Positions 1-64,000 of a stretch of DNA of 64,000 bases are shown here, one piece after another. Origin of the DNA: Corallococcus macrosporus. Lineage in GTDB: Bacteria > Myxococcota > Myxococcia > Myxococcales > Myxococcaceae. The notes beneath the pieces were generated by a model. The model was not told where the DNA came from and made no database searches. It saw only the letters and a program-made list of their open reading frames with translations. The position numbers and the translations under genes are program-made. How positions within the stretch are numbered: position 1 is the stretch's first letter; every line of letters starts with the position of its first letter. The DNA lies in the NCBI RefSeq assembly GCF_017302985.1, contig NZ_JAFIMU010000007.1, forward strand, positions 2,356,001 to 2,420,000, in the 5' to 3' direction.

Positions 1-1996
1 AGCCCTTGAACTCCAGCTGCGCCTGGGCGGGCTGCTCGGGGTCGAAGTTGAGCACCACGGCCGTGAGCTTCTTGCCGGAGGCGTCCCGGGACGCGAAGAG
101 GCTGGTGCCCTCCGGCGCGGTGGTGGCCAGGCCGTTGTCCTGGAAGCGGCCGCCCCTGCCGTCGAAGTCGCGGTACGCGCGGAACGCCCAGAACGTGGGG
201 CTGTTCTCCGCGGGGTACTGCCAGAAGAACGCGGACGTGAGCCCCTGCTGCCCGAAGCGGCCCAGGGCCTCCGCCTGCGCCAGGCCGCCGCTCATGTGCT
301 TCATGGCGCCGAAGTTGTACTCGCCAATGGACATGCCCCGGCCGGGGTAGTTCTCCGCGATCCACTGCTTCACGCGCGGAATCAGCTGGATGGGCTCGGC
401 GATCCAGGACTCGTCCTTGTACGTGGGGTCCCACAGCGCGCGCGTGGAGCGGATCCGCCGCGCGTTGGTGTCCGGATCCGTTGCGCCCTCCAGGCCCAGG
501 CCCACGTTGGTCTGCGGGTAGAAGTGCACGTCCACCACGTCCAGCAGGCGCACGCCGGTCTTCTTCTCGTAGTCGCGCAGCTCGCGCAGGTACCACGCCA
601 GGAGGGGCACGTCGCCGTGGGCGCGGCGGTCGGTGTACGGCGGGCGGCCGGGAGCGAAGTCCGCGGCGGACCAGAAGTAGTTCGTCCAGCCCCACTCCGC
701 GGGACCGGCGATGACCGCCTCCGGATCCGCCTTCCGCACGGCGGTGCCGTAGTCGATGGTGCGCTTGAGCAGCTCGTCGTAGGTGAGCGGCTCGGGGTGC
801 ACGTCCCGGTGCGTGGAGCTCCAGAGGGCGGGCTCGTTGTCCAGGATGTACATGTTCACGCCGCGCTTCGCGGACTTGAGCGACTTCACCCACTCGCCAA
901 TGAACTCCGGCGGGGCCTGCACGCTGGTGGTCGTGGGCTGGCCGGGCACCAGGGGCGTGCCGTCGCGGCGCACGCCGTTGCCGCCCGCGGGCTCCGTGTC
1001 GTCCTGGGCCTGCTGCGGGCCGAACTCGGACACCGGGAAGCCCACGGAGGACGTGTCCTTGGCCACCCAGCCAATCAGCGGCAGCGTGAGCGCGGACTGC
1101 ACGTTGTTCTTCCGGTTGGACTCCAGGAAGTCATCCGCGCCGAAGCCCAGCTGCACGTTGCGGAAGTACCAGTCGTTGCCGGTGTTCCACGCGCGCCCCA
1201 GCTTCCAGTTGTAGCGGGACGTGGGGTTGCCGCCCCAGCGGCGGATGGTGGCGCCCAGCTTCCACTGGTGCGTGTCCGTCGTCTCCTTGTTGCCGTCCAG
1301 CGCGATGCCGTAGATGAGCGGGTTGATGGGCTTGGACGGCGCGGTGCAGTCGATGACCATCTTCGACTCGCGGCCGTCGCCCCGGCCCATGCGCCCGCCG
1401 CCCGCGGCCCGGGCCGCCGCCACGTCCGGCGACAGCGGCACCAGCGCCACCTTGTCGAAGAGCACCCAGTCCCGGGCCACCTCCTTCGACGCGCGGAACA
1501 CCAGCCGGTCGAAGGGCTCGCTGCGCGGGTTGAGGACCTCCATGGGCACGACGACCTCCGCCCACTCGCGGTCCTTCTTGACGATGAACTCCGGGCTGAT
1601 CCGCACGTGCGGGAACGTGGCGGCGCCGGGGGCGTCCAGGCGTACGTCCAGGAACTCGCCGTAGGCCTCCGGCGCGGTGAAGCGGAACGTCAGCGCGCCG
1701 TACGCGCCCGGCAGCTTGGGCCGGTAGAGGATCCACCCGCCGTAGTTGAACATCCGCAGGCGCGCGGGCGCCCCCTTGGGCGTCTCACGCGGTGCCCAGC
1801 CGATGTCCTTCCAGCCCGCCTGGAGGCCCCCGTCGTAGACGGCCACCGTGTCCGTGGGGGCGGGCGGCGAGGCCGGCTGCGTGGCGTCCTTCGAGGCGCC
1901 CTGCTGCGCCATCGCCACGCCCGCGCCGCTGCCCAGCACCGCGCAGGTGAGGATGACGGTGCGCTTCCACCGCGCGTGCTTCGCCCTGTCTGCCAT
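1..1996 (-). CDS. epsB: EpsB-like secreted glycoside hydrolase family 44 (C-terminus cut by window edge)
   Basis: Reading from ATG at 1996 to the window edge gives 665 residues with no stop. An N-terminal signal peptide is visible (basic MADRAKHARWKR, then a hydrophobic run ending AMA). The middle and C-terminal parts match GH44 endo-beta-glucanases. LDNEPALWSSTHRD carries the likely acid/base Glu (about residue 388) and MSIGEYNFGA the likely nucleophile Glu (about 559). The GH44 domain is preceded by a roughly 200-residue beta-rich, carbohydrate-binding-like segment. It lies 66 bp after epsC on the same strand, in the same order as epsB in the M. xanthus eps cluster. It may trim or release EPS; that role is inference. 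epsA would lie beyond the edge. Confidence 0.88.
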   Translation of the reverse strand, partial: MADRAKHARWKRTVILTCAVLGSGAGVAMAQQGASKDATQPASPPAPTDTVAVYDGGLQAGWKDIGWAPRETPKGAPARLRMFNYGGWILYRPKLPGAYGALTFRFTAPEAYGEFLDVRLDAPGAATFPHVRISPEFIVKKDREWAEVVVPMEVLNPRSEPFDRLVFRASKEVARDWVLFDKVALVPLSPDVAAARAAGGGRMGRGDGRESKMVIDCTAPSKPINPLIYGIALDGNKETTDTHQWKLGATIRRWGGNPTSRYNWKLGRAWNTGNDWYFRNVQLGFGADDFLESNRKNNVQSALTLPLIGWVAKDTSSVGFPVSEFGPQQAQDDTEPAGGNGVRRDGTPLVPGQPTTTSVQAPPEFIGEWVKSLKSAKRGVNMYILDNEPALWSSTHRDVHPEPLTYDELLKRTIDYGTAVRKADPEAVIAGPAEWGWTNYFWSAADFAPGRPPYTDRRAHGDVPLLAWYLRELRDYEKKTGVRLLDVVDVHFYPQTNVGLGLEGATDPDTNARRIRSTRALWDPTYKDESWIAEPIQLIPRVKQWIAENYPGRGMSIGEYNFGAMKHMSGGLAQAEALGRFGQQGLTSAFFWQYPAENSPTFWAFRAYRDFDGRGGRFQDNGLATTAPEGTSLFASRDASGKKLTAVVLNFDPEQPAQAQLEFKG

Positions 1997-2062
1997 GACC
2001 TTCTTCAACGCATCCCCCGGAACGAACCCGGCACAGCGGATCAACTTCAAGCAGCGAGACGG

Positions 2063-2608
2063 CTACAGCGGGACCTCGTCCAGGTCCTTGCGCGGGAAGA
2101 TGCGCGCGGGGATGCCCACCGCGACGCTGTCCGGCGGCACGTCCTGGAGCACCACCGCGTTCGCGCCAATGCGCGACCGCGCGCCGATGCGCACGGGGCC
2201 GAGGATGCGGGCGCCCGCGCCAATCCAGACGTCGTCCTCGATGACGGGATAGCCGTTGTCCTTGGCGGTGCCCACGGTGTTGTTGCCGTAGAAGCGCACG
2301 CGGTCGCCGATGCGCGCGTCCCCGCCGATGACGACGCCCAGGCTGTGCACGAAGTACACGCCCTTGCCCAGCGTCACGTCCTTGCCGATTTCAATGCCCA
2401 TCACCGCCGTCTGCGCCACGCGCAGCACGTGGTTCACCAGCGGGATGTGCAGGGCCAGCGCCGCCTCGCGCGCGCGGTTGAGCGCGGTGATGCGGTACGA
2501 ATCACTGGTCAGCACCACCTTGGCGATGGACTTCGCGTCCGACGAACCGGTGGCCGCCTTGGCCATCTCCAGCGCGTCCGAGATGAGGGCTCCGAACATG
2601 GCTTTCAT
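2063..2608 (-). CDS. epsC: EpsC, serine acetyltransferase-like hexapeptide-repeat protein
   Basis: The product is 181 aa. The C-terminal two thirds are left-handed beta-helix hexapeptide repeats (VTLGKGVYFVHSLGVVIGGD, then IEDDVWIGAGARILGPVRIG), ending with the usual VAVGIPARI motif of CysE-type acetyltransferases. It is shorter than housekeeping CysE (about 270 aa), which fits an O-acetyltransferase acting on sugar intermediates. Start ATG 2608 overlaps the epsD stop by 4 bp (ATGA), so the two are probably translationally coupled. The EPS-acetylation role is inferred from its position between epsD and epsB. Confidence 0.88.
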   Translation of the reverse strand: MKAMFGALISDALEMAKAATGSSDAKSIAKVVLTSDSYRITALNRAREAALALHIPLVNHVLRVAQTAVMGIEIGKDVTLGKGVYFVHSLGVVIGGDARIGDRVRFYGNNTVGTAKDNGYPVIEDDVWIGAGARILGPVRIGARSRIGANAVVLQDVPPDSVAVGIPARIFPRKDLDEVPL

Positions 2609-3642
2609 CCTTGGGGATTTCCCCGGCCCTGCAGGTAGCGAGCGACGCCCTTGGCCACGCCCCGCCAGCCGCCGGCCTCCGTGCGGGCGCCGCGCAGGTA
2701 CTCCATGCCGTACGCCACGGAGGTGCCCGCGAACGCGGCGCCCGTGAGCCCCAGCTTGTCCGCGACGGTGGAGGCCTTCACCACGGCCTCCGTCAGCTTG
2801 CGGGACGCTTCCGGCGCCACCACCGCGGAGGCGAGCAGCGGGCGCGACAGCAGGTTCGTCTCGAAGAAGAGGCGCCAGGGGTTCACGCCCTTCACGTCCG
2901 GGTGCTTCACGGACACGTGGGTGTCGAACATGCCGTAGCGGTGGGCGCGGCGGATCCACTTCTCGAAGCTGACGTGGTCGCTGCCGTGCAGCACGTACGC
3001 GTCCGGCGCGAAGAGGAACGCGCAGCCGGCCTTCTCCAGGCGCACGCCCAGCTCCACGTCTTCCGACTGGCCCAGCGTCTTGTCGAAGCCGCCCACGCCC
3101 ACGTAGTCCGCGCGGGGGAAGGACACGTTGCCCGTGTAGAGGTGGTTGCCGCGCGCCTTCGCGCCGGGGACGGACAGCTCCTCGGCCATGCGGTTGTTGA
3201 GGTACGCGTACCAGCGCTCGAAGAGAGGCATCTCCCCGATTTCGGGGTCCGGCCGGATGCGGCCCAGCACCACGTTGCGCGAGCCCGGCGGGTGGTGGGC
3301 CAGGTGGCGCGCGAGGAAGTCGGAGGCCACCTGCATGTCGTCATCCGTGACGAGCACCGTGGCGCCCCGCGCGGCCAGCACGCCCCGGTGCCGCGCGGCG
3401 GCGGCGCCCGCGTTCTGCTGCACCTCCACGCGCAGGGTGTAGGGCAGCTTGAGCGCGGACAGCGGCCCCTTCACGTCGGAGGCGGAGCCGTCGTCCACCA
3501 CCACCACCTCGAAGTCCTCGGGCGGCAGCGTCTGGCCGGCCAACTGCTGGAGCAGGCGGGTGATGAGGGGCAGCCGGTTGTACGTGGCGATGACGACGCT
3601 GAGCCGGGGGGCCGGGCCAGCGGAGGAGTCGGAAGGGCTCAT
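2605..3642 (-). CDS. epsD: EpsD, family 2 glycosyltransferase
   Basis: The product is 345 aa with a GT-A fold. It begins near the start with LSVVIATYNRLPLITRLL, followed by VVVVDDGSASD (nucleotide binding), LVTDDDMQ (metal-binding Asp cluster) and GQSEDVELGVRLEKAG (the ED motif holding the catalytic base). No membrane segments are evident, so it should act at the cytoplasmic face, adding a sugar to the lipid-linked repeat unit. Start ATG 3642 overlaps the upstream stop by 4 bp. It belongs to the minus-strand unit with the kinase-like gene, epsC and epsB. Sugar specificity cannot be read from the sequence. Confidence 0.88.
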   Translation of the reverse strand: MSPSDSSAGPAPRLSVVIATYNRLPLITRLLQQLAGQTLPPEDFEVVVVDDGSASDVKGPLSALKLPYTLRVEVQQNAGAAAARHRGVLAARGATVLVTDDDMQVASDFLARHLAHHPPGSRNVVLGRIRPDPEIGEMPLFERWYAYLNNRMAEELSVPGAKARGNHLYTGNVSFPRADYVGVGGFDKTLGQSEDVELGVRLEKAGCAFLFAPDAYVLHGSDHVSFEKWIRRAHRYGMFDTHVSVKHPDVKGVNPWRLFFETNLLSRPLLASAVVAPEASRKLTEAVVKASTVADKLGLTGAAFAGTSVAYGMEYLRGARTEAGGWRGVAKGVARYLQGRGNPQG

Positions 3643-4160
3643 GGCTTCTTCTTCTTGGCGGCGTCGGCGCGCTTCTGCTTCTTCGTGGGACGCGGGAAGG
3701 TGACGCTGCCGGCGAAGCGGTCCTCGCCCACCAGCTCCAGGGTCTTCCGCGCGGAGCCGAAGTCCGTCTCGCCCAGCGTGACGACCAGCAGGGCGGTGTC
3801 CGCGGCCAGGGCCAGCGGCAGGCTCGCCGGGTGCGTGAGCAGCGAGTCGATGACCACGATGACCCGCTCGCCCTGCTCCACGCGGCGGCGGACCTCCAGG
3901 ACCATGCGCGGGGCGCCGGCGGGCTCGATGCCGGTGGCGTCCACCAGGCGCAGAGGCGGCTCCGGGTAGGGCGAACCGGCCTCCATCAGCGCCTGGGCCG
4001 CGTCCAGCGCGGGGGAGCCGGGGTGGGCGGGGACGACGACGAGGTAGCTCCAGGCGCGGCGGTCCAGCGCGAACCACAGCCGCGACAGCTCCGGCGAGGG
4101 CACGGCGCTCGCGGGCGGGGTCTCCTCGGAGGGTGACGGGGGGCTTGAATCGGCGGACAT
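3639..4160 (-). CDS. BY-kinase-like protein without Walker A lysine (eps cluster)
   Basis: The product is 173 aa. The fold pattern matches the cytoplasmic domain of bacterial tyrosine autokinases (Wzc/CapB type). LVVVPAHPGSPALDAAQALM aligns with the Walker A strand and loop, LRLVDATGIEP with the Walker A' region, and VIVVIDSLLTHPASLPLALA plus LLVVTLGETDFGSARKTLEL with the Walker B region. The GEGKST residues that hold ATP are missing (GSPALD instead). The C-terminal tail is lysine-rich (KKQKRADAAKKKKP) where a kinase would carry a tyrosine cluster. It heads the unit containing epsD, epsC and epsB. EpsV elsewhere in the locus lacks a kinase domain, so this may be its non-catalytic partner (inference). 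Confidence 0.7.
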   Translation of the reverse strand: MSADSSPPSPSEETPPASAVPSPELSRLWFALDRRAWSYLVVVPAHPGSPALDAAQALMEAGSPYPEPPLRLVDATGIEPAGAPRMVLEVRRRVEQGERVIVVIDSLLTHPASLPLALAADTALLVVTLGETDFGSARKTLELVGEDRFAGSVTFPRPTKKQKRADAAKKKKP

Positions 4161-4331
4161 GGGAGCGCGGACGGTATAACGCAATGAGGCGTCATGACCC
4201 AACGACCCGGGCGGGCGGGCAGGCGAAGGAGCGCGCCACCGGTCTGCTGTCACGCCTGACACCCCCACCGCATCCCCTGGCCCCTTCCGGGCGCGGGGAG
4301 CGAGGGGGACGCGGCGTGTTATGGATGGGGC

Positions 4332-5555
4332 GTGCAGAAGATCGGCTACCTGATTCCCGAGTTCCCCGGACAGACCCACATCTTCTTCTGGCGCGAGCTG
4401 CAGGCGCTGCCGGGGAAGGGTGTGTCGCCGGAGCTGGTGTCCACCCGTCCGCCGCCCGCGCGCATCATCAGCCACAGCTGGGCCCGCGAGGCCATGTCGC
4501 GCACGGAGTACCTGGCGCCGCCGCCGCCCCTGGGCGTGCTGAGCGCCGCGCTGGAGATTGCCCGGGCCATGCCCACGGGCTGGGCGCGGGTGCTGGCCTC
4601 CATCGCCCGGGCGGAAGGGCTGGACGCGAAGGGCCGCGCGCAACTGGTGGCGTTCGCGGTGATGGGCGGCCGGCTGGCGTCGCTGGCGCGCGAGCGCGGC
4701 TGGACGCACGTGCACGTGCACTCCTGCGCCAACGCGGCGCACGTGGCCATGTTCGCGCACCTGTTGTCGGGGCTCACGTACAGCATGACGCTGCACGGGC
4801 CGCTGGACGACTACGGGCCGAACCAGCGGGAGAAGTGGCGGCACGCGAAGTTCGCCTTCGTCATCACGAAGAAGCTCTTGGCGGAGGTGCGTCAGGCGCT
4901 GGCCGGGAGCCTGCCGGACCGGATTGAGCTGGCGCCCATGGGCGTGGAGCTGTCGCGCTTCCAGCGCACGGTGGCCTACGAGCCGTGGTCCGGAGAGGGC
5001 CCGCTGCGGCTGTTCGCGTGCGGCCGGCTGAACCCGTGCAAGGGGCACGCGGACCTCATCGACGCGGTGGGGATGCTGCGCAAGAAGGGCATCGACGCGC
5101 GGCTGTCCATCGCGGGCGAGGACGAGGCGGGCGGCACCACGTACCGCAAGGTGCTGGAGGCGAAGCTCGCGCAGGACGGCCTCACGGACGCGGTGACGCT
5201 GCTGGGCGCGGTGAGCGAGGACGTGGTGAAGGACGGCATCCAGCGCTCGCACCTGTTCTCGCTGGCGAGCCTCCAGGAGCCGCTGGGCGTGGCCATCATG
5301 GAGGCCATGGCCATGCGCGCGCCGGTGGTGGTGACGGGCGCGGGCGGCGTGAAGGAGCTGGTGGACGACGGCGTGGACGGCGTGCTGGTGCCGCCGCAGG
5401 CCCCCGCGGTGCTGGCGGAGAAGCTGGAGAAGCTGGCGCGGGACCCTGCGGAAGCGGTCCGCCTGGGCGAGGCCGGCCGCCGCAAGGTGGAGGAGCAGTT
5501 CAGCAGCGAGCGCAGCGCGGACATGCTGGCGCGGATGCTGGACGCGCGGCCCTAA
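4332..5555 (+). CDS. epsE: EpsE, family 4 glycosyltransferase
   Basis: The product is 407 aa from GTG 4332; the two upstream ATGs at 4321 and 4325 are out of frame. It has a GT-B architecture. The C-terminal Rossmann half shows RLFACGRLNPCKGHADLIDA (the typical G-x-L-x-x-x-K-G strand-loop) and SLQEPLGVAIMEAMAMRAPV, the EX7E motif that contacts the sugar nucleotide. It is divergent from the epsD unit and converges with the next gene, overlapping it by 4 bp. The likely role is transfer of one sugar of the EPS repeat unit on the cytoplasmic side. Confidence 0.88.
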   Translation: MQKIGYLIPEFPGQTHIFFWRELQALPGKGVSPELVSTRPPPARIISHSWAREAMSRTEYLAPPPPLGVLSAALEIARAMPTGWARVLASIARAEGLDAKGRAQLVAFAVMGGRLASLARERGWTHVHVHSCANAAHVAMFAHLLSGLTYSMTLHGPLDDYGPNQREKWRHAKFAFVITKKLLAEVRQALAGSLPDRIELAPMGVELSRFQRTVAYEPWSGEGPLRLFACGRLNPCKGHADLIDAVGMLRKKGIDARLSIAGEDEAGGTTYRKVLEAKLAQDGLTDAVTLLGAVSEDVVKDGIQRSHLFSLASLQEPLGVAIMEAMAMRAPVVVTGAGGVKELVDDGVDGVLVPPQAPAVLAEKLEKLARDPAEAVRLGEAGRRKVEEQFSSERSADMLARMLDARP

Positions 5556-6244
5556 CGCACGGCCTTCCAGAAGAACAGGGCGGTGGCGCGCTTGCTGCGT
5601 TTGTCGCCCTGCCCGAAGTACGCGGTCGCCGAGTGCACGAAGTCGGCTCGGTAGACGATGAGGCGGTTGAAGACGTTCTCCACCTCCACGTCCTGCACCC
5701 ACGCGTTCGCGGGCAGCCGCGTCACGCCGAAGGCCTGGGTGAGGTTGGCGCAGCCGGGAGGGCAGGTGTTGCCGCCCAGTCCGCCCGTGGACAGGCGCAG
5801 CCGGTAGAAGGACGTGCCCACGTGCCTCACGGGCGGCCGGGGGTGCAGGTAGATGACGCCCGCGAAGTCACACAGCGCCAGCGAGTCCACGTGCGGCTTG
5901 GCGGTGGACTCCTTCTCCCCCACCAGTTGCACGTGGTTGTGTGACAGCGAGCCCTGCGCCGGGGCCTCCTGCTTGAGGCCGCGCACGCCGGCCTGTTCGC
6001 AAATCCAGCGCTCCACGGGCGCCAGCTCTTCCGGAGTGAGCGCGTGGGGCGCGCGGATGCCGGGCCAGATTTCGGGGCGCCAGGGCGCGCCCTGGGTCCA
6101 GTCCTCGCGGGCCAGGTTGCGCTCGTAGACCTCCAGCGCGTTGGGCAGGACGTTGTCCTTGATCCAGTAGTCCCGTCCCAGCTTCGGCTTCCGGTACGGA
6201 AGCACGTCGCGGACGGCCGACTCGGGGCGCCGGGTTTCGAGCAC
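5552..6244 (-). CDS. DUF6445-like 2OG-Fe(II) oxygenase-fold protein
   Basis: The product is 230 aa from GTG 6244. KPHVDSL provides an HxD pair and VYRADFVHSA a distal His, followed by basic residues (DKRSKRATALFFW). This is the His-Asp-His plus Arg layout of 2-oxoglutarate/Fe(II) oxygenases, and the overall sequence resembles the DUF6445 family. IYLHPRPPVRHVGTSFYRLR fits the strand that carries substrate residues in that family. Its location inside the eps locus suggests hydroxylation of a peptide or sugar, but nothing in the sequence shows the substrate. A perfect 11-bp inverted repeat lies just upstream of its start. Confidence 0.6.
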   Translation of the reverse strand: MLETRRPESAVRDVLPYRKPKLGRDYWIKDNVLPNALEVYERNLAREDWTQGAPWRPEIWPGIRAPHALTPEELAPVERWICEQAGVRGLKQEAPAQGSLSHNHVQLVGEKESTAKPHVDSLALCDFAGVIYLHPRPPVRHVGTSFYRLRLSTGGLGGNTCPPGCANLTQAFGVTRLPANAWVQDVEVENVFNRLIVYRADFVHSATAYFGQGDKRSKRATALFFWKAVR

Positions 6245-6275
6245 GAGGGAATGCCGCCTTCCTGCCTCGCGGCCA

Positions 6276-6318
6276 GCGCCGGATCCGTCATGGGGTGTGG
6301 GGCAGGAGGATCCGGCGC
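6276..6318. repeat. 11-bp perfect inverted repeat with 21-nt loop
   Basis: GCGCCGGATCC at 6276-6286 is matched by its exact reverse complement GGATCCGGCGC at 6308-6318. It sits about 30 bp upstream of the GTG of the oxygenase-like gene, within its expected 5' leader, so it could be an operator or an RNA hairpin. Confidence 0.7.
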
Positions 6319-6386
6319 CGGCCGCGGGACAGGGGACGTGTCAGCAAGAACCCTGCCGTGGTTTCACGCGTGTTTCATGCGCCAAA

Positions 6387-6448
6387 CCGGGGCGTTCTGC
6401 CCCACGCGCCCACGGGTTCAGCGGATCCGGGGCGTTTTGCCCCACGCG
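6387..6448. repeat. Tandem pair of CCGGGGCGTTYTGCCCCACGCG elements
   Basis: The 20-bp elements around 6389-6403 and 6429-6443 are identical except for one C/T difference. Each is itself an inverted repeat (GGGGC-N5-GCCCC), and they are exactly 40 bp apart, close to four helical turns. A partial inverted copy sharing GGATCC and TGCCCCAC lies at 6297-6313. Spacing and symmetry suggest protein-binding sites. Confidence 0.6.
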
Positions 6449-6734
6449 ACGCGGGGCCGGTCAATCGCCCCGGAGGGTCTTCGTCGGCAGGAGCTGCTTG
6501 GGGTGACGACTGCTGATCATCCCAGCCAATTTGTGTCGGAAACCCCGGGACGCATGCCCCCGGTGGACACCCGAAAGACAGACACTGGATGCATTCGCGA
6601 CAGCGGCGGTGGAAATCACCGGGTGGGATAGGATTTCCAGACACTCTGAGTAATTCAGGTAAAGGGTGCGAAGCCTTATTTGGAAACCTTTGTCATCATG
6701 GTCATGCACGGAACGCGGCTCGGGGGGCACTTCC

Positions 6735-7283
6735 ATGGCTGACAAAGAGATGCAGACGTTCGCGGAGCTGGTCATCCAATTCCGTTCTGGGCTCCTGAAG
6801 CACGCCCAGCGCATCCTGGGGAACGCGGCGGACGCGGAGGACCTGGTGCAGCACGCGCTGGACGAGGCGTGGAAGGAGCGGCTGCATCTCCAGGGGGCGG
6901 AGGCCTTCCGGGCGTGGACGGGGCGGGTCATCAACACGCGGGCCATCAGCCTGTTGCGCCACCACCGCGCGGAGCAGCGCAAGGCGGTGAACGCGGGCTG
7001 GGTGACGGTGCTCGCGGACGACCCGGAGGAGGCCGAGGGCGGCGAGCTCTGGACCTTCATCCAGGAGAAGGACCTGCGCGAGGCGGTGGAGCGCCTGCCG
7101 CCGCAGCAGCGGGAGGTGTTCCACCTGCGCGCGCAGGGGCGCTCCTACGTGAGCATCGGCGCCCAGGTGGGCCGCTCCACGGGCACGGTGGGCTGGTGGC
7201 TCCACCAGGTGCGCGAACAGCTGCGTGAGCGGCTCCAGCCCATCGCGGAGCAGCGCAAGCTCTCCGTGGGCATGCGGCACTGA
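6735..7283 (+). CDS. ECF-type RNA polymerase sigma factor
   Basis: The product is 182 aa from ATG 6735, preceded by a G-rich ribosome site. Region 2 is seen in FRSGLLKHAQRILGNAADAE followed by DLVQHALDEAW. Region 4 is LPPQQREVFHLRAQGRSYVS with a helix-turn-helix continuing IGAQVGRSTGTVGWWLHQVR. No region 3 and no anti-sigma partner is adjacent. The next gene converges with a 1-bp gap and encodes an MscS channel, so envelope or osmotic stress is a possible signal (weak inference). The repeats upstream may be its control sites. Confidence 0.85.
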   Translation: MADKEMQTFAELVIQFRSGLLKHAQRILGNAADAEDLVQHALDEAWKERLHLQGAEAFRAWTGRVINTRAISLLRHHRAEQRKAVNAGWVTVLADDPEEAEGGELWTFIQEKDLREAVERLPPQQREVFHLRAQGRSYVSIGAQVGRSTGTVGWWLHQVREQLRERLQPIAEQRKLSVGMRH

Positions 7284-7284
7284 C

Positions 7285-8571
7285 TCACACGCGGGCGCTG
7301 TTTCCCGTCCGGGCAGGCAGCACGGCTCCGGCCTTCTCCTCCGGGAAGGGCAGGGGCGTGGCCTCCGCGCGCAAGAGCGGCAGCCCGTGCGGCTGGGCCT
7401 GGAGCCAGGCCACCAGTTTCTCGCGCACCAGGCAGCGCAGGTCGAACGCCTTGCCGGAATCCGCCGCGCTCACCAGGGCGCGCAGCTTCATGGTGCGCTC
7501 GCTCAGGTCCGTCACCTGCAGCCCCTGCACCTTGCCGTCCCACAGCCCGTTGGACTCCTTCTCCAGGATGCGCTTGAGCTCCGCGCGCACCGCGGGCACG
7601 TCCGTGCGGAAGTCCACGTACAGCTCCGCCGTGCCCAATATCTCCGGGGACACCTTGCTCCAGTTCTGGAAGGGCTTCTCCAGGAACTGCGTGATGGGGA
7701 TGACCAGCCGGCGCAGGTCCCACACCTTCACCACGACGTAGGTGAGGGTGATCTCCTCCACCCAGCCCCACTCGTTCTCGATGATGACCGTGTCGCCAAT
7801 GCGCATGGGCTGCGTGATGGACAGCTGGATGCCCGCCAGCAGCGTGGACAGCGACTTCTGCGCGGCCAGACCAATGGCCAGCCCCGCGATGCCCGCGGAC
7901 GCCAGCAGCGACACGCCCACGTTGCGCACCGCCTCGAACTGGAGGAGCAGGAGCGACGCGGCCACCAGCACCACCGCCACCTCCACCACCCGCCGCAGGA
8001 TGGACAACTGCGTGCGCAAGCCCCGCACCCGAGCGACGTCCGTGCCCTCCGGCGACTGAGCGACCTTCTGCTCCACGAACCGCGCCGCCCGGGTGAGGAA
8101 GCGCAGCACGAACAGCGCCACCGCCACGATGACCACCGAGCGCGCCCCCAGGTCCACCGCCGCCTCGGCCTCCACCGGCATCCGCAGGAACCGCGCCCCC
8201 GCCGCCGCCAGCATCCCCGCCAGCACGAAGCGGATGCTCCCCCGGCCCGCCGCCAGCAGCTCGTCGTCCCAGCCGGACTTCGTCAGCCCCGCGGCCCGGG
8301 CACCCACGCGCAGCGTCACCGCCTCCACCAGCCGCCCCAGCCCCCACGCCCCCATGAGCACCACCGCGAGCCCCAGCCACTGCCACGCCGCCAGCGTCCC
8401 CATCGGGCGCAGGAACACGGGCGGCAGCAGCTCCAGCAGCGGCGACCGGGGCTCCAGCCCGACCGTCTGGGCGAAGGCCACCCCGGGCCCCAGCAGCAGC
8501 ACTCCCCACGACCACGGCGTCACGAAACGGCGCACGGCACGCTCCTCATCCGGTAGATGATTTGAACGCAA
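7285..8571 (-). CDS. MscS-family mechanosensitive ion channel
   Basis: The product is 428 aa. Several N-terminal transmembrane helices precede the conserved pore helix and beta domain: SAGIAGLAIGLAAQKSLSTL is the Gly/Ala-rich TM3, followed by GIQLSITQPMRIGDTVIIEN and VEEITLTYVVVKVWDLRRLV, which are diagnostic of MscS. The C-terminal alpha/beta domain is present. It should open under membrane tension to release solutes. It converges on the sigma-factor gene. Confidence 0.9.
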   Translation of the reverse strand: MRSNHLPDEERAVRRFVTPWSWGVLLLGPGVAFAQTVGLEPRSPLLELLPPVFLRPMGTLAAWQWLGLAVVLMGAWGLGRLVEAVTLRVGARAAGLTKSGWDDELLAAGRGSIRFVLAGMLAAAGARFLRMPVEAEAAVDLGARSVVIVAVALFVLRFLTRAARFVEQKVAQSPEGTDVARVRGLRTQLSILRRVVEVAVVLVAASLLLLQFEAVRNVGVSLLASAGIAGLAIGLAAQKSLSTLLAGIQLSITQPMRIGDTVIIENEWGWVEEITLTYVVVKVWDLRRLVIPITQFLEKPFQNWSKVSPEILGTAELYVDFRTDVPAVRAELKRILEKESNGLWDGKVQGLQVTDLSERTMKLRALVSAADSGKAFDLRCLVREKLVAWLQAQPHGLPLLRAEATPLPFPEEKAGAVLPARTGNSARV

Positions 8572-8733
8572 ACAATCATCCCTGGCCGGAGCTGTCCACC
8601 GGGGATGACGCGAGACGCCAAGGGCCGGCCGCAGGGCGGACAGGCCCGCTATGACTTTCTTTGAATTCTGGTTTTGTAGTTTTGGCCGTGCTATGCGCTT
8701 TCCCGGTTCCCCTCACGGGAGCGGCGAGACGGG

Positions 8734-9369
8734 ATGCGCGGACGGATTGCATGGACGGTGGGCGTGGCGTTGCTGGTGGGCTGCGCCGGCACGTCCTACT
8801 TCCAGAGCGGCAGCGAGACCCTCTTCGGCCAGCGGGGCGCGCGGGTCTGGGTGAAGGGCCCCTGGCCGGCGGTGCACCCCTCCGCGGACGTGGACGAGGT
8901 CATCGACCAGCTCTGCCCTGCGGTGATGGCGCTGGACCGGGCGAAGGAGCGCGACTACGGCCAGGAGTACTGCGGGCTCATCTACTCGCTGGGCTCCGGG
9001 GAGTACTACGCCAGCTGGCCGTCCCCGCTGGGGCGCACGACGCTGGTGGGCGCGGACCTGCACCGCAAGAGCTGCATCGTGCCCTTCGCCGTCCGGGACG
9101 ACCGGGGCTCGCCCTCCACGCTGGCGGACTTCCACAGCCACCCCTGGTTCCCGTCGGGAATGTCACAGGAGGACCGCTGGAGTCAGTCACAACGTTGGAC
9201 CCTGCGGGTCCAATTTGATTCAGGATGCACGGTGACGAAGCTGGTCCCGTACAAGGGCGAGGCGCGTCCCGGCGAGGTCTACCTGCGGCAGGGCAAGGCG
9301 TGGAAGCTCATCGGGTACATCCACGAAGCGGACAAGGACACGGGCTTCATCACGCCCGTGGAGGACTAG
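8734..9369 (+). CDS. Lipoprotein with JAMM/MPN+ metalloprotease motif
   Basis: The product is 211 aa. The lipobox is LLVGC at about residue 16, so the protein should be lipid-anchored. The central domain has the complete JAMM zinc signature: FHSHPWFPSGMSQED fits H-x-H-x7-S-x2-D exactly, and an upstream Glu is available in EYCGLIYSL. JAMM proteins are zinc isopeptidases or peptidases; a surface-exposed one in a bacterium could process peptides or cell-wall crosslinks (inference). It is followed directly by a second lipoprotein gene (stop TAG, then ATG), probably as one transcript. Confidence 0.65.
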   Translation: MRGRIAWTVGVALLVGCAGTSYFQSGSETLFGQRGARVWVKGPWPAVHPSADVDEVIDQLCPAVMALDRAKERDYGQEYCGLIYSLGSGEYYASWPSPLGRTTLVGADLHRKSCIVPFAVRDDRGSPSTLADFHSHPWFPSGMSQEDRWSQSQRWTLRVQFDSGCTVTKLVPYKGEARPGEVYLRQGKAWKLIGYIHEADKDTGFITPVED

Positions 9370-9825
9370 ATGGGGCGCGAGGGTTCGGCAGTGCGGCGGG
9401 TGGTGGTGAAGCGCGGGCTGGCGGCGCTGCTGGCGTTGCCCCTGTGCGCCTGCGCGCTCTTCACGCGGCCGGTGCGGCCTCCCCATGCGCCGCCCGAGGA
9501 GGCGGCCCGCTTCCAGTTCCCGCAGGACCTGCCCGCGGAGGGGCGCACGCAGACGCCCGCCCTCGTCGCGGCCGCCACCCAATTGGCGATGGACGACTTC
9601 CGCCCCCTGGACCTCAAGCCGCACAAGGGCGCGACCGCGGACGAGCTGTGCCTCTACCGGCGGGACTCCTTCGACGTGTGGACGGCGCCCGGGCCGGAGG
9701 GCGTGATGTTCGTGCGCTTCGTGCCCCGTCAGGACGCGTGCAACTCCGAAGGGCCCGTGACGGACGCGAGCGCCACGTACGCCATCGACACGCGCGGGTG
9801 GCGCATCCTGGCCATCCAGCGCTAG
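9370..9825 (+). CDS. Small lipoprotein of unknown function
   Basis: The product is 151 aa. A signal peptide with basic start (VRRVVVKRG) and hydrophobic core ends in the lipobox ALPLCAC. The mature part has two cysteines and no family I recognise. ATG 9370 directly follows the stop of the JAMM lipoprotein gene, so the two probably act together. GTG 9391 is an alternative start that still keeps the signal peptide. Confidence 0.65.
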   Translation: MGREGSAVRRVVVKRGLAALLALPLCACALFTRPVRPPHAPPEEAARFQFPQDLPAEGRTQTPALVAAATQLAMDDFRPLDLKPHKGATADELCLYRRDSFDVWTAPGPEGVMFVRFVPRQDACNSEGPVTDASATYAIDTRGWRILAIQR

Positions 9826-9843
9826 GCCAGCGCCAGGCCCGCG

Positions 9844-11412
9844 CTAGGCCGCCGTCGCGCCGGTGGGCGGGACCTCTTCCGGCGCCGCGCGCGTGAGGCC
9901 CAGCACCTTCTCCCGCTGGGGCCACGGCCACGCGCCGGTGACCATGGCCAGCTTGCCCGCGAGCACCGACGCCACGGCCACCTGGAAGGTGCAGATGTAC
10001 GAGATGATGCCCATGTCTCCGAACACCTGGTTCAGGTAGGACGCCACCACGCCCACGATGACCAGGCACGCGGTCCGGTGTTCCGCCGCGTACGCCCGGT
10101 GGTACGAGCGCGCCGCCAGGTACACCGTCACCACCAGGTACATCCACACGCCCGTGAACCCGAACCACCCGCCGAAGGCCAGCAGGCCCAGGAGCGAGTT
10201 GTGCGGATGGAAGCGGTACGTGGGGAACACGAACGCGATGTTGGGCAGCGGGTAGGGCTCCAGGAACTCGTGCCCGTAGCCCGTGCCGAACACGGGGTTC
10301 GTGTTCCACGTCGCGATGAGGTTGAGGTTCTCGATGTCGCGGTAGTCCAGCTCTCCTTCGGCGTGCTGCCCCTCGATGATGGACTTGAAGGTCTGCACCG
10401 GCTTGAACGCGCCGCTGTTCGAGTTCCACCCCACCAGGAAGTACACGACCAGCAGCGGCGAGCACGCGATGAGGCCGCGCGTGAGGGCCTTCTTCAGCGG
10501 CGTCCACGGGTTGAAGAAGTACGCCGCCGCCAGCCCGCCCACGAGGCTCACGTACGCGAGCCGGCGGTCGTTGAAGAGCATCCCGATGAACACCAGCACC
10601 ATGATGATGATGCCGCGGATGGCATGGCCGGACTTCGGCTTCTCCAGCCAGCGCGTGATGCACACGGTGAGCGCGAAGATGAACGTCATCGAGTCGGAGT
10701 GGCAGGTCGTGTACTCGACCTCCAGCCCCTGCGCCGGCACGATGACGAGCGCGAAGTAGGTGCTCACCGCGGACTTGGTCAGCGCCGCCGCGATGATGGT
10801 CTTCGCCACCAGCGGCCAGTCCTCCGGCCCTCGCAGGCTGTACTGGTACATCATCGCCACCAGCGGGAGCACCGCGGCCTGGTGCCACTGCCAGAGCGAG
10901 TTCTTGATGTCCCCGCCCCGCACGATGCCCCACACCTCCATCCACATGATGGAGAAGAAGGACAGCGCCAGCACCACCGCCAGCGGCCGGGGGATGGGCA
11001 CCACCGGCGGATCGATCTTCGACTTCGTGGCCCGCCGGTAGATGCCAATGCCAATGGCGCCGATGATGAGCCCGTCGATGAGCGGGAAGCGCAGCGCGCC
11101 AATGCCCACCAGCTCATGCATCTGGGTGAAGAGCAGCTTGCCCAGGGGGAACAGCGGCGAGGGCCAGAACATCGACTGCGGGCGCTCGGGTGTGTAGTCC
11201 ACCGCGAGCACCAGGTAGAGCACCGCGATGGCCAGGTAGCGCAGCGGCATCTTCAGGATGCACCACACCACCGTGAGGGCCAGCACGGGCGCCAGCGTGA
11301 CGATGGGGTCCCCGTTACCCACGGCGGCCGCACCCAGGGTGACGGCGCCCAGGCCCACGACCATGACGATGTACTGGAGCCAGGCGGCGGGGGAGGGTTT
11401 GAAGGCGGCCAT
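9844..11412 (-). CDS. wzy: Wzy-type polysaccharide polymerase (O-antigen ligase/polymerase family)
   Basis: The product is 522 aa with about ten or more hydrophobic helices along its length. The periplasmic loop and following segment FPTYRFHPHNSLLGLLAFGG is the H-x-x-x-x signature seen in Wzy/WaaL proteins. A second loop contains the conserved basic cluster NDRRLAYVSLVGG. Its place in the locus next to epsH matches Wzy_EPS of M. xanthus. It would join undecaprenyl-linked repeat units in the periplasm. It is divergent from epsH, with 56 bp between the starts, so both promoters must lie in that short gap. Confidence 0.85.
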   Translation of the reverse strand: MAAFKPSPAAWLQYIVMVVGLGAVTLGAAAVGNGDPIVTLAPVLALTVVWCILKMPLRYLAIAVLYLVLAVDYTPERPQSMFWPSPLFPLGKLLFTQMHELVGIGALRFPLIDGLIIGAIGIGIYRRATKSKIDPPVVPIPRPLAVVLALSFFSIMWMEVWGIVRGGDIKNSLWQWHQAAVLPLVAMMYQYSLRGPEDWPLVAKTIIAAALTKSAVSTYFALVIVPAQGLEVEYTTCHSDSMTFIFALTVCITRWLEKPKSGHAIRGIIIMVLVFIGMLFNDRRLAYVSLVGGLAAAYFFNPWTPLKKALTRGLIACSPLLVVYFLVGWNSNSGAFKPVQTFKSIIEGQHAEGELDYRDIENLNLIATWNTNPVFGTGYGHEFLEPYPLPNIAFVFPTYRFHPHNSLLGLLAFGGWFGFTGVWMYLVVTVYLAARSYHRAYAAEHRTACLVIVGVVASYLNQVFGDMGIISYICTFQVAVASVLAGKLAMVTGAWPWPQREKVLGLTRAAPEEVPPTGATAA

Positions 11413-11468
11413 CGGAGCGAGGGGGAGGCTATATCCCGGGCCCGGGTTGGGATAGATGCGGATGCCGT

Positions 11469-12779
11469 ATGGCTGGCTCCCGACCCCGCGTCCTCCTGAT
11501 TGCTGAGCTGTGCAACCCAGACTGGGTGAGCGTTCCCCTGGAAGGCTGGTCCCTGGCCAGGGCGCTCGCCGAGGTGGCGGACGTGCACCTGGTCACCCAG
11601 GTCCGCAACCGCGAGAACATCCTCAAGCAGGGGCTGGTGGAGGGGAAGGACTTCACCGCGCTGGACTCCACGCCGGTGGAGCGCCCGCTGGAGAAGGTGG
11701 GCGAGGTGCTGCGCGGCAAGGCGGGCGTGGGCTGGACGACGGCCACGGCGCTGAGCGTGCTGCCGTACTACTTCTTCGAGGAGCTGCTCTGGCGGCGCTT
11801 CGGGGACCGCATCCGCGCGAAGGAATTCGACGTGGTGCACCGCTACACGCCCATCTCCCCCACGACGCCCAGCACGCTGGCGGCGCGGTGCGCGGACGCC
11901 GGGGTGCCCTTCATCATGGGCCCCATGAACGGCGGCCTGCCGTGGCCCAAGGGCTTCGGGGACGCGCGCCTGCGCGAGCGCGAGTGGCTGAGCTACATCC
12001 GGGACGTCTACAAGCTGATGCCCTTCTACAAGTCGACGCGGCAGAACGCGGCGGCGCTGATGATGGGCTCTCGGGCGACGCGGGCGCAGCTGTCCCAGGA
12101 GTACCAGGACAAGGTGGTCTACATCCCGGAGAACGCCATCGACGTGCGCCGCTTCGGCAGCGCGAAGGCGGAGCCGCCGAAGCCCGGCGAGCCGCTGCGG
12201 GTGGCGTTCGTGGGGCGCTTCGTGCCGTACAAGGGCATGTCCATGCTCATCGACGCGGCGGCGCCGCTGGTGCGCGAGGGCAAGGTGCAGGTGGAGCTCA
12301 TCGGCGACGGCGCGGAGATGCAGAACCTGCGCGCGCAGGTGGCCAGGAGCGGGCTGGAGAGCGGCGTGACGTTCGCCGGCTGGGTGAAGCACCAGGAGCT
12401 GCAGGGCCGCCTGTCGAAGAACCACATCTTCGGCTTCCCGAGCGTGCGCGAGTTCGGCGGCGCGGTGGTGGCGGAGGCCATGGCGCTGGGGCTGGTGCCC
12501 ATCGTGATGGACTACGGCGGTCCGGGAGAGATCGTCAGTCCGTCCACGGGCTTCGCGATCCCCATGGGCACGCCGCAGGAGATCGTCGAGCGCGTGCGCG
12601 GGGTGCTGGAGAAGCTGGTCGCGGATCCGTCCGTGATTGGCCCCATGGGCGAGCGCGCGCGGGCGCGCATCTTCAAGCACTTCACCTGGAAGGCGAAGGC
12701 GGAGCAGGTGCTGGAGGTGTACCGCTGGGTCTCCGGCGAGCGAGGCCAGCCGGACTTCGGCATGCCGCTGGCGGACTGA
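11469..12779 (+). CDS. epsH: EpsH, family 4 glycosyltransferase
   Basis: The product is 436 aa with a GT-B fold. The C-terminal donor domain has RVAFVGRFVPYKGMSMLIDA (K-G loop) and SVREFGGAVVAEAMALGLVP, the EX7E motif, then DYGGPGEIV. N-terminal acceptor-domain features include MGPMNGGLPWPKGF. It is divergent from wzy and matches the wzy/epsH pairing of the M. xanthus locus. It probably adds one sugar of the EPS repeat unit. Confidence 0.87.
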   Translation: MAGSRPRVLLIAELCNPDWVSVPLEGWSLARALAEVADVHLVTQVRNRENILKQGLVEGKDFTALDSTPVERPLEKVGEVLRGKAGVGWTTATALSVLPYYFFEELLWRRFGDRIRAKEFDVVHRYTPISPTTPSTLAARCADAGVPFIMGPMNGGLPWPKGFGDARLREREWLSYIRDVYKLMPFYKSTRQNAAALMMGSRATRAQLSQEYQDKVVYIPENAIDVRRFGSAKAEPPKPGEPLRVAFVGRFVPYKGMSMLIDAAAPLVREGKVQVELIGDGAEMQNLRAQVARSGLESGVTFAGWVKHQELQGRLSKNHIFGFPSVREFGGAVVAEAMALGLVPIVMDYGGPGEIVSPSTGFAIPMGTPQEIVERVRGVLEKLVADPSVIGPMGERARARIFKHFTWKAKAEQVLEVYRWVSGERGQPDFGMPLAD

Positions 12780-12786
12780 GGGCGCG

Positions 12787-13206
12787 GTGAGCCCCTCCCT
12801 GCTCCAGCGCGCGGTCCGTGGCTTCGCGGTCTACGACCTGTGCGTCACGCTGCCGTTCGCCACGCCGTGGACCGCGGGCGCGATGCTGGGGGTCATGCGG
12901 TGGGTGCACGAGGGACTGGCGCCGGGCGGTGAGCCCATGCCGGCCTTCGCTCCCGTGCACCTGTTCTTCGTCGCCCTCTTCGGCGTGCTCGCCGTCATGT
13001 GGGCGCTGATTCGCATCCTCCAGCCCACCGCGCTGCATGGCGCCATCGACACGGTGGGCCGGGGGCTCGTTACCTCGTGGATGGTGCTCGTGCTCTCGCA
13101 GGGGGCGACGCGGATCCTTGGCGCGTTCCTCGTGATGGAGGCCGCGGGCATGTTCGTGCAGGGCGCGCTGCTGCTCGGCGCGCGGCGAGTCGCTGCGCCC
13201 TCTTGA
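12787..13206 (+). CDS. 4-TM membrane protein, copy 1 of a tandem pair
   Basis: The product is 139 aa from GTG 12787, 7 bp after epsH. It has four predicted hydrophobic helices and conserved signatures LCVTLPFATPWTAGAMLG, PVHLFFVALFGVLAVMWALI and GAIDTVGRGLVTSWMVLVLS. The next gene is a clear paralog with the same order of motifs, so this is a local duplication. I do not recognise a named family. Unlike copy 2, it has no MerR-type operator in front and is probably read with epsH. Confidence 0.75.
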   Translation: MSPSLLQRAVRGFAVYDLCVTLPFATPWTAGAMLGVMRWVHEGLAPGGEPMPAFAPVHLFFVALFGVLAVMWALIRILQPTALHGAIDTVGRGLVTSWMVLVLSQGATRILGAFLVMEAAGMFVQGALLLGARRVAAPS

Positions 13207-13216
13207 ACGGAGGCCC

Positions 13217-13247
13217 TTGCCTCTGCACCAAGGTGCAGGGGTTAGGG
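13217..13247 (+). promoter_or_regulatory. MerR-type promoter/operator with 19-bp spacer
   Basis: -35 TTGCCT (13217-13222) and -10 TTAGGG (13242-13247) are 19 bp apart, the over-long spacing typical of MerR-activated promoters. The spacer holds the dyad CCTCTGCACC-AA-GGTGCAGGGG (13220-13241), 10-bp arms with one mismatch. It aligns base for base with the layout of the mer operon promoter. A merR-type gene lies 3' in the same operon. The -10 ends 7 bp before the ATG at 13255, so the message may be leaderless. Confidence 0.8.
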
Positions 13248-13254
13248 TCTTCGC

Positions 13255-13695
13255 ATGAACCCTGATTCGTCCCTGCTTCGCCGTGTCGTCTTCGCCAGCG
13301 CGCTGTACGACTTCGTCGTCACCGTCCCCTTCGCCACGCCGTGGACCGCGCAGGCGGTGCTGTCGAACCTCCAGTCCGTGCACCAGGCGCTGGGGATGGG
13401 CGGTGATCCACTGCCCGCGTTCTCGTCCACGCACCTGTTCTTCGTGGCCCTGTTCGGCACCATCGTGACGCTGTGGTCCGTCGTGCGGCTCTTCCACCCC
13501 ACCGCGTTCAATGGCGCCATCGACACCGCGGGCCGGGCGCTGTTCTCCACGTGGATGGCGTGGGCCCTCACGCAGGGTGCGACGCGGGTGCTCGTGGGGT
13601 TCCTCGTGCTGGAGCTGGCGTGGATGTTCGCCCAGGGCGGTGCCATCCTCGGCGCCAGGAGGTGGCGTGGTGGCATCCCCGCGACGGCCCGTTGA
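13255..13695 (+). CDS. 4-TM membrane protein, copy 2 of a tandem pair
   Basis: The product is 146 aa with four hydrophobic helices. It shares with copy 1 the motifs VTVPFATPWTAQAVL, THLFFVALFGTIVTLWSVVR, FNGAIDTAGRALFSTWM and GATRVLVGFLVLELAW. The ATG at 13255 lies directly after a MerR-type promoter, and the 3' end overlaps the merR gene, so this copy is the likely target of that regulator. The function is not known; it might be a small transporter or membrane-stress protein. Confidence 0.78.
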   Translation: MNPDSSLLRRVVFASALYDFVVTVPFATPWTAQAVLSNLQSVHQALGMGGDPLPAFSSTHLFFVALFGTIVTLWSVVRLFHPTAFNGAIDTAGRALFSTWMAWALTQGATRVLVGFLVLELAWMFAQGGAILGARRWRGGIPATAR

Positions 13696-14125
13696 AGCAG
13701 GCCCCTTGCGCATCGGAGCGCTCGCCCGCGCGTCGGGCGTGAAGCTGTCCACGCTGCGCTTCTACGAGCGCCGCAAGCTGCTGCTGCCCATGGATCGCAG
13801 CGAGAGCGGCCAGCGGCTCTACGGCCCGGAAGCCGCCATCCGCGTGCGCTTCATCCGCCGCTCACAGGAGCTGGGCTTCACGCTGAAGGAGGTGTCCGCC
13901 GTCCTCGCCCTCACGGACCGGCGCGGCACCCCCACCCGAGACGTGACCCGCTTCGCGGAGGCCAAGGTGCAGGCCATCGACGCGCGCATCGACGACCTGC
14001 GCCGCATGCGCCGCGCCATCACCACGCTGATGGCCGAGGGCTTCTGCCCGCCGGACACCGTGTGCCCCATCCAGGCGTCACTCGGCGCGACGAAGCCCCC
14101 GGCGAAGCGGAAGCCCCGCGCCTGA
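13670..14125 (+). CDS. MerR-family transcriptional regulator
   Basis: The product is 151 aa from GTG 13670. AGGAGG at 13657-13662 sits 7 bp upstream and decides this start, which overlaps the 4-TM gene by 26 bp. The winged HTH is LRIGALARASGVKLSTLRFY then ERRKLLLPMDRSESGQRLYG. A dimerisation helix follows. Near the C-terminus FCPPDTVCPI resembles the Cys-containing metal-binding loop of CueR-type regulators, two residues shorter. It probably binds the dyad at 13220-13241 and activates its own operon in response to a metal or thiol stress (inference). Confidence 0.85.
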   Translation: MASPRRPVEAGPLRIGALARASGVKLSTLRFYERRKLLLPMDRSESGQRLYGPEAAIRVRFIRRSQELGFTLKEVSAVLALTDRRGTPTRDVTRFAEAKVQAIDARIDDLRRMRRAITTLMAEGFCPPDTVCPIQASLGATKPPAKRKPRA

Positions 14126-14130
14126 GCGCG

Positions 14131-15342
14131 CTACCGGCGCTCCGCCTCGCGCGTGGTGCGCACCCACTCGCCCTTCTTCTCCGCGCCGGGGCCGCGAATC
14201 ATCAGCCACACCTTCCACACCACGTAGATGGGCGCCCACGCCAGGTCCAACAGGCCGCGCGGGCCCACGCCGGACACCCACCAGCCGCGCAGCACGTACA
14301 GCGCCAGCGACATCAGACCGAACGACGCCAGCGCGGACGCCGCCACCGCCGTGCCGCCGGACAGCCACACCACCCCGGCCGCCAGCACCGAGCCCGCCAC
14401 CGTCGCCAGCACCAACTGGCTCAGGGGCGGCACCAGCACGTCCATGGACAGGTCCAGCAGCAGCCCGCTCTTCTGCTTCAGCGCGTCGCTCAAGAGCGGC
14501 CAGCCGTGCAGCTTGCGCATCTGCGCGCGGCCACCCTCCCAGCGCTGCCGCTGCGAGCGGCTCTGCTTCTCCGCCGTCACCATCTCGCCCAGCACCTCCG
14601 CCTCCCAGGCGTAGTGCACGCGGTGCCCCGCGCGCGCCAGGCGGATGCCGTACTCCAGGTCCTCCACCACGCTGAACGCGTCGTGCGGCACCTGCTTGAG
14701 CACCGCGTGCGTGAAGCACATGCCGTTGCCGCGCAGGCCGCAGGACACACCCAGCCGCTCGCGCCCCATGGAGCGCACGCGGTGGAACATGCCCAGGGCA
14801 ATGGTCATCAGCCGCGTGCGCCACGACGCCGTGGGGTTCATCACGCCGTAGTGCGCCTGCACGCCGTGCGCCCCGTCCTCCAGCCGGCGGGAGAACGCGT
14901 GCAGCAAATTCGAGGACACCACCGTGTCCGCGTCCACCACCACCACCGCGTCCGCGAAGCCGTCACGCTGGCTGCGCTCGAAGGCGTGCGCCAGCGCGTA
15001 GCCCTTGCCGCGCTTCTCCGCGTCCTGGCGCTCCAGCACCGTGGCGCCCGCTTCCCGCGCCTTCTCCGCCGTCTTGTCGGAGCAGTTGTCCGCCACGACG
15101 ATGATGCGCCGCAGGTGCGCCGGGTAGTCCACCGCGGACAGGTTCGCCACCGTCCGGGCAATGCCCAGCTCCTCGTTGTGCGAGGGGATGATGACGTCGA
15201 ACTTCCGCGCCGCCGGCGACGGCGGCACCGGCGCCGCCTTGCGCCCCGACAACAGCGTCAGGAGCAGCAGGTAGCCGCAGCCCACCACCACCGGCAGCAG
15301 TCCCACGCACAGCGCCACGTCCACCCAGGTCCAGACCGTCAC
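14131..15342 (-). CDS. epsU: EpsU, membrane family 2 glycosyltransferase
   Basis: The product is 403 aa from GTG 15342; longer readings would run into epsV. An N-terminal membrane helix (LCVGLLPVVVGCGYLLLLTL) precedes the GT-A domain: FDVIIPSHNEE, VVVVDADTVV (DxD-type metal site), VVEDLEYGIRLAR and the QRQRWEGGR (QxxRW-like) motif of processive GT2 enzymes. Two or more C-terminal helices follow. It should act at the inner membrane on lipid-linked EPS precursors. It follows epsV by 58 bp and converges on the merR gene. Confidence 0.87.
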   Translation of the reverse strand: MTVWTWVDVALCVGLLPVVVGCGYLLLLTLLSGRKAAPVPPSPAARKFDVIIPSHNEELGIARTVANLSAVDYPAHLRRIIVVADNCSDKTAEKAREAGATVLERQDAEKRGKGYALAHAFERSQRDGFADAVVVVDADTVVSSNLLHAFSRRLEDGAHGVQAHYGVMNPTASWRTRLMTIALGMFHRVRSMGRERLGVSCGLRGNGMCFTHAVLKQVPHDAFSVVEDLEYGIRLARAGHRVHYAWEAEVLGEMVTAEKQSRSQRQRWEGGRAQMRKLHGWPLLSDALKQKSGLLLDLSMDVLVPPLSQLVLATVAGSVLAAGVVWLSGGTAVAASALASFGLMSLALYVLRGWWVSGVGPRGLLDLAWAPIYVVWKVWLMIRGPGAEKKGEWVRTTREAERR

Positions 15343-15400
15343 GACAGTGTCACCCCCGCGCACGCGCCGCCCTTCCCAGGACGGCCGCGCGCTCGAATCC

Positions 15401-16897
15401 TCAGCGCCGTTCCAGCTCCGCCAGCACCGGCAACTTGAGCAGCCGCTCCACCTGCCACTTTTCCAGCACCCGGCGGCGCAGGATGTCCAACGCCACCGCC
15501 GCGAACACCGCCAGCGCCACCCCGCCCACCACACCCGCGATGGCGATGAGCTTCGGGTTCGGCTTGGACGGCTTCTCCGGGAAGAGCGCCGGCAAGAGCA
15601 CGCTGTAGCGGTGCTTCATCGAAACCTTGGAGATCTCCAGCTCCGTCTGCGCCTGATCCAACCGGCGCAGCTTCTCCTGGTGCCGCATCACCACCATGCG
15701 CATCCGGTCCGTGGCCACCGCCACCTCCGGATCATCCGGCGTGCCCAGCATCGCGCCCGCCATCGGGCCACCGAAGCCCGCCGCGCTCGAGGCCTCCGTC
15801 GCGGAGTCCACGTCCGTGCCGCCCATGCGCAGGTACTCCTGGATGAGCGACTGCTCCTCGGAGCGCAGGGACGTCAGCTGCGGCGAGTCCGCCTGCATCG
15901 TCGCCACGCGCTGCTCCAGGTCGACGATCACCGGGTGCTGCGGGGAGAAGACGACGCGCTGCTCGGCCAGCTGCGCGCGCAGCTCCGTGAGGCGGCGGCT
16001 GCGGAACTCCTCCACGTCGCGGATGGCGCGGCGCTTGGCCTGCACCAGGAACTTCAGCTGCGCGAGCGCGTGGTCCGTCTGCAACAGCGCCTGCCGCGCG
16101 CTGGCCTGCTTGGGGTCCGCTTCCTTCTTCTTGCGGCGCGCGTCCGCGGCCTTCACCGCGCGCTCCAGGTCGGAGATGGCCTGCTTGATGTTCGCGGCCT
16201 CGTTGGCCACCTGGCCCTGGAGGATGTTCACGGACTCGGAGATGGCGCCCATCTCCGACTCGTGGCGCATGTCGAGGAAGTTCTGGGACGCGGCCTCCAC
16301 GATGTTGAAGGCCATCTGCGGGTCGCTCCAGTCCACCCCGATGGTGACCGTGCCGCTGCCTCCTTCCGCCATCACCGTGAGGCTGGTCTCCAGCATCGCG
16401 ATGAGCGCCTCCTCCTTGTCCTCGTCGGACATGGGGGGCGGGGCCTTCTTCAGGTACTGCTCCTTCATGCGGCTCATGGGCGAGCGCATGTGGTCCCAGT
16501 ACTCGATGAGCTTCGCGTGCTTGATGACGGACTTGAGGTTGCCCCGGCTGAGCACCATCTCCCACGCGGCGCGCGTGGGCTGATCCGCCTCCACGGGGAT
16601 GGAGCGGCCCGGGTTCACCAGCGAGGAGATGATGAGGTTGCGGTACGTCAGCATCCGCGTCTCGACGTGGTACTTGCGCGGCATCAGCTTGGCCGCCAGC
16701 GAGCCCAGTCCGCTCATCACCGCGATGATGCACAGGCCCAGGAACCAGTGCCGGAAGATGGCCCTGCGCACGAAGCCCAGCCCGTCGAACAGGAAGCCCC
16801 AGTCGATGAGGTCGGCCGGCGCGTTCGTCTCCTCGCGCTCGGGGACGTACGGCGGGGGCGCGGCGGGGCGCGGCGTGCGCGGGGCGGGCGTGGTCAT
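15401..16897 (-). CDS. epsV: EpsV, Wzz/Wzc-type polysaccharide co-polymerase without kinase domain
   Basis: The product is 498 aa. It has a proline-rich cytoplasmic N-terminus, TM1 (FRHWFLGLCIIAVMSGLGSL), a large periplasmic region with Wzz-type start and long coiled coils (residues about 170-330), TM2 near the C-terminus (LIAIAGVVGGVALAVFAAVA), then only about 30 residues ending LLKLPVLAELERR. That tail is where a Wzc protein would continue into its tyrosine kinase, so this is a kinase-less PCP. Start ATG 16897 overlaps the epsW stop (ATGA). It should set chain length and link Wzy to the EpsY export pore. Confidence 0.88.
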   Translation of the reverse strand: MTTPAPRTPRPAAPPPYVPEREETNAPADLIDWGFLFDGLGFVRRAIFRHWFLGLCIIAVMSGLGSLAAKLMPRKYHVETRMLTYRNLIISSLVNPGRSIPVEADQPTRAAWEMVLSRGNLKSVIKHAKLIEYWDHMRSPMSRMKEQYLKKAPPPMSDEDKEEALIAMLETSLTVMAEGGSGTVTIGVDWSDPQMAFNIVEAASQNFLDMRHESEMGAISESVNILQGQVANEAANIKQAISDLERAVKAADARRKKKEADPKQASARQALLQTDHALAQLKFLVQAKRRAIRDVEEFRSRRLTELRAQLAEQRVVFSPQHPVIVDLEQRVATMQADSPQLTSLRSEEQSLIQEYLRMGGTDVDSATEASSAAGFGGPMAGAMLGTPDDPEVAVATDRMRMVVMRHQEKLRRLDQAQTELEISKVSMKHRYSVLLPALFPEKPSKPNPKLIAIAGVVGGVALAVFAAVALDILRRRVLEKWQVERLLKLPVLAELERR

Positions 16898-17301
16898 GCG
16901 CTGCCCCGGGGAGCGGCGGTCTTCAGCACCTGGCGCACGCGCTTCTCCAGCTCCTCGGGCGTGAAGGGCTTGCCCAGGTAGCCGTTGGCGCCGGCCTCCT
17001 CCGCGTACGCCTTGTCCTCCGGCAGGTTGCGCGCGCTCACCATCAGCACCGGGATGTGCGCGATGGCGGGCGTGCGGCGGATGTGCTCGCAGACGTCGTA
17101 GCCGGACACGTCCGGCAACGTCAGGTCCAGGCACACGAGGTCCGGCTTGAGCTCGCCCGTCTTCAGGTACTCCATGGCGGCCTTGCCGTTGGGCTGCTCC
17201 ACCACGTTCTTCACGCCCATCTGCTGGAGCATGTCACGCAGCATGACGCGGAACATCGGAGAGTCCTCCACGAGGAGGACGGTGAGCTGGTTGAGCTCCA
17301 T
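16894..17301 (-). CDS. epsW: EpsW, single-domain response regulator
   Basis: The product is 135 aa and is a stand-alone CheY-like receiver with no output domain. It has acidic E12-D13, phospho-acceptor D59 (LVCLDLTLPD), S/T at VLMVSARN and K111 in YLGKPFTPEEL. ATG 17301 is chosen because AGGAAAGG lies upstream; a GTG at 17328 overlapping the preceding stop (GTGA) is possible and would add nine residues. It sits between epsX and epsV, so it probably adjusts EPS assembly by protein contact. Its cognate kinase is not in the window. Confidence 0.88.
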   Translation of the reverse strand: MELNQLTVLLVEDSPMFRVMLRDMLQQMGVKNVVEQPNGKAAMEYLKTGELKPDLVCLDLTLPDVSGYDVCEHIRRTPAIAHIPVLMVSARNLPEDKAYAEEAGANGYLGKPFTPEELEKRVRQVLKTAAPRGSA

Positions 17302-17324
17302 CACGTCTGACGCCTTTCCTTCCC

Positions 17325-17501
17325 TCACCCGAACCCGTACTTGGGCACGAGGACGAGCACGCCATATGCGTACGCCACGTTGAAGAGGGCCACCCAGAGG
17401 ATGGCCTTCTTCATCCCCCGCCAGGGGTGCGCATCGCGCGCGGCCGCTCCGGGCAGCGCGATGGTGGCAACGAGGACGGACAAGAGGATGAGCTTCGCCA
17501 T
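17325..17501 (-). CDS. 58-aa membrane protein between epsX and epsW
   Basis: An ATG at 17501 opens a 58-residue frame ending in TGA at 17327-17325. It begins MAKLILLSVLVATIALPGAA, a signal or membrane helix, then has a basic amphipathic stretch (HPWRGMKKA), a second hydrophobic helix (ILWVALFNVAYAYGVLVLV) and ends PKYGFG. It is in frame order with the eps genes, 10 bp after epsX and just before epsW. An ORF at the same place exists in the M. xanthus locus as I recall it. The function is unknown; it may be a small export-complex subunit. Confidence 0.65.
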   Translation of the reverse strand: MAKLILLSVLVATIALPGAAARDAHPWRGMKKAILWVALFNVAYAYGVLVLVPKYGFG

Positions 17502-17511
17502 GTCGGGAGCC

Positions 17512-18840
17512 TCAGAGGATACCCGTTTTCTGGACCGTCAGTCCCAGCGTCGCGGACCACACCGTGCGGGCCGCCTCCACGTCGGGCGAGCGAGTCCATG
17601 CCGTGCGGGTGTCCACCTCCAGGGCCACCCACCGGTTCAACGTCCAACCCGCGCCCACACCGCCCACCACCTGCCGGTCCCCCACGGCCCCGCCAACCGC
17701 GAAAGCACTGCCTGCGGTCCCGGAAAGCCGGAAGCGCGGCCCCAGCGCCCAGGTGCCGTTCAGCGTCAGGTCGGCCCTTGGGTAGACGAGCCCCGTCAGC
17801 CGGTCCACGAAGGGCGTCACCCGCGCGGAGAGCCGGCCGTTGAAGTCCGCCACCCGCGACGGCACCCGGTGGGACACCGCCAGCGTCAGGTCCGGGAGCA
17901 GGTCCAGGCGCTGCGCCGGGTCCGCCACCGGGGTGTCCCCGACCTGAAGGGTCGTCAGCCGCCGGCCACCTGACGCGGTGGATGCCGGGGTGACGTCCGG
18001 CGTTTCCGGGTCGTCCGTGGCGGCGTCCTCCGTCGCGCGGACGGAGTAGGCCACGCCCACGCCCACCCCGGCCTCCAGCGACGTGCGCCGGTCCAGCCGG
18101 TGCGTCCAGGCGCCGGTGAAGGTCGTCACCGTGGCGCGCGCGCCGGTGGAGAAGCGCGAGTCCGTGAAGCCCACCGTGGTGGCCAGGGTGTGCCGGGGCG
18201 CGGGGGCGTACCCCAGGGAGAGCTGCGCGCGCGGGCCGTACTGGAAGGGCACCGCCTCCTTCGCCGCGTCGTCCAGGCCGCCGCTGGCGGAGAAGCCCGC
18301 GCTGCCGGACAGCCGCCAGCCCGGGCCCAGCCACACCGTCTCCGCCGCCAGCGTCGTCAGCGAGGACAGGAAGAACACCGTGTCCACGCCCTCCGGCAGC
18401 GGCTGGATGGGCACGTCCGGGACCGGCGTGTCCCCGGGCACCGTCGGGTCGTCGCCCAGGCCGCCGCCCAGGGGCAGGTTGGTGAAGAGGTTCACCTGGC
18501 CCAGCACGAACTCCTGGGTGCCGTGCAGGGTGAGGCCGCGGGACGGCCGCCAGTCCCCCAGCAGGCGCCCCACGTGCTGCACCTCCGTGCGCGGGTTGGT
18601 GGTGGCCTCGCGGAAGGAGATGCGCGGCGCGTACTGCACCTCCGCCACCGCGCTGCCGTCGTCGTACTTCAGGCCCACCGTGGGGACGATGTCCATGTCC
18701 GCCGCCACGGGGGCGACGGGCTCACCCGTGGCCTGCTGCTCCATGGAGCGCGCGCGGGTGTCCACGCGGGCCGCGGTGCTGTACGTCACGGCGGAGGAGG
18801 CCACCTCCAGCCACAGGCTCGCGAGGGCCGCGTCCAGCAT
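17512..18840 (-). CDS. epsX: EpsX, outer-membrane beta-barrel of the EPS export translocon
   Basis: The product is 442 aa. Most of the sequence is alternating amphipathic strands with Gly/Thr/Arg-rich turns, for example TVGLKYDDGSAVAEVQYAPR and GPRFRLSGTAGSAFAVGG, ending SATLGLTVQKTGIL. The N-terminus is short and weakly signal-like. It starts 4 bp after epsY. In M. xanthus the equivalent barrel pairs with a short OPX protein to form a composite export channel, and EpsY here is also short, so the same arrangement is expected. Confidence 0.8.
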   Translation of the reverse strand: MLDAALASLWLEVASSAVTYSTAARVDTRARSMEQQATGEPVAPVAADMDIVPTVGLKYDDGSAVAEVQYAPRISFREATTNPRTEVQHVGRLLGDWRPSRGLTLHGTQEFVLGQVNLFTNLPLGGGLGDDPTVPGDTPVPDVPIQPLPEGVDTVFFLSSLTTLAAETVWLGPGWRLSGSAGFSASGGLDDAAKEAVPFQYGPRAQLSLGYAPAPRHTLATTVGFTDSRFSTGARATVTTFTGAWTHRLDRRTSLEAGVGVGVAYSVRATEDAATDDPETPDVTPASTASGGRRLTTLQVGDTPVADPAQRLDLLPDLTLAVSHRVPSRVADFNGRLSARVTPFVDRLTGLVYPRADLTLNGTWALGPRFRLSGTAGSAFAVGGAVGDRQVVGGVGAGWTLNRWVALEVDTRTAWTRSPDVEAARTVWSATLGLTVQKTGIL

Positions 18841-18844
18841 CCGG

Positions 18845-19480
18845 CTACTCCACCACCACCACGTCGCCGGGGCGCAGACGGAAGGTCGCCGCGCGGCCCT
18901 CGCCGCGGATGATGTCCTCGTAGCTCACGCGGATGCGCGTGGGCTGCTCGGCCTGCGGGTCCTCCCGGCGCAGCACGAAGATGCGGTCGCGGTGGGCGTA
19001 GTCCGTGAAGCTGCCCGCGGCGCCCAGCGCCTGCAGCAGCGTCGCGCCCGGGTCCAGCACGTGCGCGCCCACGTTCGCCACCTCGCCCAGCATCGTCACC
19101 GACATGGGGCGCGCTTCCTCCAGCGACACCGTGACGACGGGGTGGTTGATGAAGTCCTTGAGCCGCGTCTGGATCTGCTGCGCCAGCAGGGCCGGCGAGT
19201 GGCCCGCGGCCTCCACGTCGTCCAGGAACGTGAGGCTGATGTGGCCGTCCTCGCGCACCTTGGCGCGCGTGGTGAGCGCCTCCTGGCCAAACACCTTCAC
19301 GTTGAGCACGTCGCCGGGGACGATTCGGTACTCCGCGTCCGACGCGACGGGCTTCTCCTGGTAGTCGTTCACCCAGGTGTACTTGCCCAGGCCGCCGCAC
19401 GCGGGCAGCAGCATCAGCAGCCCGGCGCACGCGAGGGCGCGGGAGGCGGGACCGCGGAATCGGGACGGGCGGGACGGCAT
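18845..19480 (-). CDS. epsY: EpsY, short OPX polysaccharide export lipoprotein
   Basis: The product is 211 aa from ATG 19480 (GAGGAG upstream); a GTG at 19498 that overlaps the wzx stop is an alternative. The lipobox is LLMLLPAC. A poly-export domain follows (YRIVPGDVLNVKVFGQEAL, then VREDGHISLTFLDDVEAAG), then one SLBB domain (VTMLGEVANVGAHVLDPGAT). It ends RLRPGDVVVVE with no C-terminal membrane helix or barrel, unlike Wza. The outer-membrane pore must therefore come from another protein, most likely EpsX. Confidence 0.9.
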   Translation of the reverse strand: MPSRPSRFRGPASRALACAGLLMLLPACGGLGKYTWVNDYQEKPVASDAEYRIVPGDVLNVKVFGQEALTTRAKVREDGHISLTFLDDVEAAGHSPALLAQQIQTRLKDFINHPVVTVSLEEARPMSVTMLGEVANVGAHVLDPGATLLQALGAAGSFTDYAHRDRIFVLRREDPQAEQPTRIRVSYEDIIRGEGRAATFRLRPGDVVVVE

Positions 19481-19494
19481 GGCGCTGGGGCTCC

Positions 19495-21048
19495 TCACGC
19501 GGCGGGGGCGGCCGGCACGGCCACCTCCGCTCCATTACCACCGCGCTGGCGCGCCATGCGCACGACCTGCAGCAGTTCCGCGGGGCGCACCGCGCCGGTG
19601 CCCAGCACGCCGGCCACGTAGGTGGCGGCCGTCAGCCCCAGCCGGGGCCACGGCGCCAGGCCCGCGCCCAGGAGCACGCGGTCCAGGGCCACGCACACCC
19701 CGCACACCCCGGCCGTCTTCGCCACCATGACCAGCGAACGCCGGTCGAAGGAGTTCCTTCCCATGCGGCCGAGGAAGAGCACCGTGACGATGACCTCCGT
19801 CAGGAACATGGACAGCGCCGTGGCGGTGGCGCCGCCGGACGGGCCAATGCGCCCGTACAGCCACGGGATGAGCGCCAGGTTGAACAGCGGGTTCACCACC
19901 GCGCCCATGGTGGCCGCCAGCGTCACCCACCACTCCTTGTTGGACATGGTGAGCCAGATGCTGCTGACCATGGTGACGTAGGCCATCACGAAGATGGGGG
20001 ACAGCACGCGCAGGGGCAGCGCCGCGGGCTCGAAGCCGGGGCCGCACATCAGGCGCACCCACAGGTCCGCGCCCAGCACCATGGCCATCATCACCGGCAC
20101 GGTGAACGCGAGCACGCCCTCCAGCGAGCGGCGCGTCAGGTGCGACAGCTCCTGCGGAGAGCGGGCCGCCGCGCGCGACATCATGGGCATCAGCACCCAG
20201 CCGAAGATGGGGGAGATGAGGAACGTGAGGCCCGCGATGCTGAACGCGCCGCCGTACCAGCCCACCTCCTCCTTCGACGCGAGCTTGCCCAACAGCGACA
20301 TGTCCGTGCGGCCGTTGCACGCCAGCGCCGCCGCGGTGAGGAAGAACGGCAGGCACGCCTTCATCACCTTCTTCGTCGCGGCGATGTCGATGCGGAACTT
20401 GAGGTTGAGGTGCTCCTTCGCCAGCTTCCAGCTGATGATGAGCTTCACCGCCTCCGACAGCACCATGGGCACGGCCAGCCACTGCAGGCCCACGCCGAAC
20501 GCGGCCATCAGCGCCAGGCCGCCGCCCCAGACAATCTTGGTGATGACGTTGGAGACGGACAGGCCCGCGACCTTGCCCTTGGAGTGCAGCAGCGCGGCCA
20601 TGGACGCGTTGACGACGATGAGCGACTGGGCCACCGCGAACCACTGCACCAGGTGCTGCACCTCCGGGGGCTCGCCGGTGTGGTGGAGCACCAGCGCCAG
20701 CGCCACCATGAGGACGAGCGTCATCGCCAGGCGCAGCAGCATGGTGGTGCCGAAGAAGTCGCTCGCGTGGTCCGGGCGGACGGGCACCTCCTTGCGGATG
20801 TACGTCTCCAGACCCAGGTTCGTGGCCACGAAGAACGTGGCGGCGAACGCCTCCGACCAGTTGAAGTAGCCGAACGCCTCCGGGCCCAGGTAGCGCGGCA
20901 TCAGCGCGCGGATGCCCAGCGCGATGGCGTACGTCACCATCAGCGAGCCGCCGAGCTGCAGGGTGCTGCGCACCGCGCCGCGCACTTCGTTCGCACGGGC
21001 GCCGTCGTCGGCTTCAGCGGAGGGGGAGATAGGACTGTTCACGGTCAT
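19495..21048 (-). CDS. wzx: Wzx flippase for the EPS repeat unit
   Basis: The product is 517 aa with 12-14 predicted membrane helices of the MATE/MVF polysaccharide-transporter type. It starts with a charged cytoplasmic N-terminus, then STLQLGGSLMVTYAIALGIR. Charged residues within helices (for example KIVWGGGLALMAAF) are as in Wzx. It should flip undecaprenyl-linked EPS units to the periplasm. It lies after epsZ, separated by an intrinsic terminator, and before epsY, matching the M. xanthus order. Confidence 0.9.
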   Translation of the reverse strand: MTVNSPISPSAEADDGARANEVRGAVRSTLQLGGSLMVTYAIALGIRALMPRYLGPEAFGYFNWSEAFAATFFVATNLGLETYIRKEVPVRPDHASDFFGTTMLLRLAMTLVLMVALALVLHHTGEPPEVQHLVQWFAVAQSLIVVNASMAALLHSKGKVAGLSVSNVITKIVWGGGLALMAAFGVGLQWLAVPMVLSEAVKLIISWKLAKEHLNLKFRIDIAATKKVMKACLPFFLTAAALACNGRTDMSLLGKLASKEEVGWYGGAFSIAGLTFLISPIFGWVLMPMMSRAAARSPQELSHLTRRSLEGVLAFTVPVMMAMVLGADLWVRLMCGPGFEPAALPLRVLSPIFVMAYVTMVSSIWLTMSNKEWWVTLAATMGAVVNPLFNLALIPWLYGRIGPSGGATATALSMFLTEVIVTVLFLGRMGRNSFDRRSLVMVAKTAGVCGVCVALDRVLLGAGLAPWPRLGLTAATYVAGVLGTGAVRPAELLQVVRMARQRGGNGAEVAVPAAPAA

Positions 21049-21109
21049 GGATGATGCGGGCCTTCAGGGGGCTGCTGCGCACTCAAGGGGGGGAAGGCCC
21101 GCCCCATGG

Positions 21110-21145
21110 AAAGACAAACGGGCCCGGCGCGTCAACGCCGGGCCC
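21110..21145 (-). terminator. Intrinsic terminator or attenuator between epsZ and wzx
   Basis: On the minus strand a perfect 10-bp GC stem (GGGCCCGGCG / CGCCGGGCCC, 21120-21145) with a 6-nt loop is followed directly by GTTTGTCTTT. This is a good rho-independent terminator 20 bp after the epsZ stop and 60 bp before wzx. Confidence 0.8.
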
Positions 21146-21164
21146 GGGAAGCACACTCCGGTCG

Positions 21165-22628
21165 CTAGCTTGCCCCGCGACCGGTGATGACCACGGGCAC
21201 CGTCTGCAGGAGCAGGCGCAGGTCGCCGGTGAGGCTCCAGTGGTCGATGTACTGCATGTCCAGGTACATCCACTGCTCGAAGGAGATCTGGTTGCGGCCG
21301 GAGACCTGCCAGATGCAGGTGAGGCCCGGACGCACGGACAGGCGGCGGCGCTGCCACGTCTCGTACTTCGCCACCTCGCTGGGCACCGGCGGGCGCGGGC
21401 CCACGATGCTCATCTCACCGCGCAGCACGTTGAGGAACTGGGGCAGCTCGTCGATGGAGAACTTGCGGATGAACCGGCCGATGCCGGTGATGCGCGGGTC
21501 GTTCTTCATCTTGAAGACGGGGCCCGTCTGCTCGTTCTGCGCGGCCAGGCGCTCCTTGAGCTCCTCGGCGTTCACCACCATGGAGCGGAACTTCATCATG
21601 TAGAACGGCTTGCCGTGCTGCCCCGTGCGCAGCTGCTTGAAGAAGATGGGGCCGCGCGAGGTGAGCTTGATGGCCGCCGCCACCACCAGGAACAGCGGCA
21701 GCAGCGCCCACAGCGCCACCGCGGACACCGCGATGTCGAACAGGCGCTTCATGGCCATCTGGTGCGGCTTGGGCGCCACCGCGGCGAAGTGCAGGTAGCC
21801 GTCCGCCACCGCGCGGGACTCCACCGGGCGGGCGCGGTCCAGGCGGAACGAGTGCGCCGGCAGCGCGAACGGCACGCCGAAGCGCTCCGCCAGCTTGATG
21901 GCCGCCTGCATGGACTCGCCCTGCTTGAGCGTGTTGCCCGCGATGTAGACCTCGCTGACGGGCAGCGTGCGCAAGAGGCGCTCCAGCTCGTCCGCGGGCC
22001 CCAGCACGTCCGCCGGCAGGCTGTCGCCGGAGGCGTGGTCCTCCGGGAAGCGCACGTAGCCGAGAATCTTGTGACGGCCGCGCTTGAGCAGGTCCTCGCC
22101 CGTGTAGCGGCCCATGGCGCCGGTGCCCACGATGAGCACCTCCTCCGTGGGGGCCTCCTGCGAGGCCACCTGGCGGAAGACGCCCAGGCGCAGGAGCAGC
22201 GCCACCGGCCAGAAGATGAAGAGCAGCGGCGCCAGCCCCACGTGGGCCGCCGCCGGCATCGCCAGCTCCAGCACCGCCTGCACCGTCACGACGGCCAGCG
22301 TGGTGACGGACACCAGCGCCACGTGGTCCAGCTTGCTGCGCTCGGCGAAGCGCGAGTCATAGAGGCACAGCGCCGTGCCCGTGATGAGCCACACCAGCAC
22401 CGCCGTCACCACCATGCTGGGCAGCTCCCAGCTCATGGGGAACGTCAGCCCACCGCGCATCCACGCGGACCCCAGCAGCACCCCCACCAGCAGCGCCACG
22501 TCCACGGTGAGGTTCAACTTCGCCGCGAAGCCCGGCGCCAGGCGCGGCGGATCGGTGACCTCGGTCGAGGCCGCATTCACCGTCGTCGCGGGAGCCTTGA
22601 CCTCGGCGCTTGCAGTCGCACTGCTCAT
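21165..22628 (-). CDS. epsZ: EpsZ, polyprenyl-phosphate hexose-1-phosphate transferase
   Basis: The product is 487 aa. ATG 22628 is chosen over GTG 22637 because GAGGGG lies about 8 bp upstream. Four to five N-terminal membrane helices, a central Rossmann CoA-binding-like domain (EVLIVGTGAMGRYTGEDLL) and the C-terminal catalytic domain (RLFDIAVSAVALWALLPLF, MKFRSMVVNAEE, SIDELPQFLNVLRGEMSIVG, RPGLTCIWQVSGRN) identify it. It transfers a hexose-1-phosphate to undecaprenyl phosphate and starts the EPS repeat unit. It is the first gene of the minus-strand eps block. Confidence 0.92.
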   Translation of the reverse strand: MSSATASAEVKAPATTVNAASTEVTDPPRLAPGFAAKLNLTVDVALLVGVLLGSAWMRGGLTFPMSWELPSMVVTAVLVWLITGTALCLYDSRFAERSKLDHVALVSVTTLAVVTVQAVLELAMPAAAHVGLAPLLFIFWPVALLLRLGVFRQVASQEAPTEEVLIVGTGAMGRYTGEDLLKRGRHKILGYVRFPEDHASGDSLPADVLGPADELERLLRTLPVSEVYIAGNTLKQGESMQAAIKLAERFGVPFALPAHSFRLDRARPVESRAVADGYLHFAAVAPKPHQMAMKRLFDIAVSAVALWALLPLFLVVAAAIKLTSRGPIFFKQLRTGQHGKPFYMMKFRSMVVNAEELKERLAAQNEQTGPVFKMKNDPRITGIGRFIRKFSIDELPQFLNVLRGEMSIVGPRPPVPSEVAKYETWQRRRLSVRPGLTCIWQVSGRNQISFEQWMYLDMQYIDHWSLTGDLRLLLQTVPVVITGRGAS

Positions 22629-22930
22629 CGTGTCCACCCCCCTCTGCTCACGTTCAGGTTTCGCAGAGGATACCGTCTAGGCTAGAAAAGTTTAACCAGG
22701 AGGAAATGCAAGACTGCCAAATTGTGCGTCGCGGCGCAACCACTGCTCAGCAAGAAAGACATGACTTCAGGTGAAAACTTGGAGCCATCCGCCGGACGTC
22801 TGATGCGACTTTACTTGCCGGGACATTGAAGTCTGGCGAGTCCATTGGATCTTCCGTGGACTCCAAACTGACCCGGCCGGGTCGTCGACTGCATGTACGA
22901 TGCCGGTCTGACACCTGGCTGCCTGCTCCT
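22629..22930. other. Upstream region of the eps block
   Basis: About 300 bp of AT-richer sequence separate mobB-fdhD from epsZ, and the epsZ promoter should be here. A perfect 14-bp palindrome GACCCGGCCGGGTC lies at 22870-22883. No sigma-54 or sigma-70 promoter of convincing spacing was found. A 32-codon frame starting with ATG near 22843 on the minus strand has a weak ribosome site and is not called. Confidence 0.5.
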
Positions 22931-24361
22931 TCACCGCGGTGGGTCATGGCGAAAGTCATGAGGGATTCCCGAGGGTTGGAGGTGGGGCTGCAGGCGTTCT
23001 GTCGCCGTGTAGACGTTGCAGCGGCCGTTCCTTGAGAACGCGGCCAGCGTCACACCGGCACGCAGGGCCAGGTCGATGGCCAGGGAGCTGGCGGCGGACA
23101 CGCTGACGACGACGGGGATGCGGGCGCGGGCGGCCTTCTGGACGATTTCGAAGCTGGCGCGGCCGCTGACGGCGAGGACGGTGGGTGCGGTGGGGAAGGG
23201 CGGTGTGGGCAGCCGGCGCGGGCTGCGGACGGCGCCGGCCAGGACCAGCGCCCCCACCACCTTGTCCACGGCGTTGTGGCGGCCCACGTCCTCGTGCGCG
23301 GCGAGCAGCTCTCCGTTCGCGTCCAGCGCGGCGGCGGCGTGCACTCCGCCGGTGAGCTCGAAGGTGTGCTGGATGTCGCGCAGGCTTTCGGTGGCGCGGG
23401 CCACGGTGCGCGCGGAGAGCACGGGGCCGGGCGCCACCACTTCGCACGTGGCCATCAGGTCGTCCACGTCGCGGCGGCCGCACACGCCACACGCGGAGGT
23501 GGTGAGGGTGCCGCGCCGGGTGGCCTCCACGCGCTCCACGTCGAGCACGGCACCGGCGGCGGGAACGACCTCCAGCACGTTGCCGTATCCTTCCTCGCCG
23601 GGGTGGCCGCAGTGGAAGAGGCTGCCCAGGTCGGAGCCATCTTTAAGGATGCCTTCCGCGAAGAGGAAGCCCACCGCCAGCTCGCGATCATGGCCTGGGG
23701 TTCGCATGGTGGTGGCGACGGTGTCGCCGCTCACGCGGATCTCCAGCGGCTCCTCGACAGCCACGCGGTCGTCCTCCGCCGCACGGAGCGTGTCACCGTC
23801 GAAGCGGCGCACGTCGCGGTGGGTGACGCCGCGCGGTTCGGGACGAGAGACCTTCCGTGGGGCGGATTGATCACGCAGCCACGCAGTGAGGAAGTCCGCG
23901 ACGGCGCGTGCATTCACGGGCAGGCGTTGACGCGAGGCGACGGCGGGCGGGAGCGCGGGCGCGTCCGTCACCACGGCGAGCACTTCTGGACGCGAGGCCG
24001 CGAGCGGTGCCTCGAGTCCATCACGCCACACTTCCAGCTTCGGGAGCGGGCCGTCCTTCCAGCCCTCCACCAGCAGCAGGTCCACGCGGCCGGCGTCGCG
24101 CGCCAGCAGCGCGGGGGACAGGGCTTCGCGGGTGGTGAGCTGCGTGCCGTCCGGCGTGGCGAAGCCGGTGAGCACGGCGCCCGCGGCCTCCAGGCGCGCG
24201 GTGTCGCTGCCCTCGCGGTGGAGCGGGTGCGCGTCCGACGAGTGCTTCACGTACGCCACGCGCAGGCCGCGCGAGGTCAGCTCTGGCAGCAGGCGCTCCA
24301 GGAGCGTCGTCTTGCCGGCGCCGGACCAGCCGATGACGGCGAGCGCGGGAAGCGGCTTCAC
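22931..24361 (-). CDS. MobB-FdhD fusion protein
   Basis: The product is 476 aa from GTG 24361, whose GTGA overlaps the moeA stop. Residues 1 to about 165 are MobB (molybdopterin-guanine-dinucleotide GTPase): AVIGWSGAGKTTLLERLLPE is the P-loop, then YVKHSSDAHPLHREGSDTAR. From about 185 it continues without a stop into FdhD, with RELAVGFLFAEGI, the sulfur-transfer Cys pair C291-x-x-C294 (SACGVCGRR) and AHEDVGRHNAVDKVVG. FdhD moves sulfur from IscS to the molybdenum of formate dehydrogenase, so the fusion couples cofactor finishing to the FDH encoded nearby. The two are separate proteins in E. coli. Confidence 0.88.
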   Translation of the reverse strand: MKPLPALAVIGWSGAGKTTLLERLLPELTSRGLRVAYVKHSSDAHPLHREGSDTARLEAAGAVLTGFATPDGTQLTTREALSPALLARDAGRVDLLLVEGWKDGPLPKLEVWRDGLEAPLAASRPEVLAVVTDAPALPPAVASRQRLPVNARAVADFLTAWLRDQSAPRKVSRPEPRGVTHRDVRRFDGDTLRAAEDDRVAVEEPLEIRVSGDTVATTMRTPGHDRELAVGFLFAEGILKDGSDLGSLFHCGHPGEEGYGNVLEVVPAAGAVLDVERVEATRRGTLTTSACGVCGRRDVDDLMATCEVVAPGPVLSARTVARATESLRDIQHTFELTGGVHAAAALDANGELLAAHEDVGRHNAVDKVVGALVLAGAVRSPRRLPTPPFPTAPTVLAVSGRASFEIVQKAARARIPVVVSVSAASSLAIDLALRAGVTLAAFSRNGRCNVYTATERLQPHLQPSGIPHDFRHDPPR

Positions 24362-25611
24362 GCGGCCTCCACGGGCTGGAAGTCCGGCTGCTCGAAGAGC
24401 TGCACGTCCACGGACTCGCCCTCGGCGAAGTCGGCGCGGCCCGCGGGGAGCACGGCCCAGCCCCGGGCGGCCACGTTCTGGAGAATCTGTCCGGCGCCCT
24501 GGGGACGCAGGCGCGCCCACGGCTCCGCGCCGTCGTCACGCGCCTCGAGCGCCGAGACGGTGACGAGGTACGTGAGCCCCGCCTGCTTGTGGCGGGACTC
24601 GGAGAGGCGGGCGCGGGTGACGCGGCGCTGTTCGAGGACGCCCTGGTGCTTGAAGAGGAGCGGCCGCGCGAATTGATCAAACGCGACGGTGGCGGCGCCG
24701 GGGTTGCCGGGCAGCACGACGACGGCGGTGGAGCCCAGGCGGGCCACGGCCATGGGCTTGCCGGGCTTGAGCGCGACGCCGTCCACGAGGAAGCGCGCGC
24801 CCATGCGCGTGAGGACGCGCTTCACGCAGTCCTTATCGCCCACGGACGCGCCGCCGGTGGTGATGAGCACGTCGACCTGGGGCGCCAGGTGCTCCAGCTT
24901 CGCGTGCAGCTCCGCCTCGTCATCGCGCGAGCGGTCCAGGTGCGTGACGTTCGCGCCGGCCTCGCGGGCGAGCGCGGCCACGAGGACGCGGTTGCTCTCG
25001 AAGACCTGATGCGGTTGGGCGGGCTGGCCGGGAGGGACGAGCTCATCCCCGGTGGCGACGACGGCGACGCGCGGCGCGGGGCGCACGAGCGCGGTGGCCT
25101 CCCCCAGCGACGCGAGCACGCCGAGCACGGTGGCGTCCACGCGCTGGCCCGCGGCGAACAGCGGCGTGCCGGGCATGACCTCTTCACCGGCGCGGCGCAG
25201 GTCATGGCCGGGCGTGACGGAGACGAAGAGGTCCACGTGGGTGCCGTCGTCGGTGGGGCGCGCGGCCTCCTGGCGGACGACAGCGTCGGCGCCGGGGGAG
25301 AGGGGGGCGCCGGTGAAGACGCGCGCGGCCTCGCCGGGCTGGAGGGTGCGGCGCGGCAGGTGGCCGGCGTAGACGGTGTCGACGATGCGCAGGCGCGCGG
25401 GGCGGTCGCGGTTGGCGCCCCGGGTCTCCTCGGCGCGCACGGCCCACCCGTCCATGGCGGAGTTGTCGCAGCCGGGCAGCGCGCGAGGCGCGGCGATACC
25501 AGCGGCGAGGAACCGGCCATGAGCTTCCAGCAAGGGAAGGTGCGCGGGGGCCGCGGGCGCGATGGCATCGAGCGCGGCCAGTCGCGCGGCGGAGAGGGGA
25601 GTCAGCGGCAT
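24358..25611 (-). CDS. moeA: MoeA, molybdopterin molybdotransferase
   Basis: The product is 417 aa. LPGCDNSAMDGWAVRAE is the MoeA signature near the N-terminus. GAPLSPGADAVVRQE and VAVVATGDELVPPGQPAQPH follow, then the MPT-binding fold LITTGGASVGDKDCVKRVL and VVLPGNPGAATVAFDQF. It inserts molybdate into adenylated molybdopterin. It is coupled to the mobB-fdhD fusion by a 4-bp overlap and divergent from mobA. Confidence 0.93.
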   Translation of the reverse strand: MPLTPLSAARLAALDAIAPAAPAHLPLLEAHGRFLAAGIAAPRALPGCDNSAMDGWAVRAEETRGANRDRPARLRIVDTVYAGHLPRRTLQPGEAARVFTGAPLSPGADAVVRQEAARPTDDGTHVDLFVSVTPGHDLRRAGEEVMPGTPLFAAGQRVDATVLGVLASLGEATALVRPAPRVAVVATGDELVPPGQPAQPHQVFESNRVLVAALAREAGANVTHLDRSRDDEAELHAKLEHLAPQVDVLITTGGASVGDKDCVKRVLTRMGARFLVDGVALKPGKPMAVARLGSTAVVVLPGNPGAATVAFDQFARPLLFKHQGVLEQRRVTRARLSESRHKQAGLTYLVTVSALEARDDGAEPWARLRPQGAGQILQNVAARGWAVLPAGRADFAEGESVDVQLFEQPDFQPVEAA

Positions 25612-25767
25612 GCGTCCAGAAGGGGAGGCCGGACTCTACGACGGGGTGCGCGTGCCTTGTCCACGGGGGGAACGGGGCCTGCGGCTGCTCCCTCCCTCTG
25701 GGGCTTGGCGAAATCCCGGGAGTGACGTGTTTTCCGGCCACGAGGGAGGTGTGTAGGGTCGGCGGAC

Positions 25768-26373
25768 ATGGACGGATCCGCGACCTTTCCCGACGTGACG
25801 CTGGCCATCCTGGCAGGAGGGCAGGGGACCCGGCTGGGCGGTGTGGCCAAGGGGCTGCTGAGCGTGGAGGGGCTCACGACCCTTGAACGCCTGCGAGCCT
25901 TCGGGTCGCATTTCGAGGACGTGCTGCTGGTGGCGAATGTTCCGGAACCGTACGAGCGCTTCGGACTCCGGACGGTGGCGGACGTCGTGAAGGGCAAGGG
26001 AGCGCCCGGAGGTGTTCACGCGGCCCTGGGAGCGGCCCACACGTCGTGGGTGTTCGCGGTGGCGTGCGACATGCCGTTCGTCACGGAGGCCGCGGCGAGG
26101 GTGGTGTTGGACGCGCGGGCGGAAGACGTGGACGCGGTGTGCTTCGAGCAGGACGGACGCTGGGAGCCGCTCTTCGCGGCCTACCGCAAGGAGCTGGTGA
26201 CGCGGTGGGGCGAAGCACTGGCGGAGGATCCGTCCATGAAGCGCGTGCTGCTGCGCTTCCGCACGAGGACACTCCCCGTGGACGCACTGCGCACGGTGGA
26301 TCCGGAGCTGCGCGCGCTGGCCAACGTGAACACGCCAGAGGATTTGGCGCGCTACGGCGTCACGTTGCCTTGA
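25768..26373 (+). CDS. mobA: MobA, molybdenum cofactor guanylyltransferase
   Basis: The product is 201 aa. LAILAGGQGTRLGGVAKGLL is the nucleotidyltransferase signature (LAGGxGxRxGG..K), and VFAVACDMPFV carries the metal-binding Asp. It attaches GMP to Mo-molybdopterin to form the bis-MGD cofactor required by formate dehydrogenase. It is divergent from moeA across 156 bp with no recognisable riboswitch, and convergent with the FDH operon (3-bp gap). Confidence 0.92.
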   Translation: MDGSATFPDVTLAILAGGQGTRLGGVAKGLLSVEGLTTLERLRAFGSHFEDVLLVANVPEPYERFGLRTVADVVKGKGAPGGVHAALGAAHTSWVFAVACDMPFVTEAAARVVLDARAEDVDAVCFEQDGRWEPLFAAYRKELVTRWGEALAEDPSMKRVLLRFRTRTLPVDALRTVDPELRALANVNTPEDLARYGVTLP

Positions 26374-26376
26374 ACC

Positions 26377-27591
26377 TCACGGCTCCGGCTGCGTCACCAT
26401 GAACCGTGCATACGGTGCCTCGGGCCGTGGCGCCGTGCGTGCCGCGCCCTGGCCCAGCACCGGCAACGGGAAGCTCAGGGGCTTTCCGTCCGACGCGGTC
26501 GTGTTCCCATCCACCTGCGCCGCGCCCAGGCCCTGGCGCTGTCCCTGGAACGTGGCCTGCGGGTTCCTCGCGGAGGCCTTGCCCGCCTGGATGATGCCGT
26601 AGCGCGCGGCCACGGCTCCCACCGTGGACAGCACGTCCGCCGTCACCTGCTTCCACCTGGACCGCCCCGGCAGCACGTCCACCACCAGCCCCGCCATCGA
26701 GCACGTCCGCGACAGCATCCACAGCGCTCCCGAGGCACCCGTGCGCAGCGGCCTGCCCACCTCCGCGACCTGCCGCGCCTCCAGCTCCACCGCCTCGCGC
26801 GTGAAGAGCTCCGCCACCTTGCCCGCGATGCGGAAGCGGCGCAGCACGCGCTCCTCCGCTTTCGAATGCGGGAACAAGGACAACAGGCTCCCCGCGCTCG
26901 CGGTCGCGGAGGACATGAAGAACAGCGGCAGCGTGCGCCCCACCTGCTGCCACAGCGGCACCGCCGTGTTGCTCACCAGCACCGCCGTGTACCCCGCCAG
27001 CGGCAATCCCAGCAGCGCGCCCATACGTCCCGCCACGCGTCCCAGCGTGCCCAGCACCCCGGGCCTCCGCCGCAACACCCACGCCGCCGAGTTCACCGCG
27101 CCCGAGCCCGCCAGCACCCACGAGCCCACGCTCATGGGCGACGTGGGCCGGAACACGCGCAGCATGTTCAGGAAGCGCGACGGCCGGCCCAGGTCGTGGA
27201 TCAACAGCCCCGCGCTCACGATGTCGCCCGCCGTGGCCACCGTGTGACAGCGCTCGGCCAGCCGCTCCAGCCGCCGGCCTCCGAAGGACTCCAGCGCCAC
27301 CCCGAGCACGCTCGCCGCGCCCGCCACCCCGCCCACGTAGAAGTACGCGGGCACGGTCCAGATCCACAGCGGCTCCTTCAGCACCGGCATGCCGTAGTAG
27401 CTCGGAGCCTCCGCGCTGTCCGGCCCGGACCTCGACGGCACCGTGGACAACACGTCCATCCCGTGCCGAGCGGGCTCCGGATCCTTCACCCGCTGCTGCG
27501 AACCCTCGCCCTCGAGGATGCCCGCGCGCGAGTCGATGTTGCGCCCGTCCGTCTTGCGCTGAAGCCGGTCCAGCAGCGTGTCGTCGCTCAT
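26377..27591 (-). CDS. NrfD-type membrane subunit of formate dehydrogenase
   Basis: The product is 404 aa. ATG 27591 overlaps the stop of the iron-sulfur subunit (TGATG). The first 70 residues are cytoplasmic and polar; then multiple helices begin near WTVPAYFYVGGVAGAASVLG, with the family motif HDLGRPSRFLNMLRVFRPTS and PMSVGSWVLAGSGAVNSAAW as in NrfD/PsrC quinone-reactive subunits. It replaces the cytochrome b561-type gamma subunit of E. coli FDH-N. It should pass electrons from the beta subunit to quinone. Confidence 0.85.
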   Translation of the reverse strand: MSDDTLLDRLQRKTDGRNIDSRAGILEGEGSQQRVKDPEPARHGMDVLSTVPSRSGPDSAEAPSYYGMPVLKEPLWIWTVPAYFYVGGVAGAASVLGVALESFGGRRLERLAERCHTVATAGDIVSAGLLIHDLGRPSRFLNMLRVFRPTSPMSVGSWVLAGSGAVNSAAWVLRRRPGVLGTLGRVAGRMGALLGLPLAGYTAVLVSNTAVPLWQQVGRTLPLFFMSSATASAGSLLSLFPHSKAEERVLRRFRIAGKVAELFTREAVELEARQVAEVGRPLRTGASGALWMLSRTCSMAGLVVDVLPGRSRWKQVTADVLSTVGAVAARYGIIQAGKASARNPQATFQGQRQGLGAAQVDGNTTASDGKPLSFPLPVLGQGAARTAPRPEAPYARFMVTQPEP

Positions 27592-28385
27592 CAGCCCTCC
27601 CGCCCCAGCACCACCGCGCCCACCGCCACGGCCACCATGCCCACCGCGCCCATCGCCACCGACGCCCACGACCGCGCCGCCTTCTTCGTCGGCACCACGG
27701 GATCGGGCGGCAGGTTGTAGACCTCCGGCTTGTCCAGCAGCAGGAAGAACGCGTTGAGCCCGCCCGTGCCCGGCTGGTTCTCCGCGTCCTTCCCGTACAG
27801 GTACGCGTCCGTCACGCCGCGCTGATGCAGGTCGCGCACCCGCGTCTCCGCTCGCGCGTGCAGTTCGTCCAGGTCGCCGTACTGGATGGACGCCGTGGGA
27901 CAGGCCTTCGCGCACGCGGGCGTCTGGTCGTCGCCGATGCGGTCGTAGCAGAGCGTGCACTTCCACGCGCGCCCGTCGTCCTCGCGCCGGTCAATCACGC
28001 CGAACGGACACGCGGACACGCAGTAGCCGCAGCCGTTGCACACGTCCGGCTGCACGTAGACCGTGTCGAACTCCGTGCGCACGATGGCGCCCGTGGGACA
28101 CGCCTCCAGGCACCCCGCGCGCTGGCAGTGCTTGCACACGTCCGACATCATCAGCCAGGAGAAGTCCCCCGCGCCCGACGCCTGCCCCTGCAACGGCACC
28201 GGCCGCTCCACGAACGCCACGTGCCGCCACGTCGACGCGCCCAGGTGCGCCGTCTGGTCGTACGACATGCCCGTGAAGTGGAAGCCGTCGTCGGGAAGCT
28301 GGTTCCACTGCTTGCACGCGACCTCGCACGCCTTGCAGCCGATGCAGAGCGTCGTGTCCGTGAAGAACCCCTTGCGGCTCCCCAT
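27591..28385 (-). CDS. Iron-sulfur (beta) subunit of formate dehydrogenase
   Basis: The product is 264 aa. Four ferredoxin-type clusters are visible: CIGCKACEVACKQWN, CKHCQRAGCLEACPTG, CNGCGYCVSACPFGV and CTLCYDRIGDD with CAKACPTASIQYGD. A C-terminal membrane helix (WASVAMGAVGMVAVAVGAVV) anchors it. No signal peptide is present. It lies 4 bp after the alpha subunit and overlaps the NrfD subunit, forming one operon. It carries electrons from the molybdenum site to the membrane subunit. Confidence 0.92.
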   Translation of the reverse strand: MGSRKGFFTDTTLCIGCKACEVACKQWNQLPDDGFHFTGMSYDQTAHLGASTWRHVAFVERPVPLQGQASGAGDFSWLMMSDVCKHCQRAGCLEACPTGAIVRTEFDTVYVQPDVCNGCGYCVSACPFGVIDRREDDGRAWKCTLCYDRIGDDQTPACAKACPTASIQYGDLDELHARAETRVRDLHQRGVTDAYLYGKDAENQPGTGGLNAFFLLLDKPEVYNLPPDPVVPTKKAARSWASVAMGAVGMVAVAVGAVVLGREG

Positions 28386-28389
28386 GCGC

Positions 28390-31300
28390 CTATCCCTTCC
28401 CCTCGGGTTCCTGTGACTCCGAATGGTCCACTTGCGGCGTCACGTCGCGCGGCACCTCCGGCAGCACGGGCGCGGGCGGCGCCGCTCCCGCCGCGGCCCG
28501 CTCGCCCGCGCGCAGCCGTCCCGCGCGCAGGTCCGCCGTGAACGCCTTCGACTCCTGGATGTCCACGTTCTGATCCGCGACGAACGCGGTCAGCTCGTTG
28601 GCCCCTTCACCGCGCACGCGCCCCGTGACGCCCCAGTGGTACGGCAGGCCAATCTGGTGCACCTGGCGCCCCTTCACCTTCAGCGGGCGGATGCGCTCCG
28701 TGACGAGCGCCCTGCACTCCAGGTCCCCGCGCGCCGTGGCCAGCGTGCACCAGTCCCCGTTCTTCAGCCCCTTCTCGCGCGCCAGCTCCGGGGAGATTTC
28801 ACAGAACATCTCCGGCTGCAGCTCGCTCAGCCACGACAGCCAGCGCGACATGCCGCCCGCGGTGTGGTGCTCGGTGAGCCGGTAGGTCGTGACGAGGTAC
28901 GGGTAGCGCGGGTCGCCCCAGGCGCGGTGATAGGGATTGTCCTTGCGCCGCCACTCCTCGCGCGTGGGGCTGCACTGCTGCGCGTAGAGCGGGTTGGGCA
29001 CCACCGACTCCATGGGCTCGTAGTGCGTGGGCAGCGGCCCGTCCATCATCCCGCTGGGCGCGAAGAGCCAGCCCTTGCCGTCCGCCTGCAGGAGGAACGG
29101 ATCATTCCCCGCGAGCGTGTCCAGCCCCGTCGCGCCCTCGGGGGGCCGGTACTCCGGCGGCCGGTCCGCGATGAAGTCCGGGACGTCCTCGCCAGTCCAC
29201 TTCTTCTCTCCGGCGTCCCACCACACGTAGCGCTTGCGCTCGCTCCAGGGCTTGCCGTTCACGTCCGCCGACGCGCGGTTGTAGAGGATGCGGCGGTTGG
29301 CGGGCCATGCCCAGCCCCACTCGGGCGCCACCCACGTCTGCTCCTGCCCCGGCTTGCGCCGCGCCGTCTGGTTGACGCCGTCCTTGTAGCAGCCCGAGTA
29401 GATCCAACAGCCGCACGCCGTGGAGCCGTCGTCCTTCAACGCCGTGAAGCCGTCCACCGGCTTGCCGTCCGCCACCGTGTAGCCGTTGATCTCCTTGAGC
29501 ACCGCCTCCGCGGAGGGCTCCGCGTGCGGCCCGTGCGTGGGGTAGTCCCACGTCAGGTCCAGCAGCGGCGCGTCCTTGGGGTCCGTGGAGTCCGCGTAGA
29601 GGGCGCGCAGCTTGCGCCCCAGGTGGTAGGCGAAGTGCAGCTCGCTGCGCGTGTCCCCCCTCGGCTCCACCGCCTTGTGATGCCATTGCAGCAGCCGCTG
29701 CGTGTTGGTGAAGGTGCCGTCCTTCTCCGTGTGCGCGGCGGCCGGGAAGAAGAAGACCTCCGTGGGGATGTCCTCCGGCCGCACCTGCCCGGACTGCACC
29801 TCCGGCGCCGTGCGCCAGAACTCCGCCGTCTCGATGAGGGTGAAGTCGCGCACCACCAGCCAGTCCAGCTTGCGCAGCCCCTTGCGCTGGAGCGCCCCGT
29901 TCATGCTGCCCACGGCGGGGTTCTCCCCCATGACGAAGTAGCCCTGGAGCTTCCCGTCCGCCATGTCCGCCACCGTCTGCATGTGCGAGTGGTTCCCCGT
30001 CAGCCGGGGCAGGTGGTGGAAGAGGTAGTCGTTGTCCTGGGTGGCCTTGTCCCCGAACCACGCCTTGAGCAGCGACACCGCGTACTTGGGGAACTCACTC
30101 CACCAGCCGCTGCCGGACTTGTTGTTGCGGATGTAGTGCTCCAGCCCGTCCGTGGTGGGCTTCGCGTGCGGCATGGGCAGGTAGCCCGGCAGCAGGTTGT
30201 AGAGCGTGGGGATGTCCGTGGAGCCCTGGATGGACGCGTGCCCGCGCAGCGCGAGGATGCCGCCCCCGGGCCGGCCGATGTTGCCCAGCAAGAGCTGGAG
30301 GATGGCCGCCGTGCGGATGTACTGCACGCCCACCGAGTGCTGCGTCCAGCCCACCGCGTAGCAGAACGCGCTGGTGCGCTCCGGGTTGGAGTTGTCACAC
30401 AGCGTCCGGGCCACCTGGAGGAACAGCGCCTCGTCCACGCCGCACACCTGCGACACCACCTTCGGCGTGTAGCGGGAGAAGTGGCGCTTGAGCAGCTGGA
30501 ACACGCAGCGCGGATGCTGGAGCGTCTCGTCGCGGTGCTCCTCGCGGACGTCCACCCGGTGCTCGTGCCCGCCGCCGCCCGCGCCCGGCTCGTCCGTCAG
30601 CTCCTTGTGGCCCGCCGCGGGCACGGCGCCCGGCACGTCCTGGTACTGCCAGGTCGCGATGTCATAGCGGTTGTCCTTCGGCTGGAAGCCGCTGAAGAGC
30701 CCCTCCAGGTCCTCCGTGTCCTGGAAGCCCTCGCGGATGAGCGTGGCCGCGTTGGTGTACTGCACCACGTAGTCGCGGAAGTACCGCTCGTGCTCCAGCA
30801 CGTAGTGGATGAGCCCGCCCAGGAACGCGATGTCCGTGCCCACGCGGATGGGCGCGTAGAGGTCCGCCACCGCGCTGGTGCGCGTGTAGCGAGGGTCCAC
30901 GTGGATGACCTTCGCGCCCCGGGCCTTCGCCTCCATCACCCACTGGAAGCCCACCGGATGGCACTCGGCCATGTTGGACCCCTGGATGAGGATGCAGTCC
31001 GAGTGCTGCAGGTCCTGCTGGAACGTCGTGGCTCCACCGCGGCCGAACGTGATGCCCAGACCGGGCACCGTGGACGCGTGTCATATTCGAGCCTGGTTCT
31101 CCACCTGCACGACGCCCAGCGCGCTGAACAGCTTCTTGAGGAGGTAGTTCTCCTCGTTGTCCAGCGTCGCCCCGCCCAGGTGCGCCAGCCCCAGCGTCCG
31201 GTTCACCCAACGGCCTTCCGCGTCACGCTGCTGGAACGTCGCGTCGCGCGTGCGCTTCACGCGTTCGGCCACCTTGTCCATCGCCTCTTCCAGCGGAATG

Positions 31301-31650
31301 GGCTCCCACTCCGTGCCGCCGGGGCGGCGGTAGAGGACCTGCTGGACGCGTTGCGTGCCCGTGACCAACTGGAACGTCGCGGCGCCCTTGGGACACAGCC
31401 GGCCGCGCGAGATGGGGGAATGCGGGTCGCCCTCGATGTCGAGGATGCGCCCGTCGCGCACGTGCACCTCCTGCCCGCAGCCCACCGCGCAGTACGGACA
31501 GATGGACTTCACCACCGCATCCGCGGACTTCGTGCGCGGCTCCAGCGAGCGGCTGCGCGCCGTCATCGCCGTGTCCCCCAGCGCGCGGCCATCCCCGCGG
31601 GTGAGCTGCCGCAGCACGGGCCAACCGTTCAACAGGTCGCGGAACTTCAA
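28390..31650 (-). CDS. Selenocysteine formate dehydrogenase alpha subunit
   Basis: One frame of 1086 residues from TTG 31650 (GGAGGAG 5 bp upstream) to 28390, interrupted only by UGA at 31083-31081 (residue 190). The context NQARI-U-HASTV matches the selenocysteine site of FDH-N/FDH-H, and a SECIS hairpin follows directly. The N-terminus binds a [4Fe-4S] cluster (CPYCAVGCGQEV ... GRLCPKG), the middle is the bis-MGD domain (SDCILIQGSNMAECHP), and the C-terminus is the MGD-binding cap. Standard gene callers split it into two ORFs. It has no Tat motif, so the enzyme likely faces the cytoplasm. It oxidises formate to CO2 and passes electrons to the beta subunit. Confidence 0.93.
31051..31083 (-). 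promoter_or_regulatory. Bacterial SECIS element after the UGA codon
   Basis: In the mRNA, UGA is followed after 18 nt by a loop GGUCU closed by a 7-bp stem (GGUGCCC / GGGCAUC, one G-U pair). The 18-nt distance and GGUCU loop are the same as in the E. coli fdhF SECIS, the SelB binding site. Confidence 0.9.
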
Positions 31651-31954
31651 GGCCGCTCCTCCCCAGTCCGGGCGCGCACGCAGGACCCCGGCCCTCAAGA
31701 TGGGGACGCGAGGCGGAGGAGGCCAGTGCCGCGAAGGCCGGGGGCCGTGGAGCGAGGGTGGGAGCAAGCGGGCAGGCATGAAAATGCACCGCACGCGAAA
31801 TCAGACCGGGGGGCTCCAGCCGTTATTTCTCCACGGTGCCAACGCCTCGTCCGGCTCCACCCTCTCCTGGGGCCTTCACACGCCTCCAGGAGGAGCCGGA
31901 CGACCCACAGCCACGAGATGGCCGGACGTGGCGGAGAGCGAGTGGAGACACTGC
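31651..31954. other. Divergent control region between FDH and a response regulator
   Basis: This 304-bp region carries the ribosome site of the FDH alpha subunit (GGAGGAG on the minus strand) next to 31650 and a short dyad GCAT-GAAA-ATGC at 31776-31787. No promoter consensus or gene could be supported. Confidence 0.4.
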
Positions 31955-32329
31955 ATGACAGACAGTGCCCCCCTCATCCTCTTGATCGAGGACGAGGAAG
32001 ACATCCGGGACGCGGTCGCGACGCTGTTGGAGATGGAGGGCTACCGCGTCGCGCAATGCATCCATGGCGAGGACGCGTGGAAGTGGCTGAAGTCCCATCC
32101 CCGCCCGGACCTCATCCTGCTGGACCTGATGATGCCGGTGATGGACGGACAGGCCTTCCTCGCGCGGCTGTCCGAGGAACGCATGCTGGAGGGCGTGCCC
32201 ATCATCGTGCTGTCCGGTAGCCCCTTCCGTCCGCCGGGCGCGTCGGCGTACCTGCGCAAACCCGTGGCGGTGGATCCGCTGATGGAGGCGGTGCGCCACT
32301 TCCTGCCCGCATCCGGGGAAGGCCCGTAA
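31955..32329 (+). CDS. Single-domain response regulator
   Basis: The product is 124 aa, a CheY-like receiver alone. It has ILLIEDEEDIRDAV at the start, phospho-acceptor D57 in LILLDLMMPVMDGQAF, VLSGS as the switch Ser/Thr strand and YLRKPVAVDPLM with the conserved Lys. No output domain is present. It is divergent from the FDH operon and precedes a DUF2378 gene. The partner kinase is not in the window. Confidence 0.9.
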   Translation: MTDSAPLILLIEDEEDIRDAVATLLEMEGYRVAQCIHGEDAWKWLKSHPRPDLILLDLMMPVMDGQAFLARLSEERMLEGVPIIVLSGSPFRPPGASAYLRKPVAVDPLMEAVRHFLPASGEGP

Positions 32330-32472
32330 GGACCTCGCACGTCGTGAAACATGTGTCGCGTGGCGCGATGCGGCTTCCATCCAGGACTCGCGATGGAGCG
32401 GGACCTGTGGAATCCTCGCGCCCCGTCAGGTCCCCGCCTGGTCCATTCCCCCTCATTCAAAGGACGACGCTG

Positions 32473-33084
32473 ATGCCGCACGGCGCGCTGAATCTCCCCG
32501 AGGACGTCGCCCGTGATCTGGAAGCCCGCCTCGCCGCGACGACGCCGGAGGACACGAGCCGCGGCCTGTTCTTCCTGGGCGTGCTGGACGCGGTGCGCTT
32601 TCTGGGCGGACCGGAGGCGGTGTCGCGCTGTCTGGAGCAGGTGGGCGAGACCGCCGACTTCATGCCCATGCAGACCTATCCGTTCCCGCGCTTCCTGCGG
32701 CTGTCCTACGTCGCGGCCGAGCAGCTCTCGCCGCTCGTGGGCGGCCACGAGGCGGCGCAGCGGCAGATTGGCACGCAGGCGATGCTGGACTTCCTCAACT
32801 CCATGTTCGCGCGCGACTTCGTGCAGCAGGCGGGCGGCGACCCGAAGCGGCTCCTGGAGCTGATGCACTCCGGCTACCGCACGGCGCTGAACTTCGGCGA
32901 GCGCACCGTGGAGTGGACGGGGCCCACGTCCGGCCGGGTCATCATGAAGCGCTCGCTGATGCCGGTGCCCTACAACGAGGGCATCCTCCAGTCCGCGCTG
33001 GAGGTGACGGGCGTGCAGGACGTGCAGGTGCGCGGCCAGGCGCAGTCACTGGTGGACGCCGTCTACGACGTCTCCTGGTCCTGA
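32473..33084 (+). CDS. DUF2378 (TIGR02265) family protein
   Basis: The product is 203 aa from ATG 32473 with AAGGA upstream. TSRGLFFLGVLDAVRFLGGP, TYPFPRFLRLSYVAAEQL and a C-terminal WTGPTSGRVIMKRSLMPVPY match the roughly 180-200-aa DUF2378 family, which is strongly expanded in Myxococcales. No catalytic motif is evident. Its molecular role is not known; family members often lie near signalling genes, as here. Confidence 0.82.
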   Translation: MPHGALNLPEDVARDLEARLAATTPEDTSRGLFFLGVLDAVRFLGGPEAVSRCLEQVGETADFMPMQTYPFPRFLRLSYVAAEQLSPLVGGHEAAQRQIGTQAMLDFLNSMFARDFVQQAGGDPKRLLELMHSGYRTALNFGERTVEWTGPTSGRVIMKRSLMPVPYNEGILQSALEVTGVQDVQVRGQAQSLVDAVYDVSWS

Positions 33085-33219
33085 AGCCCCCGTGCGTCCT
33101 GCCCCCCGGCCCGCAGGGCAGCCGGGCGAGGGAGGGACGCGCGGAGCAATTCGGGGGCCTGGCCCGTGCCAGGTCCGCCTGGAAGCCCCACCTCTTCCGC
33201 CAGAGAGGGGCGAAAGCGC

Positions 33220-34218
33220 ATGGCGCGTCATGAGGATTTGAGGGGGCAGGTGGCCATCGTCACGGGCGCGTCGAGCGGCGTGGGCTGGCAGTCCGCGCTG
33301 CGCCTGGCGGAGGCCGGGGTGCGGCTGTGCGTCACCGCGCGGCGGCAGGCGGCGCTGGAGCGGCTGCGCGTGGAGGTGCTCCAGCGCGGCGGCGAGTGCC
33401 TGGTGTGTGAGGGCGACGTCACGGTGGCGGAGGACGTGGAGCGCGTGGTGCGCGAGTGCGTGGCGCACTACGGCCGCGTGGACCTGCTGGTGAACGCCGC
33501 GGCGGTGCAGTCCTACGGCGACTTCGACCAGCTGCCCTGGGAGCACATCACGCGCGTGTTCGAGGTGAACTGCTTCGGCTACTTCCGCTTCGCGCGCGCG
33601 GTGCTGCCGCACTTCAAGAAGCAGGGCCACGGTCACCTGCTCAACATCCAGTCCATGCTGTCGGCGGGGTCCGCGCCGCTGCTGTCCGCGTATTCGGCGT
33701 CCAAGCACGCGACGCTGGGGTGGGCGCAGTCGCTGGAGCTGGAGCTGAAGGGCACGGGCGTCCAGGTGTCCAACGTGCTGGTGCCCTCCGTGTCCACGCC
33801 CATGTTCGACCACGCGCCCACGATGCTCGGGAAGAAGCCCGTGCCGGTGCCGCCCACGTACGACGTGGACTTGGTGGCGAAGGCGGTGGTGCGGCTGGCG
33901 AAGCGGCCGGGCCGCACGTCGGTGCCGGCGTTCCTCCAGGGGCGGCTGATGCTGTGGCTCAACGGCGTGGCGCCGTCGGTGGGCAAGGCGGTGCTCTCCC
34001 GCTTCGGCGCGAGGATGCAGACGACGGACACGCCGCTGTACCGGCCCGAGGGCAACCTCTTCAGCCCCGTGGCCGAGGGCGTGGGCCCCCGGGGCAGCGT
34101 GCCGCCGACGCCCGCGTGGAAGCGCTTCACCGCGACGCTGGGCCTGGCGGCGCTCACGGGCGGCGTGGTGGGCGGCGCGGTGCTGGGCGCTCGCGGCCTG
34201 GCGCGCGCGGCACGCTGA
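33220..34218 (+). CDS. Short-chain dehydrogenase/reductase
   Basis: The product is 332 aa from ATG 33220 with GAGAGGGG upstream. The NAD(P)-binding motif is VTGASSGVGWQSALRLAEAG, NAAAVQSYG is the NAG-equivalent, and the catalytic Ser lies in NIQSMLS with YSASKH giving Y-x-x-x-K. The C-terminal 90 residues extend beyond the usual 250-aa SDR and end in a hydrophobic Gly/Ala helix (LGLAALTGGVVGGAVLGARG), suggesting membrane association. The substrate is unknown. Confidence 0.87.
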   Translation: MARHEDLRGQVAIVTGASSGVGWQSALRLAEAGVRLCVTARRQAALERLRVEVLQRGGECLVCEGDVTVAEDVERVVRECVAHYGRVDLLVNAAAVQSYGDFDQLPWEHITRVFEVNCFGYFRFARAVLPHFKKQGHGHLLNIQSMLSAGSAPLLSAYSASKHATLGWAQSLELELKGTGVQVSNVLVPSVSTPMFDHAPTMLGKKPVPVPPTYDVDLVAKAVVRLAKRPGRTSVPAFLQGRLMLWLNGVAPSVGKAVLSRFGARMQTTDTPLYRPEGNLFSPVAEGVGPRGSVPPTPAWKRFTATLGLAALTGGVVGGAVLGARGLARAAR

Positions 34219-34242
34219 AAAGGCCTCCGGCCCCCCTCCGTG

Positions 34243-34265
34243 GCGCGATCAGGATTTTCCTGATC
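34243..34265. terminator. Perfect 10-bp hairpin after the SDR gene
   Basis: GCGATCAGGA-TTT-TCCTGATCGC is a perfect inverted repeat with a 3-nt loop, 25 bp after the SDR stop. There is no U-tract, so it is either a weak terminator or an operator for the next gene. Confidence 0.5.
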
Positions 34266-34404
34266 GCGGCCCGGATGGTGTCGTGTCAACGAAGTGGGGT
34301 GGTGGCGGCAAAACATCCTCGCGTTGCGGCGGGCTTTGGCTAGAAGGGGCCCCGCATGCGCACCGGGAAGGGTCGGCCGGGCGCGAACGTGAGGAGAGAC
34401 GTCA

Positions 34405-35001
34405 ATGCGTGGAAACAAGTGGACGGGCCTGGCGCTGGTGGCGGGACTCGCGGTGTCTTCGCAGGCGGTGGCGGCGGAAGAGCCGGACCTGAACAGCAAC
34501 CCGGGCCGGGCGTCGTCGTTCGGCAACGCGGGCCAGATGGTCATCAGCCAGGAGCTGAACGGCTTCATCGGCTACAACACCGCCTCCGAGGTCTTCCTGG
34601 TCCGCCTGGAGCCCTCCGCGGACTACTTCCTCCAGCAGAACCTGTCGGTGGGCGCGTCCGCGCTGGTCGCGTTCGGCTTCGGTGACAGCACGGTCGTGGG
34701 CCTGGGCGTGGCGGGCCGCGTGGGCTACCACCTGCCGCTGAGCGAGCGCGTGTCGCTCTGGCCCAAGGTGGGCTTCGGCGTGCAGTTCGGTCACATCCCG
34801 GACAACAGCGACGTGAACTTCGTCCTGGACTTCAACGCCCCCCTGCTGTTCCACGTCACGCCGAACTTCTTCGTGGGCGCGGGTCCGCAGGTGCGCGCGC
34901 TCATCAGCGACCGCGGCTTCTCGCTGGGCGCGGACCAGGGCAACTTCTCTGGCAGCGACGTGACCATCGGCATCACGACCACGGTCGGCGGTTACTTCTA
35001 G
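34405..35001 (+). CDS. Outer-membrane beta-barrel-like protein
   Basis: The product is 198 aa from ATG 34405 with GAGGAGAG upstream. A clear signal peptide (KWTGLALVAGLAVSSQAVAA) is followed by alternating strands rich in Gly, Phe and Tyr (LSVGASALVAFGFGDSTVVG, VSLWPKVGFGVQFGH), ending in an aromatic residue (TTTVGGYF) as in eight-strand barrels. It resembles small OmpA/OmpX-type outer-membrane proteins. No specific role can be given. Confidence 0.72.
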   Translation: MRGNKWTGLALVAGLAVSSQAVAAEEPDLNSNPGRASSFGNAGQMVISQELNGFIGYNTASEVFLVRLEPSADYFLQQNLSVGASALVAFGFGDSTVVGLGVAGRVGYHLPLSERVSLWPKVGFGVQFGHIPDNSDVNFVLDFNAPLLFHVTPNFFVGAGPQVRALISDRGFSLGADQGNFSGSDVTIGITTTVGGYF

Positions 35002-35015
35002 CCTCGGGCCTTCCT

Positions 35016-35043
35016 GGCACCCCGGGCCGCGTGCCCGGGTGCC
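35016..35043 (+). terminator. Strong GC hairpin after the outer-membrane protein gene
   Basis: GGCACCCCGGGC-CGCGT-GCCCGGGTGCC forms an 11-bp stem with one bulged C, 15 bp after the stop at 35001. No U-tract follows, as is common in high-GC genomes. Confidence 0.6.
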
Positions 35044-35056
35044 GGGGAGTCGCAGG

Positions 35057-35094
35057 ACCTGGGACGTAGGCCCGCGTGGGTTGACGTTCCAGGT
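35057..35094. repeat. 11-bp inverted repeat upstream of the kinase-like gene
   Basis: ACCTGGGACGT (35057-35067) and ACGTTCCAGGT (35084-35094) are complementary at 10 of 11 positions across a 16-nt loop. It ends 25 bp before the kinase-like ATG, a good place for an operator or leader hairpin. Confidence 0.55.
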
Positions 35095-35119
35095 TGGATG
35101 TGTTGGGTTGGAGGGTGCC

Positions 35120-36082
35120 ATGTCCGTGCTTCCGTTCGCCTCCCGGCTGCCCGCGTTCGCCCCCCTGCATCCGCTGGGGAGGGGCCCGCTGGGCGAGTGG
35201 GTGTCCCTGGTGTGGCCGCTGGAGCAGGACGCCGCGGACGCGCGCCCGCTGGTGGTGAAGACGTTCCTGCTGGCGTCGGGGCTGGCGCCGGAGACGCGGC
35301 GTCCGCTGGAGGAGGCGCTGACGCACGCGGTGCCGCTGCGGCATCCGGGCATCGCGCGGCTCCACGGCTTCCAGGTGGACGCGCGCGACACGCTGACGGT
35401 GGTGTCGGACTACGTCCCGGGCTGTTCGCTGGCCACGGCGCGCCGTCGCGTGATGGGGCGTGGCGCGCGGCCGTCGGAGGCGTTCGTGTGCCACGTGGGC
35501 GCGGAGGTCGCGGGCGCGTTGCAGGCGGCGCATGGCGCGCGCGTGGTGCACGGGGACGTGCAGTCGCACCGCATCCGCGTGGGGCCCCGGGGTGAGGTGA
35601 CGCTGACGGACTTCGGGCTGCGGCCCGCGCGTCCGCTGCTGCGCCGCTTCACGTCGCCGTCGCGGCCCGACGTGGTGGAGCTGCCGGTGCGTGAGGACGC
35701 GGTGGGCTCGCCGGTGGAGGCGCGGGAGGACGTGCGCGCGCTGGGGCGGGTGTTGCTGGAGCTGGTCGCGGGGAACACGGTGGTGCCGGAGGACGCGGCC
35801 GGTGTGGACGCGGCGTTGAGTGGCGTGTCGCCCGCGCTGCGGAACGTGCTGCGGGCAGCGCTGCTGGACGCGCCGGGAGCGACGGACGCCGCCGCGTGGC
35901 TCCAGACAGCGCTGCGAGACTGCATGGCGCGCGGCATGACGTGCCATGGGCAGGAGGCGGTGGTGCGCGAGCTGGCGGCCTTGCCGGGCGCGGGTCCGCT
36001 GTCGCCGGTGGACGTGTACGTGGGCGCGGCGTCGGTGATGACGGCCTCCGTGCCCGCGCGCGGACGCACGCTGCCGTCCTGA
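35120..36082 (+). CDS. Degenerate Ser/Thr protein kinase (probable pseudokinase)
   Basis: The product is 320 aa from ATG 35120 with GGAGGG upstream. It shows the kinase order: a glycine-loop-like HPLGRGPLGEW, VVKTFLL (the Lys), HPGIARLHGF, YVPGCSLATARRR, catalytic loop HGDVQSHRIRV, then LTDFGLRP (DFG kept). The catalytic Asp is present, but HRDLKPEN has become HGDVQSHR, losing the loop Lys and the metal-binding Asn, and the glycine loop is reduced. The C-lobe is short and no sensor domain follows. It probably binds a partner instead of phosphorylating efficiently; weak activity cannot be ruled out. Confidence 0.75.
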   Translation: MSVLPFASRLPAFAPLHPLGRGPLGEWVSLVWPLEQDAADARPLVVKTFLLASGLAPETRRPLEEALTHAVPLRHPGIARLHGFQVDARDTLTVVSDYVPGCSLATARRRVMGRGARPSEAFVCHVGAEVAGALQAAHGARVVHGDVQSHRIRVGPRGEVTLTDFGLRPARPLLRRFTSPSRPDVVELPVREDAVGSPVEAREDVRALGRVLLELVAGNTVVPEDAAGVDAALSGVSPALRNVLRAALLDAPGATDAAAWLQTALRDCMARGMTCHGQEAVVRELAALPGAGPLSPVDVYVGAASVMTASVPARGRTLPS

Positions 36083-36537
36083 GACGTGTGCGCCGAAGCG
36101 CTGTCCTGAGATGCCGGACGCGGGCTTCACGCCGAAGCGCCGTCCTTGGATGCCAAGCGCGGGCTTTGCGACCAAGCGCAGTCCTGAGACGGCGGACGCT
36201 GGCTTCGCGCCAAAGCGGCGTCCTGCACCGCCAGGCGCGGGCTTCGCGCCCAGGCCCTGGACGACGGGACACGCAGCCGTGCCTTGAATGGCTCGTGCCA
36301 GGGGCTCGCTGAGGCTCGTCGCGCATCGCGGATTGATCACCTACGCGCCTGATGCCGCTCGCGCCCTGCTCCGGGGGGCACACTCCTGTGGGGTGCCGGA
36401 CGTCGCGCGTCCTGGCCGTGTGAAACGCGACGGGCCGCGCGCCGGCGGCTGGTGGTCTCCGCGAGGCCGCGCCCACAGTCGCGTCCACCTCTCGCGCCCC
36501 AACCCGCGGAGGCTTCCTTGCTGGACGGAGGAGGGCC
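36083..36537. other. Intergenic region before the act operon
   Basis: This 455-bp region has no supported gene. Its 5' third holds four 39-bp tandem repeats (36092-36247). The rest is GC-rich and should contain the promoter of the act-cox operon; none could be assigned. A ribosome site GGAGGAGGG lies just before actA. Confidence 0.5.
36092..36247. repeat. Four 39-bp degenerate tandem repeats
   Basis: Units start at 36092, 36131, 36170 and 36209, each exactly 39 bp and sharing the pattern RMCRAAGCGC...GTCCT...GGCTTYRC. The length is 13 codons, and the minus strand reads a 13-aa repeat like RFGAKPASAVSGL without stops, but no start or ribosome site supports a gene. Confidence 0.75.
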
Positions 36538-37188
36538 ATGGCTCCGCTGTTCCGCCCTGGGACTGACTCGGTGCTGCGGGCGCTCATCGCCCTGGCCCTG
36601 GGTGTGCCCGCGGTGTCGCTGGCGGGCCTGCTGCTCCTGGCGCGCAACCCACTGGGCCGGGGCTCGTTCGCGCCCCATGAACAACCGCTCCCGTTCGACC
36701 ACCGGCACCACGTCGGAGACGAGGGCATCCCGTGCGGCTACTGCCATGAGGGCGCGTGGCGTTCGCCGGTGGCGGGAGTGCCGCCCACGCAGCGCTGCCT
36801 GGGCTGCCACGCGCAGGTGTGGAAGGGCAGTGCCCGGCTGGAGCCGGTGCGCGCCAGTGGCTTCGACGGCATGCCGCTTCCGTGGAACCGCGTGCACGCG
36901 CTGCCGGACTACGTCTGGTTCAGCCATCAAGCCCACGTGAACAAGGGCGTGGGCTGCGTCACCTGCCACGGCCGCGTGGACACCATGCCGGCGGTGCAGC
37001 AGGTGGCGCCGCTCACCATGGGCTGGTGCCTGGACTGTCACCGCGACCCGACGCCCTGGCTGCGCCCCCTGTCCGAGGTCGCGAACCTCACCTGGCGTCC
37101 ACCCGGAGACCCGCGAGAGACGGGCCGCGCGGTGCAGGCCGCGCTCGACGTGAACCCGAGGACGGACTGCAACACATGCCACTTCTGA
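36538..37188 (+). CDS. actA: ActA, pentaheme cytochrome c subunit of alternative complex III
   Basis: The product is 216 aa. An N-terminal membrane anchor (ALIALALGVPAVSLAGLLLL) is followed by five CxxCH heme sites: CGYCH, CLGCH, CVTCH, CLDCH and CNTCH. It has His-rich heme ligands such as FDHRHHVGDEG and FSHQAHVNKG, as in cytochrome c7/NrfH-like ActA. It is the first gene of act-cox and overlaps actB by 13 bp. It passes electrons from the quinol site of ACIII towards ActE or the oxidase. Confidence 0.92.
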   Translation: MAPLFRPGTDSVLRALIALALGVPAVSLAGLLLLARNPLGRGSFAPHEQPLPFDHRHHVGDEGIPCGYCHEGAWRSPVAGVPPTQRCLGCHAQVWKGSARLEPVRASGFDGMPLPWNRVHALPDYVWFSHQAHVNKGVGCVTCHGRVDTMPAVQQVAPLTMGWCLDCHRDPTPWLRPLSEVANLTWRPPGDPRETGRAVQAALDVNPRTDCNTCHF

Positions 37189-40100
37189 CCGACCCCGCAC
37201 GAACGGACACCCCGGACGCGCCCGCGGCGGACGGGACGGAGCCGCCGCGCGCGTGGCGGAGCCTGGAGGAGTGGCACGCGGGAGGACCCGGCCCCGAAGC
37301 CGTGTCGCGCGAGCATCCCCCCGGCGCGATGCTCCCTCCCGAGGGCGTGGCGAGGCGCACCTTCCTGCAACTGGCGACCGCGTCGCTGGCGGCTGCGGGC
37401 TTCAGCGGGTGCTTCCGTCAGCCGCCGGAGAAGATCCTCCCGTACTCGACGCCGCCGGAGGGACTGACGCCCGGCGTGCCGCTGCACTTCGCCACGGGGC
37501 TGGAGTGGAACGGCCGCACGGTGGGCCTGGTGGTGGAGAGCCACGAGGGCCGTCCCTCGAAGGTGGAGGGCAACCCGCTGCACCCGGCCAGCCTGGGCGC
37601 GGCGGGCGTCTTCGAACAGGCGTCGCTGCTGGGCCTCTACGACCCCGCGAGGGCCAAGACGTCGCGGCTGCAAGGCGTGGAGGCCGCGTGGAGCACCGTG
37701 CGGGACGCGCTGCACAAGCAGGCCGAGCGCCAGGACGGAGGCGCGGGACTGCGCTTCCTGGTGGAGCCCACGGGCAGCCCGCTGGTGCAGGCGTTGTACG
37801 CGCGCATCCAGCAGCGCTTCCCGTCCGCGCGGATCATCCCCTGTGGCGAGGCCCTGACGGACGGGAGCCGCGAGGGTACGCGGCTGGCGTACGGCAGGGC
37901 GCTGGACGTGGTGCACGACGTGGGGCGCGCGGTGGTGGTGGCGCTGGATGACGACTTCCTCGCCACGAAGCGCCCCGGAAACCTGCGCGCGGCGCGGGAC
38001 TTCGTGAACGCGCGCAAGCCGGAGGCGATGAACCGGCTGTGGGTCGCGGAGAGCACGCTGACGCTCACGGGCGGTTTCGCGGACGAACGGCTGCGGATGC
38101 GGCCGTCACAGGGCGTCGCGCTGATGCTCGCGCTGGCGGCGGAGGTGGGCGCGGGGCTGGGCGCGGAGGCCCCGGCGAATCCCGCGCGCGGCGTCACGCC
38201 CGCGTTGGCCTCGGGGCTCGCGAGCCTGCGAGTCCCGCCGGCCGCGCTCACCGACGCCCAGCGCGCCTGGGCCCGAGGCGCGGCGAAAGACCTGCTCGCG
38301 CACCGGGGACAGGGCCGGGTGACGGTGGGCGAGCGTCAACCGCCGCGGGTGCATGCGCTGGCCTTCGCGATGGACGAAGCGCTGGGCAATGCGCCCCGGC
38401 TGCTCGAACCCGTGGCGCTTCCGGAGGCGAACCCGGAGGCGTTGGGCACGCTCCTTGGGGAGCTGTCCGACGGACGGGTGGACACGCTGATCATCACGGC
38501 GTGGAACCCGGCCTGGACGATGACCGTGGACCCGGGCTTCCCGCGTCACCTGGAGCGCGTCCCCTTCCGCCTGTACCACGGCCTCCACGAGGACGAGACG
38601 GCGGCGCGCTGCCCCACCTTCGTCTCCGCGACGCACCCCTTCGAGTCCTGGCGCGACGGCCGCGCACCCGACGGCACCGCGTCCGTGCTGCAACCCCTCA
38701 TCGCGCCCCTGTTCCCCGGCGCGGTCTCCGAGGTGGAGCTCCTGTCCGTCTTCGCGGGCCTGGAGTCACAGAGTCCCTACGACCTGCTCAAGTCCCTGTG
38801 GCGCGAACGCTCGGGAGCACCGCGGGACTTCGAGGCGCGCTGGGAGACCTGGCTCGCGGACGGCGTCATCCCCGGCACCCAGGCACCGCCCGCGCGGGCC
38901 GTGCTGGACGCGGCCGCGGTGGTGGAGGGCGCGCGAAAGGTCTCGGGTCTGGAGCAGGCCCCCCAGGGCCTGGAGCTGTCCCTGGTGCTGGACTCGCGGC
39001 TGTACGACGGCCGCTTCGCGGGCAACGCGTGGCTCCAGGAACTGCCCGACCCGGTGACGAAGCTCACCTGGGACAACGCGGCGCTGCTCTCCCCGGCCAC
39101 CGCGCGCTCCCTGTCCCTGGAGAAGGGCGACGTGGCGCGCATCGAGCTGTCAGGCCAGGTCGTGGAGGTGCCCGTGCTGGTCCTGCCCGGCCAGCCGGAC
39201 GACACGGTGACGCTGGCGCTGGGCCACGGCCGCGAGCGCGTGGGACCGGTGGGCCAGCACGTCGGCGTCAACGCGTATCCGCTGCGGTCCAGGTCCGCGC
39301 CATGGGGAGGGACCCTCACGCGCATCACCCGCACGGGCCGGCACCACGCGCTGGCGCTCACGCAGGAGCACTGGAGCATGGAGGGGCGCCAGCTCGCGCT
39401 CCAGCTCCCGCAGGCGGCCTTCCGCGCGAAGCCCCAGGCGCTCCATTCGCTCCAGGAGGACGGTGAGCGGCTCTATCCGCCCACGGCGCTGCTGAAGAGC
39501 GAGCGCCACCAGTGGGCCATGGCCATCGACCTGCACCGGTGCACGGGGTGCAGCGCGTGCATGGTGGCCTGCCAGGCGGAGAACAACGTGCCGGTGGTGG
39601 GGCGCGACGGCGTGCTCAAGAGCCGGGAGATGCACTGGCTGCGCATCGACCGCTACTTCCTGGGCGACCCGGACGACCCGGGCTTCATCACCCAGCCCGT
39701 GGCGTGCGTGCACTGCGAGGCCGCGCCCTGTGAGTACGTGTGCCCGGTGAACGCCACCGTCCACTCGGACGAGGGCCTGAACCAGATGGTCTACAACCGC
39801 TGCATCGGCACGCGGTACTGCTCCAACAACTGCCCCTACAAGGTCCGCCGCTTCAACTACCTGGAGTACCCGCAGCGCGAGCCCCTTACGCGCCTGCGCC
39901 AGAACCCGGACGTGACGGTGCGCTCGCGCGGGGTGATGGAGAAGTGCACGTACTGCGTGCAGCGCATCGAGCGGGCCCGCACCGTCGCGCGCTCGGCGCA
40001 ACGGGACGTGCGCGAGGGCGAGGTCGTCACCGCGTGCCAGCAGGCCTGTCCCACGGAGGCCATCACCTTCGGGGACCTGCGCGCCCCGGAGTCACGCGTG

Positions 40101-40214
40101 CGCCGCGAGCATGAGGACCCCCGGCACTACAAGCTGCTCAACACGCTGGGCACCCGGCCGCGCACGGTGCACCTGGTGCGCCTGAAGAACCCGGCGCCGA
40201 AGGGAGGCGCATGA
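37176..40214 (+). CDS. actB: ActB, molybdopterin-like plus iron-sulfur subunit of alternative complex III
   Basis: The product is 1012 aa from ATG 37176. A twin-arginine signal (ARRTFLQLATASLAAAG) precedes a long domain related to molybdopterin oxidoreductases that in ACIII has lost the cofactor. From about residue 775 a ferredoxin part follows: HRCTGCSACMVACQAE, CVHCEAAPCEYVCPVNA, CIGTRYCSNNCPYKVRRFNY, CTYCVQRIE and CQQACPTEAITFGD. ActB1 and ActB2 are thus fused in one chain, as in Rhodothermus marinus. It overlaps actA and actC. Confidence 0.93.
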   Translation: MPLLTDPARTDTPDAPAADGTEPPRAWRSLEEWHAGGPGPEAVSREHPPGAMLPPEGVARRTFLQLATASLAAAGFSGCFRQPPEKILPYSTPPEGLTPGVPLHFATGLEWNGRTVGLVVESHEGRPSKVEGNPLHPASLGAAGVFEQASLLGLYDPARAKTSRLQGVEAAWSTVRDALHKQAERQDGGAGLRFLVEPTGSPLVQALYARIQQRFPSARIIPCGEALTDGSREGTRLAYGRALDVVHDVGRAVVVALDDDFLATKRPGNLRAARDFVNARKPEAMNRLWVAESTLTLTGGFADERLRMRPSQGVALMLALAAEVGAGLGAEAPANPARGVTPALASGLASLRVPPAALTDAQRAWARGAAKDLLAHRGQGRVTVGERQPPRVHALAFAMDEALGNAPRLLEPVALPEANPEALGTLLGELSDGRVDTLIITAWNPAWTMTVDPGFPRHLERVPFRLYHGLHEDETAARCPTFVSATHPFESWRDGRAPDGTASVLQPLIAPLFPGAVSEVELLSVFAGLESQSPYDLLKSLWRERSGAPRDFEARWETWLADGVIPGTQAPPARAVLDAAAVVEGARKVSGLEQAPQGLELSLVLDSRLYDGRFAGNAWLQELPDPVTKLTWDNAALLSPATARSLSLEKGDVARIELSGQVVEVPVLVLPGQPDDTVTLALGHGRERVGPVGQHVGVNAYPLRSRSAPWGGTLTRITRTGRHHALALTQEHWSMEGRQLALQLPQAAFRAKPQALHSLQEDGERLYPPTALLKSERHQWAMAIDLHRCTGCSACMVACQAENNVPVVGRDGVLKSREMHWLRIDRYFLGDPDDPGFITQPVACVHCEAAPCEYVCPVNATVHSDEGLNQMVYNRCIGTRYCSNNCPYKVRRFNYLEYPQREPLTRLRQNPDVTVRSRGVMEKCTYCVQRIERARTVARSAQRDVREGEVVTACQQACPTEAITFGDLRAPESRVRREHEDPRHYKLLNTLGTRPRTVHLVRLKNPAPKGGA

Positions 40215-41635
40215 GCACGGCCGACCCGCAGGTGCCCGCGCCCGGGGATCCGCTCGCCGGGCACCCGCTGCTGGAGGGGCGCCACTCCGACCGCGCCTAC
40301 AGCGAGTCCCTGCTGGCGTACGTGCACAGCCCGCCGGGCCGGACCTGGTGGACGCTGCTGGGCCTGGGACTGGCCGGCACGGCGGTGCTGACGGTGGCCA
40401 TCTGCGTCACCCTCTTCGTGGGCGTGGGGACGTGGGGCAACAACATCCCGGTGGCGTGGGCGTTCGGCATCACCAACTTCGTGTGGTGGATTGGCATTGG
40501 CCACGCGGGGACGTTGATCAGCGCCATCCTGCTGCTGTTCCAGGAGAAGTGGCGCGGCTCCATCAACCGCTTCGCGGAGGCGATGACGCTCTTCGCGGTG
40601 ACGTGCGCGGGGCTCTTCCCGCTGCTGCACCTGGGGCGGCCATGGAAGTTCTACTGGCTGGTGCCGTACCCCAGCAGCCTGCGGGCGTGGCCGCAGTTCC
40701 GCTCGCCGCTGACGTGGGACATCGCGGCGGTGGGGACGTACCTCACGGTGTCGCTGCTGTTCTGGTTCGTGGGGCTGATTCCCGACCTGGCCACGGCGCG
40801 CGACACGGCGAGGACGCCCCGGGCGCGCTTCTGGTACGGGCTGGCGAGCCTGGGGTGGCGCGGCTCGGCGAGGCACTGGCGGCAGTGGCGCACGGGCTAC
40901 CTGCTGCTGGCGGGGCTGGCCACGCCGCTGGTGGTGAGCGTGCACACCATCGTGTCCTTCGACTTCGCGGTGGCGCAGTTGCCGGGCTGGCACACGACCA
41001 TCTTCCCGCCGTACTTCGTCGCGGGCGCGGTGTTCAGCGGCTTCGCGCTGGTGCTCACACTGTTGATTCCGGCGCGCAAGGCGCTGCGCCTCGAGCACGT
41101 GGTGACGCCGCTGCACCTGGACAACATGGCGAAGGTGCTGCTGGCCACGGGGTGGATGGTGGCCTACGGCTACGTGCAGGAGCACTTCTTCGCCTGGTTC
41201 AGCGCGAACCCGTACGAGATGCACGCCACGGAGGCCGAGTTCTCCGGACCCTACGCGCCGCTGTTCTGGATGCAGGTGTTCTGCAACGTGCTGGTGCCGC
41301 AGTTGTTCTGGTTCCCCCGGCTGCGAACGAACGTCGCGGTGCTGTGGGGGGCGGCGCTGCTCATCAACGTGGGGATGTGGACGGAGCGCTTCCTCATCGT
41401 GGTGGCGTCGCTGAGCATGGACTTCCTGCCCTCGTCCTGGGCGGCGTACCGGCCCACGTGGGTGGACTGGAGCCTGCTGGGCGGCACGGTGGCGTTCTTC
41501 GGCACGGCGTTCCTGCTGTTCCTGAAGTTCGTGCCGCCCGTGTCCATGAGCGAGATGAAGGAGCTCCAGCGCGAGGTGGACGCGTCGCTCGAGTTCCGGC
41601 GTGAGCAGGGCACCCGGCCCGGTGGGGCGCCATGA
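40211..41635 (+). CDS. actC: ActC, NrfD-like membrane subunit of alternative complex III
   Basis: The product is 474 aa with ten predicted membrane helices. It begins with a polar stretch including LEGRHSDRAYSESLLAYVHS, then helices with the NrfD/PsrC pattern: GVGTWGNNIPVAWAFGITNF, GHAGTLISAILLL, FPLLHLGRPWKFYWLVPYPS. It should hold the quinol site on the periplasmic side. ATG overlaps the actB stop (ATGA), and GGGAGG precedes it. Confidence 0.93.
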   Translation: MSTADPQVPAPGDPLAGHPLLEGRHSDRAYSESLLAYVHSPPGRTWWTLLGLGLAGTAVLTVAICVTLFVGVGTWGNNIPVAWAFGITNFVWWIGIGHAGTLISAILLLFQEKWRGSINRFAEAMTLFAVTCAGLFPLLHLGRPWKFYWLVPYPSSLRAWPQFRSPLTWDIAAVGTYLTVSLLFWFVGLIPDLATARDTARTPRARFWYGLASLGWRGSARHWRQWRTGYLLLAGLATPLVVSVHTIVSFDFAVAQLPGWHTTIFPPYFVAGAVFSGFALVLTLLIPARKALRLEHVVTPLHLDNMAKVLLATGWMVAYGYVQEHFFAWFSANPYEMHATEAEFSGPYAPLFWMQVFCNVLVPQLFWFPRLRTNVAVLWGAALLINVGMWTERFLIVVASLSMDFLPSSWAAYRPTWVDWSLLGGTVAFFGTAFLLFLKFVPPVSMSEMKELQREVDASLEFRREQGTRPGGAP

Positions 41636-42162
41636 ACCGCCACTGGGTGCTGGGAGAGTTCGCGTCCAGCGATGCGCTGGTGGCCGCGCTCAAGGGCCTG
41701 CGCGCGAGGGGCTTCGAGCAACTGGACGCGCACACGCCGTTCCCGGTGGAGGAGACGTTCGACGCGCTGGGGCTGAAGCGCTCGTGGCTGCCGCTGCTGG
41801 CCCTGGGGGCGGGGCTGGGAGGCGCGGTGTTCGCGTACGTGACCCAGTGGTTCACGAACGCCGTGGACTATCCGTTGGACGTGGGGGGGCGGCCGCTGCA
41901 CAGCGTGCCCACGAACCTGCCCATCACGTTCGAGCTGGCGGTGTTGAGCGCGGCGCTGACGGTCTTCGGCGCGCTGATGGTGTTCTTCGGCTTCCCGCAC
42001 GTGACGCACCCGGTGTTCGACGTGGAGTCCTTCCGCAGCGCGTCCGTGGACGGCTTCTGGGCGAGCGTGGCGGTGGCCGGCGAGGACGCGCCGAAGGTGG
42101 AGGCGGCGCTGCGAGAGCTGGGGGCGCGGCAGGTGTCGGTGGTGGAGGAGGGCGCGCGATGA
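41632..42162 (+). CDS. actD: ActD, DUF3341 membrane subunit of alternative complex III
   Basis: The product is 176 aa. It has the DUF3341 layout: a ferredoxin-like N-terminal half (LVAALKGLRARGFEQLDAHT), two membrane helices (LPLLALGAGLGGAVFAYVTQ and FELAVLSAALTVFGALMVFF), and a C-terminal segment ending LGARQVSVVEEGA. It overlaps both neighbours by 4 bp. In known ACIII it anchors the peripheral subunits. Confidence 0.92.
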   Translation: MNRHWVLGEFASSDALVAALKGLRARGFEQLDAHTPFPVEETFDALGLKRSWLPLLALGAGLGGAVFAYVTQWFTNAVDYPLDVGGRPLHSVPTNLPITFELAVLSAALTVFGALMVFFGFPHVTHPVFDVESFRSASVDGFWASVAVAGEDAPKVEAALRELGARQVSVVEEGAR

Positions 42163-43019
42163 GGCGCTGGATGCTCACGGTGCTGCTGGGCGGAACGGTC
42201 GCGTGCGAGGACACGGATCCGATGGCGTCGCAGCCGCGAGCGGAGGCGTTCGAGGCGAGCACGTTCTTCGATGACGGCCGGGCCATGAGGCCCCTGGTGC
42301 CGGGGACGGTGGCGCGGGAGTGGCGCGACCGGGGAGCGACGCAGGGGCTCACGGCGGACGGAGGTTGGGTCCAGGCGGTACCGGTGCCGTTGACGCGGGC
42401 GCTGCTGGAGGAGGGGCGCACGGCCTATGAGACCTGGTGCGCGGTGTGCCACGGGCTGACGGGAGACGGGGACGCCATCGTGGCCCGGAAGATGCCGCTG
42501 CGCCGGCCTCCGGGGCTCTTCGTGCCGCACGACCACGCGACCCAGGTGGTCTACGGAGTCGCGGAGGGCGAAGCCCCGTACACGGGAACGCAGGCCGTGA
42601 CCGCGAGGGTGGGGCCCGGAGCGTTCCCACTGCCCGCGAGGGTGGACGGGTGGGGGGCCGTGAGGGACACGGCGGACGCGGGGCGGCCCGGAACGCCGGG
42701 CCAGGGCCTGGCGGTCAGCGACGCGGACGCGGCAAGGGCCCGGCAGCACGCCCTCATCGGGCCGCGAGGCCTCGCGATGGAAGGGAGGCTCGACGCGCCC
42801 GCGGCGACGGGAGACCTGCCGCACCCGCCAGGCTTCTACTTCGCGGTCATCTCCCAAGGCTTCGGAGTGATGCCCGCATACGGCCCACAGCTGACGCCCC
42901 AGGAGCGCTGGGCCGTGGTCGCGTACCTCCGGGCCCTGGGCCGAAGCCAGCGAACCCCCATCACCGCCGCTCCCCCCGAAGTGCAGGCAAGGCTGCGCCA
43001 GGAGGTCGGAGCCCCATGA
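42159..43019 (+). CDS. actE: ActE, monoheme cytochrome c subunit of alternative complex III
   Basis: The product is 286 aa from ATG 42159. The signal sequence ends at a lipobox-like LLGGTVAC. There is one heme c site, CAVCHGLTGDGDAIV, and a likely Met ligand in GFGVMPAYGPQLTPQERW. The insertion between the two is longer than in most ActE proteins. It likely passes electrons to the CuA/heme domain of the downstream oxidase. It is followed by 1.3 kb of palindromic repeats that separate it from actF. Confidence 0.9.
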   Translation: MRRWMLTVLLGGTVACEDTDPMASQPRAEAFEASTFFDDGRAMRPLVPGTVAREWRDRGATQGLTADGGWVQAVPVPLTRALLEEGRTAYETWCAVCHGLTGDGDAIVARKMPLRRPPGLFVPHDHATQVVYGVAEGEAPYTGTQAVTARVGPGAFPLPARVDGWGAVRDTADAGRPGTPGQGLAVSDADAARARQHALIGPRGLAMEGRLDAPAATGDLPHPPGFYFAVISQGFGVMPAYGPQLTPQERWAVVAYLRALGRSQRTPITAAPPEVQARLRQEVGAP

Positions 43020-44337
43020 CGCCGCCCTGCACCCCCAAGGTCTACACCCACCGTCTGACAAGGCAGACCAAGAGGCGAACCAGGAGCCGCGGCCCAGGTT
43101 CAACGGCAACCCCCGTCCAACCAGCCAGTCCAAACTGGTCCGACAGTCGGACCAGTTCCCGCAGCCCAGGTTCAGCATCAACCCCCGTCCAACCACGCGG
43201 TCCAAACCTGTCCGACAGTCGGACAGGTTTCCAAGGTGAGCGGCCCACAGGGAGGTCCAGCCGGGCTCCCATGTCGGGATCCCCAGCGCAGAGGCGCTGC
43301 CCAGGTTGTCCAAACCTGTCCGACAGTCGGACAGGTTTCCAAAATGAGCCGCCGAAGAGGCGGCCCAGCCGGGCTCTCATCTCGGCATCGTCAGCGAAGG
43401 GGAGCCACCCGCGTTGTCCAAACCTGTCGGACAGTCGGACAGGTTTCCAAGGTGAGCCACCGACGGAGAGCCCCAGCCGGGTTCGCACCTCGGCATCCTC
43501 GGCGCAGGTGCGCCGCCCGAGCTGTCCAAACTGGTCCGACAGTCGGACCAGTTTTCGCAGGTCGGCACCGATGGGAAGGCCCAGCCGGGTTCCCTCCTCG
43601 GCATCGTCAGAGCAGGGAAGCCGCCCGAACTGGTCCGACAGTCGGACAGGTCGCCGAGGTGAGCCGCCGGCGGAGAGCCACTTCTGGGCTCCCATCTCGG
43701 CATCGTCAGTACATGCGCGCCGCGCGAGCTGTCCAAACTGGTCCGACAGTCGGACCAGTTCTCAAGGTGCGCCGCTGACGGAGGACTTCAGCAGGGCTTT
43801 CATCCCGCCATCGTCAGCGCAGGTGAGCCACCCGAGCTGTCCAAACTGGTCCGACAGTCGGACCAGTTCTCAAGGTGCGCCGCTGACGGAGGACTTCAGC
43901 AAGGCTTTCATCCCGCCATCGTCAGCGCGGGGGCGCCACCCGTGCTGTCCAAACTGGTCCGACAGTCGGACCGGTTCTCAAGGTGCGCCGCTGACAGAGA
44001 GCCCCAGCCAGGCTCCCATCTCGGCATCGTCAGCGCGGGGGATCCGCCCGGGCTACCCAAACCTGTCCGACTGTCGGACAGGTTTTTGCGTGTTGCCGCC
44101 GACGAGGAGGCCCATCCGGGTTCTCACCTCGGCATCCTCGGCGCAGGTGTGCCGCGCGAGCTGTTCGAACGGGTCCGACAGTCGGACAGGTTTTCGCGGG
44201 TCGCCGCCGACGGCAGGCCCTTGCTGGGATCTCACTTTCTCATCCGTGGAGACGGACTCTCTGCGCGAGGGCCTGGTCCTTGCGCCATTCGCTGGCTCCG
44301 CCGCCTGGTCGCGACCCGGTGAGGAGGTCCGCGCGCG
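43020..44337. other. 1.3-kb repeat-filled gap between actE and actF
   Basis: No gene is called here. Long stop-free frames exist on both strands because the repeats are multiples of 3 bp and GC-rich, but none has a ribosome site or known domain. The whole middle is the palindrome array at 43129-44195; the first 100 bp and last 140 bp are unique sequence, the latter holding the ribosome site GAGGAGG before actF. Confidence 0.6.
43129..44195. repeat. Array of eleven 108-bp repeats with a long palindrome core
   Basis: Palindromes centred at 43145, 43217, 43325, 43433, 43541, 43640, 43748, 43856, 43964, 44072 and 44180. Eight of ten steps are exactly 108 bp; the others are 72 and 99 (all multiples of 9). 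The core is CCGAC-A-GTCGG with outer arms of two kinds, ACTGG...CCAGT or ACCTG...CAGGT, giving up to 27 bp of symmetry. Arms change together in most copies; copies at 43640 and 44180 are hybrids, and 43433 and 43964 have one mismatch. Copies at 43748 and 43856 are almost identical over the whole 108 bp. The region is expected to be transcribed with the act-cox operon, so each would form a strong RNA hairpin. Confidence 0.92.
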
Positions 44338-45528
44338 ATGACGACTCCTGTGCTCCCACGCTTCGAGGGTGGACAGCGCGCGCTGATCATCAGTGCGGCG
44401 CTGGGTGTCGTGGGTCTTGTGGCCACCGCGCTGGGTGCCTTGCTCGACGTGCGTCAGGCCCTGGCGGGGTACCTCTTTGGGTTCACCTACTGGCTGGGCC
44501 TGTGCCTGGGCGCGCTGCTGCTGCTCGCCTCCTTCCACGCGTCGAAGGCGCGCTGGCCCGTGGTGCTGCGCCGCGCGCTGGAGGTCACGGCCGCCACCGC
44601 GCCGCTGTTCCTCCTGCTCTTCGTGCCCCTGGCGCTGGGAATGCGGCACCTGTACCCATGGGTCGCGCCGCCCTTGGAGCTGGGCGAGCACGCGCTGCAT
44701 GTGCTCGAACACCGGCGGACCTACAACAACGTGCCCTTCTTCCTGGTGCGCGCGGCGCTCTACTTCCTTCTCTGGGGAGGCGTGGGCCACCTGCTGCACC
44801 GCTGGTCCGTGAGCCAGGACGCCACGGGCGACTTGCGCTGGACGCTGTGGCAGCGGCGGCTGGGGGGAGGCTCGCTGCCGGCGCTGGGGCTCACGTTCTC
44901 CTTCATGACGCTGGACTGGATGATGTCGCTGGAGGCGACGTGGCAGTCCACCGTCTACGCCGTCCACGTCTTCTCCGGCGCCTTCGTGGGTGCGCTGGCG
45001 CTGATCATCGTCGCGGGCGCGGCCACTCGCGACACGCAGCACTTCGGCAGCCTGCTGTCTCCAGGCCACTACCACCGGCTGGGCACGCTGCTGTTCGCCT
45101 TCATCTGCTTCTGGGCCTACATCGCCTATTCGCAGTTCATGCTCATATGGGTCGCAGCCCTGCCCGAGGAGGTGAGCTGGTACCGCGTCCGCCTGGAGGA
45201 CGGCTGGGGCGTGCTGTCTCTGGCTCTGGTGCTGGGCCACTTCGTCATCCCCTTCGCGCTGCTCCTGTCGCGTGAGCTCAAGGCCCGCCCGCGTGTGCTG
45301 GGGGCCGTGGCGCTGTGGATGCTCGCGATGCATGCCGTGGATGTGGCGTGGCTGCTGTTCCCCTCGCTCTTCCCGGGAGGCGTCTTCGTTCCCTGGACGG
45401 CGCTCACCGCGTGGGTGGGCGTGGGCGGCCTGTCCGTGGCGGCGGCCCTCTGGCTCACGCGCGGCGCCCATCCCGTGCCCGTGGCGGATCCCTACCTCGT
45501 CCACTCGCTCCAGGTGCGCCCGCCATGA
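44338..45528 (+). CDS. actF: ActF, second large membrane subunit of alternative complex III
   Basis: The product is 396 aa with about ten helices, related to ActC but shorter. Helices include LIISAALGVVGLVATALGAL, SLPALGLTFSFMTLDWMMSL and LLFAFICFWAYIAYSQFMLI, the last two typical of ActF. It has its own GAGGAGG ribosome site, which fits its separation from actE by the repeat array. It overlaps the next gene by 4 bp. Confidence 0.9.
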   Translation: MTTPVLPRFEGGQRALIISAALGVVGLVATALGALLDVRQALAGYLFGFTYWLGLCLGALLLLASFHASKARWPVVLRRALEVTAATAPLFLLLFVPLALGMRHLYPWVAPPLELGEHALHVLEHRRTYNNVPFFLVRAALYFLLWGGVGHLLHRWSVSQDATGDLRWTLWQRRLGGGSLPALGLTFSFMTLDWMMSLEATWQSTVYAVHVFSGAFVGALALIIVAGAATRDTQHFGSLLSPGHYHRLGTLLFAFICFWAYIAYSQFMLIWVAALPEEVSWYRVRLEDGWGVLSLALVLGHFVIPFALLLSRELKARPRVLGAVALWMLAMHAVDVAWLLFPSLFPGGVFVPWTALTAWVGVGGLSVAAALWLTRGAHPVPVADPYLVHSLQVRPP

Positions 45529-45884
45529 GCGAACCCCGTCCACCGCCTCCGGAACTGGAGCGGCTGCCTACCGCGTGGCTGCTGCGTGTCGGCGCCGTGG
45601 CGCTGGCGCTGCTCGCGGCGGCCAGTGTCGCGGCGTGGGCCCTGTGGATCCTCTGGCGTCCCGAGGCCGAGCGCCCACTCCCGCTTCCTCCAGGCACCCT
45701 GCAGATTGGCATGATCGATCCGGTGCCTTTCGCGCTGGACCGGCGCGCGGAGGAACTGAAGGCTCGGCAGCGCGAGCGGCTGGAGGGCTACGGCTGGGTG
45801 GACGTGGACGCGGGCGTCATCCACCAGCCCATCGACGCGGCCATGCGTCAACTGCTCTCCGAAGGTGACGGAGGCGCGCGATGA
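45525..45884 (+). CDS. Small membrane protein between actF and coxB (ActG-like position)
   Basis: The product is 119 aa. It has one membrane helix (GAVALALLAAASVAAWALWI) and a C-terminal part with LEGYGWVDVDAGVIHQPIDA, a motif found in small proteins encoded between act and cox genes in several phyla. ATGA overlaps join it to actF and to coxB. It may be the ActG-type subunit or an oxidase assembly factor; the sequence does not decide. Confidence 0.7.
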   Translation: MSEPRPPPPELERLPTAWLLRVGAVALALLAAASVAAWALWILWRPEAERPLPLPPGTLQIGMIDPVPFALDRRAEELKARQRERLEGYGWVDVDAGVIHQPIDAAMRQLLSEGDGGAR

Positions 45885-46892
45885 ACGAACTCTTGCGTCG
45901 CCTCTTCTTCCTCCCGGAGCAGGGCTCCACCTTCGCCGTGGAAGTGGATCACCTGCACTACTTCCTGCTCCTCACCACGCTCGCGGTGGCGGTGGGCATC
46001 GGCGCCGTCGGCATCTCCTTCCTCGTGCGTTACCACCGGCGCTCGGCGTCGGACCCCACGCCGCGCGTGGTGGCGCCCGGGTGGATGGAAGGGCTGTTCA
46101 TCGGCGTGCCGCTGTCGCTGTTCCTGCTCTGGTTCGTCCTGGGCTTCAAGCAGTTCGTCTGGGTGATGAGCCCGCCCCAGGAGTCGCTGGATGTCTACGT
46201 CACCGGCAAGCAGTGGATGTGGAAGTTCACCTATCCCGGAGGTCCCAGCGCCATCGACACGCTGGTGGTGCCCGCGGGCCGGCCCGTGCGGCTGCTGATC
46301 ACCTCTCGGGACGTCATCCACTCCTTCTACGTGCCGGACTTCCGCATGAAGCGCGACGCGGTGCCCGGCCGCTACACCGACCTGTGGTTCGAAGCGCCAA
46401 AGCCCGGCCGCCACGGGGTGCTGTGCGCGGAGTACTGCGGGCTGGACCACTCGGTGATGCGCGGCGAGGTGGTGGTGCTGTCGCCCGCGGACTTCGGGGC
46501 GTGGCAGGACGCGCAGCGCCGCAACCTGCCCGTGGCCGCGCTGCCCGGCGCCCGCACCCCGGAGTCCATGGCCGTGCGAGGCGAGCACGTCGCCACCGCG
46601 CAGGGCTGCCTGCAATGCCACACGGTGACGGGCGCGCCGCACATCGGTCCCACGTGGCTGGGGTTGTACGGCCGAATGGAGCCGCTGGAGGGCGGCGGCG
46701 CCGTGCTCGCGGACGAGGCGTACCTCACCGAGTCCATGATGGATCCACTGGCGAAGGTGGTGGCCGGCTACGCGCCCGTGATGCCGGGCTACCACGGCCG
46801 GCTGAGCGCGGAGGACTCCGGCGCGCTCGTGGAGTTCATCAAGTCCCTGCGTCCCCTGCGCCCGGGCACCCCCGCGGCCGAGGAGCCCGTCT

Positions 46893-46912
<20 letters not shown>
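45881..46912 (+). CDS. coxB: Cytochrome c oxidase subunit II with fused cytochrome c (caa3)
   Basis: The product is 343 aa. Two N-terminal helices precede the cupredoxin domain: VIHSFYVPDFRMKRDAVPGR and the CuA loop CAEYCGLDHSVM. A C-terminal cytochrome c domain has CLQCHTVTGAPHIGPTWLGL and a Met ligand in YAPVMPGYHG. This fusion defines caa3 oxidases. The end overlaps coxA by 20 bp. Confidence 0.94.
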
Positions 46913-48489
<1,577 letters not shown>

Positions 48490-48500
<11 letters not shown>

Positions 48501-49119
48501 GGCCGTGACGGAGCACTGGGGCTCCGAGGACGCGCGCAAGCAGGCGGCGTACCTGGGCATGTGGGTCTTCATCGCGACAGAGGTGCTGCTGTTCGCGGCG
48601 CTGTTCACGGCCTATGGCGTGTATCGCTCGGTGTACCCGGAGGCGTTCCGCGCCGCGCAGCTCACGATGGAGGTGGGGCTGGGCACGCTGAACACGTTCC
48701 TGCTGGTGACCAGCAGCATCCTGGTGGCGCTGGGGGTGCACGCGGTGCGGGGCAACCGGCCGGGGCTGGGCGGCGCGTTGCTGCTGTCGGCGGCGCTGCT
48801 GGGCGTGGTGTTCCTGGCGGTGAAGGGCGTGGAGTACGCGCACCACGTGAAGGAGGGTGGGCTGCCGGGAGACGCGTACCGGTTCACGGAGGTGCCGCGC
48901 GTGGGCGCGAGCCTCTTCTTCACGCTGTACTACCTGCTGACGGGCGTCCACGCGCTGCACGTGACGGTGGGCGTGGGGGTGCTGACGGTGCTGGGCGTGC
49001 GGTCCGCGGCGGGGACGTTCAGCGCGGCGTACGCGACGCCGGTGGAGCTGGGCGGCATGTACTGGCACCTGGTGGATGTCGTCTGGCTGTTCGTCTACCC
49101 CATCCTGTACCTGTCATGA
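48490..49119 (+). CDS. coxC: Cytochrome c oxidase subunit III
   Basis: The product is 209 aa from ATG 48490 with GGAGGAGGTG upstream, overlapping coxA by 11 bp. It has five helices and the family motifs YLGMWVFIATEVLLFAALFT, SLFFTLYYLLTGVHALHVT and GMYWHLVDVVWLFVYPILYL. It is of the short five-helix type found in caa3/bo3 oxidases. Confidence 0.94.
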
Positions 49120-49130
49120 GGAGCGGGCCC

Positions 49131-49535
49131 GTGGCCGAGGACGCGGTGGAGAAGCCGGAGCGTCAGCTGGGAGTGGCCGGCGTGCTCGTCGTGGGCGCGG
49201 TGCTGCTCGCGCTGACGGCGCTGACGTACCTGCTGCACAGGCTGCCACACGGCGCGTGGTCGCTGCCGGTGGCGCTGCTCATCGCGGGAGCGAAGGGGCT
49301 GTTGATCGCCCTGTTCTACATGCACCTGCGCGAGCAGCGCGCGAGCAACGGACTGGTGTTGCTCACGGCGGTGGTGTTCGTGGCGGTGCTGCTGGCGGTG
49401 TGCATGCTGGAGGTGCGCACGCGCTTCCGGCCCACGATTCCACCGGGCCCATTTCCAGTGGAGTCCCTGCCCGGAGCGCTGGTGGACCCGAGGAGCGCCA
49501 GGCCCCCGGAGCCCGCGGGCCCCCCGGAGCCGTGA
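49131..49535 (+). CDS. coxD: Cytochrome c oxidase subunit IV-like protein
   Basis: The product is 134 aa from GTG 49131, chosen because AGGAG lies 7 bp upstream; ATG 49116 overlapping the coxC stop would add five residues. Three helices are seen, the second with LLIAGAKGLLIALFYMHLRE, the signature of prokaryotic cytochrome oxidase subunit IV. A proline-rich tail follows. It is the last gene of act-cox. Confidence 0.85.
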   Translation: MAEDAVEKPERQLGVAGVLVVGAVLLALTALTYLLHRLPHGAWSLPVALLIAGAKGLLIALFYMHLREQRASNGLVLLTAVVFVAVLLAVCMLEVRTRFRPTIPPGPFPVESLPGALVDPRSARPPEPAGPPEP

Positions 49536-49538
49536 GCG

Positions 49539-50087
49539 TCAGGTGGGGGCGGCCTTCAGGGCTCGCAGCTGGCGTCGCAGCCGGTCCAGGCGGGTGATCA
49601 CGTCCCTGAGCGCGGGCACCGTGCCGAGCGCGGCTCCGAACGCGAGGTGCAGGAGGAGCAGCATCGCGGCGGGGGCCTCGCGCGAGAGCGGAGGCGATGC
49701 GAAGGGAACCATCAGCCGGAACATCACCGCCCACAGGCCCATGCCGTAGAGGACCCCCAGGCAGAGCGCCGCGACGGCGGTTCCCCTGCGTGGCAGCAGC
49801 AGCGCGAAGCCCGTGGCCAGTCCCCCCGCCAGGCTGAAGTGGATGATCAGCCCGAGCAGCACCGCCCAGGCGCCGTGGGCCGTGCCCCCCCGGTAGAACA
49901 GCCCCGCCACGAGAAGCGCCGGCCTCCAGGGCTCACCTTGCAGCACCCCCGAGAACGCGCACGCGAGCACCGCCATCCCGAAGGCCCCCAGCGTTCCCGC
50001 GAGCGCTCCGGGGAGGACGACATCGCGGACCGGGTTCCACGGCGCCACCGCGAAGTCCACGGCCCGAGCCTGCTTCCGCTTGCTCAT
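49539..50087 (-). CDS. Membrane protein of unknown function
   Basis: The product is 182 aa with about five hydrophobic helices, including VVLPGALAGTLGAFGMAVLA and HGAWAVLLGLIIHFSLAGGL, and a basic C-terminus (RLDRLRRQLRALKAA). It converges on coxD with a 3-bp gap. I do not recognise the family; position next to the oxidase may be coincidental because it lies on the opposite strand. Confidence 0.65.
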   Translation of the reverse strand: MSKRKQARAVDFAVAPWNPVRDVVLPGALAGTLGAFGMAVLACAFSGVLQGEPWRPALLVAGLFYRGGTAHGAWAVLLGLIIHFSLAGGLATGFALLLPRRGTAVAALCLGVLYGMGLWAVMFRLMVPFASPPLSREAPAAMLLLLHLAFGAALGTVPALRDVITRLDRLRRQLRALKAAPT

Positions 50088-50346
50088 GCCTCGCCTCCCG
50101 AGCCGCCCAGGGCCGCTCCGGCTTCAATCTAGGAACGGCCCACTCGGGGAGCCCGCCGGATACCGGACCCTGGGGACCCTGGCAGGGCCTGCCCGTTCGC
50201 GTGTGTTTGTCACACTGGGAGTGGGGGTGTCTTGCGTGCAGCGGAGCTGGCCGCCCCGAGGGCGTGAAGGACACGCTGCGTTGAGACACATGGGTCGGGG
50301 CGGAGCCATGGACGGCCCCTGGGGGGAGGCCGCTAGGCTTCCGGGC

Positions 50347-51228
50347 GTGATTGCCTCCGTTCGCTTCGAGCACTTCCGGTGCCTGCATCGCGTGCAGCTC
50401 GCCCTGGAGCCAATGACCGTCCTGGTGGGACCCTCGGCGTCGGGGAAGACGGCCCTGCTGGAGGGGCTCCAGCATCAGCTCGCGTACGAGCCCTCGGACT
50501 TCTGGCGGCGGGATGAGTCGCGTCCGCTGCGCATCGAGTGGACCTACGCGCACGGCGACCGCACGCGCGTGGAGTATCCCTTCAGCGTGATGGACACGCT
50601 GCCCGGCCAGGGCCACTCCACGCAGCAGTTGTCGCTGAGCATGGAGGCGCTGCGCGCGGGAGGCTCGTCCGCGAAGGCGACGTGGCTGGAGCGCAAGGGC
50701 GGCAACCTCGCCAGCGTCTTCGCGGCGCTGCCCATGTCCACGCGCGACGTCATCTCGCAGGAGCTGGCGAAGCGCGTGCCGTCGCTGTCGGACGTGGACG
50801 TGTCACGAGACCTGGAGGACCGCTCCTTCCGCCTGCGCTTCCGCGACCGCTGGAGCCCGGACGTGTGGTTCGGCCCCGAGCACGTCTCCGACGGCGTGCT
50901 GTGGCTGCTCGCGTTCCTGGTGCTGCCCTACCAGCGGCCCCTGCCGGAGCTGCTCACGCTGGACGAGCCGGAGCGCGCGCTGCACCCGGGCCTGGTGCGC
51001 GAGGTGCTGGAGCTGCTGCGCGCCATGACGCGCGGCGAGTCCACGGGAGGCCAGCCGGTGCAGGTGGTGCTGGCCACGCACTCGCCGGACCTGCTGGAGC
51101 ACGTGCGTCCGGAAGAGGTGCGCCTGTTGTCGCGCGAGCCCGCGGACGGCTCCGTGCGCGTGCAGCAGGTGCCCGCCACCGCGCTCCACTGGCGGCGCGA
51201 GTGCCGGGAGCTGCTGGACACCCTGTAG
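50347..51228 (+). CDS. AAA ATPase of the RecF/OLD-like ABC type
   Basis: The product is 293 aa from GTG 50347; ATG 50308 in the same frame is an alternative. FEHFRCLHRVQLALEPMTVL and VGPSASGKTALLEGLQ form the Walker A region, HVSDGVLWLLAFLVLP is the ABC-type signature, LLTLDEPERALHPGLVREVL the Walker B and D-loop, and VVLATHSPDLLEHV the switch His. It lacks the TOPRIM domain of OLD nucleases. Similar stand-alone ATPases exist in many bacteria with no fixed role. No toxin or nuclease partner is adjacent. Confidence 0.78.
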   Translation: MIASVRFEHFRCLHRVQLALEPMTVLVGPSASGKTALLEGLQHQLAYEPSDFWRRDESRPLRIEWTYAHGDRTRVEYPFSVMDTLPGQGHSTQQLSLSMEALRAGGSSAKATWLERKGGNLASVFAALPMSTRDVISQELAKRVPSLSDVDVSRDLEDRSFRLRFRDRWSPDVWFGPEHVSDGVLWLLAFLVLPYQRPLPELLTLDEPERALHPGLVREVLELLRAMTRGESTGGQPVQVVLATHSPDLLEHVRPEEVRLLSREPADGSVRVQQVPATALHWRRECRELLDTL

Positions 51229-51369
51229 CACCGGGCCCCCGAGCGGACGCGCTGTCCACCAGCGCACGGCGGCTGCTCCACGAGTGACCAGGGGGCGACG
51301 CTCCGTACGAGAGCCGGGCGGTTGTGTGCCGGCGTCGGCGGGCCGCTCCTAACGTGGGCGCCTCCGCCC

Positions 51370-53664
51370 ATGCCCATCCTCCTGCCCATCCTCCTGGCCC
51401 TGGCGTGCGCGCCGCTCGCCTACGTCGCGGGCCGGTGGCGTCCGGGCGCGGCGGCGTGGATGGGCGCCGCGGGCGCGCTCGCCGCGATGGGGGCGCTGGT
51501 CCATGAGTGGGCGACGCAGGGGCCCACGCGCCTCGTGGTGCCCTGGGCTCCCAGTTGGGGCCTGTCCCTGGAGTTCACGCGCGACGGCCTGTCCGGCCTC
51601 TACGCCGCGATGGCGCTGGGCGTGGGCGCGCTCGTCGTCCTGTACTCGCGCGCGTACATGCCGCACCACCTCCACGAGGAGGGCCGGCCCGCGCGCGACG
51701 AGGTGCGCTTCCAGGGGCTCCTCCTCGCGTTCATGGCCGCCATGGTGCTGCTGGTCACCGTGGATGACCTGCTGCTGCTCTTCGTCGCGCTGGACCTCAC
51801 CACCATCATCTCGTACCTGCTCATCGGCTTCGACCGCGAGGACCCCGAGTCGCGCGCCGCCGCGCTGCTGTCGCTGGTGCTCACCGGCGCCACCTCCGTC
51901 GTCTTCTTCGCGGGCGCCATGGCGCTGGGGCTCCACTACGGGACGTTCTCGCTGCCGCTGGTCATCGAGCGCGCCGCGCATGACCCCGCGTCCACCGGCG
52001 CGCTGGTGTGCCTGGCCGTGGGCGCGCTGGGCAAGAGCGCGCAGGTGCCGTTCCACTTCTGGCTGCCGCGCGCCATGGCCGCGCCCACGCCCGTGTCCTC
52101 GTACCTGCACTCGGCGGCGATGGTCGCCGCGGGCGTGTTCCTCCTCCAGCGCCTCTACCCGCTGTTCGCCCCCGCCACGGACGTGCGCGACGGCCTGCTC
52201 GCCATCGGCTTCCTGTCCATGGGCATGGGCAGCCTGATGGCCCTGGTGGAGGATCCGTTCAAGCGCGTGCTCGCGTACTCCACCATCGCGCAGTACGGCT
52301 ACGCGCTGGTGCTGGTGGCGTTGGGGTCCGACGGCGCGCCGCTCTACGTCGCCGTCCACGCGCCGTGCAAGGCCGCCCTGTTCCTCACCGCGGGCGCCGT
52401 CACCCAGGTCACCGGCAAGAAGAAGCTGTCGGAGGTCGGCGGCCTGCGCCACGCGCTCCCCGTGCTCGCGGGCGCCAGCGCCGTCGCGGCGGCGGGGCTC
52501 TCCGCGCTGCCCCTCACCGCGGGCTTCTTCAAGGACGAGGTGTTCTTCCACGCGCTCGCGCAGCGGGGCCCCGCGTTCATGGCGGCGGGGCTCGTGGGCG
52601 CGGGCCTGACGCTCGCGTACACGCTGCGCCTGTGGTGGGGCCTCTTCGGTGGACCGCGCCGCGACGTGCCCGCCGCGCCCCGGCTGCTCGTGGCGCCCGT
52701 GGTCGTGCTCGCGGGGCTCATCCTGCTGGGCGGCGTGCTGCCGGGCCTGCTCGTCGCGCCCGCCCGCGCCGCCGGGGCGGCGATGCTGGGCGCGCCCTCC
52801 ACACTGGAGCTGGCGTACCACCTGGACGCGCGCGCGGAGAACCTGCTCGCGGTGGGGGCCTGGGGCCTGGGCGCGCTGCTCTTCGCCACGCACCGCGCGT
52901 GGGCATCCGCGCTCTCCCGCGTGCTGACGGGCGTGTCGCACGTGGGGCCGGAGCGGGCTTATCGCCTGCTGCTGCTCCAACTGGACCGGCTGTCCACGTG
53001 GCTGCACGAGAAGGAGGTGCGCGACCTGCGCGACCGGGTGGCGTCCGTGCTGGTGCCCACGGGGCTCCTGGGCCTGACGGTGCTGGGCGTGACGCCGCTG
53101 CGCGACCGCTTCAAGGTGGGCACGGTGGGCTGGGCGGACATCACGCTGGTGATGGCGCTGGCGTTCGCGTCCGCCGCCGCGCTGGCCACGCTGCGCGCCA
53201 AGGGCCACCTGCGGCTGGTGCTGCTCATCTCCTGCGTGGGCTTCAGCCTGGCCATGGTGTTCGCCTTCGCCGCCGCGCCCGACGTGGCCCTCACCTCCGT
53301 GCTGGTGGAGACCACCTTCACGCTGCTCTTCGCGGGCCTGCTGGCGCTGCTGCCCTCCGAGCGCCTCAAGCGTGCACAGGAGGAGGCCCAGAAGCCGCGC
53401 GGCCGCGACCGCCTGGCGGCAGGCGTCGCGGGCGCCAGCGCGTTCCTCCTGAGCTGGAGCGCCCTGTCCCATCTCCAAGCGGACCGCGTGGGCGCGCGCA
53501 CGGTGGAGCTGGCGAAGGCCGCGCACTCGCCCAACGTGGTGGCCGCGGTGCTCACGGACTTCCGCGGCCTGGACACCGTGGGGGAGATGACCGTCGTGGT
53601 GGCGGCGCTGCTGGGCGTCACCAGCCTCCTGGGCCTCAACCTGGGCCGCAAGGGGAGGCGCTGA
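51370..53664 (+). CDS. mrpA: MrpA, Na+/H+ antiporter subunit A
   Basis: The product is 764 aa. The N-terminal two thirds match NuoL-type proton channels: LLLFVALDLTTIISYLLIGF, GKSAQVPFHFWLPRAMAAPT, PVSSYLHSAAMVAAGVFLLQ. The C-terminal part carries the MrpA-specific extension (VLLISCVGFSLAMVFAFAAA, PDVALTSVLVETTFTLLFAG) typical of Mrp and Mbh complexes. It is the first gene of a seven-gene operon that exports Na+ against protons. Confidence 0.93.
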   Translation: MPILLPILLALACAPLAYVAGRWRPGAAAWMGAAGALAAMGALVHEWATQGPTRLVVPWAPSWGLSLEFTRDGLSGLYAAMALGVGALVVLYSRAYMPHHLHEEGRPARDEVRFQGLLLAFMAAMVLLVTVDDLLLLFVALDLTTIISYLLIGFDREDPESRAAALLSLVLTGATSVVFFAGAMALGLHYGTFSLPLVIERAAHDPASTGALVCLAVGALGKSAQVPFHFWLPRAMAAPTPVSSYLHSAAMVAAGVFLLQRLYPLFAPATDVRDGLLAIGFLSMGMGSLMALVEDPFKRVLAYSTIAQYGYALVLVALGSDGAPLYVAVHAPCKAALFLTAGAVTQVTGKKKLSEVGGLRHALPVLAGASAVAAAGLSALPLTAGFFKDEVFFHALAQRGPAFMAAGLVGAGLTLAYTLRLWWGLFGGPRRDVPAAPRLLVAPVVVLAGLILLGGVLPGLLVAPARAAGAAMLGAPSTLELAYHLDARAENLLAVGAWGLGALLFATHRAWASALSRVLTGVSHVGPERAYRLLLLQLDRLSTWLHEKEVRDLRDRVASVLVPTGLLGLTVLGVTPLRDRFKVGTVGWADITLVMALAFASAAALATLRAKGHLRLVLLISCVGFSLAMVFAFAAAPDVALTSVLVETTFTLLFAGLLALLPSERLKRAQEEAQKPRGRDRLAAGVAGASAFLLSWSALSHLQADRVGARTVELAKAAHSPNVVAAVLTDFRGLDTVGEMTVVVAALLGVTSLLGLNLGRKGRR

Positions 53665-53670
53665 AGGCCC

Positions 53671-54120
53671 ATGCGTTCCTTCGTCCCGCCGCTGTCGCGC
53701 CTGCTGCTGTGGCCGTCGTTGATGATCGCCCTGGCGTTCTGGATGAAGGGCGGCGCGTCCGTGGGCGGCGGCTTCCCGGCCGGGGCGCTGGCGGGGCTGG
53801 CGGTGCTGCTCCAGTACGTGGTGGCGGGCCGCGACCAGACGCGCCGCTACGTGGCGGTGCGGTACGCGGCGCCGCTGGCGGGCGTGGGGCTCTTGCTCGT
53901 GGTGGGCACCGCGTTCCTGCCCGTGCTCGCGGGCTACGCGCCCATGAGCCTCTTTCCCCGCCCGGACCAGCCGGAGCTGGGCGTGGGGGGACTCCACCTG
54001 CACACCGCGCTCGTCTTCGAGGGAGGGCTGATGCTCATCGTCTTCGGGCTGGTGGTCACCGTCATCGACCGCTTCGCCCTGCGCACGGGAACGGACGCGG
54101 AGGAGGAGTCCGGGCCATGA
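53671..54120 (+). CDS. mrpB: MrpB, Na+/H+ antiporter subunit B
   Basis: The product is 149 aa with four helices: LLLWPSLMIALAFWMKGGAS, GGGFPAGALAGLAVLLQYVV and LVFEGGLMLIVFGLVVTVID. GGGFPAGA is the family signature. It starts 6 bp after mrpA and overlaps mrpC by 4 bp. Confidence 0.92.
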   Translation: MRSFVPPLSRLLLWPSLMIALAFWMKGGASVGGGFPAGALAGLAVLLQYVVAGRDQTRRYVAVRYAAPLAGVGLLLVVGTAFLPVLAGYAPMSLFPRPDQPELGVGGLHLHTALVFEGGLMLIVFGLVVTVIDRFALRTGTDAEEESGP

Positions 54121-54485
54121 TCCTCATCGCGTCCCTGGCGGTGGGCCTGCTGTTCGCGTGTGGCGTGCGCATGGTGCTGGAGCGCGAGCTGGTGCGCGTG
54201 GCGTGCGGCACGGTGCTCATCACCAACTCCAGCGTGCTGCTCATCCTCGCGGGCACCTTCCCGGAGCGGGGAGAGGCGCTGGGTGCGCAGCCGGGCGGGC
54301 CGGTGACGGATCCGGTGCTCCAGTCGCTGGCGCTCACGGCCATCGTCATCGGCTTCGCGGTGTCCGCGCTGCTGCTGACACTGGTGCACCGCACGCAGCG
54401 GGCGCACGGGTCGCTGCGCACGGACCGGCTGGTGGAGGCGGAGCTCCAGCGCGTGCACGCCGTGGAGAAGGGGGAGGGGCCCTGA
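54117..54485 (+). CDS. mrpC: MrpC, Na+/H+ antiporter subunit C (NuoK-like)
   Basis: The product is 122 aa with three helices as in NuoK: LIASLAVGLLFACGVRMVLE, VACGTVLITNSSVLLILAGT and DPVLQSLALTAIVIGFAVSA, the last being the conserved DPLxQALVLTAIVI-type motif. It overlaps mrpB and mrpD. Confidence 0.93.
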   Translation: MILIASLAVGLLFACGVRMVLERELVRVACGTVLITNSSVLLILAGTFPERGEALGAQPGGPVTDPVLQSLALTAIVIGFAVSALLLTLVHRTQRAHGSLRTDRLVEAELQRVHAVEKGEGP

Positions 54486-55852
54486 TGCCGCTCTGGGGAC
54501 CGCTGCTCCTGCCGTGGGTGCTGGGCGTGGTGCTGGCGTTCCTGGACGGGCGCCGCGCGTGGGTGGCGTGGCTGGCCATCGCGGGGCTCGCGGGCACGCT
54601 GGTGTGCACGGTGTGGCTCTTGCCGCAGGCCTGGAGCGCGCAGGCGCCCCAGTTCATCAGCGGGGACTGGCCGGTGGGCGTGGGCATCCGGCTGCGCGCG
54701 GATCAGCTCTCCATCGTGTTCGCGCTGGTGTCCACGTCGGTGCTGCTGGGCACGCTCGTGTACGAGCACGTGGCCGGGGGCATCACGTCGCGCAGCTTCC
54801 CCGCGCTGGTGGTCTTCCTGGGCGCGGGGCTCACGGGCGTGTTCTTCACGTCGGACGCGTTCAACTTCTACGTCTTCTTCGAGCTGGCGATGACGTCCGC
54901 GTTCGCGCTGGCGTCGTACGGGGAGAAGCCCCGCAACCTGCGCGCCGCGTTCACCTTCGTGGTGGTGAACCTGATGGGGTCCACGCTGTTCCTCACCGCG
55001 GTGGTGATGCTGTACCTGACCACCGGCACGCTGGACATGCTGTCCATCATCGCGTGGGGCCAGGCGGGGCCGCCCTTCGCGCTGGCGGTGCCGGGCACGC
55101 TGCTGCTCTGCGCGTTCGGGGTGAAGCTGGGCTTCTTCCCGTTCCACTTCTGGGCACCGGCCGTCTACCGGGACGCGGGCCCCACGGTGGCGGCGCTGCT
55201 CGCGGGGGCGCTGGCCAACATCGGCAGCTATGGGCTCTTGCGCTTCGGCGTGGACGTGATGCCGCAGGTGCTGGCGCAGGCCCGGCCGCTGCTGGAGATA
55301 TTGGGCGCGGCGAGCATCCTCTACGGCTCCATCCTGGCGCTCTCCCGGCGGGACACGCGCGAGGTGCTGGCGTACGCGTCCATCACGCAGGCGGGGCTCA
55401 TCATCGCGGCGCTGGGCCTGGACGGACGCGAGGGCCTGTGCGCGGCGGTGGCGCTGGCGCTGGCGGGCTCCGTGGACAAGACCGCGCTGTTCCTCGCGCA
55501 GGACCGGGGCGGCGAGCGGGCGCGCCGGGCCTACTCGGTGGCGGCCTTCAGCACGGCGGGGGTGCCGCCCACGGCGGGCTTCTGGTCCAAGGCCTGGCTG
55601 TTGCGCGCGGCATTGGAGCAGGGGCACACGCCGCTGGCGGCGCTGGTGGTGGCGGCGAGCGCCCTGTCCCTGCTGGCCCTGTTCCGCGCCTACCAGCGCG
55701 AGCGCTGGCTGCGGGAGGGAGCAGCGCTGCACCGGGGCACGGGCGCGGTGGTGTACGCGCTGTCCCTGGCGCTCATCGCCGCGGGCCTCTGGCCGGAGCC
55801 GCTGCTGCGAGCCGGGCGCGACGCCATCCAGGGCCTGGGGACGCTGCCATGA
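54485..55852 (+). CDS. mrpD: MrpD, Na+/H+ antiporter subunit D (NuoN-like)
   Basis: The product is 455 aa with about 14 helices. It shows the NuoM/N pattern: DAFNFYVFFELAMTSAFALA, GVKLGFFPFHFWAPAVYRDA, GPTVAALLAGALANIGSYGL and REVLAYASITQAGLIIAALG. Its key lysines and glutamates sit in helices as in proton-translocating subunits. Start ATG overlaps the mrpC stop (TGATG). Confidence 0.93.
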   Translation: MPLWGPLLLPWVLGVVLAFLDGRRAWVAWLAIAGLAGTLVCTVWLLPQAWSAQAPQFISGDWPVGVGIRLRADQLSIVFALVSTSVLLGTLVYEHVAGGITSRSFPALVVFLGAGLTGVFFTSDAFNFYVFFELAMTSAFALASYGEKPRNLRAAFTFVVVNLMGSTLFLTAVVMLYLTTGTLDMLSIIAWGQAGPPFALAVPGTLLLCAFGVKLGFFPFHFWAPAVYRDAGPTVAALLAGALANIGSYGLLRFGVDVMPQVLAQARPLLEILGAASILYGSILALSRRDTREVLAYASITQAGLIIAALGLDGREGLCAAVALALAGSVDKTALFLAQDRGGERARRAYSVAAFSTAGVPPTAGFWSKAWLLRAALEQGHTPLAALVVAASALSLLALFRAYQRERWLREGAALHRGTGAVVYALSLALIAAGLWPEPLLRAGRDAIQGLGTLP

Positions 55853-56346
55853 GCCTCCGCTCGGTCGCGCACGTGCTGTCCCTGGCGCTCCTGTACGCGG
55901 TGCTGGTGGGCAGCTTCCACCCGGTGGACCTGGCGCTGGGCGCGGCGCTGGCCCTGGGGGTGATGCACCTGTTCCCCATGGCGGGGCTGCCGCCGGTGCT
56001 GAGCTCCCGCGAGCACTGGCGCCGGGTGCTGCACCTGCCCCGCTTCGGCTGGGCCCTGGCCGTGCTGGTGGTGCGCAGCTGCTTCCACGTGCTCACGGTC
56101 ATCTTCGGCCGCGCGGAGCTCGCGAACAAAGCGGGCGTGGTGGAGGTCCCCATGGGGGAGCGCACCGCGCGCGGCGTGCAGGTGTCCTCCTGGGTGATGT
56201 CCCTGGCCCCGGGCACGGTGCTGCTGGAGCTGGACTGGGAGCGGCGCGTGATGCGCATGCACGCCCTGGACGCGTCGGATCCGGACAAGCTGCTGCGGCA
56301 GCAGGACAACTTCTACCAGCGCTACCAGCGCGCGGTGTTCCCCTAG
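55849..56346 (+). CDS. mrpE: MrpE, Na+/H+ antiporter subunit E
   Basis: The product is 165 aa. Two N-terminal helices and a third around residue 65 (ALAVLVVRSCFHVLTVIFGR) precede a cytoplasmic domain with SWVMSLAPGTVLLELDWERR, the MnhE signature, and DNFYQRYQRAVFP at the end. It overlaps mrpD by 4 bp. Confidence 0.92.
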   Translation: MSLRSVAHVLSLALLYAVLVGSFHPVDLALGAALALGVMHLFPMAGLPPVLSSREHWRRVLHLPRFGWALAVLVVRSCFHVLTVIFGRAELANKAGVVEVPMGERTARGVQVSSWVMSLAPGTVLLELDWERRVMRMHALDASDPDKLLRQQDNFYQRYQRAVFP

Positions 56347-56358
56347 CAGGAGGACCGG

Positions 56359-56646
56359 ATGCACGAGACCTTCTTCACGCTGGCCATCGTGTGGATGGTG
56401 GGCCTGCTGGGCGCGCTGGTGCTGCTGGCCTCGCGGCAGCGCTCCGTCGCGGACATGCTCATGTCCGTGGACACGATGGGCCTGGTCATCTGCGCGGTGC
56501 TGGGCCTGTACGGCGCCACGCGCGGCGAGCCCGGCTACCTGGACGCGGCCCTGGTGCTGGCCCTGCTCTCCTACGTGCAGACGGTGGCCGGCGCCCGCTA
56601 CCTGCACCACGGCCGCGCCTTCCACGACGAGGAGGACGGCCGATGA
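56359..56646 (+). CDS. mrpF: MrpF, Na+/H+ antiporter subunit F
   Basis: The product is 95 aa with three helices. DMLMSVDTMGLVICAVLGLY is the family's D-R/S-x-x-x-x-D-type core, and DAALVLALLSYVQTVAGARY the last helix. AGGAGGA lies 5 bp upstream. It overlaps mrpG by 4 bp. Confidence 0.92.
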   Translation: MHETFFTLAIVWMVGLLGALVLLASRQRSVADMLMSVDTMGLVICAVLGLYGATRGEPGYLDAALVLALLSYVQTVAGARYLHHGRAFHDEEDGR

Positions 56647-56996
56647 TGGCCACCGTCCTGCAATGGGTGGGGGACGGCCTGGTGGCGCTGGGGCTGCTCT
56701 TCATCACCTGCGCCGTCATCGGCATCTACCGCCTGCCCTCGGTGCTCACGCGCGTGCACGCCGCGGGCGCCGTGCCCTTCGGCGCGGCGCTGGTCATCGT
56801 GGGCGCCACGCTGGCGACGGCGGACGGCTGGCTCCTGCTGCGGGGGCTGCTCGTCGCCGCGTTCCTGATGCTCACCATCCCCAGCTCCGCGCACGCCATC
56901 GCCTGGCTGGCGGAGGGACGGCCGGAGCTGGCCCACGACAAGGCCCGGCGCGGGCGCGGGAAGCAGGACCGCACGCCCGAGTCTCCGGGCCGTTGA
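56643..56996 (+). CDS. mrpG: MrpG, Na+/H+ antiporter subunit G
   Basis: The product is 117 aa with three helices. IGIYRLPSVLTRVHAAGAVP carries the R-x-P-D/S-x-x-x-R-x-H-A pattern of MnhG, and FLMLTIPSSAHAIAWLAEGR the P-x-x-x-H-x-x-A pattern. It closes a full seven-subunit Mrp operon, which fits respiration-coupled sodium export. The C-terminal tail is charged. Confidence 0.92.
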   Translation: MMATVLQWVGDGLVALGLLFITCAVIGIYRLPSVLTRVHAAGAVPFGAALVIVGATLATADGWLLLRGLLVAAFLMLTIPSSAHAIAWLAEGRPELAHDKARRGRGKQDRTPESPGR

Positions 56997-57467
56997 TCAA
57001 GCGGTCGCGGACGTCTCCTCCTTCACCAGCCAGCGCATCGTGGCCTCGGTGACGATGCCGAACACCGCCGTCTGCGCGAACAGCCAGACGTGCTCCGCGC
57101 GCGACCAGGTGTTCGCGAGCGCCGTCGCCTTGAAGATGGGGAAGGCCGCGCGCTCGAACGCCAGCACCCCCAGACCCAGCAGGACGCCGCTTTGCAGCAG
57201 GGTCCACTTCGACGTGCGGCGGCGCACCAGGCCCCAGCCCATTCCCAGCAGGGGGCCATAGCCCGCGCGCAGCGCGAAGGCCCACCGGGATGCCTCGTGC
57301 CGGGACATCCTCCGGCGCAACAGCCGGCTCAGCACCTGCCGGGCGATGTGCCGCGCGGCATAGGGGGGCGGGTGGCCCAGCGAGGCATTGCGCACGCTGA
57401 CCAGCAATCCCAGGGCGCCGGTGCCCACGGCTCCGGCGACATACGCGGCCGCGTAGGGGTCCCTCAT
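56997..57467 (-). CDS. Membrane-associated protein of unknown function
   Basis: The product is 156 aa. Helices are seen at the N-terminus (AAAYVAGAVGTGALGLLVSV), in the middle (SGVLLGLGVLAFERAAFPIF) and near the C-terminus (VWLFAQTAVFGIVTEATMRW). A basic segment (RQVLSRLLRRRMSRHEASRW) separates the first two. It follows the proline dehydrogenase gene by 3 bp on the same strand. No family was recognised. Confidence 0.6.
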   Translation of the reverse strand: MRDPYAAAYVAGAVGTGALGLLVSVRNASLGHPPPYAARHIARQVLSRLLRRRMSRHEASRWAFALRAGYGPLLGMGWGLVRRRTSKWTLLQSGVLLGLGVLAFERAAFPIFKATALANTWSRAEHVWLFAQTAVFGIVTEATMRWLVKEETSATA

Positions 57468-57470
57468 GGT

Positions 57471-58409
57471 CTATCCCTTCATCAGGTTCTTCATCACGAA
57501 CCACAGGTTGGCCGGGCGCTCCGCCAGCCGTCGCATGAAATACGGATACCAGTGCTTCCCATACGGGACATAGACTTGCACCGGGTGGCCTTCCTTCGCC
57601 AACCGCTCCTGCAGGTCGCGCCGGATGCCATACAGCATCTGGAATTCGAAGGCGCCCCTGGGCAGATGCTGGCGCGCGGCGTACTCCAGCGTGGCGTCAA
57701 TCATCCGCTCATCATGCGTGGCGATGCCGTGATACACGCCGCTGTCCAACAGGATGCGCATGCAGCGCACGAAGTTCGCGTCCACGTCCTTCTTGTCCGG
57801 GAAGGCCACGTCGGGACCCTCCAGGTAGGCCCCCTTGCACAGCCGGATGCGCACGCGCTCCGCGCACAGGGTCTTCACGTCCGCCTCCGTGCGCCGCAGG
57901 TAGCTCTGGAGCACCGCGCCCACGTGCGGCTCCCCGAACTCCGAGTGCAAATCCCGCACGATGTCCAGGGTCACCTGCGTGACGGCGCTCTCCTCCATGT
58001 CCACGCGCACGAACGAGTCCCGCGCCGCCGCGTCCGCCACCACCGCTCGCGCGTTCCGCAGCGCCAGGTTCCGGTCGAACAGCAGGCCGCACTGCGTGAG
58101 CTTCAGCGACACACTGGCCTTCACGCCCACCTGGTCGATGCGCGCGAGCAGCCGCTGGTAATGCCGCACCTCGTCGCGCGTCTCCTGTGGGGCGCGCACC
58201 GCTTCGTTGAGATGGTCGAAGCTGGCCGTCAGTCCCCTGGCGTTGAGGTCCTTCACCGCCTCCACCGCCTCCTCCAGCGTCTCCCCCGCGATGAAGCGCG
58301 ACGCCAGCTCGCGAAAGGGTTTGAGCCGCGTGGCCACGTCCTTGAGGTTGGACTGGCGCGACAGGAACAGCAGCGCGGAGCGGGACAACTGGTCGGTGGC
58401 CGTGGTCAT
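57471..58409 (-). CDS. Proline dehydrogenase (monofunctional)
   Basis: The product is 312 aa and forms the FAD-binding TIM barrel of PutA/PRODH: GVKASVSLKLTQCGLLFDRN, FVRVDMEESAVTQVTLDIVR, VRIRLCKGAYLEGPDVAFPD, GIATHDERMIDATLEYA and the substrate-arginine motif YFMRRLAERPANLWFVMKN at the C-terminus. It oxidises proline to pyrroline-5-carboxylate and reduces quinone. No P5C dehydrogenase is fused or adjacent. It is comparable in size to the Thermus/Deinococcus-type enzyme. Confidence 0.93.
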   Translation of the reverse strand: MTTATDQLSRSALLFLSRQSNLKDVATRLKPFRELASRFIAGETLEEAVEAVKDLNARGLTASFDHLNEAVRAPQETRDEVRHYQRLLARIDQVGVKASVSLKLTQCGLLFDRNLALRNARAVVADAAARDSFVRVDMEESAVTQVTLDIVRDLHSEFGEPHVGAVLQSYLRRTEADVKTLCAERVRIRLCKGAYLEGPDVAFPDKKDVDANFVRCMRILLDSGVYHGIATHDERMIDATLEYAARQHLPRGAFEFQMLYGIRRDLQERLAKEGHPVQVYVPYGKHWYPYFMRRLAERPANLWFVMKNLMKG

Positions 58410-58445
58410 GTGATGTCTTCCCCCGGCGTTAGAGATAACGCCTGA

Positions 58446-59330
58446 TCAATCCGGGTGCCGCGAGAGGAAGTCGGACACGCGCGCATTGAACGCTTCCGGG
58501 TGGCTCATGTACGGCAGGTGACTGGCCGTCTCCAGGAACTCCAGCCGGGCGCCCGGCACGTGCGCCGCCACGTCGCGAGCGGCCGCCGGCGGCACCAGCA
58601 GGTCGCGGCCCCCCTCGATGATGAGCGTGGGCACGCGCAGCTCCCGCAGCCGGTGCAGGAAGTCCGCGGCCAGGATGTCGCGCAGCCGCCGCATCAGCTC
58701 CAGCGACGACAGGCGCCGGGCCTCGCGGACGATCTCCGCGCGCCCCTCCGGCGGCAGCCACCGGCCACCCAGCACGCGGGCCACCGTGGGCGCGAACACA
58801 TACGCCAGCGGCCGCGGCGCGCGCACCAGCGTGGACAGCGTCAACGCCAGCCGCCGCACCTTGCGCACGCTGGCCACCGGCGACACCAGCACCAGCGCCT
58901 TCACCCGCTCCGGGTGCTCCAACGCATACGCGATGGACAGGAGGCTGCCATAGGAAGACCCCATCAACGCGAAGCGCTCCGGCAGCCACGCCTCCGGGTG
59001 GTTGAGCACCGACAGGTTCCACTGCAGCGGCGTGTGCGTCGCGGGCGTCTTCAGCGGCGGCGTCCACAAGAGCAGGTTCCACGCCTGGGCCAGCGGCTCC
59101 ATGGGCGCGAAGGAGCGGCCACTGGCGCCCAGCCCCGGAAGACAGACCACCGTGCGTGAGACATCCCTGTTGCCGTGGGGAAAGGTGAACAGCCGCACCG
59201 GCGTGCCCCGGATGACGCGCTCCTCGCACTCCAGCTGTTCATACCCTTGCTGGATGTCTTCCACGTCCGGCACCAGCGGCGGGACGCGGGTGCGAGTCGA
59301 TGCGGCGGAGCTGGCGGCGGCGTCAAGCAT
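58446..59330 (-). CDS. Alpha/beta hydrolase
   Basis: The product is 294 aa. VVCLPGLGASGRSF forms the oxyanion region, FALMGSSYGSLLSIAYALE holds the nucleophile (G-x-S-x-G), LIIEGGRDLLVPPAAARDVA the acid strand and ETASHLPYMSHPEAF the catalytic His. It overlaps the preceding acyltransferase gene by 8 bp, so the two probably share a transcript and may act on related lipid substrates (inference). Confidence 0.87.
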   Translation of the reverse strand: MLDAAASSAASTRTRVPPLVPDVEDIQQGYEQLECEERVIRGTPVRLFTFPHGNRDVSRTVVCLPGLGASGRSFAPMEPLAQAWNLLLWTPPLKTPATHTPLQWNLSVLNHPEAWLPERFALMGSSYGSLLSIAYALEHPERVKALVLVSPVASVRKVRRLALTLSTLVRAPRPLAYVFAPTVARVLGGRWLPPEGRAEIVREARRLSSLELMRRLRDILAADFLHRLRELRVPTLIIEGGRDLLVPPAAARDVAAHVPGARLEFLETASHLPYMSHPEAFNARVSDFLSRHPD

Positions 59331-60084
59331 GGCAGGCCCTCAGGAGCAGGCGCCGGACGCTGGCGGCCACGCGGTCGCGGAAGGCCGCCACGCGAGACTC
59401 CGACGCACCCGACGGCGGCGGTTCATGGGGTTCACCCACGGCGAAGGTGAGCTGGACGGGCAGCGGAAGGGGGCCCAATCCCATCACCAGGGGCATGCGG
59501 TATTTGTCCTCCGCGGCCAGGCGCACACACCAGCGGTCCTCGTCCGGGGGCCAGAAGAACGTGTCATCCACCCCGAAACCGGCGAAGGGCACCACCGGCA
59601 CCCCGGCCTGCATGGCCAGCCGCACGAAGCCCAGCGCGCGCTCCCAGCGCAGGCGGTAGCGGCCCTGGCTGCGTTTGAAGGTCTCCCGCGCGCCGCCCGG
59701 ATAACAGACGACCAGCTGCCCCTCCTGGAGCGAGCGCAGCGCGTTCTCCCGCGTCCCCTCCACGCCGCCCAGCCACGGCAGCACCGTGCGCACGAGGGGA
59801 ATCTTGAAGAAGCCCCGCTCCGCGAGCCCCAGCGGATAGCGCCCCGTGGCCTGGTGCACGAGGTGGAAGAAGGCCGGCGTCTCGTATCCCCAGACACCGT
59901 GATTGCCCACGAGCAGCAGGGGCCCGTTCCTGGGCAGGTGTTCAGCACCCATCAGACGGGCGCGGTGATATCGCGCGGACAGGGCGGCGCCTCGCTCCGC
60001 GAAACGGAAGACGGTCTGTCGGACGCTGGTGAGTGGGTTTTCCACGGTGGAGCAGAAGATGCAGCCGCCCTCGCGGACCGGCAC
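59323..60084 (-). CDS. Lysophospholipid acyltransferase-like protein (PlsC/DGAT-like)
   Basis: The product is 253 aa. LLLVGNHGVWGYETPAFFH carries the NHxxxxE/D acyltransferase motif, with Glu in the usual Asp place as in diacylglycerol-acyltransferase-like members. LVVCYPGGARETFKRSQGR is the P-E/G-G-x-R motif, and MQAGVPVVPFAGFGVDDTFF follows. The start is uncertain: GTG 60084 is used and no ATG lies near it. It should transfer acyl groups to lipids at the inner membrane. Confidence 0.75.
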   Translation of the reverse strand: MPVREGGCIFCSTVENPLTSVRQTVFRFAERGAALSARYHRARLMGAEHLPRNGPLLLVGNHGVWGYETPAFFHLVHQATGRYPLGLAERGFFKIPLVRTVLPWLGGVEGTRENALRSLQEGQLVVCYPGGARETFKRSQGRYRLRWERALGFVRLAMQAGVPVVPFAGFGVDDTFFWPPDEDRWCVRLAAEDKYRMPLVMGLGPLPLPVQLTFAVGEPHEPPPSGASESRVAAFRDRVAASVRRLLLRACHA

Positions 60085-60219
60085 CCCGGTAGCAGGCAGG
60101 CGGGCAGGGGCTCCACCGGCGCCGTCAGCGCGAAAGGGGCATGCACGCCAGCAGGCTGCCTTTCACCCCGGCGGTCCGGTGGGGAACGGGTGCGGTTGTC
60201 TGCCTCCAGGGCCGTGCCG

Positions 60220-60729
60220 ATGCTTGATGCCATGGCCGCCCCATTCGACATCCTCCTGCAGCAACACCGCGAACTGGAGGAGCTGCTGGAGCGGCTGGCT
60301 TCGGACACGGACGCGGAGGACCTGGCGCACGGCCAGGAGGCCCTCTCCCGCCTGTTGCGCCTGCACTCCCGGCTGGAGGAGCGCTGCGTCCAGCCGCTGG
60401 TGACGCGCGTGGAGGGCCGCACCCGCGCCCGCGAAGAGGCGGAAGACCACCTCACCCTGCGCGAGCTGATGGAGGAATTGCAGGAGCTGACGCCTCGCGG
60501 GGTCGAGTGGCAGGCGCGTCTGTTCACTTTGGAAGACCTGGTCGTGGCGCATGTGCAGGCCATGGAACAAGGCGTGCTCCCACGCCTGTCCGCGTCCCTG
60601 GACTCAGAGGAATTGGAGGAACTGGGACACGACCTCGCACTGACGTACGAGGAACTGCTGGAGCGCTCGCAGCACCCCCCTGCCTCCGGTCGCGGAGCGT
60701 TGTTGGAACCCCTGCATTGGGATGCGTGA
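60220..60729 (+). CDS. Hemerythrin HHE-domain protein
   Basis: The product is 169 aa from ATG 60220 (ATG 60232 in frame is an alternative). A four-helix bundle with spaced ligands is seen: ILLQQHRELEELLERL, LLRLHSRLEERCVQPLV, AEDHLTLRELMEELQEL and LVVAHVQAMEQGVLPRL. It probably binds a di-iron centre and may sense O2, NO or store iron. It is divergent from the acyltransferase gene and followed by a terminator-like hairpin. Confidence 0.82.
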   Translation: MLDAMAAPFDILLQQHRELEELLERLASDTDAEDLAHGQEALSRLLRLHSRLEERCVQPLVTRVEGRTRAREEAEDHLTLRELMEELQELTPRGVEWQARLFTLEDLVVAHVQAMEQGVLPRLSASLDSEELEELGHDLALTYEELLERSQHPPASGRGALLEPLHWDA

Positions 60730-60750
60730 GAAGCGCCTGAAAGCGCCGCC

Positions 60751-60775
60751 GGCCCCCATTTCCCGGGCCTTTCTC
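60751..60775 (+). terminator. Probable intrinsic terminator after the hemerythrin gene
   Basis: GGCCC-(9 nt)-GGGCC, 22 bp after the stop, is followed by TTTCTC. The stem is short (5 bp), so this is a moderate call. Confidence 0.45.
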
Positions 60776-60909
60776 ATCTGCTGATACGCAGTGGCGTCAC
60801 AACTTTTTATCGCTTCCTTCGACAATTGCCTTTCTGGAAGGTATTGGTAGTCCGGCGTGCCGGTTCACGCCAAGGCAATGCTCCCCCCTTAAACCGAGGA
60901 TTGTTCGAA

Positions 60910-61434
60910 ATGTCAGTTGACAAGGCGTTCCGCGAGATGATTCGCAACGAGATTGAAGTGCAGCTCAAGCCCCTGCGTGACGTGGTGTCTCGTCTGGAGT
61001 CTGGGACGGCGGACCTGGACGCGCTGCGCAGCGTGGCCGAGCGTCTGGCGCCCCTGGCCCAGGTGGTGGGCCCCCTCTTCGGTGCGAACGCGCCCGCGGC
61101 GGGCAAGGCCGGTCGTCGTCCCGTGGGTCGTCCGGCGGGCCGGGCCGCGGTGAGCGCGCCGGTGGCGGCGGTGGGTGGCAAGCGCCGGGGCCGCAAGCCG
61201 GCGGCGGCGGAGGGCGGCGCCCGCGAGTGCGCCATCAAGGGCTGCGGCAAGCCCAGCCGCACCAAGGGCTACTGCGCCGCGCACTACCAGAAGCTGCGCA
61301 TGCTGGAGAAGACCAACCGCCGTCCCAACGAGTGGTCCGACTACGCCAACCCCAACAGCGTGGAGGACATCAAGCTGCCCCGTGGCCGCGCCGCCTCCAA
61401 GGCGCTCGCGGAAGCCGCTCAGAAGAACGCTTAA
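60910..61434 (+). CDS. AT-hook and zinc-finger-like DNA-binding protein
   Basis: The product is 174 aa. Residues 1-50 form a predicted coiled coil (FREMIRNEIEVQLKPLRDVV). The middle is Ala/Gly/Arg-rich with two AT-hook-like cores (RRPVGRPAGRA, KRRGRKPAAAE). Then comes a C-x4-C-x8-C-x3-H element, ECAIKGCGKPSRTKGYCAAHY, followed by basic KLRMLEKTNRRP. The combination suggests a nucleoid or regulatory protein; I know similar ORFs only from myxobacteria. The upstream 180 bp are AT-richer than the neighbourhood, which fits a strong promoter. Confidence 0.7.
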   Translation: MSVDKAFREMIRNEIEVQLKPLRDVVSRLESGTADLDALRSVAERLAPLAQVVGPLFGANAPAAGKAGRRPVGRPAGRAAVSAPVAAVGGKRRGRKPAAAEGGARECAIKGCGKPSRTKGYCAAHYQKLRMLEKTNRRPNEWSDYANPNSVEDIKLPRGRAASKALAEAAQKNA

Positions 61435-61551
61435 GCAGTTCAGTTGCCCCGGCCCGGGCAGAGGTGGTGGACCCGCTCGTTTCCGTCAGGAAGAGCGTGG
61501 CTGGATTGACCGCGCGGAGGATGTGCTTGCGCCGCGAGGGGGTTGGTGTGC

Positions 61552-62430
61552 ATGAGTGCCCGGGCCATGAGCAAACGCGACCTGGAGCCTGGAATCGTCA
61601 CGGACCTCGCGGGCCGGACGACGTATGGTGATTACCTGCAGCTGGACCGACTCCTGTCCGCGCAGGTGCCCCGCTCCCAGCCTCCCCATCACGACGAGCT
61701 GCTGTTCATCGTCCAGCACCAGACGAGCGAGCTGTGGATGAAGCTGCTCATCCATGAGCTGTCCGCCTGCATCCGCTACATCCAGGCGGACCGGCTGGAG
61801 CCGTCCTTCAAGATCTTCGCGCGCGTCGCGCACATCCAGCGGATGCTCTTCGAACAGTGGAGCGTGCTGGAAACGCTGACGCCCAACGAGTACCTGGAGT
61901 TCCGCGACACGCTGGGCCACGCGTCCGGCTTCCAGAGCTTCCAGTACCGCGCGGTGGAGTTCCTCTTGGGCAACAAGGACGACAACGCGCTGGGGCCCTT
62001 CAAGCACGTGCCGGGCGTGCACGCGGAATTGGAGCGGCTGCTGGAGTCGCCGGGCATCTACGACGAGTTCCTGCGCCACCTGTCGCGCATGGGCCACGAC
62101 ATTCCCAGAAGCCACGTGGAGCGCGACTGGCGTCAGCCGTATGAGAAGAGCGCCCAGGTGATGGAGGTGTTCCGGCGCATCTACTCGGACACGGAGAAGC
62201 ACTGGGACGCGTATGAGATGTGCGAGAAGCTGGTGGACACGGAGGAGCGGTTCCAGCTCTGGCGCTACCGGCACATGATGACGGTGATGCGCATCATCGG
62301 CTTCAAGCAGGGCACGGGCGGCTCGTCGGGCGTGGGCTTCCTGCGCAAGGCGCTGGACCTGCGCTTCTTCCCGGAGCTGTGGGACGTGCGCACGTCGCTG
62401 GCGCCGCCCGCGAAGCCCCGGGGCACCTGA
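61552..62430 (+). CDS. kynA: Tryptophan 2,3-dioxygenase
   Basis: The product is 292 aa from ATG 61552, with GAGGGGG 9 bp upstream; ATG 61567 is an alternative. [20 protein letters not shown] and [20 protein letters not shown] (heme-pocket His and substrate loop), [40 protein letters not shown] and [13 protein letters not shown] are the expected TDO motifs. It opens the indole ring of L-Trp to N-formylkynurenine using heme and O2, the first step of the kynurenine pathway. No other kyn genes are in the window. Confidence 0.96.
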
Positions 62431-62553
62431 AACAACTCCGCGCCGCTCGTGCCCCCGCATGCTCCGCGGGCCGGCAGGGGCGGGGTGCCAGCCGGGCCAC
62501 GGGCTCCCTAGCTTGGGAGAGGTCAAACCCTCTCAACGCGCGAAGGAGCCGCC

Positions 62554-62730
62554 ATGGGTGAGCACGAAAGCCCCCGGAAGGAACCGCAGCTTCCGGAAGA
62601 CGAACAGAAGAACAAGCGTCAGGCGGGAGACCGCCCCGTCCCCACGCCCGGCCACATTGGCAACCTGCCGGACGACGGCCCGGGCCCGGCAGGCATTGGC
62701 ATCAAGCTGCCCGAGGGCGGCGGCGACTGA
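62554..62730 (+). CDS. 58-aa hydrophilic protein
   Basis: ATG 62554 has an excellent ribosome site (AAGGAG, 5 bp spacing) and opens a 58-residue frame. The N-terminal half is charged (HESPRKEPQLPEDEQKNKRQ) and the rest is Pro/Gly-rich (GHIGNLPDDGPGPAGIGIKL). It is likely disordered. Codon choice is like its neighbours. The function is unknown. Confidence 0.6.
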   Translation: MGEHESPRKEPQLPEDEQKNKRQAGDRPVPTPGHIGNLPDDGPGPAGIGIKLPEGGGD

Positions 62731-62824
62731 GTGAAACATCCAGGATGTCTCAAGGCCCGGGGGCCCTTCCGGGGCTCCCGGCCACCGGGGTACACCTGTC
62801 AGACGGGCATGAGAGTGTCCGGGC

Positions 62825-63418
62825 ATGTCCCTACCTGCTAGGTTCTTCGCCCCAGAGATGACCCGAAAGCCCGCCACCTACGCCGACCTGGAAGCGCTCC
62901 CTCCGAATCAGGTGGGGGAGATCGTCAACGGGGAGCTGCACGCGAGCCCCCGGCCGGCGTCGCCGCATGCCTTCGCGGCGATGCAGCTCTCCACCGACCT
63001 GAACAATCCCTTCGGCAGGGGCCGTGGGGGGCCTGGCGGGTGGCATTTCCTGTTCGAGCCGGAGCTGCACCTGGGCAAGGACGTCCTGGTTCCCGACATC
63101 GCGGGTTGGCGCCAGGAACGGATGGCCAAGATGCCCGACGTCGTGGGATTCACGATGGCGCCGGACTGGCTGTGCGAGGTGCTGTCCCCGTCCACGTCCC
63201 GTTTGGATCGGGTCCGGAAGTTGCCCATCTACGCGCGCGAGGGCGTGAAGCACGTCTGGTTGGTGGACCCTTTGCAACGCACGTTGGAGGTCTTCCGGCT
63301 GGAAGGCGGCCACTACCTGCTGCTGGGGACCCACGAGGACGCGGAGACCGTCCACGCGGAGCCATTCGAGGCCCTGGCGCTGGAACTTCGCGTCTTGTGG
63401 GTAGACATCGCGGAGTAG
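62825..63418 (+). CDS. Uma2-family (DUF820) putative endonuclease
   Basis: The product is 197 aa from ATG 62825; ATG 62858, which fits the usual family start MTRKPATYADLEAL, is an alternative. PPNQVGEIVNGELHASPRPA, LVPDIAGWRQERM (metal-binding Asp of the PD-(D/E)xK-like core), CEVLSPSTSRLDRVRKLPIY (E...K) and VKHVWLVDPLQRTLEVFRLE follow the Uma2 pattern. Such genes are abundant in myxobacteria and cyanobacteria and their biological role is unclear. Confidence 0.88.
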   Translation: MSLPARFFAPEMTRKPATYADLEALPPNQVGEIVNGELHASPRPASPHAFAAMQLSTDLNNPFGRGRGGPGGWHFLFEPELHLGKDVLVPDIAGWRQERMAKMPDVVGFTMAPDWLCEVLSPSTSRLDRVRKLPIYAREGVKHVWLVDPLQRTLEVFRLEGGHYLLLGTHEDAETVHAEPFEALALELRVLWVDIAE

Positions 63419-63431
63419 GCTTCTTCGCACC

Positions 63432-64000
63432 ATGTCCGCGCCCGCCGGAATGACGCTGCTCTTCGAACAGGCCCACATCCTCTGCTACCGCACGTTCGAC
63501 ATCGCGGAGGAGATCGACCTGGAGCGCGCGCGCAAGGCGCTGTCGGAGGACTCGCGCCGCTTGAAGCTGTCGCGCGAGAACAGCCAGTACATCCAGCTGC
63601 CCAACCCGCCCGTGGCCTATGAGCTGGGCCGCAGGCCGCTCGCGCTGCGCGACGGGCCCGTCACGGTGGACGCCACCGCGCGCCTGTTCGACCACGGCGC
63701 CGCGTCCATCATCCTGCGCGTCCCCGTCGCGCCCGGCACCACCTGGGAGGCCCTCACCCAGGTCGCCGACGAGCTCTATGACAGCCAGGCCCTGGACGAC
63801 CTGGCGCAAGAGCTGGTGGAGGGCGTGCGCCGCACCATCTCCGCCGCCGTGCAGGGGCCGCACCTCTGGGACCAGAGCGAGAGCTACACCGTCATCTTCG
63901 CCGAGCGCATCCAGGGCAACCCCTCCGCCGAGGAGCTGTTCCAGCGCGCGGACATCGCTCGGCTGCTGCTGGGGGAGAGCACCACCGCGCCGCTGGCGCC
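63432..64000 (+). CDS. Hypothetical protein (3' end beyond window)
   Basis: ATG 63432 opens a frame that stays open to the window edge (189 residues seen). It begins MSAPAGMTLLFEQAHILCYR and contains DLERARKALSEDSRRLKLSR and LFDHGAASIILRVPVAPGTT. The start and the mixed alpha/beta composition recall proteins related to RMD1/DUF155, but I cannot support that assignment. It follows the Uma2 gene by 13 bp. Confidence 0.6.
   Translation, partial: MSAPAGMTLLFEQAHILCYRTFDIAEEIDLERARKALSEDSRRLKLSRENSQYIQLPNPPVAYELGRRPLALRDGPVTVDATARLFDHGAASIILRVPVAPGTTWEALTQVADELYDSQALDDLAQELVEGVRRTISAAVQGPHLWDQSESYTVIFAERIQGNPSAEELFQRADIARLLLGESTTAPLA

Follow-up and report, generated by a model that had tools for sequence, protein, structure and literature searches.

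Background

In proteobacterial mer operons the promoter has a 19-bp spacer and a 7-4-7 palindrome, TCCGTAC-N4-GTACGGA, and in ZntR promoters the spacer is 20 bp, according to the excerpted text of PMC1526738. The same excerpt characterizes the metal-sensing subfamily of MerR proteins by the presence of at least two of three metal-binding cysteines, and the combination of two cysteines and Ser77 in CueR is tied to monovalent copper in the excerpt of PMC9909328. Leaderless expression is already known for a MerR-type system, CvkR, as stated in an excerpt of PMC9938897. The word 'leaderless' was not found in the excerpted main text of a Cappable-seq study of Myxococcus (PMC8844925). No publication describing the operon presented here was found in the literature, judged by title or abstract start.

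Corallococcus macrosporus is a predatory soil bacterium. A stretch of 64,000 nucleotides from its 9.8-Mb genome, here called the window, contains a gene for a small membrane protein, fourB, followed by a gene for a MerR-type regulator, merR (Table 1). Positions 13217-13255 are very probably the single operator-promoter of a fourB-merR operon that has an autoregulated activator of the MerR type and a leaderless message. The MerR switch is conserved, ordinary and of an already known kind; the leaderlessness of the target gene, unusual but conserved, is probable.

Table 1. Features of the fourB-merR locus, in window coordinates
Feature	Position	Strand	Remarks
fourA, paralogue of fourB	12787..13206	+	upstream of fourB; 56% identity; without dyad
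-35 element TTGCCT	13217..13222	+	TTGMCY in 21 of 21 distinct GCACC-type operators among the matches listed
MerR-type operator dyad CTGCACC-AA-GGTGCAG, CTGCACCAAGGTGCAG	13223..13238	+	within the spacer; one site in the genome; conserved
-10 element TAGGGT	13243..13248	+	20-bp spacer; A2 and T6 in 21 of 21, T1 in 16 of 21 distinct operators among the matches listed
Predicted transcription start	13255	+	at or within 1 nt of the A of ATG, from the 6-nt distance to the -10
fourB, target gene	13255..13695	+	small membrane protein, 146 aa, five predicted helices
AGGAGG, ribosome-binding site of merR	13657..13662	+	inside fourB; duplex energy -11.6 kcal/mol with the anti-SD 8-mer
merR, MerR-type regulator	13670..14125	+	GTG start; overlaps fourB by 26 nt

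Results

Operator and promoter

The elements are placed in the 48 bases that separate fourA from fourB, in the order TTGCCT, CTGCACC-AA-GGTGCAG, GGGT, TAGGGT, CTTCGC and the ATG at 13255, with fourA ending 11 nt before the -35 element. They have the form of promoters of the MerR superfamily, with a dyad inside a spacer of 19-20 bp. An earlier sequence-only reading had described a dyad of 10 bp; it is real, with perfect pairing over 7 bp around a 2-nt centre (7-2-7) and nine of ten pairs over 10-bp arms. The two central bases vary between relatives (21 distinct GCACC-type operators among the matches listed).

The same reading had fitted the elements without gaps to mer-type promoters, with TTAGGG (13242-13247) as -10 after a 19-bp spacer and 7 nt before the ATG. 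These letters are present and the operator is of the MerR class, but the letters fixed across relatives belong to a hexamer one base later, TAGGGT in the window, and give a spacer of 20 bp that is invariant among all operators passing the operator score. The spacer, the 7-2-7 arms and the half-site differ from proteobacterial mer, so that 13217-13248 is not a mer operator of that kind and has the layout of E. coli zntA instead. 'Mer-type' is right for the class and wrong for the subtype. T1 of the -10 is replaced by C or G in five of the 21 distinct operators among the matches listed, and other genera have a stronger -35, TTGACC/T, than the TTGCCT of Corallococcus. No sigma-70-like site with 16-18-bp spacing and no Rfam match were found in 12700-14300.

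The layout is rare. In the window a 7/7 dyad after TTG[AC]C occurs once, whereas 200 first-order Markov sequences average 0.015 such sites, and at least five dyad pairs combined with a -10 and an ATG occur once, compared with 0 in 200. In the 9.8-Mb genome CTGCACCNNGGTGCAG has one site, as has the full layout, and the reversed control pattern has none. A search of the window for the 16-mer alone, tolerating 3 mismatches, shows that such matches are not rare (2 against 1.16 expected, both being one site on two strands); significance belongs to the full layout and not to this loose match.

Conservation

The sequence-only reading had proposed a search for the same dyad in front of homologs in related genomes. 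Of 96 family genomes, 26 have the -35/dyad pattern with at most one mismatch, each at a single place, and all of these places lie at a fourB-type gene; the reversed control was never found. The membrane gene itself is present in 30 of the 96, four of which lack the pattern. Two of these (G055 and G059, loci L026 and L030) have no merR within the fetched flank, one (G024, L025) has kept a merR with 83% identity while its sole membrane gene is fourA-like and without operator, and one (G088, L038) has an operator version with two mismatches.

Operators were counted from 109 rows, eight of which failed the operator score (L025, L026, L030, L050, L054, L090, L113, L114); L113 has the TTGACC and TAGCGT layout yet just 3 dyad pairs. 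The rows overlap because many genomes occur in two collections, and distinct sequences were therefore counted. Among the matches listed, the 21 distinct GCACC-type operators come from Corallococcus, Myxococcus/Pyxidicoccus, Archangium-type bacteria, uncultured Myxococcales and Plantibacter, the last being one Actinomycetota member among otherwise Myxococcota operators. The closest named relatives for the fourB-type gene, among the matches listed, are Corallococcus species.

The operon is surrounded in 11469-19498 by genes that appear exopolysaccharide-like from their reading frames, presumably encoding glycosyltransferases, a chain-length-type protein and an export-type protein.

Start of the fourB message

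As a rule, transcription starts 7 nt past the last base of the -10. The distance from the -10 to the ATG is 6 nt in five and 7 nt in 16 of the 21 distinct GCACC-type operators among the matches listed, which would place +1 at the A of the ATG or one base before it. The proximity of the -10 to the ATG, pointed out in the sequence-only reading, thus predicts a leader of 0-1 nt, and the spacing is conserved in all 21. An SD core (GGAG, GAGG or AGGA) is found near the start in none of these 21; among the matches listed for a sister branch (see below), 38 of the 48 operators with a leader have one and the 5 leaderless ones have none. The anti-SD duplex gives a less clear-cut answer than the SD motif: GGGGTTAGGGT upstream of fourB reaches -6.0 kcal/mol, compared with -11.6 for merR, and values of -5 kcal/mol or lower are found for 9 of 19 distinct GCACC-type upstreams compared with 35 of 45 leadered ones among the matches listed. 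The best reading is that the fourB message probably starts at its start codon. Leaderless starts do not look like a general trait of the region: among 101 window reading frames of at least 150 codons, many of which are not genes, none has TANNNT 6-7 nt ahead of its first ATG (fourB itself is too short for this count).

No dyad was found at any of ten scored fourA copies, and TANNNT stands 5-8 nt before the start codon in seven of them, which suggests a MerR-independent leaderless promoter. The copies concerned are the one in the window, which starts with GTG and lacks TANNNT, and those at L011, L013-L015, L018, L026 and L030.

Regulator and target proteins

For merR the GTG at 13670, and not that at 13667, was taken as the more likely start, since the corresponding codon is ATG in four relatives (L040, L046, L047, L049). 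The product scores above the cut-off for PF13411 (59.9 bits), PF09278 (64.5) and PF00376 (42.5) in Pfam; by these domains it is a member of the MerR superfamily, with an N-terminal helix-turn-helix and a MerR-DNA-bind domain. The nearest solved structures are MerR and CueR. All NCBIfam equivalog cut-offs were missed: the best score was for MerR TIGR02051 (100.9, cut-off 150.85), followed by ZntR (86.9/167.95), CueR TIGR02044 (78.5/147.4), CadR-PbrR (73/151.45) and SoxR (60.4/116.9). Two C-terminal cysteines, as in metal-sensing regulators, are found in 18 of 18 co-directional regulators among the matches listed, all with a recognition helix without Asp. The cysteine loop is C-X5-C in the window regulator and C-X6-C in some relatives. 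The third cysteine of the divalent sensors MerR, ZntR and CadR is missing: structure-hit alignments place Thr at the position of MerR Cys82 and CueR Ser77, and none of 15 aligned regulators has Cys at the Cys82 position.

The fourB model (pLDDT 85.5) has five predicted helices, one of them short and probably amphipathic. Positions invariant in 40 aligned rows include Y18, D19, T23, R78, D90, R94, E120 and Q127; several are charged residues in predicted helices, and there is no conserved cysteine. This lack of residues of the metal-ligand type is mild evidence that the protein is not a simple metal transporter. Pfam gave nothing above cut-off for the window copies, for seven relatives or for 40 aligned members (tabulated for member 1; best E among members 0.012), and a sequence search of solved structures gave nothing better than E 0.11. 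A weak fold match to TMEM35A (E 0.66, the best value in Foldseek; Z 7.8) and the best VIA-align hit (CD53, Z 8.7) are in the unspecific range for helical bundles. TMEM35A is a DoxX-like protein; hhalign of the fourB family against DoxX_2 gave a probability of 0.1% (17 of 18 listed loci, one odd-length locus being omitted).

A sister branch with divergent merR

A scan of one genome per species in 84,980 species gave 79 loci from the best 80 of 94 matches. Within this best 80 of 94 there is a sister branch in Burkholderiales, Pseudomonas, Kitasatospora, Amycolatopsis, Kutzneria and others, in which merR is transcribed divergently, the half-site resembles GGAG and the message is mostly leadered with an SD. 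The leader is 24-41 nt in 47 of 53 distinct operators, 80 nt in one and 6-8 nt in five (among the matches listed). At least five loci are leaderless (L064, L074, L084, L104, L109), as is L118 (GTG start, 8 nt), so that leaderlessness occurs in single lineages inside the GGAG-type form. Among the matches listed, the divergent regulators have [RK]D in the recognition helix in 54 of 56, L117 having Glu and L106 a split frame, and one cysteine in 55 of 56, L056 being over-read; the residues of both regulator groups were counted by eye from the rows.

The regulator tree, made without L056 and L106, and the membrane-protein tree have the same two-way split. In the first regulator tree the two groups stood apart, but a tree joining them could not be rejected (p-AU 0.354; six long-branch rows excluded), and we do not claim that the membrane-protein family recruited MerR on two separate occasions.

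The divergent merR of L106, from Pseudomonas oryzihabitans KNF2016, lies in two reading frames, as from a broken copy or a sequencing error. L215, on the 8.3-kb Antarctic Pseudomonas plasmid pGLE121P2 (NC_021211.1), has the membrane gene and a divergent merR, and their presence on a small plasmid indicates that the module can move. Plasmid records contain one fourB relative, annotated as a hypothetical protein.

Discussion

By analogy with the MerR class, a dimer of the regulator encoded by the second gene would bind the dyad in the over-long 20-bp spacer, and RNA polymerase would be unable to engage both hexamers as long as inducer is lacking. Inducer on the two C-terminal cysteines would make the dimer distort the DNA, and the promoter would fire. 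Transcription would begin at the fourB ATG or no more than 1 nt from it and give a leaderless message for the membrane protein, and merR would be translated from the internal AGGAGG. The sequence-only reading had placed the regulator 3' in the same operon, and the 26-nt overlap bears this out. Autoregulation is implied by this position directly 3' together with the missing sigma-70-like site; with both genes on one induced message, induction would raise regulator and target together. The inducer may be a thiophilic metal, perhaps a monovalent one, or a compound that reacts with thiols. With two cysteines and no third, as in CueR, a monovalent thiophilic metal is a sensible starting guess, and a thiol-reactive signal would fit as well.

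The MerR site might be real while fourB is expressed mainly from a longer message started upstream. Read-through from fourA, which ends so close to the -35, would be one source; the AGGG at 13244-13247, within the Corallococcus -10, could be a weak SD of such a message, and the duplex of -6.0 kcal/mol agrees with this. However, the G positions of the -10 vary among the matches listed (TACGGT, TAGCGT, TAGCCT, TAACGT, TACAGT) and A2 and T6 never do, and the same layout is kept in loci with no fourA-type gene directly in front (e.g. L012, L020, L021), which makes a longer message unlikely as the main source of fourB. Still less probable is that the regulator purely represses and fourB is derepressed once MerR leaves the DNA. 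The site overlaps the promoter spacer and binding alone could block transcription, but a plain repressor has no need of a long spacer, and the invariant 20 bp is the layout of activated MerR promoters in the excerpts of PMC9909328 and PMC1526738. A functionless chance palindrome, to which only the commonness of the loosely matched 16-mer would lend weight, is refuted by the conservation across genera and opposed by the genome uniqueness and the Markov counts; its probability is close to nil.

Beyond the window, the loci may represent a module that occurs in several phyla in two co-diverged forms and encodes inducible membrane stress proteins of a new family, a tentative reading that we hold to be nearly as probable as its opposite. 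One form would have the GCACC half-site, two cysteines, merR downstream and no leader, and the other the GGAG half-site, one cysteine, a divergent merR and mostly a leader. If true, the two forms are a natural experiment on why a stress-gated message loses its leader, and the leaderless and leadered pairs in one family would allow a direct test of the role of the leader for such a message. For an unnamed membrane-protein family, an inducible switch is now also predicted, down to the exact operator. The two half-site types track two recognition-helix types in the set, and half-site recognition is thus testable by swaps.

Comparison with known systems

The closest layout is that of the E. coli zntA promoter, which has TTGACT, CTGGAGT-CG-ACTCCAG, 4 nt and TATCCT. 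The 20-bp spacer, the 2-nt centre and the position of the dyad are identical to those of fourB. The GGAG half-site of zntA is that of the sister branch, whereas the fourB operator has GCACC, and unlike the predicted fourB message, that of zntA carries a leader containing a GGAGG site. The zntR gene lies apart from zntA according to the excerpt of PMC1526738, whereas merR adjoins fourB, and the third cysteine of ZntR-type divalent sensors is Thr in the window regulator.

CueR and HmrR resemble the regulator in having two C-terminal cysteines and no third, and hmrR is usually the second gene of an actP-hmrR operon (excerpt of PMC1526738), as merR is here. However, the loop is C-X7-C in E. coli CueR, and the two-cysteine C-X5-C loop of the window regulator (C-X6-C in some relatives) differs from those of the best-studied sensors. 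The copA promoter has a 19-bp spacer and a TTCC half-site compared with 20 bp and GCACC at fourB, and the target of CueR and HmrR is a P-type ATPase, which fourB is not. The MerR of mer operons gives the best NCBIfam score, although under its cut-off, and the second-best match to a solved structure (5crl), but Cys82 of Tn501 MerR is absent.

For the leaderless start the nearest parallel is the MerR-type CvkR of Anabaena CRISPR transposons, for which leaderless cvkR expression was tested by experiment, according to the excerpt of PMC9938897. There, as the same excerpt describes, regulator and target are both leaderless and flank one spacer, and CvkR is a repressor. At the locus described here, by contrast, fourB heads the operon and merR has an SD.

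Follow-up and report, generated by a model that had tools for sequence, protein, structure and literature searches.

In the canonical FadR operator the two half-sites lie 1 bp apart. Within the FadR subfamily of GntR regulators the residue at HTH position 28 (Arg-35 of FadR) correlates with the second base of the TKGT box, Arg going with G, and an Arg at this position contacts that G (PMC4494728). A different type of organization is represented by SlmA with its SBS and Noc with its NBS, in which a DNA-binding protein has many scattered sites that become denser towards the origin (PMC4117426, PMC4331003). As to inverted repeats in general, template switching homogenises their arms and inverts their spacers in a manner depending on fork direction (PMC8604942, PMC8794818), and template switching at protein blocks displays a leading-strand bias (PMC6357072).

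The stretch of DNA analysed here (the window) consists of 64,000 nucleotides of Corallococcus macrosporus and contains, between actE and actF of the act-cox operon, an array of eleven palindromes (Table 1). An earlier note on this DNA had listed these palindromes with their coordinates and their two types of arms, all of which are borne out, as is its statement that eight of the ten steps measure 108 bp and that all are multiples of 9; indeed, the centre-to-centre distances are 72, 108 (three times), 99 and 108 bp (five times). Ten of the 11 copies have a symmetric core, in keeping with the “nearly every copy” of the note, ten of the 11 have A as their central base, and nine of the 11 long odd palindromes found in the 64-kb window belong to the array. 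The left and right arms match fully in eight of the eleven copies, four for each arm type, so that the pairing of the arms stands while the count of seven given previously does not. Upstream of the act genes, at 36089–36252, there is also a 39-bp tandem repeat with a higher unit of 78 bp.

Table 1. Palindromes, junctions and flanking genes of the array in the act-cox operon (positions in the window; type A, ACCTG/CAGGT; type B, ACTGG/CCAGT)
Feature	Coordinates	Strand	Centre	Remarks
actE (cytochrome c)	41601..43019	+		ORF upstream of the array, stop at 43019; true start probably farther in, near 42171
Left junction	43000..43031	+		end of actE and residual copy of the actF start (AGGAGGTCGGAGCCCCATGACGCC)
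Tandem array	43087..44220	+		begins with a 72-bp unit, followed by units of 108 bp, a single one measuring 99 bp
Palindrome 1	43133..43157	.	43145	arms ACTGG/CCAGT, type B
Palindrome 2	43205..43229	.	43217	arms ACCTG/CAGGT, type A
Palindrome 3	43313..43337	.	43325	type A
Palindrome 4	43421..43445	.	43433	type A; core asymmetric, with GTCGGAC on the left: long palindrome broken, both GTC-N-GAC units kept
Palindrome 5	43529..43553	.	43541	type B
Palindrome 6	43628..43652	.	43640	unmatched; left arm B, right arm A (intermediate)
Palindrome 7	43736..43760	.	43748	type B
Palindrome 8	43844..43868	.	43856	type B
Palindrome 9	43952..43976	.	43964	unmatched; left arm B, right arm differs by one base (ACCGG)
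Palindrome 10	44060..44084	.	44072	type A; T at the centre, not A
Palindrome 11	44168..44192	.	44180	unmatched; left arm ACGGG, right arm A
Right junction	44322..44353	+		actF ribosome site and start (AGGAGGTCCGCGCGCGATGAC); duplicate of the left junction
actF	44338..45528	+		downstream of the array; ATG at 44338

As had been recognised in the note, the array separates actE from actF, two genes that overlap by ATGA at the sites devoid of an array. The two junctions are copies of each other (identical at 21 of 32 bases here and at 24 of 32 in two further species) and, since the start of actF is found once more at the left one, the insertion would have been accompanied by a duplication of ~30 bp, presumably when one element entered the actE/actF overlap, to be subsequently amplified into the act-cox array. 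The duplication of the junction is also the reason why actF has a ribosome site of its own, another point on which the note was right, and a deletion occurring between the two junction copies would bring back the overlap.

The orthologous actE–actF site harbors 11, 9, 8, 5, 3 and 3 palindromes in six species and is empty in C. exercitus (G002), C. carmarthensis (G003), G013, Myxococcus eversor and Citreicoccus, the presence of the array being patchy across the actF tree. In seven genomes (the low-palindrome Corallococcus G001, G004, G008, G012, G014 and G015, plus G006) there is no close copy of the actF of the window and only a second actF copy, ~45% identical, is found. Units of both the 72- and the 108-bp type are found again in other Corallococcus at the orthologous site, where steps of e.g. 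58, 69, 71, 93, 138 and 222 bp are also encountered; a significance of the 108-bp spacing is not supported, nor is one of multiples of 9, which are not seen in other arrays. The array units are 88–90% identical in their cores and 61–72% in their spacers, and a CRISPR array was rejected since these spacers are mutually related instead of unrelated. The number of copies per orthologous locus varies widely (1 vs 10, 11 vs 5 and 6 vs 1 when the genome of the window is compared with G009, which we take to be C. coralloides DSM 2259) and, as judged from the genomes compared, palindrome arrays expand and contract at fixed loci. Thus, of the possibility that the array is “one of many random expansions”, the part concerning a copy number free to vary in place is upheld, whereas the sites themselves are not random.

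Nor is the element specific to act-cox or ACIII loci, its sites amounting to ~150 per genome. A search for the core GTCCGAC-N-GTCGGAC yielded 158 copies in the genome of the window and none for the reversed pattern used as a control, a result from which it follows that the array is not due to chance. Of the 16 Corallococcus genomes, 10 contain 70–158 core copies and the other six 4–18, while other genera have none or few. Nearly all palindrome clusters in the sampled part of the genome of the window are intergenic, and the situation is similar in G009; the dispersed sites are found mostly at the 3′ ends of genes, often directly past the stop codon, and rarely between divergent gene pairs, these gene contexts being approximate insofar as they derive from a simple codon-usage gene caller that itself misses the GntR genes. 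The genome-wide statistics refer to the listed sites and the retrieved stretches. No palindrome of this kind was found described for Corallococcus or Myxococcus in the open-access literature, subscription papers lying outside the scope of the search.

What could these palindromes have in common? The singletons among them led to a family of paralogous GntR regulators having from 0 to 15 members per Corallococcus genome. The promoters of 99 of the 101 paralogues examined contain the palindrome, the remaining two being located at contig ends; its distance from the start codon is ~100–240 bp, mostly 100–140 bp, and the numbers of paralogues and palindromes per genome are correlated (rho 0.90, p 1.6e-6). 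The N-terminal domain of the regulator matches the GntR family of Pfam (E 1.6e-12), its PDB matches are NanR, PdhR and FadR, and every copy of the palindrome contains GTC-C-GAC and GTC-G-GAC, which conform to the operator core of the FadR subfamily, NyGTM-N0-1-KACNy (GT-N3-AC). The act-cox array itself does not adjoin a gene of the GntR family, and no paralogue was found in G014, which has six palindromes.

Regulator genes occupy equal genomic places in two species in several instances (L055/L189, L071/L175, L081/L165, L082/L164 and L103/L149), and their sequences nonetheless cluster by species on the tree; it looks as if the paralogues evolved in concert, by gene conversion, and seemingly together with their operators. 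Two genomes of genus g27 of the same family, G059 and G061, have 29 and 16 relatives of the regulator, 55–62% identical, and their promoters lack the palindrome at the single locus checked in each genome (L245 and L247). The regulators have long variable tails (L055, L082, L087, L132, L164, L214, L219, L223), some of which end in a conserved LGRWAxRLWRFIAxSLGLPAS, possibly an amphipathic helix; a conserved membrane-like C-terminal segment was set aside as evidence because some of the paralogues possess it whereas in others it has been lost or is frame-shifted. In the regulator promoters read for this purpose (e.g., L055 and L126) another conserved motif, CCATGTCAGACCC...TGGTTGGATG, is located between palindrome and start codon and is perhaps a core promoter or a second operator.

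The type of arm is related to the residue that aligns with Arg35 of FadR. For 99 paralogues, the palindrome of the promoter could be read; among all of these, ACTGG/CCAGT arms are found in 23 of the 23 having Arg at this position and in none of the 76 having another residue (Ala, Glu, Gln, Lys, Val, Tyr or His), an association whose Fisher value of 5e-23 is uncorrected for relatedness, the paralogues of one genome being alike and the 99 promoters non-independent. This is the same rule that had already been published for the FadR subfamily (PMC4494728). It holds also in Archangium (genus g8, through G041, Archangium lansinium), where the proteins are only ~52% identical and where three Arg paralogues have ACTGG and one Gln paralogue does not. 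At least four changes of the residue have occurred on the family tree, and the operator tracks the residue in the sister pairs L224/L210 and L250/L252; of the sister paralogues L224 and L210, the former has SERVLA with ACTGG, the latter SEKVLA with ACCTG.

The same relationship is seen at the level of the genomes. Whole type B palindromes number 47 in G000, 42 in G011, 15 in C. exercitus, nine in C. carmarthensis and one each in G009 and G006, the other ten genomes having none; the sole type B site of G009 is the promoter of the one Arg paralogue found there, and in G005, G007 (C. interemptor), G010 (strain AS-1-6) and G013 Arg is present in none of the paralogues read, which are nearly the full set. 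For the single type B site of G006 there is no Arg paralogue among those read, which are a subset. Of 28 loci orthologous between the genome of the window and G009, 26 have palindromes in both, a fraction inflated by the derivation of these loci from two palindrome-selected lists. At L048, L071, L055, L081, L110, L116 and L053, singletons included, the palindromes are of type B in the former genome and of type A in the latter, and this switch is not inflated by the choice of the lists because type B is nearly absent across G009. Both arms are therefore replaced together at orthologous loci across species, as expected from the contention of the note that paired change concerns the palindrome itself; arms drifting independently in other strains, the finding by which it proposed to be refuted, were not seen.

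It is highly likely that the palindromes are operators of a FadR-like GntR family that has multiplied in Corallococcus, and the changes of the arms very probably follow a single amino acid of the GntR protein. Each element, in which two GT-N3-AC units overlap at a distance of 8 bp, would offer room for one or two dimers of the regulator presumed to bind it. The paired change of the arms would result from selection to keep matching the regulators of the cell, possibly assisted by mutation processes that equalise the arms of palindromes. Two properties depart from those of ordinary operators: 9 bp separate the variable outer half-sites, as opposed to 1 bp in the canonical FadR site, and the mostly 3′-end location of the dispersed sites is unlike that of usual operators and counts against the operator reading.

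The note had left the choice open between a protein dimer site and an RNA hairpin. The first is strongly favored by the regulator family, the promoter position and the residue rule; the second, for which there is no need, would entail that each copy is a hairpin of the transcript involved in termination, processing or stability and that the arm pairs represent compensation within a stem. Each unit does fold into a stem of 11–12 pairs with a 3-nt loop (z from −2.2 to −4.1), sites cluster directly 3′ of genes and the array splits an operon. However, this explanation is rendered very improbable by the fact that the arms track a protein residue (23/23 vs 0/76), that palindromes lie upstream of regulator genes as well, and that there is neither a U-tract nor an Rfam match above threshold, the one terminator-like site (0.7 expected) not being a palindrome. 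Furthermore, the GTCGGAC...GTCGGAC variants common in G009 break the long stem but keep both GTC-N-GAC units. Sigma-70 promoters in the array are at chance level.

The only asymmetric position in the perfect palindrome is the central base, whose orientation is polarised with respect to replication. In G009, near the origin, the central A is on the leading sense in a ratio of 112:11, the background A:T being 51:49; of the non-promoter clusters of this genome, 32 of 36 show this orientation at less than 2.6 Mb from dnaA and 10 of 17 beyond this distance, the regulator promoters giving 3 of 8. In G005 the ratio is 27:3 for the chromosome taken as a whole and 19:2 in the vicinity of the origin, where G013 gives 19:1, and the points at which the polarity switches coincide with dnaA in G005, G009 and G013 alike. 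The polarity is weaker in the genome of the window (41:13 on contig C7, counting sites with matching arms that do not belong to regulator promoters). When the element is read on the leading sense, the C/G position on the right is almost always G, and the one on the left is C or G (loci of G000, G009, G005 and G013, e.g., L146–L205).

Other origins of the polarity were considered and rejected: an orientation borne by the flanks, because a profile of the flanks, trained on the copies of the right replichore, failed elsewhere, so that the polarity resides in the core only; the gene strand, because replication was followed 8:4 against flanking genes and 11:2 between convergent genes; and a general strand skew, A:T and G:C near the origin being 51:49 and 53:47. 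The polarity may instead arise from strand-biased template switching at palindromes that are putatively protein-bound or, alternatively, from selection for the better of the two overlapping GT-N3-AC units. No description of a direction-marked central base in a near-perfect palindrome was found for any bacterial repeat, and the present case would allow strand-biased change at palindromes bound by protein to be tested directly.

Could the same mutational process, equalising the arms and flipping the centre, maintain palindromes that have no function, thereby making selection unnecessary? The published template switching at inverted repeats (PMC8604942, PMC6357072 and PMC8794818) and the polarised centre are both in its favor. 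It leaves unexplained, on the other hand, why the new type of arm is virtually confined to genomes that have Arg paralogues and why it should be ACTGG, which fits the TGGT box of the FadR type, and as a complete explanation it retains little credibility; template switching is probably a contributor to the paired arms and not their whole cause. That a transposase acting in trans spread the element as a mobile repeat of the REP/BIME or MITE kind is very improbable, although an ancient episode of spreading may have taken place, for the dispersed, intergenic sites, patchy at one locus, the weak wider palindrome of ~70 bp formed by the flanks and the junction duplication at actE/actF are outweighed by the occurrence of Y1_Tnp (PF01797; RAYT/IS200 type) in none of the 16 Corallococcus genomes, vs 5 of 14 control genomes, by flanks that are unlike between loci and by the many sites common to several species at which the arms switch in place.

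If the palindromes are operators of the GntR family, what could be the role of so many of them in the act-cox operon? A tentative answer, possible rather than probable, is that the array constitutes a dense platform for GntR proteins that tunes or insulates actF–cox transcription or titrates the regulator, not an RNA terminator. A bolder view, which we consider unlikely, is that the GntR family, once regulating promoters, became a system that marks the DNA throughout the genome, with many paralogues changing together with 70–160 sites, which would lie for the most part away from promoters, become denser near the origin and record the direction of replication in their central base, perhaps a chromosome organiser or tether similar to SlmA or Noc, of which the act-cox array would be one dense anchor. 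The clusters seem to decrease from origin to terminus (quartiles of 22, 17, 13, 8 and of 15, 12, 7, 5), a trend that is weakly significant (KS p 0.026 and 0.050), and by their 3′-end location together with this weak gradient the dispersed sites would seem closer to those of SlmA or Noc than to operators in promoters. The family would represent a many-times-replicated natural example of a regulator and more than 100 dispersed sites that switch specificity together, the residue responsible for the switch being predicted, and would illustrate that “compensatory change” in DNA palindromes can stem from protein co-evolution without implying an RNA structure.

Compared with the operators of FadR, PdhR, LldR and NanR, the system described here shares the GntR HTH, the GT-N3-AC operator, the rule linking Arg35 to G and the placement of a site ahead of the gene encoding the regulator itself (PMC4494728); unlike those systems, it comprises up to 15 paralogues sharing ~150 sites, many of them arrayed in tandem and lying at the 3′ ends of genes, elements in which two GT-N3-AC units overlap, and proteins whose C-terminal domain is weakly FCD-like, with long and variable tails. 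With REP/BIME it has in common dispersed extragenic palindromes, 3′ of genes and sometimes clustered, but it differs from REP/BIME with RAYT in that a Y1 transposase is absent and in that the near-perfect palindrome is found upstream of a regulator family, which it tracks. Finally, as in the case of SlmA and Noc, a candidate DNA-binding protein has many scattered sites, albeit with a weak origin gradient; unlike SlmA and Noc, it has many paralogues and is genus-restricted, and a tie to division or to the membrane would be hypothetical.
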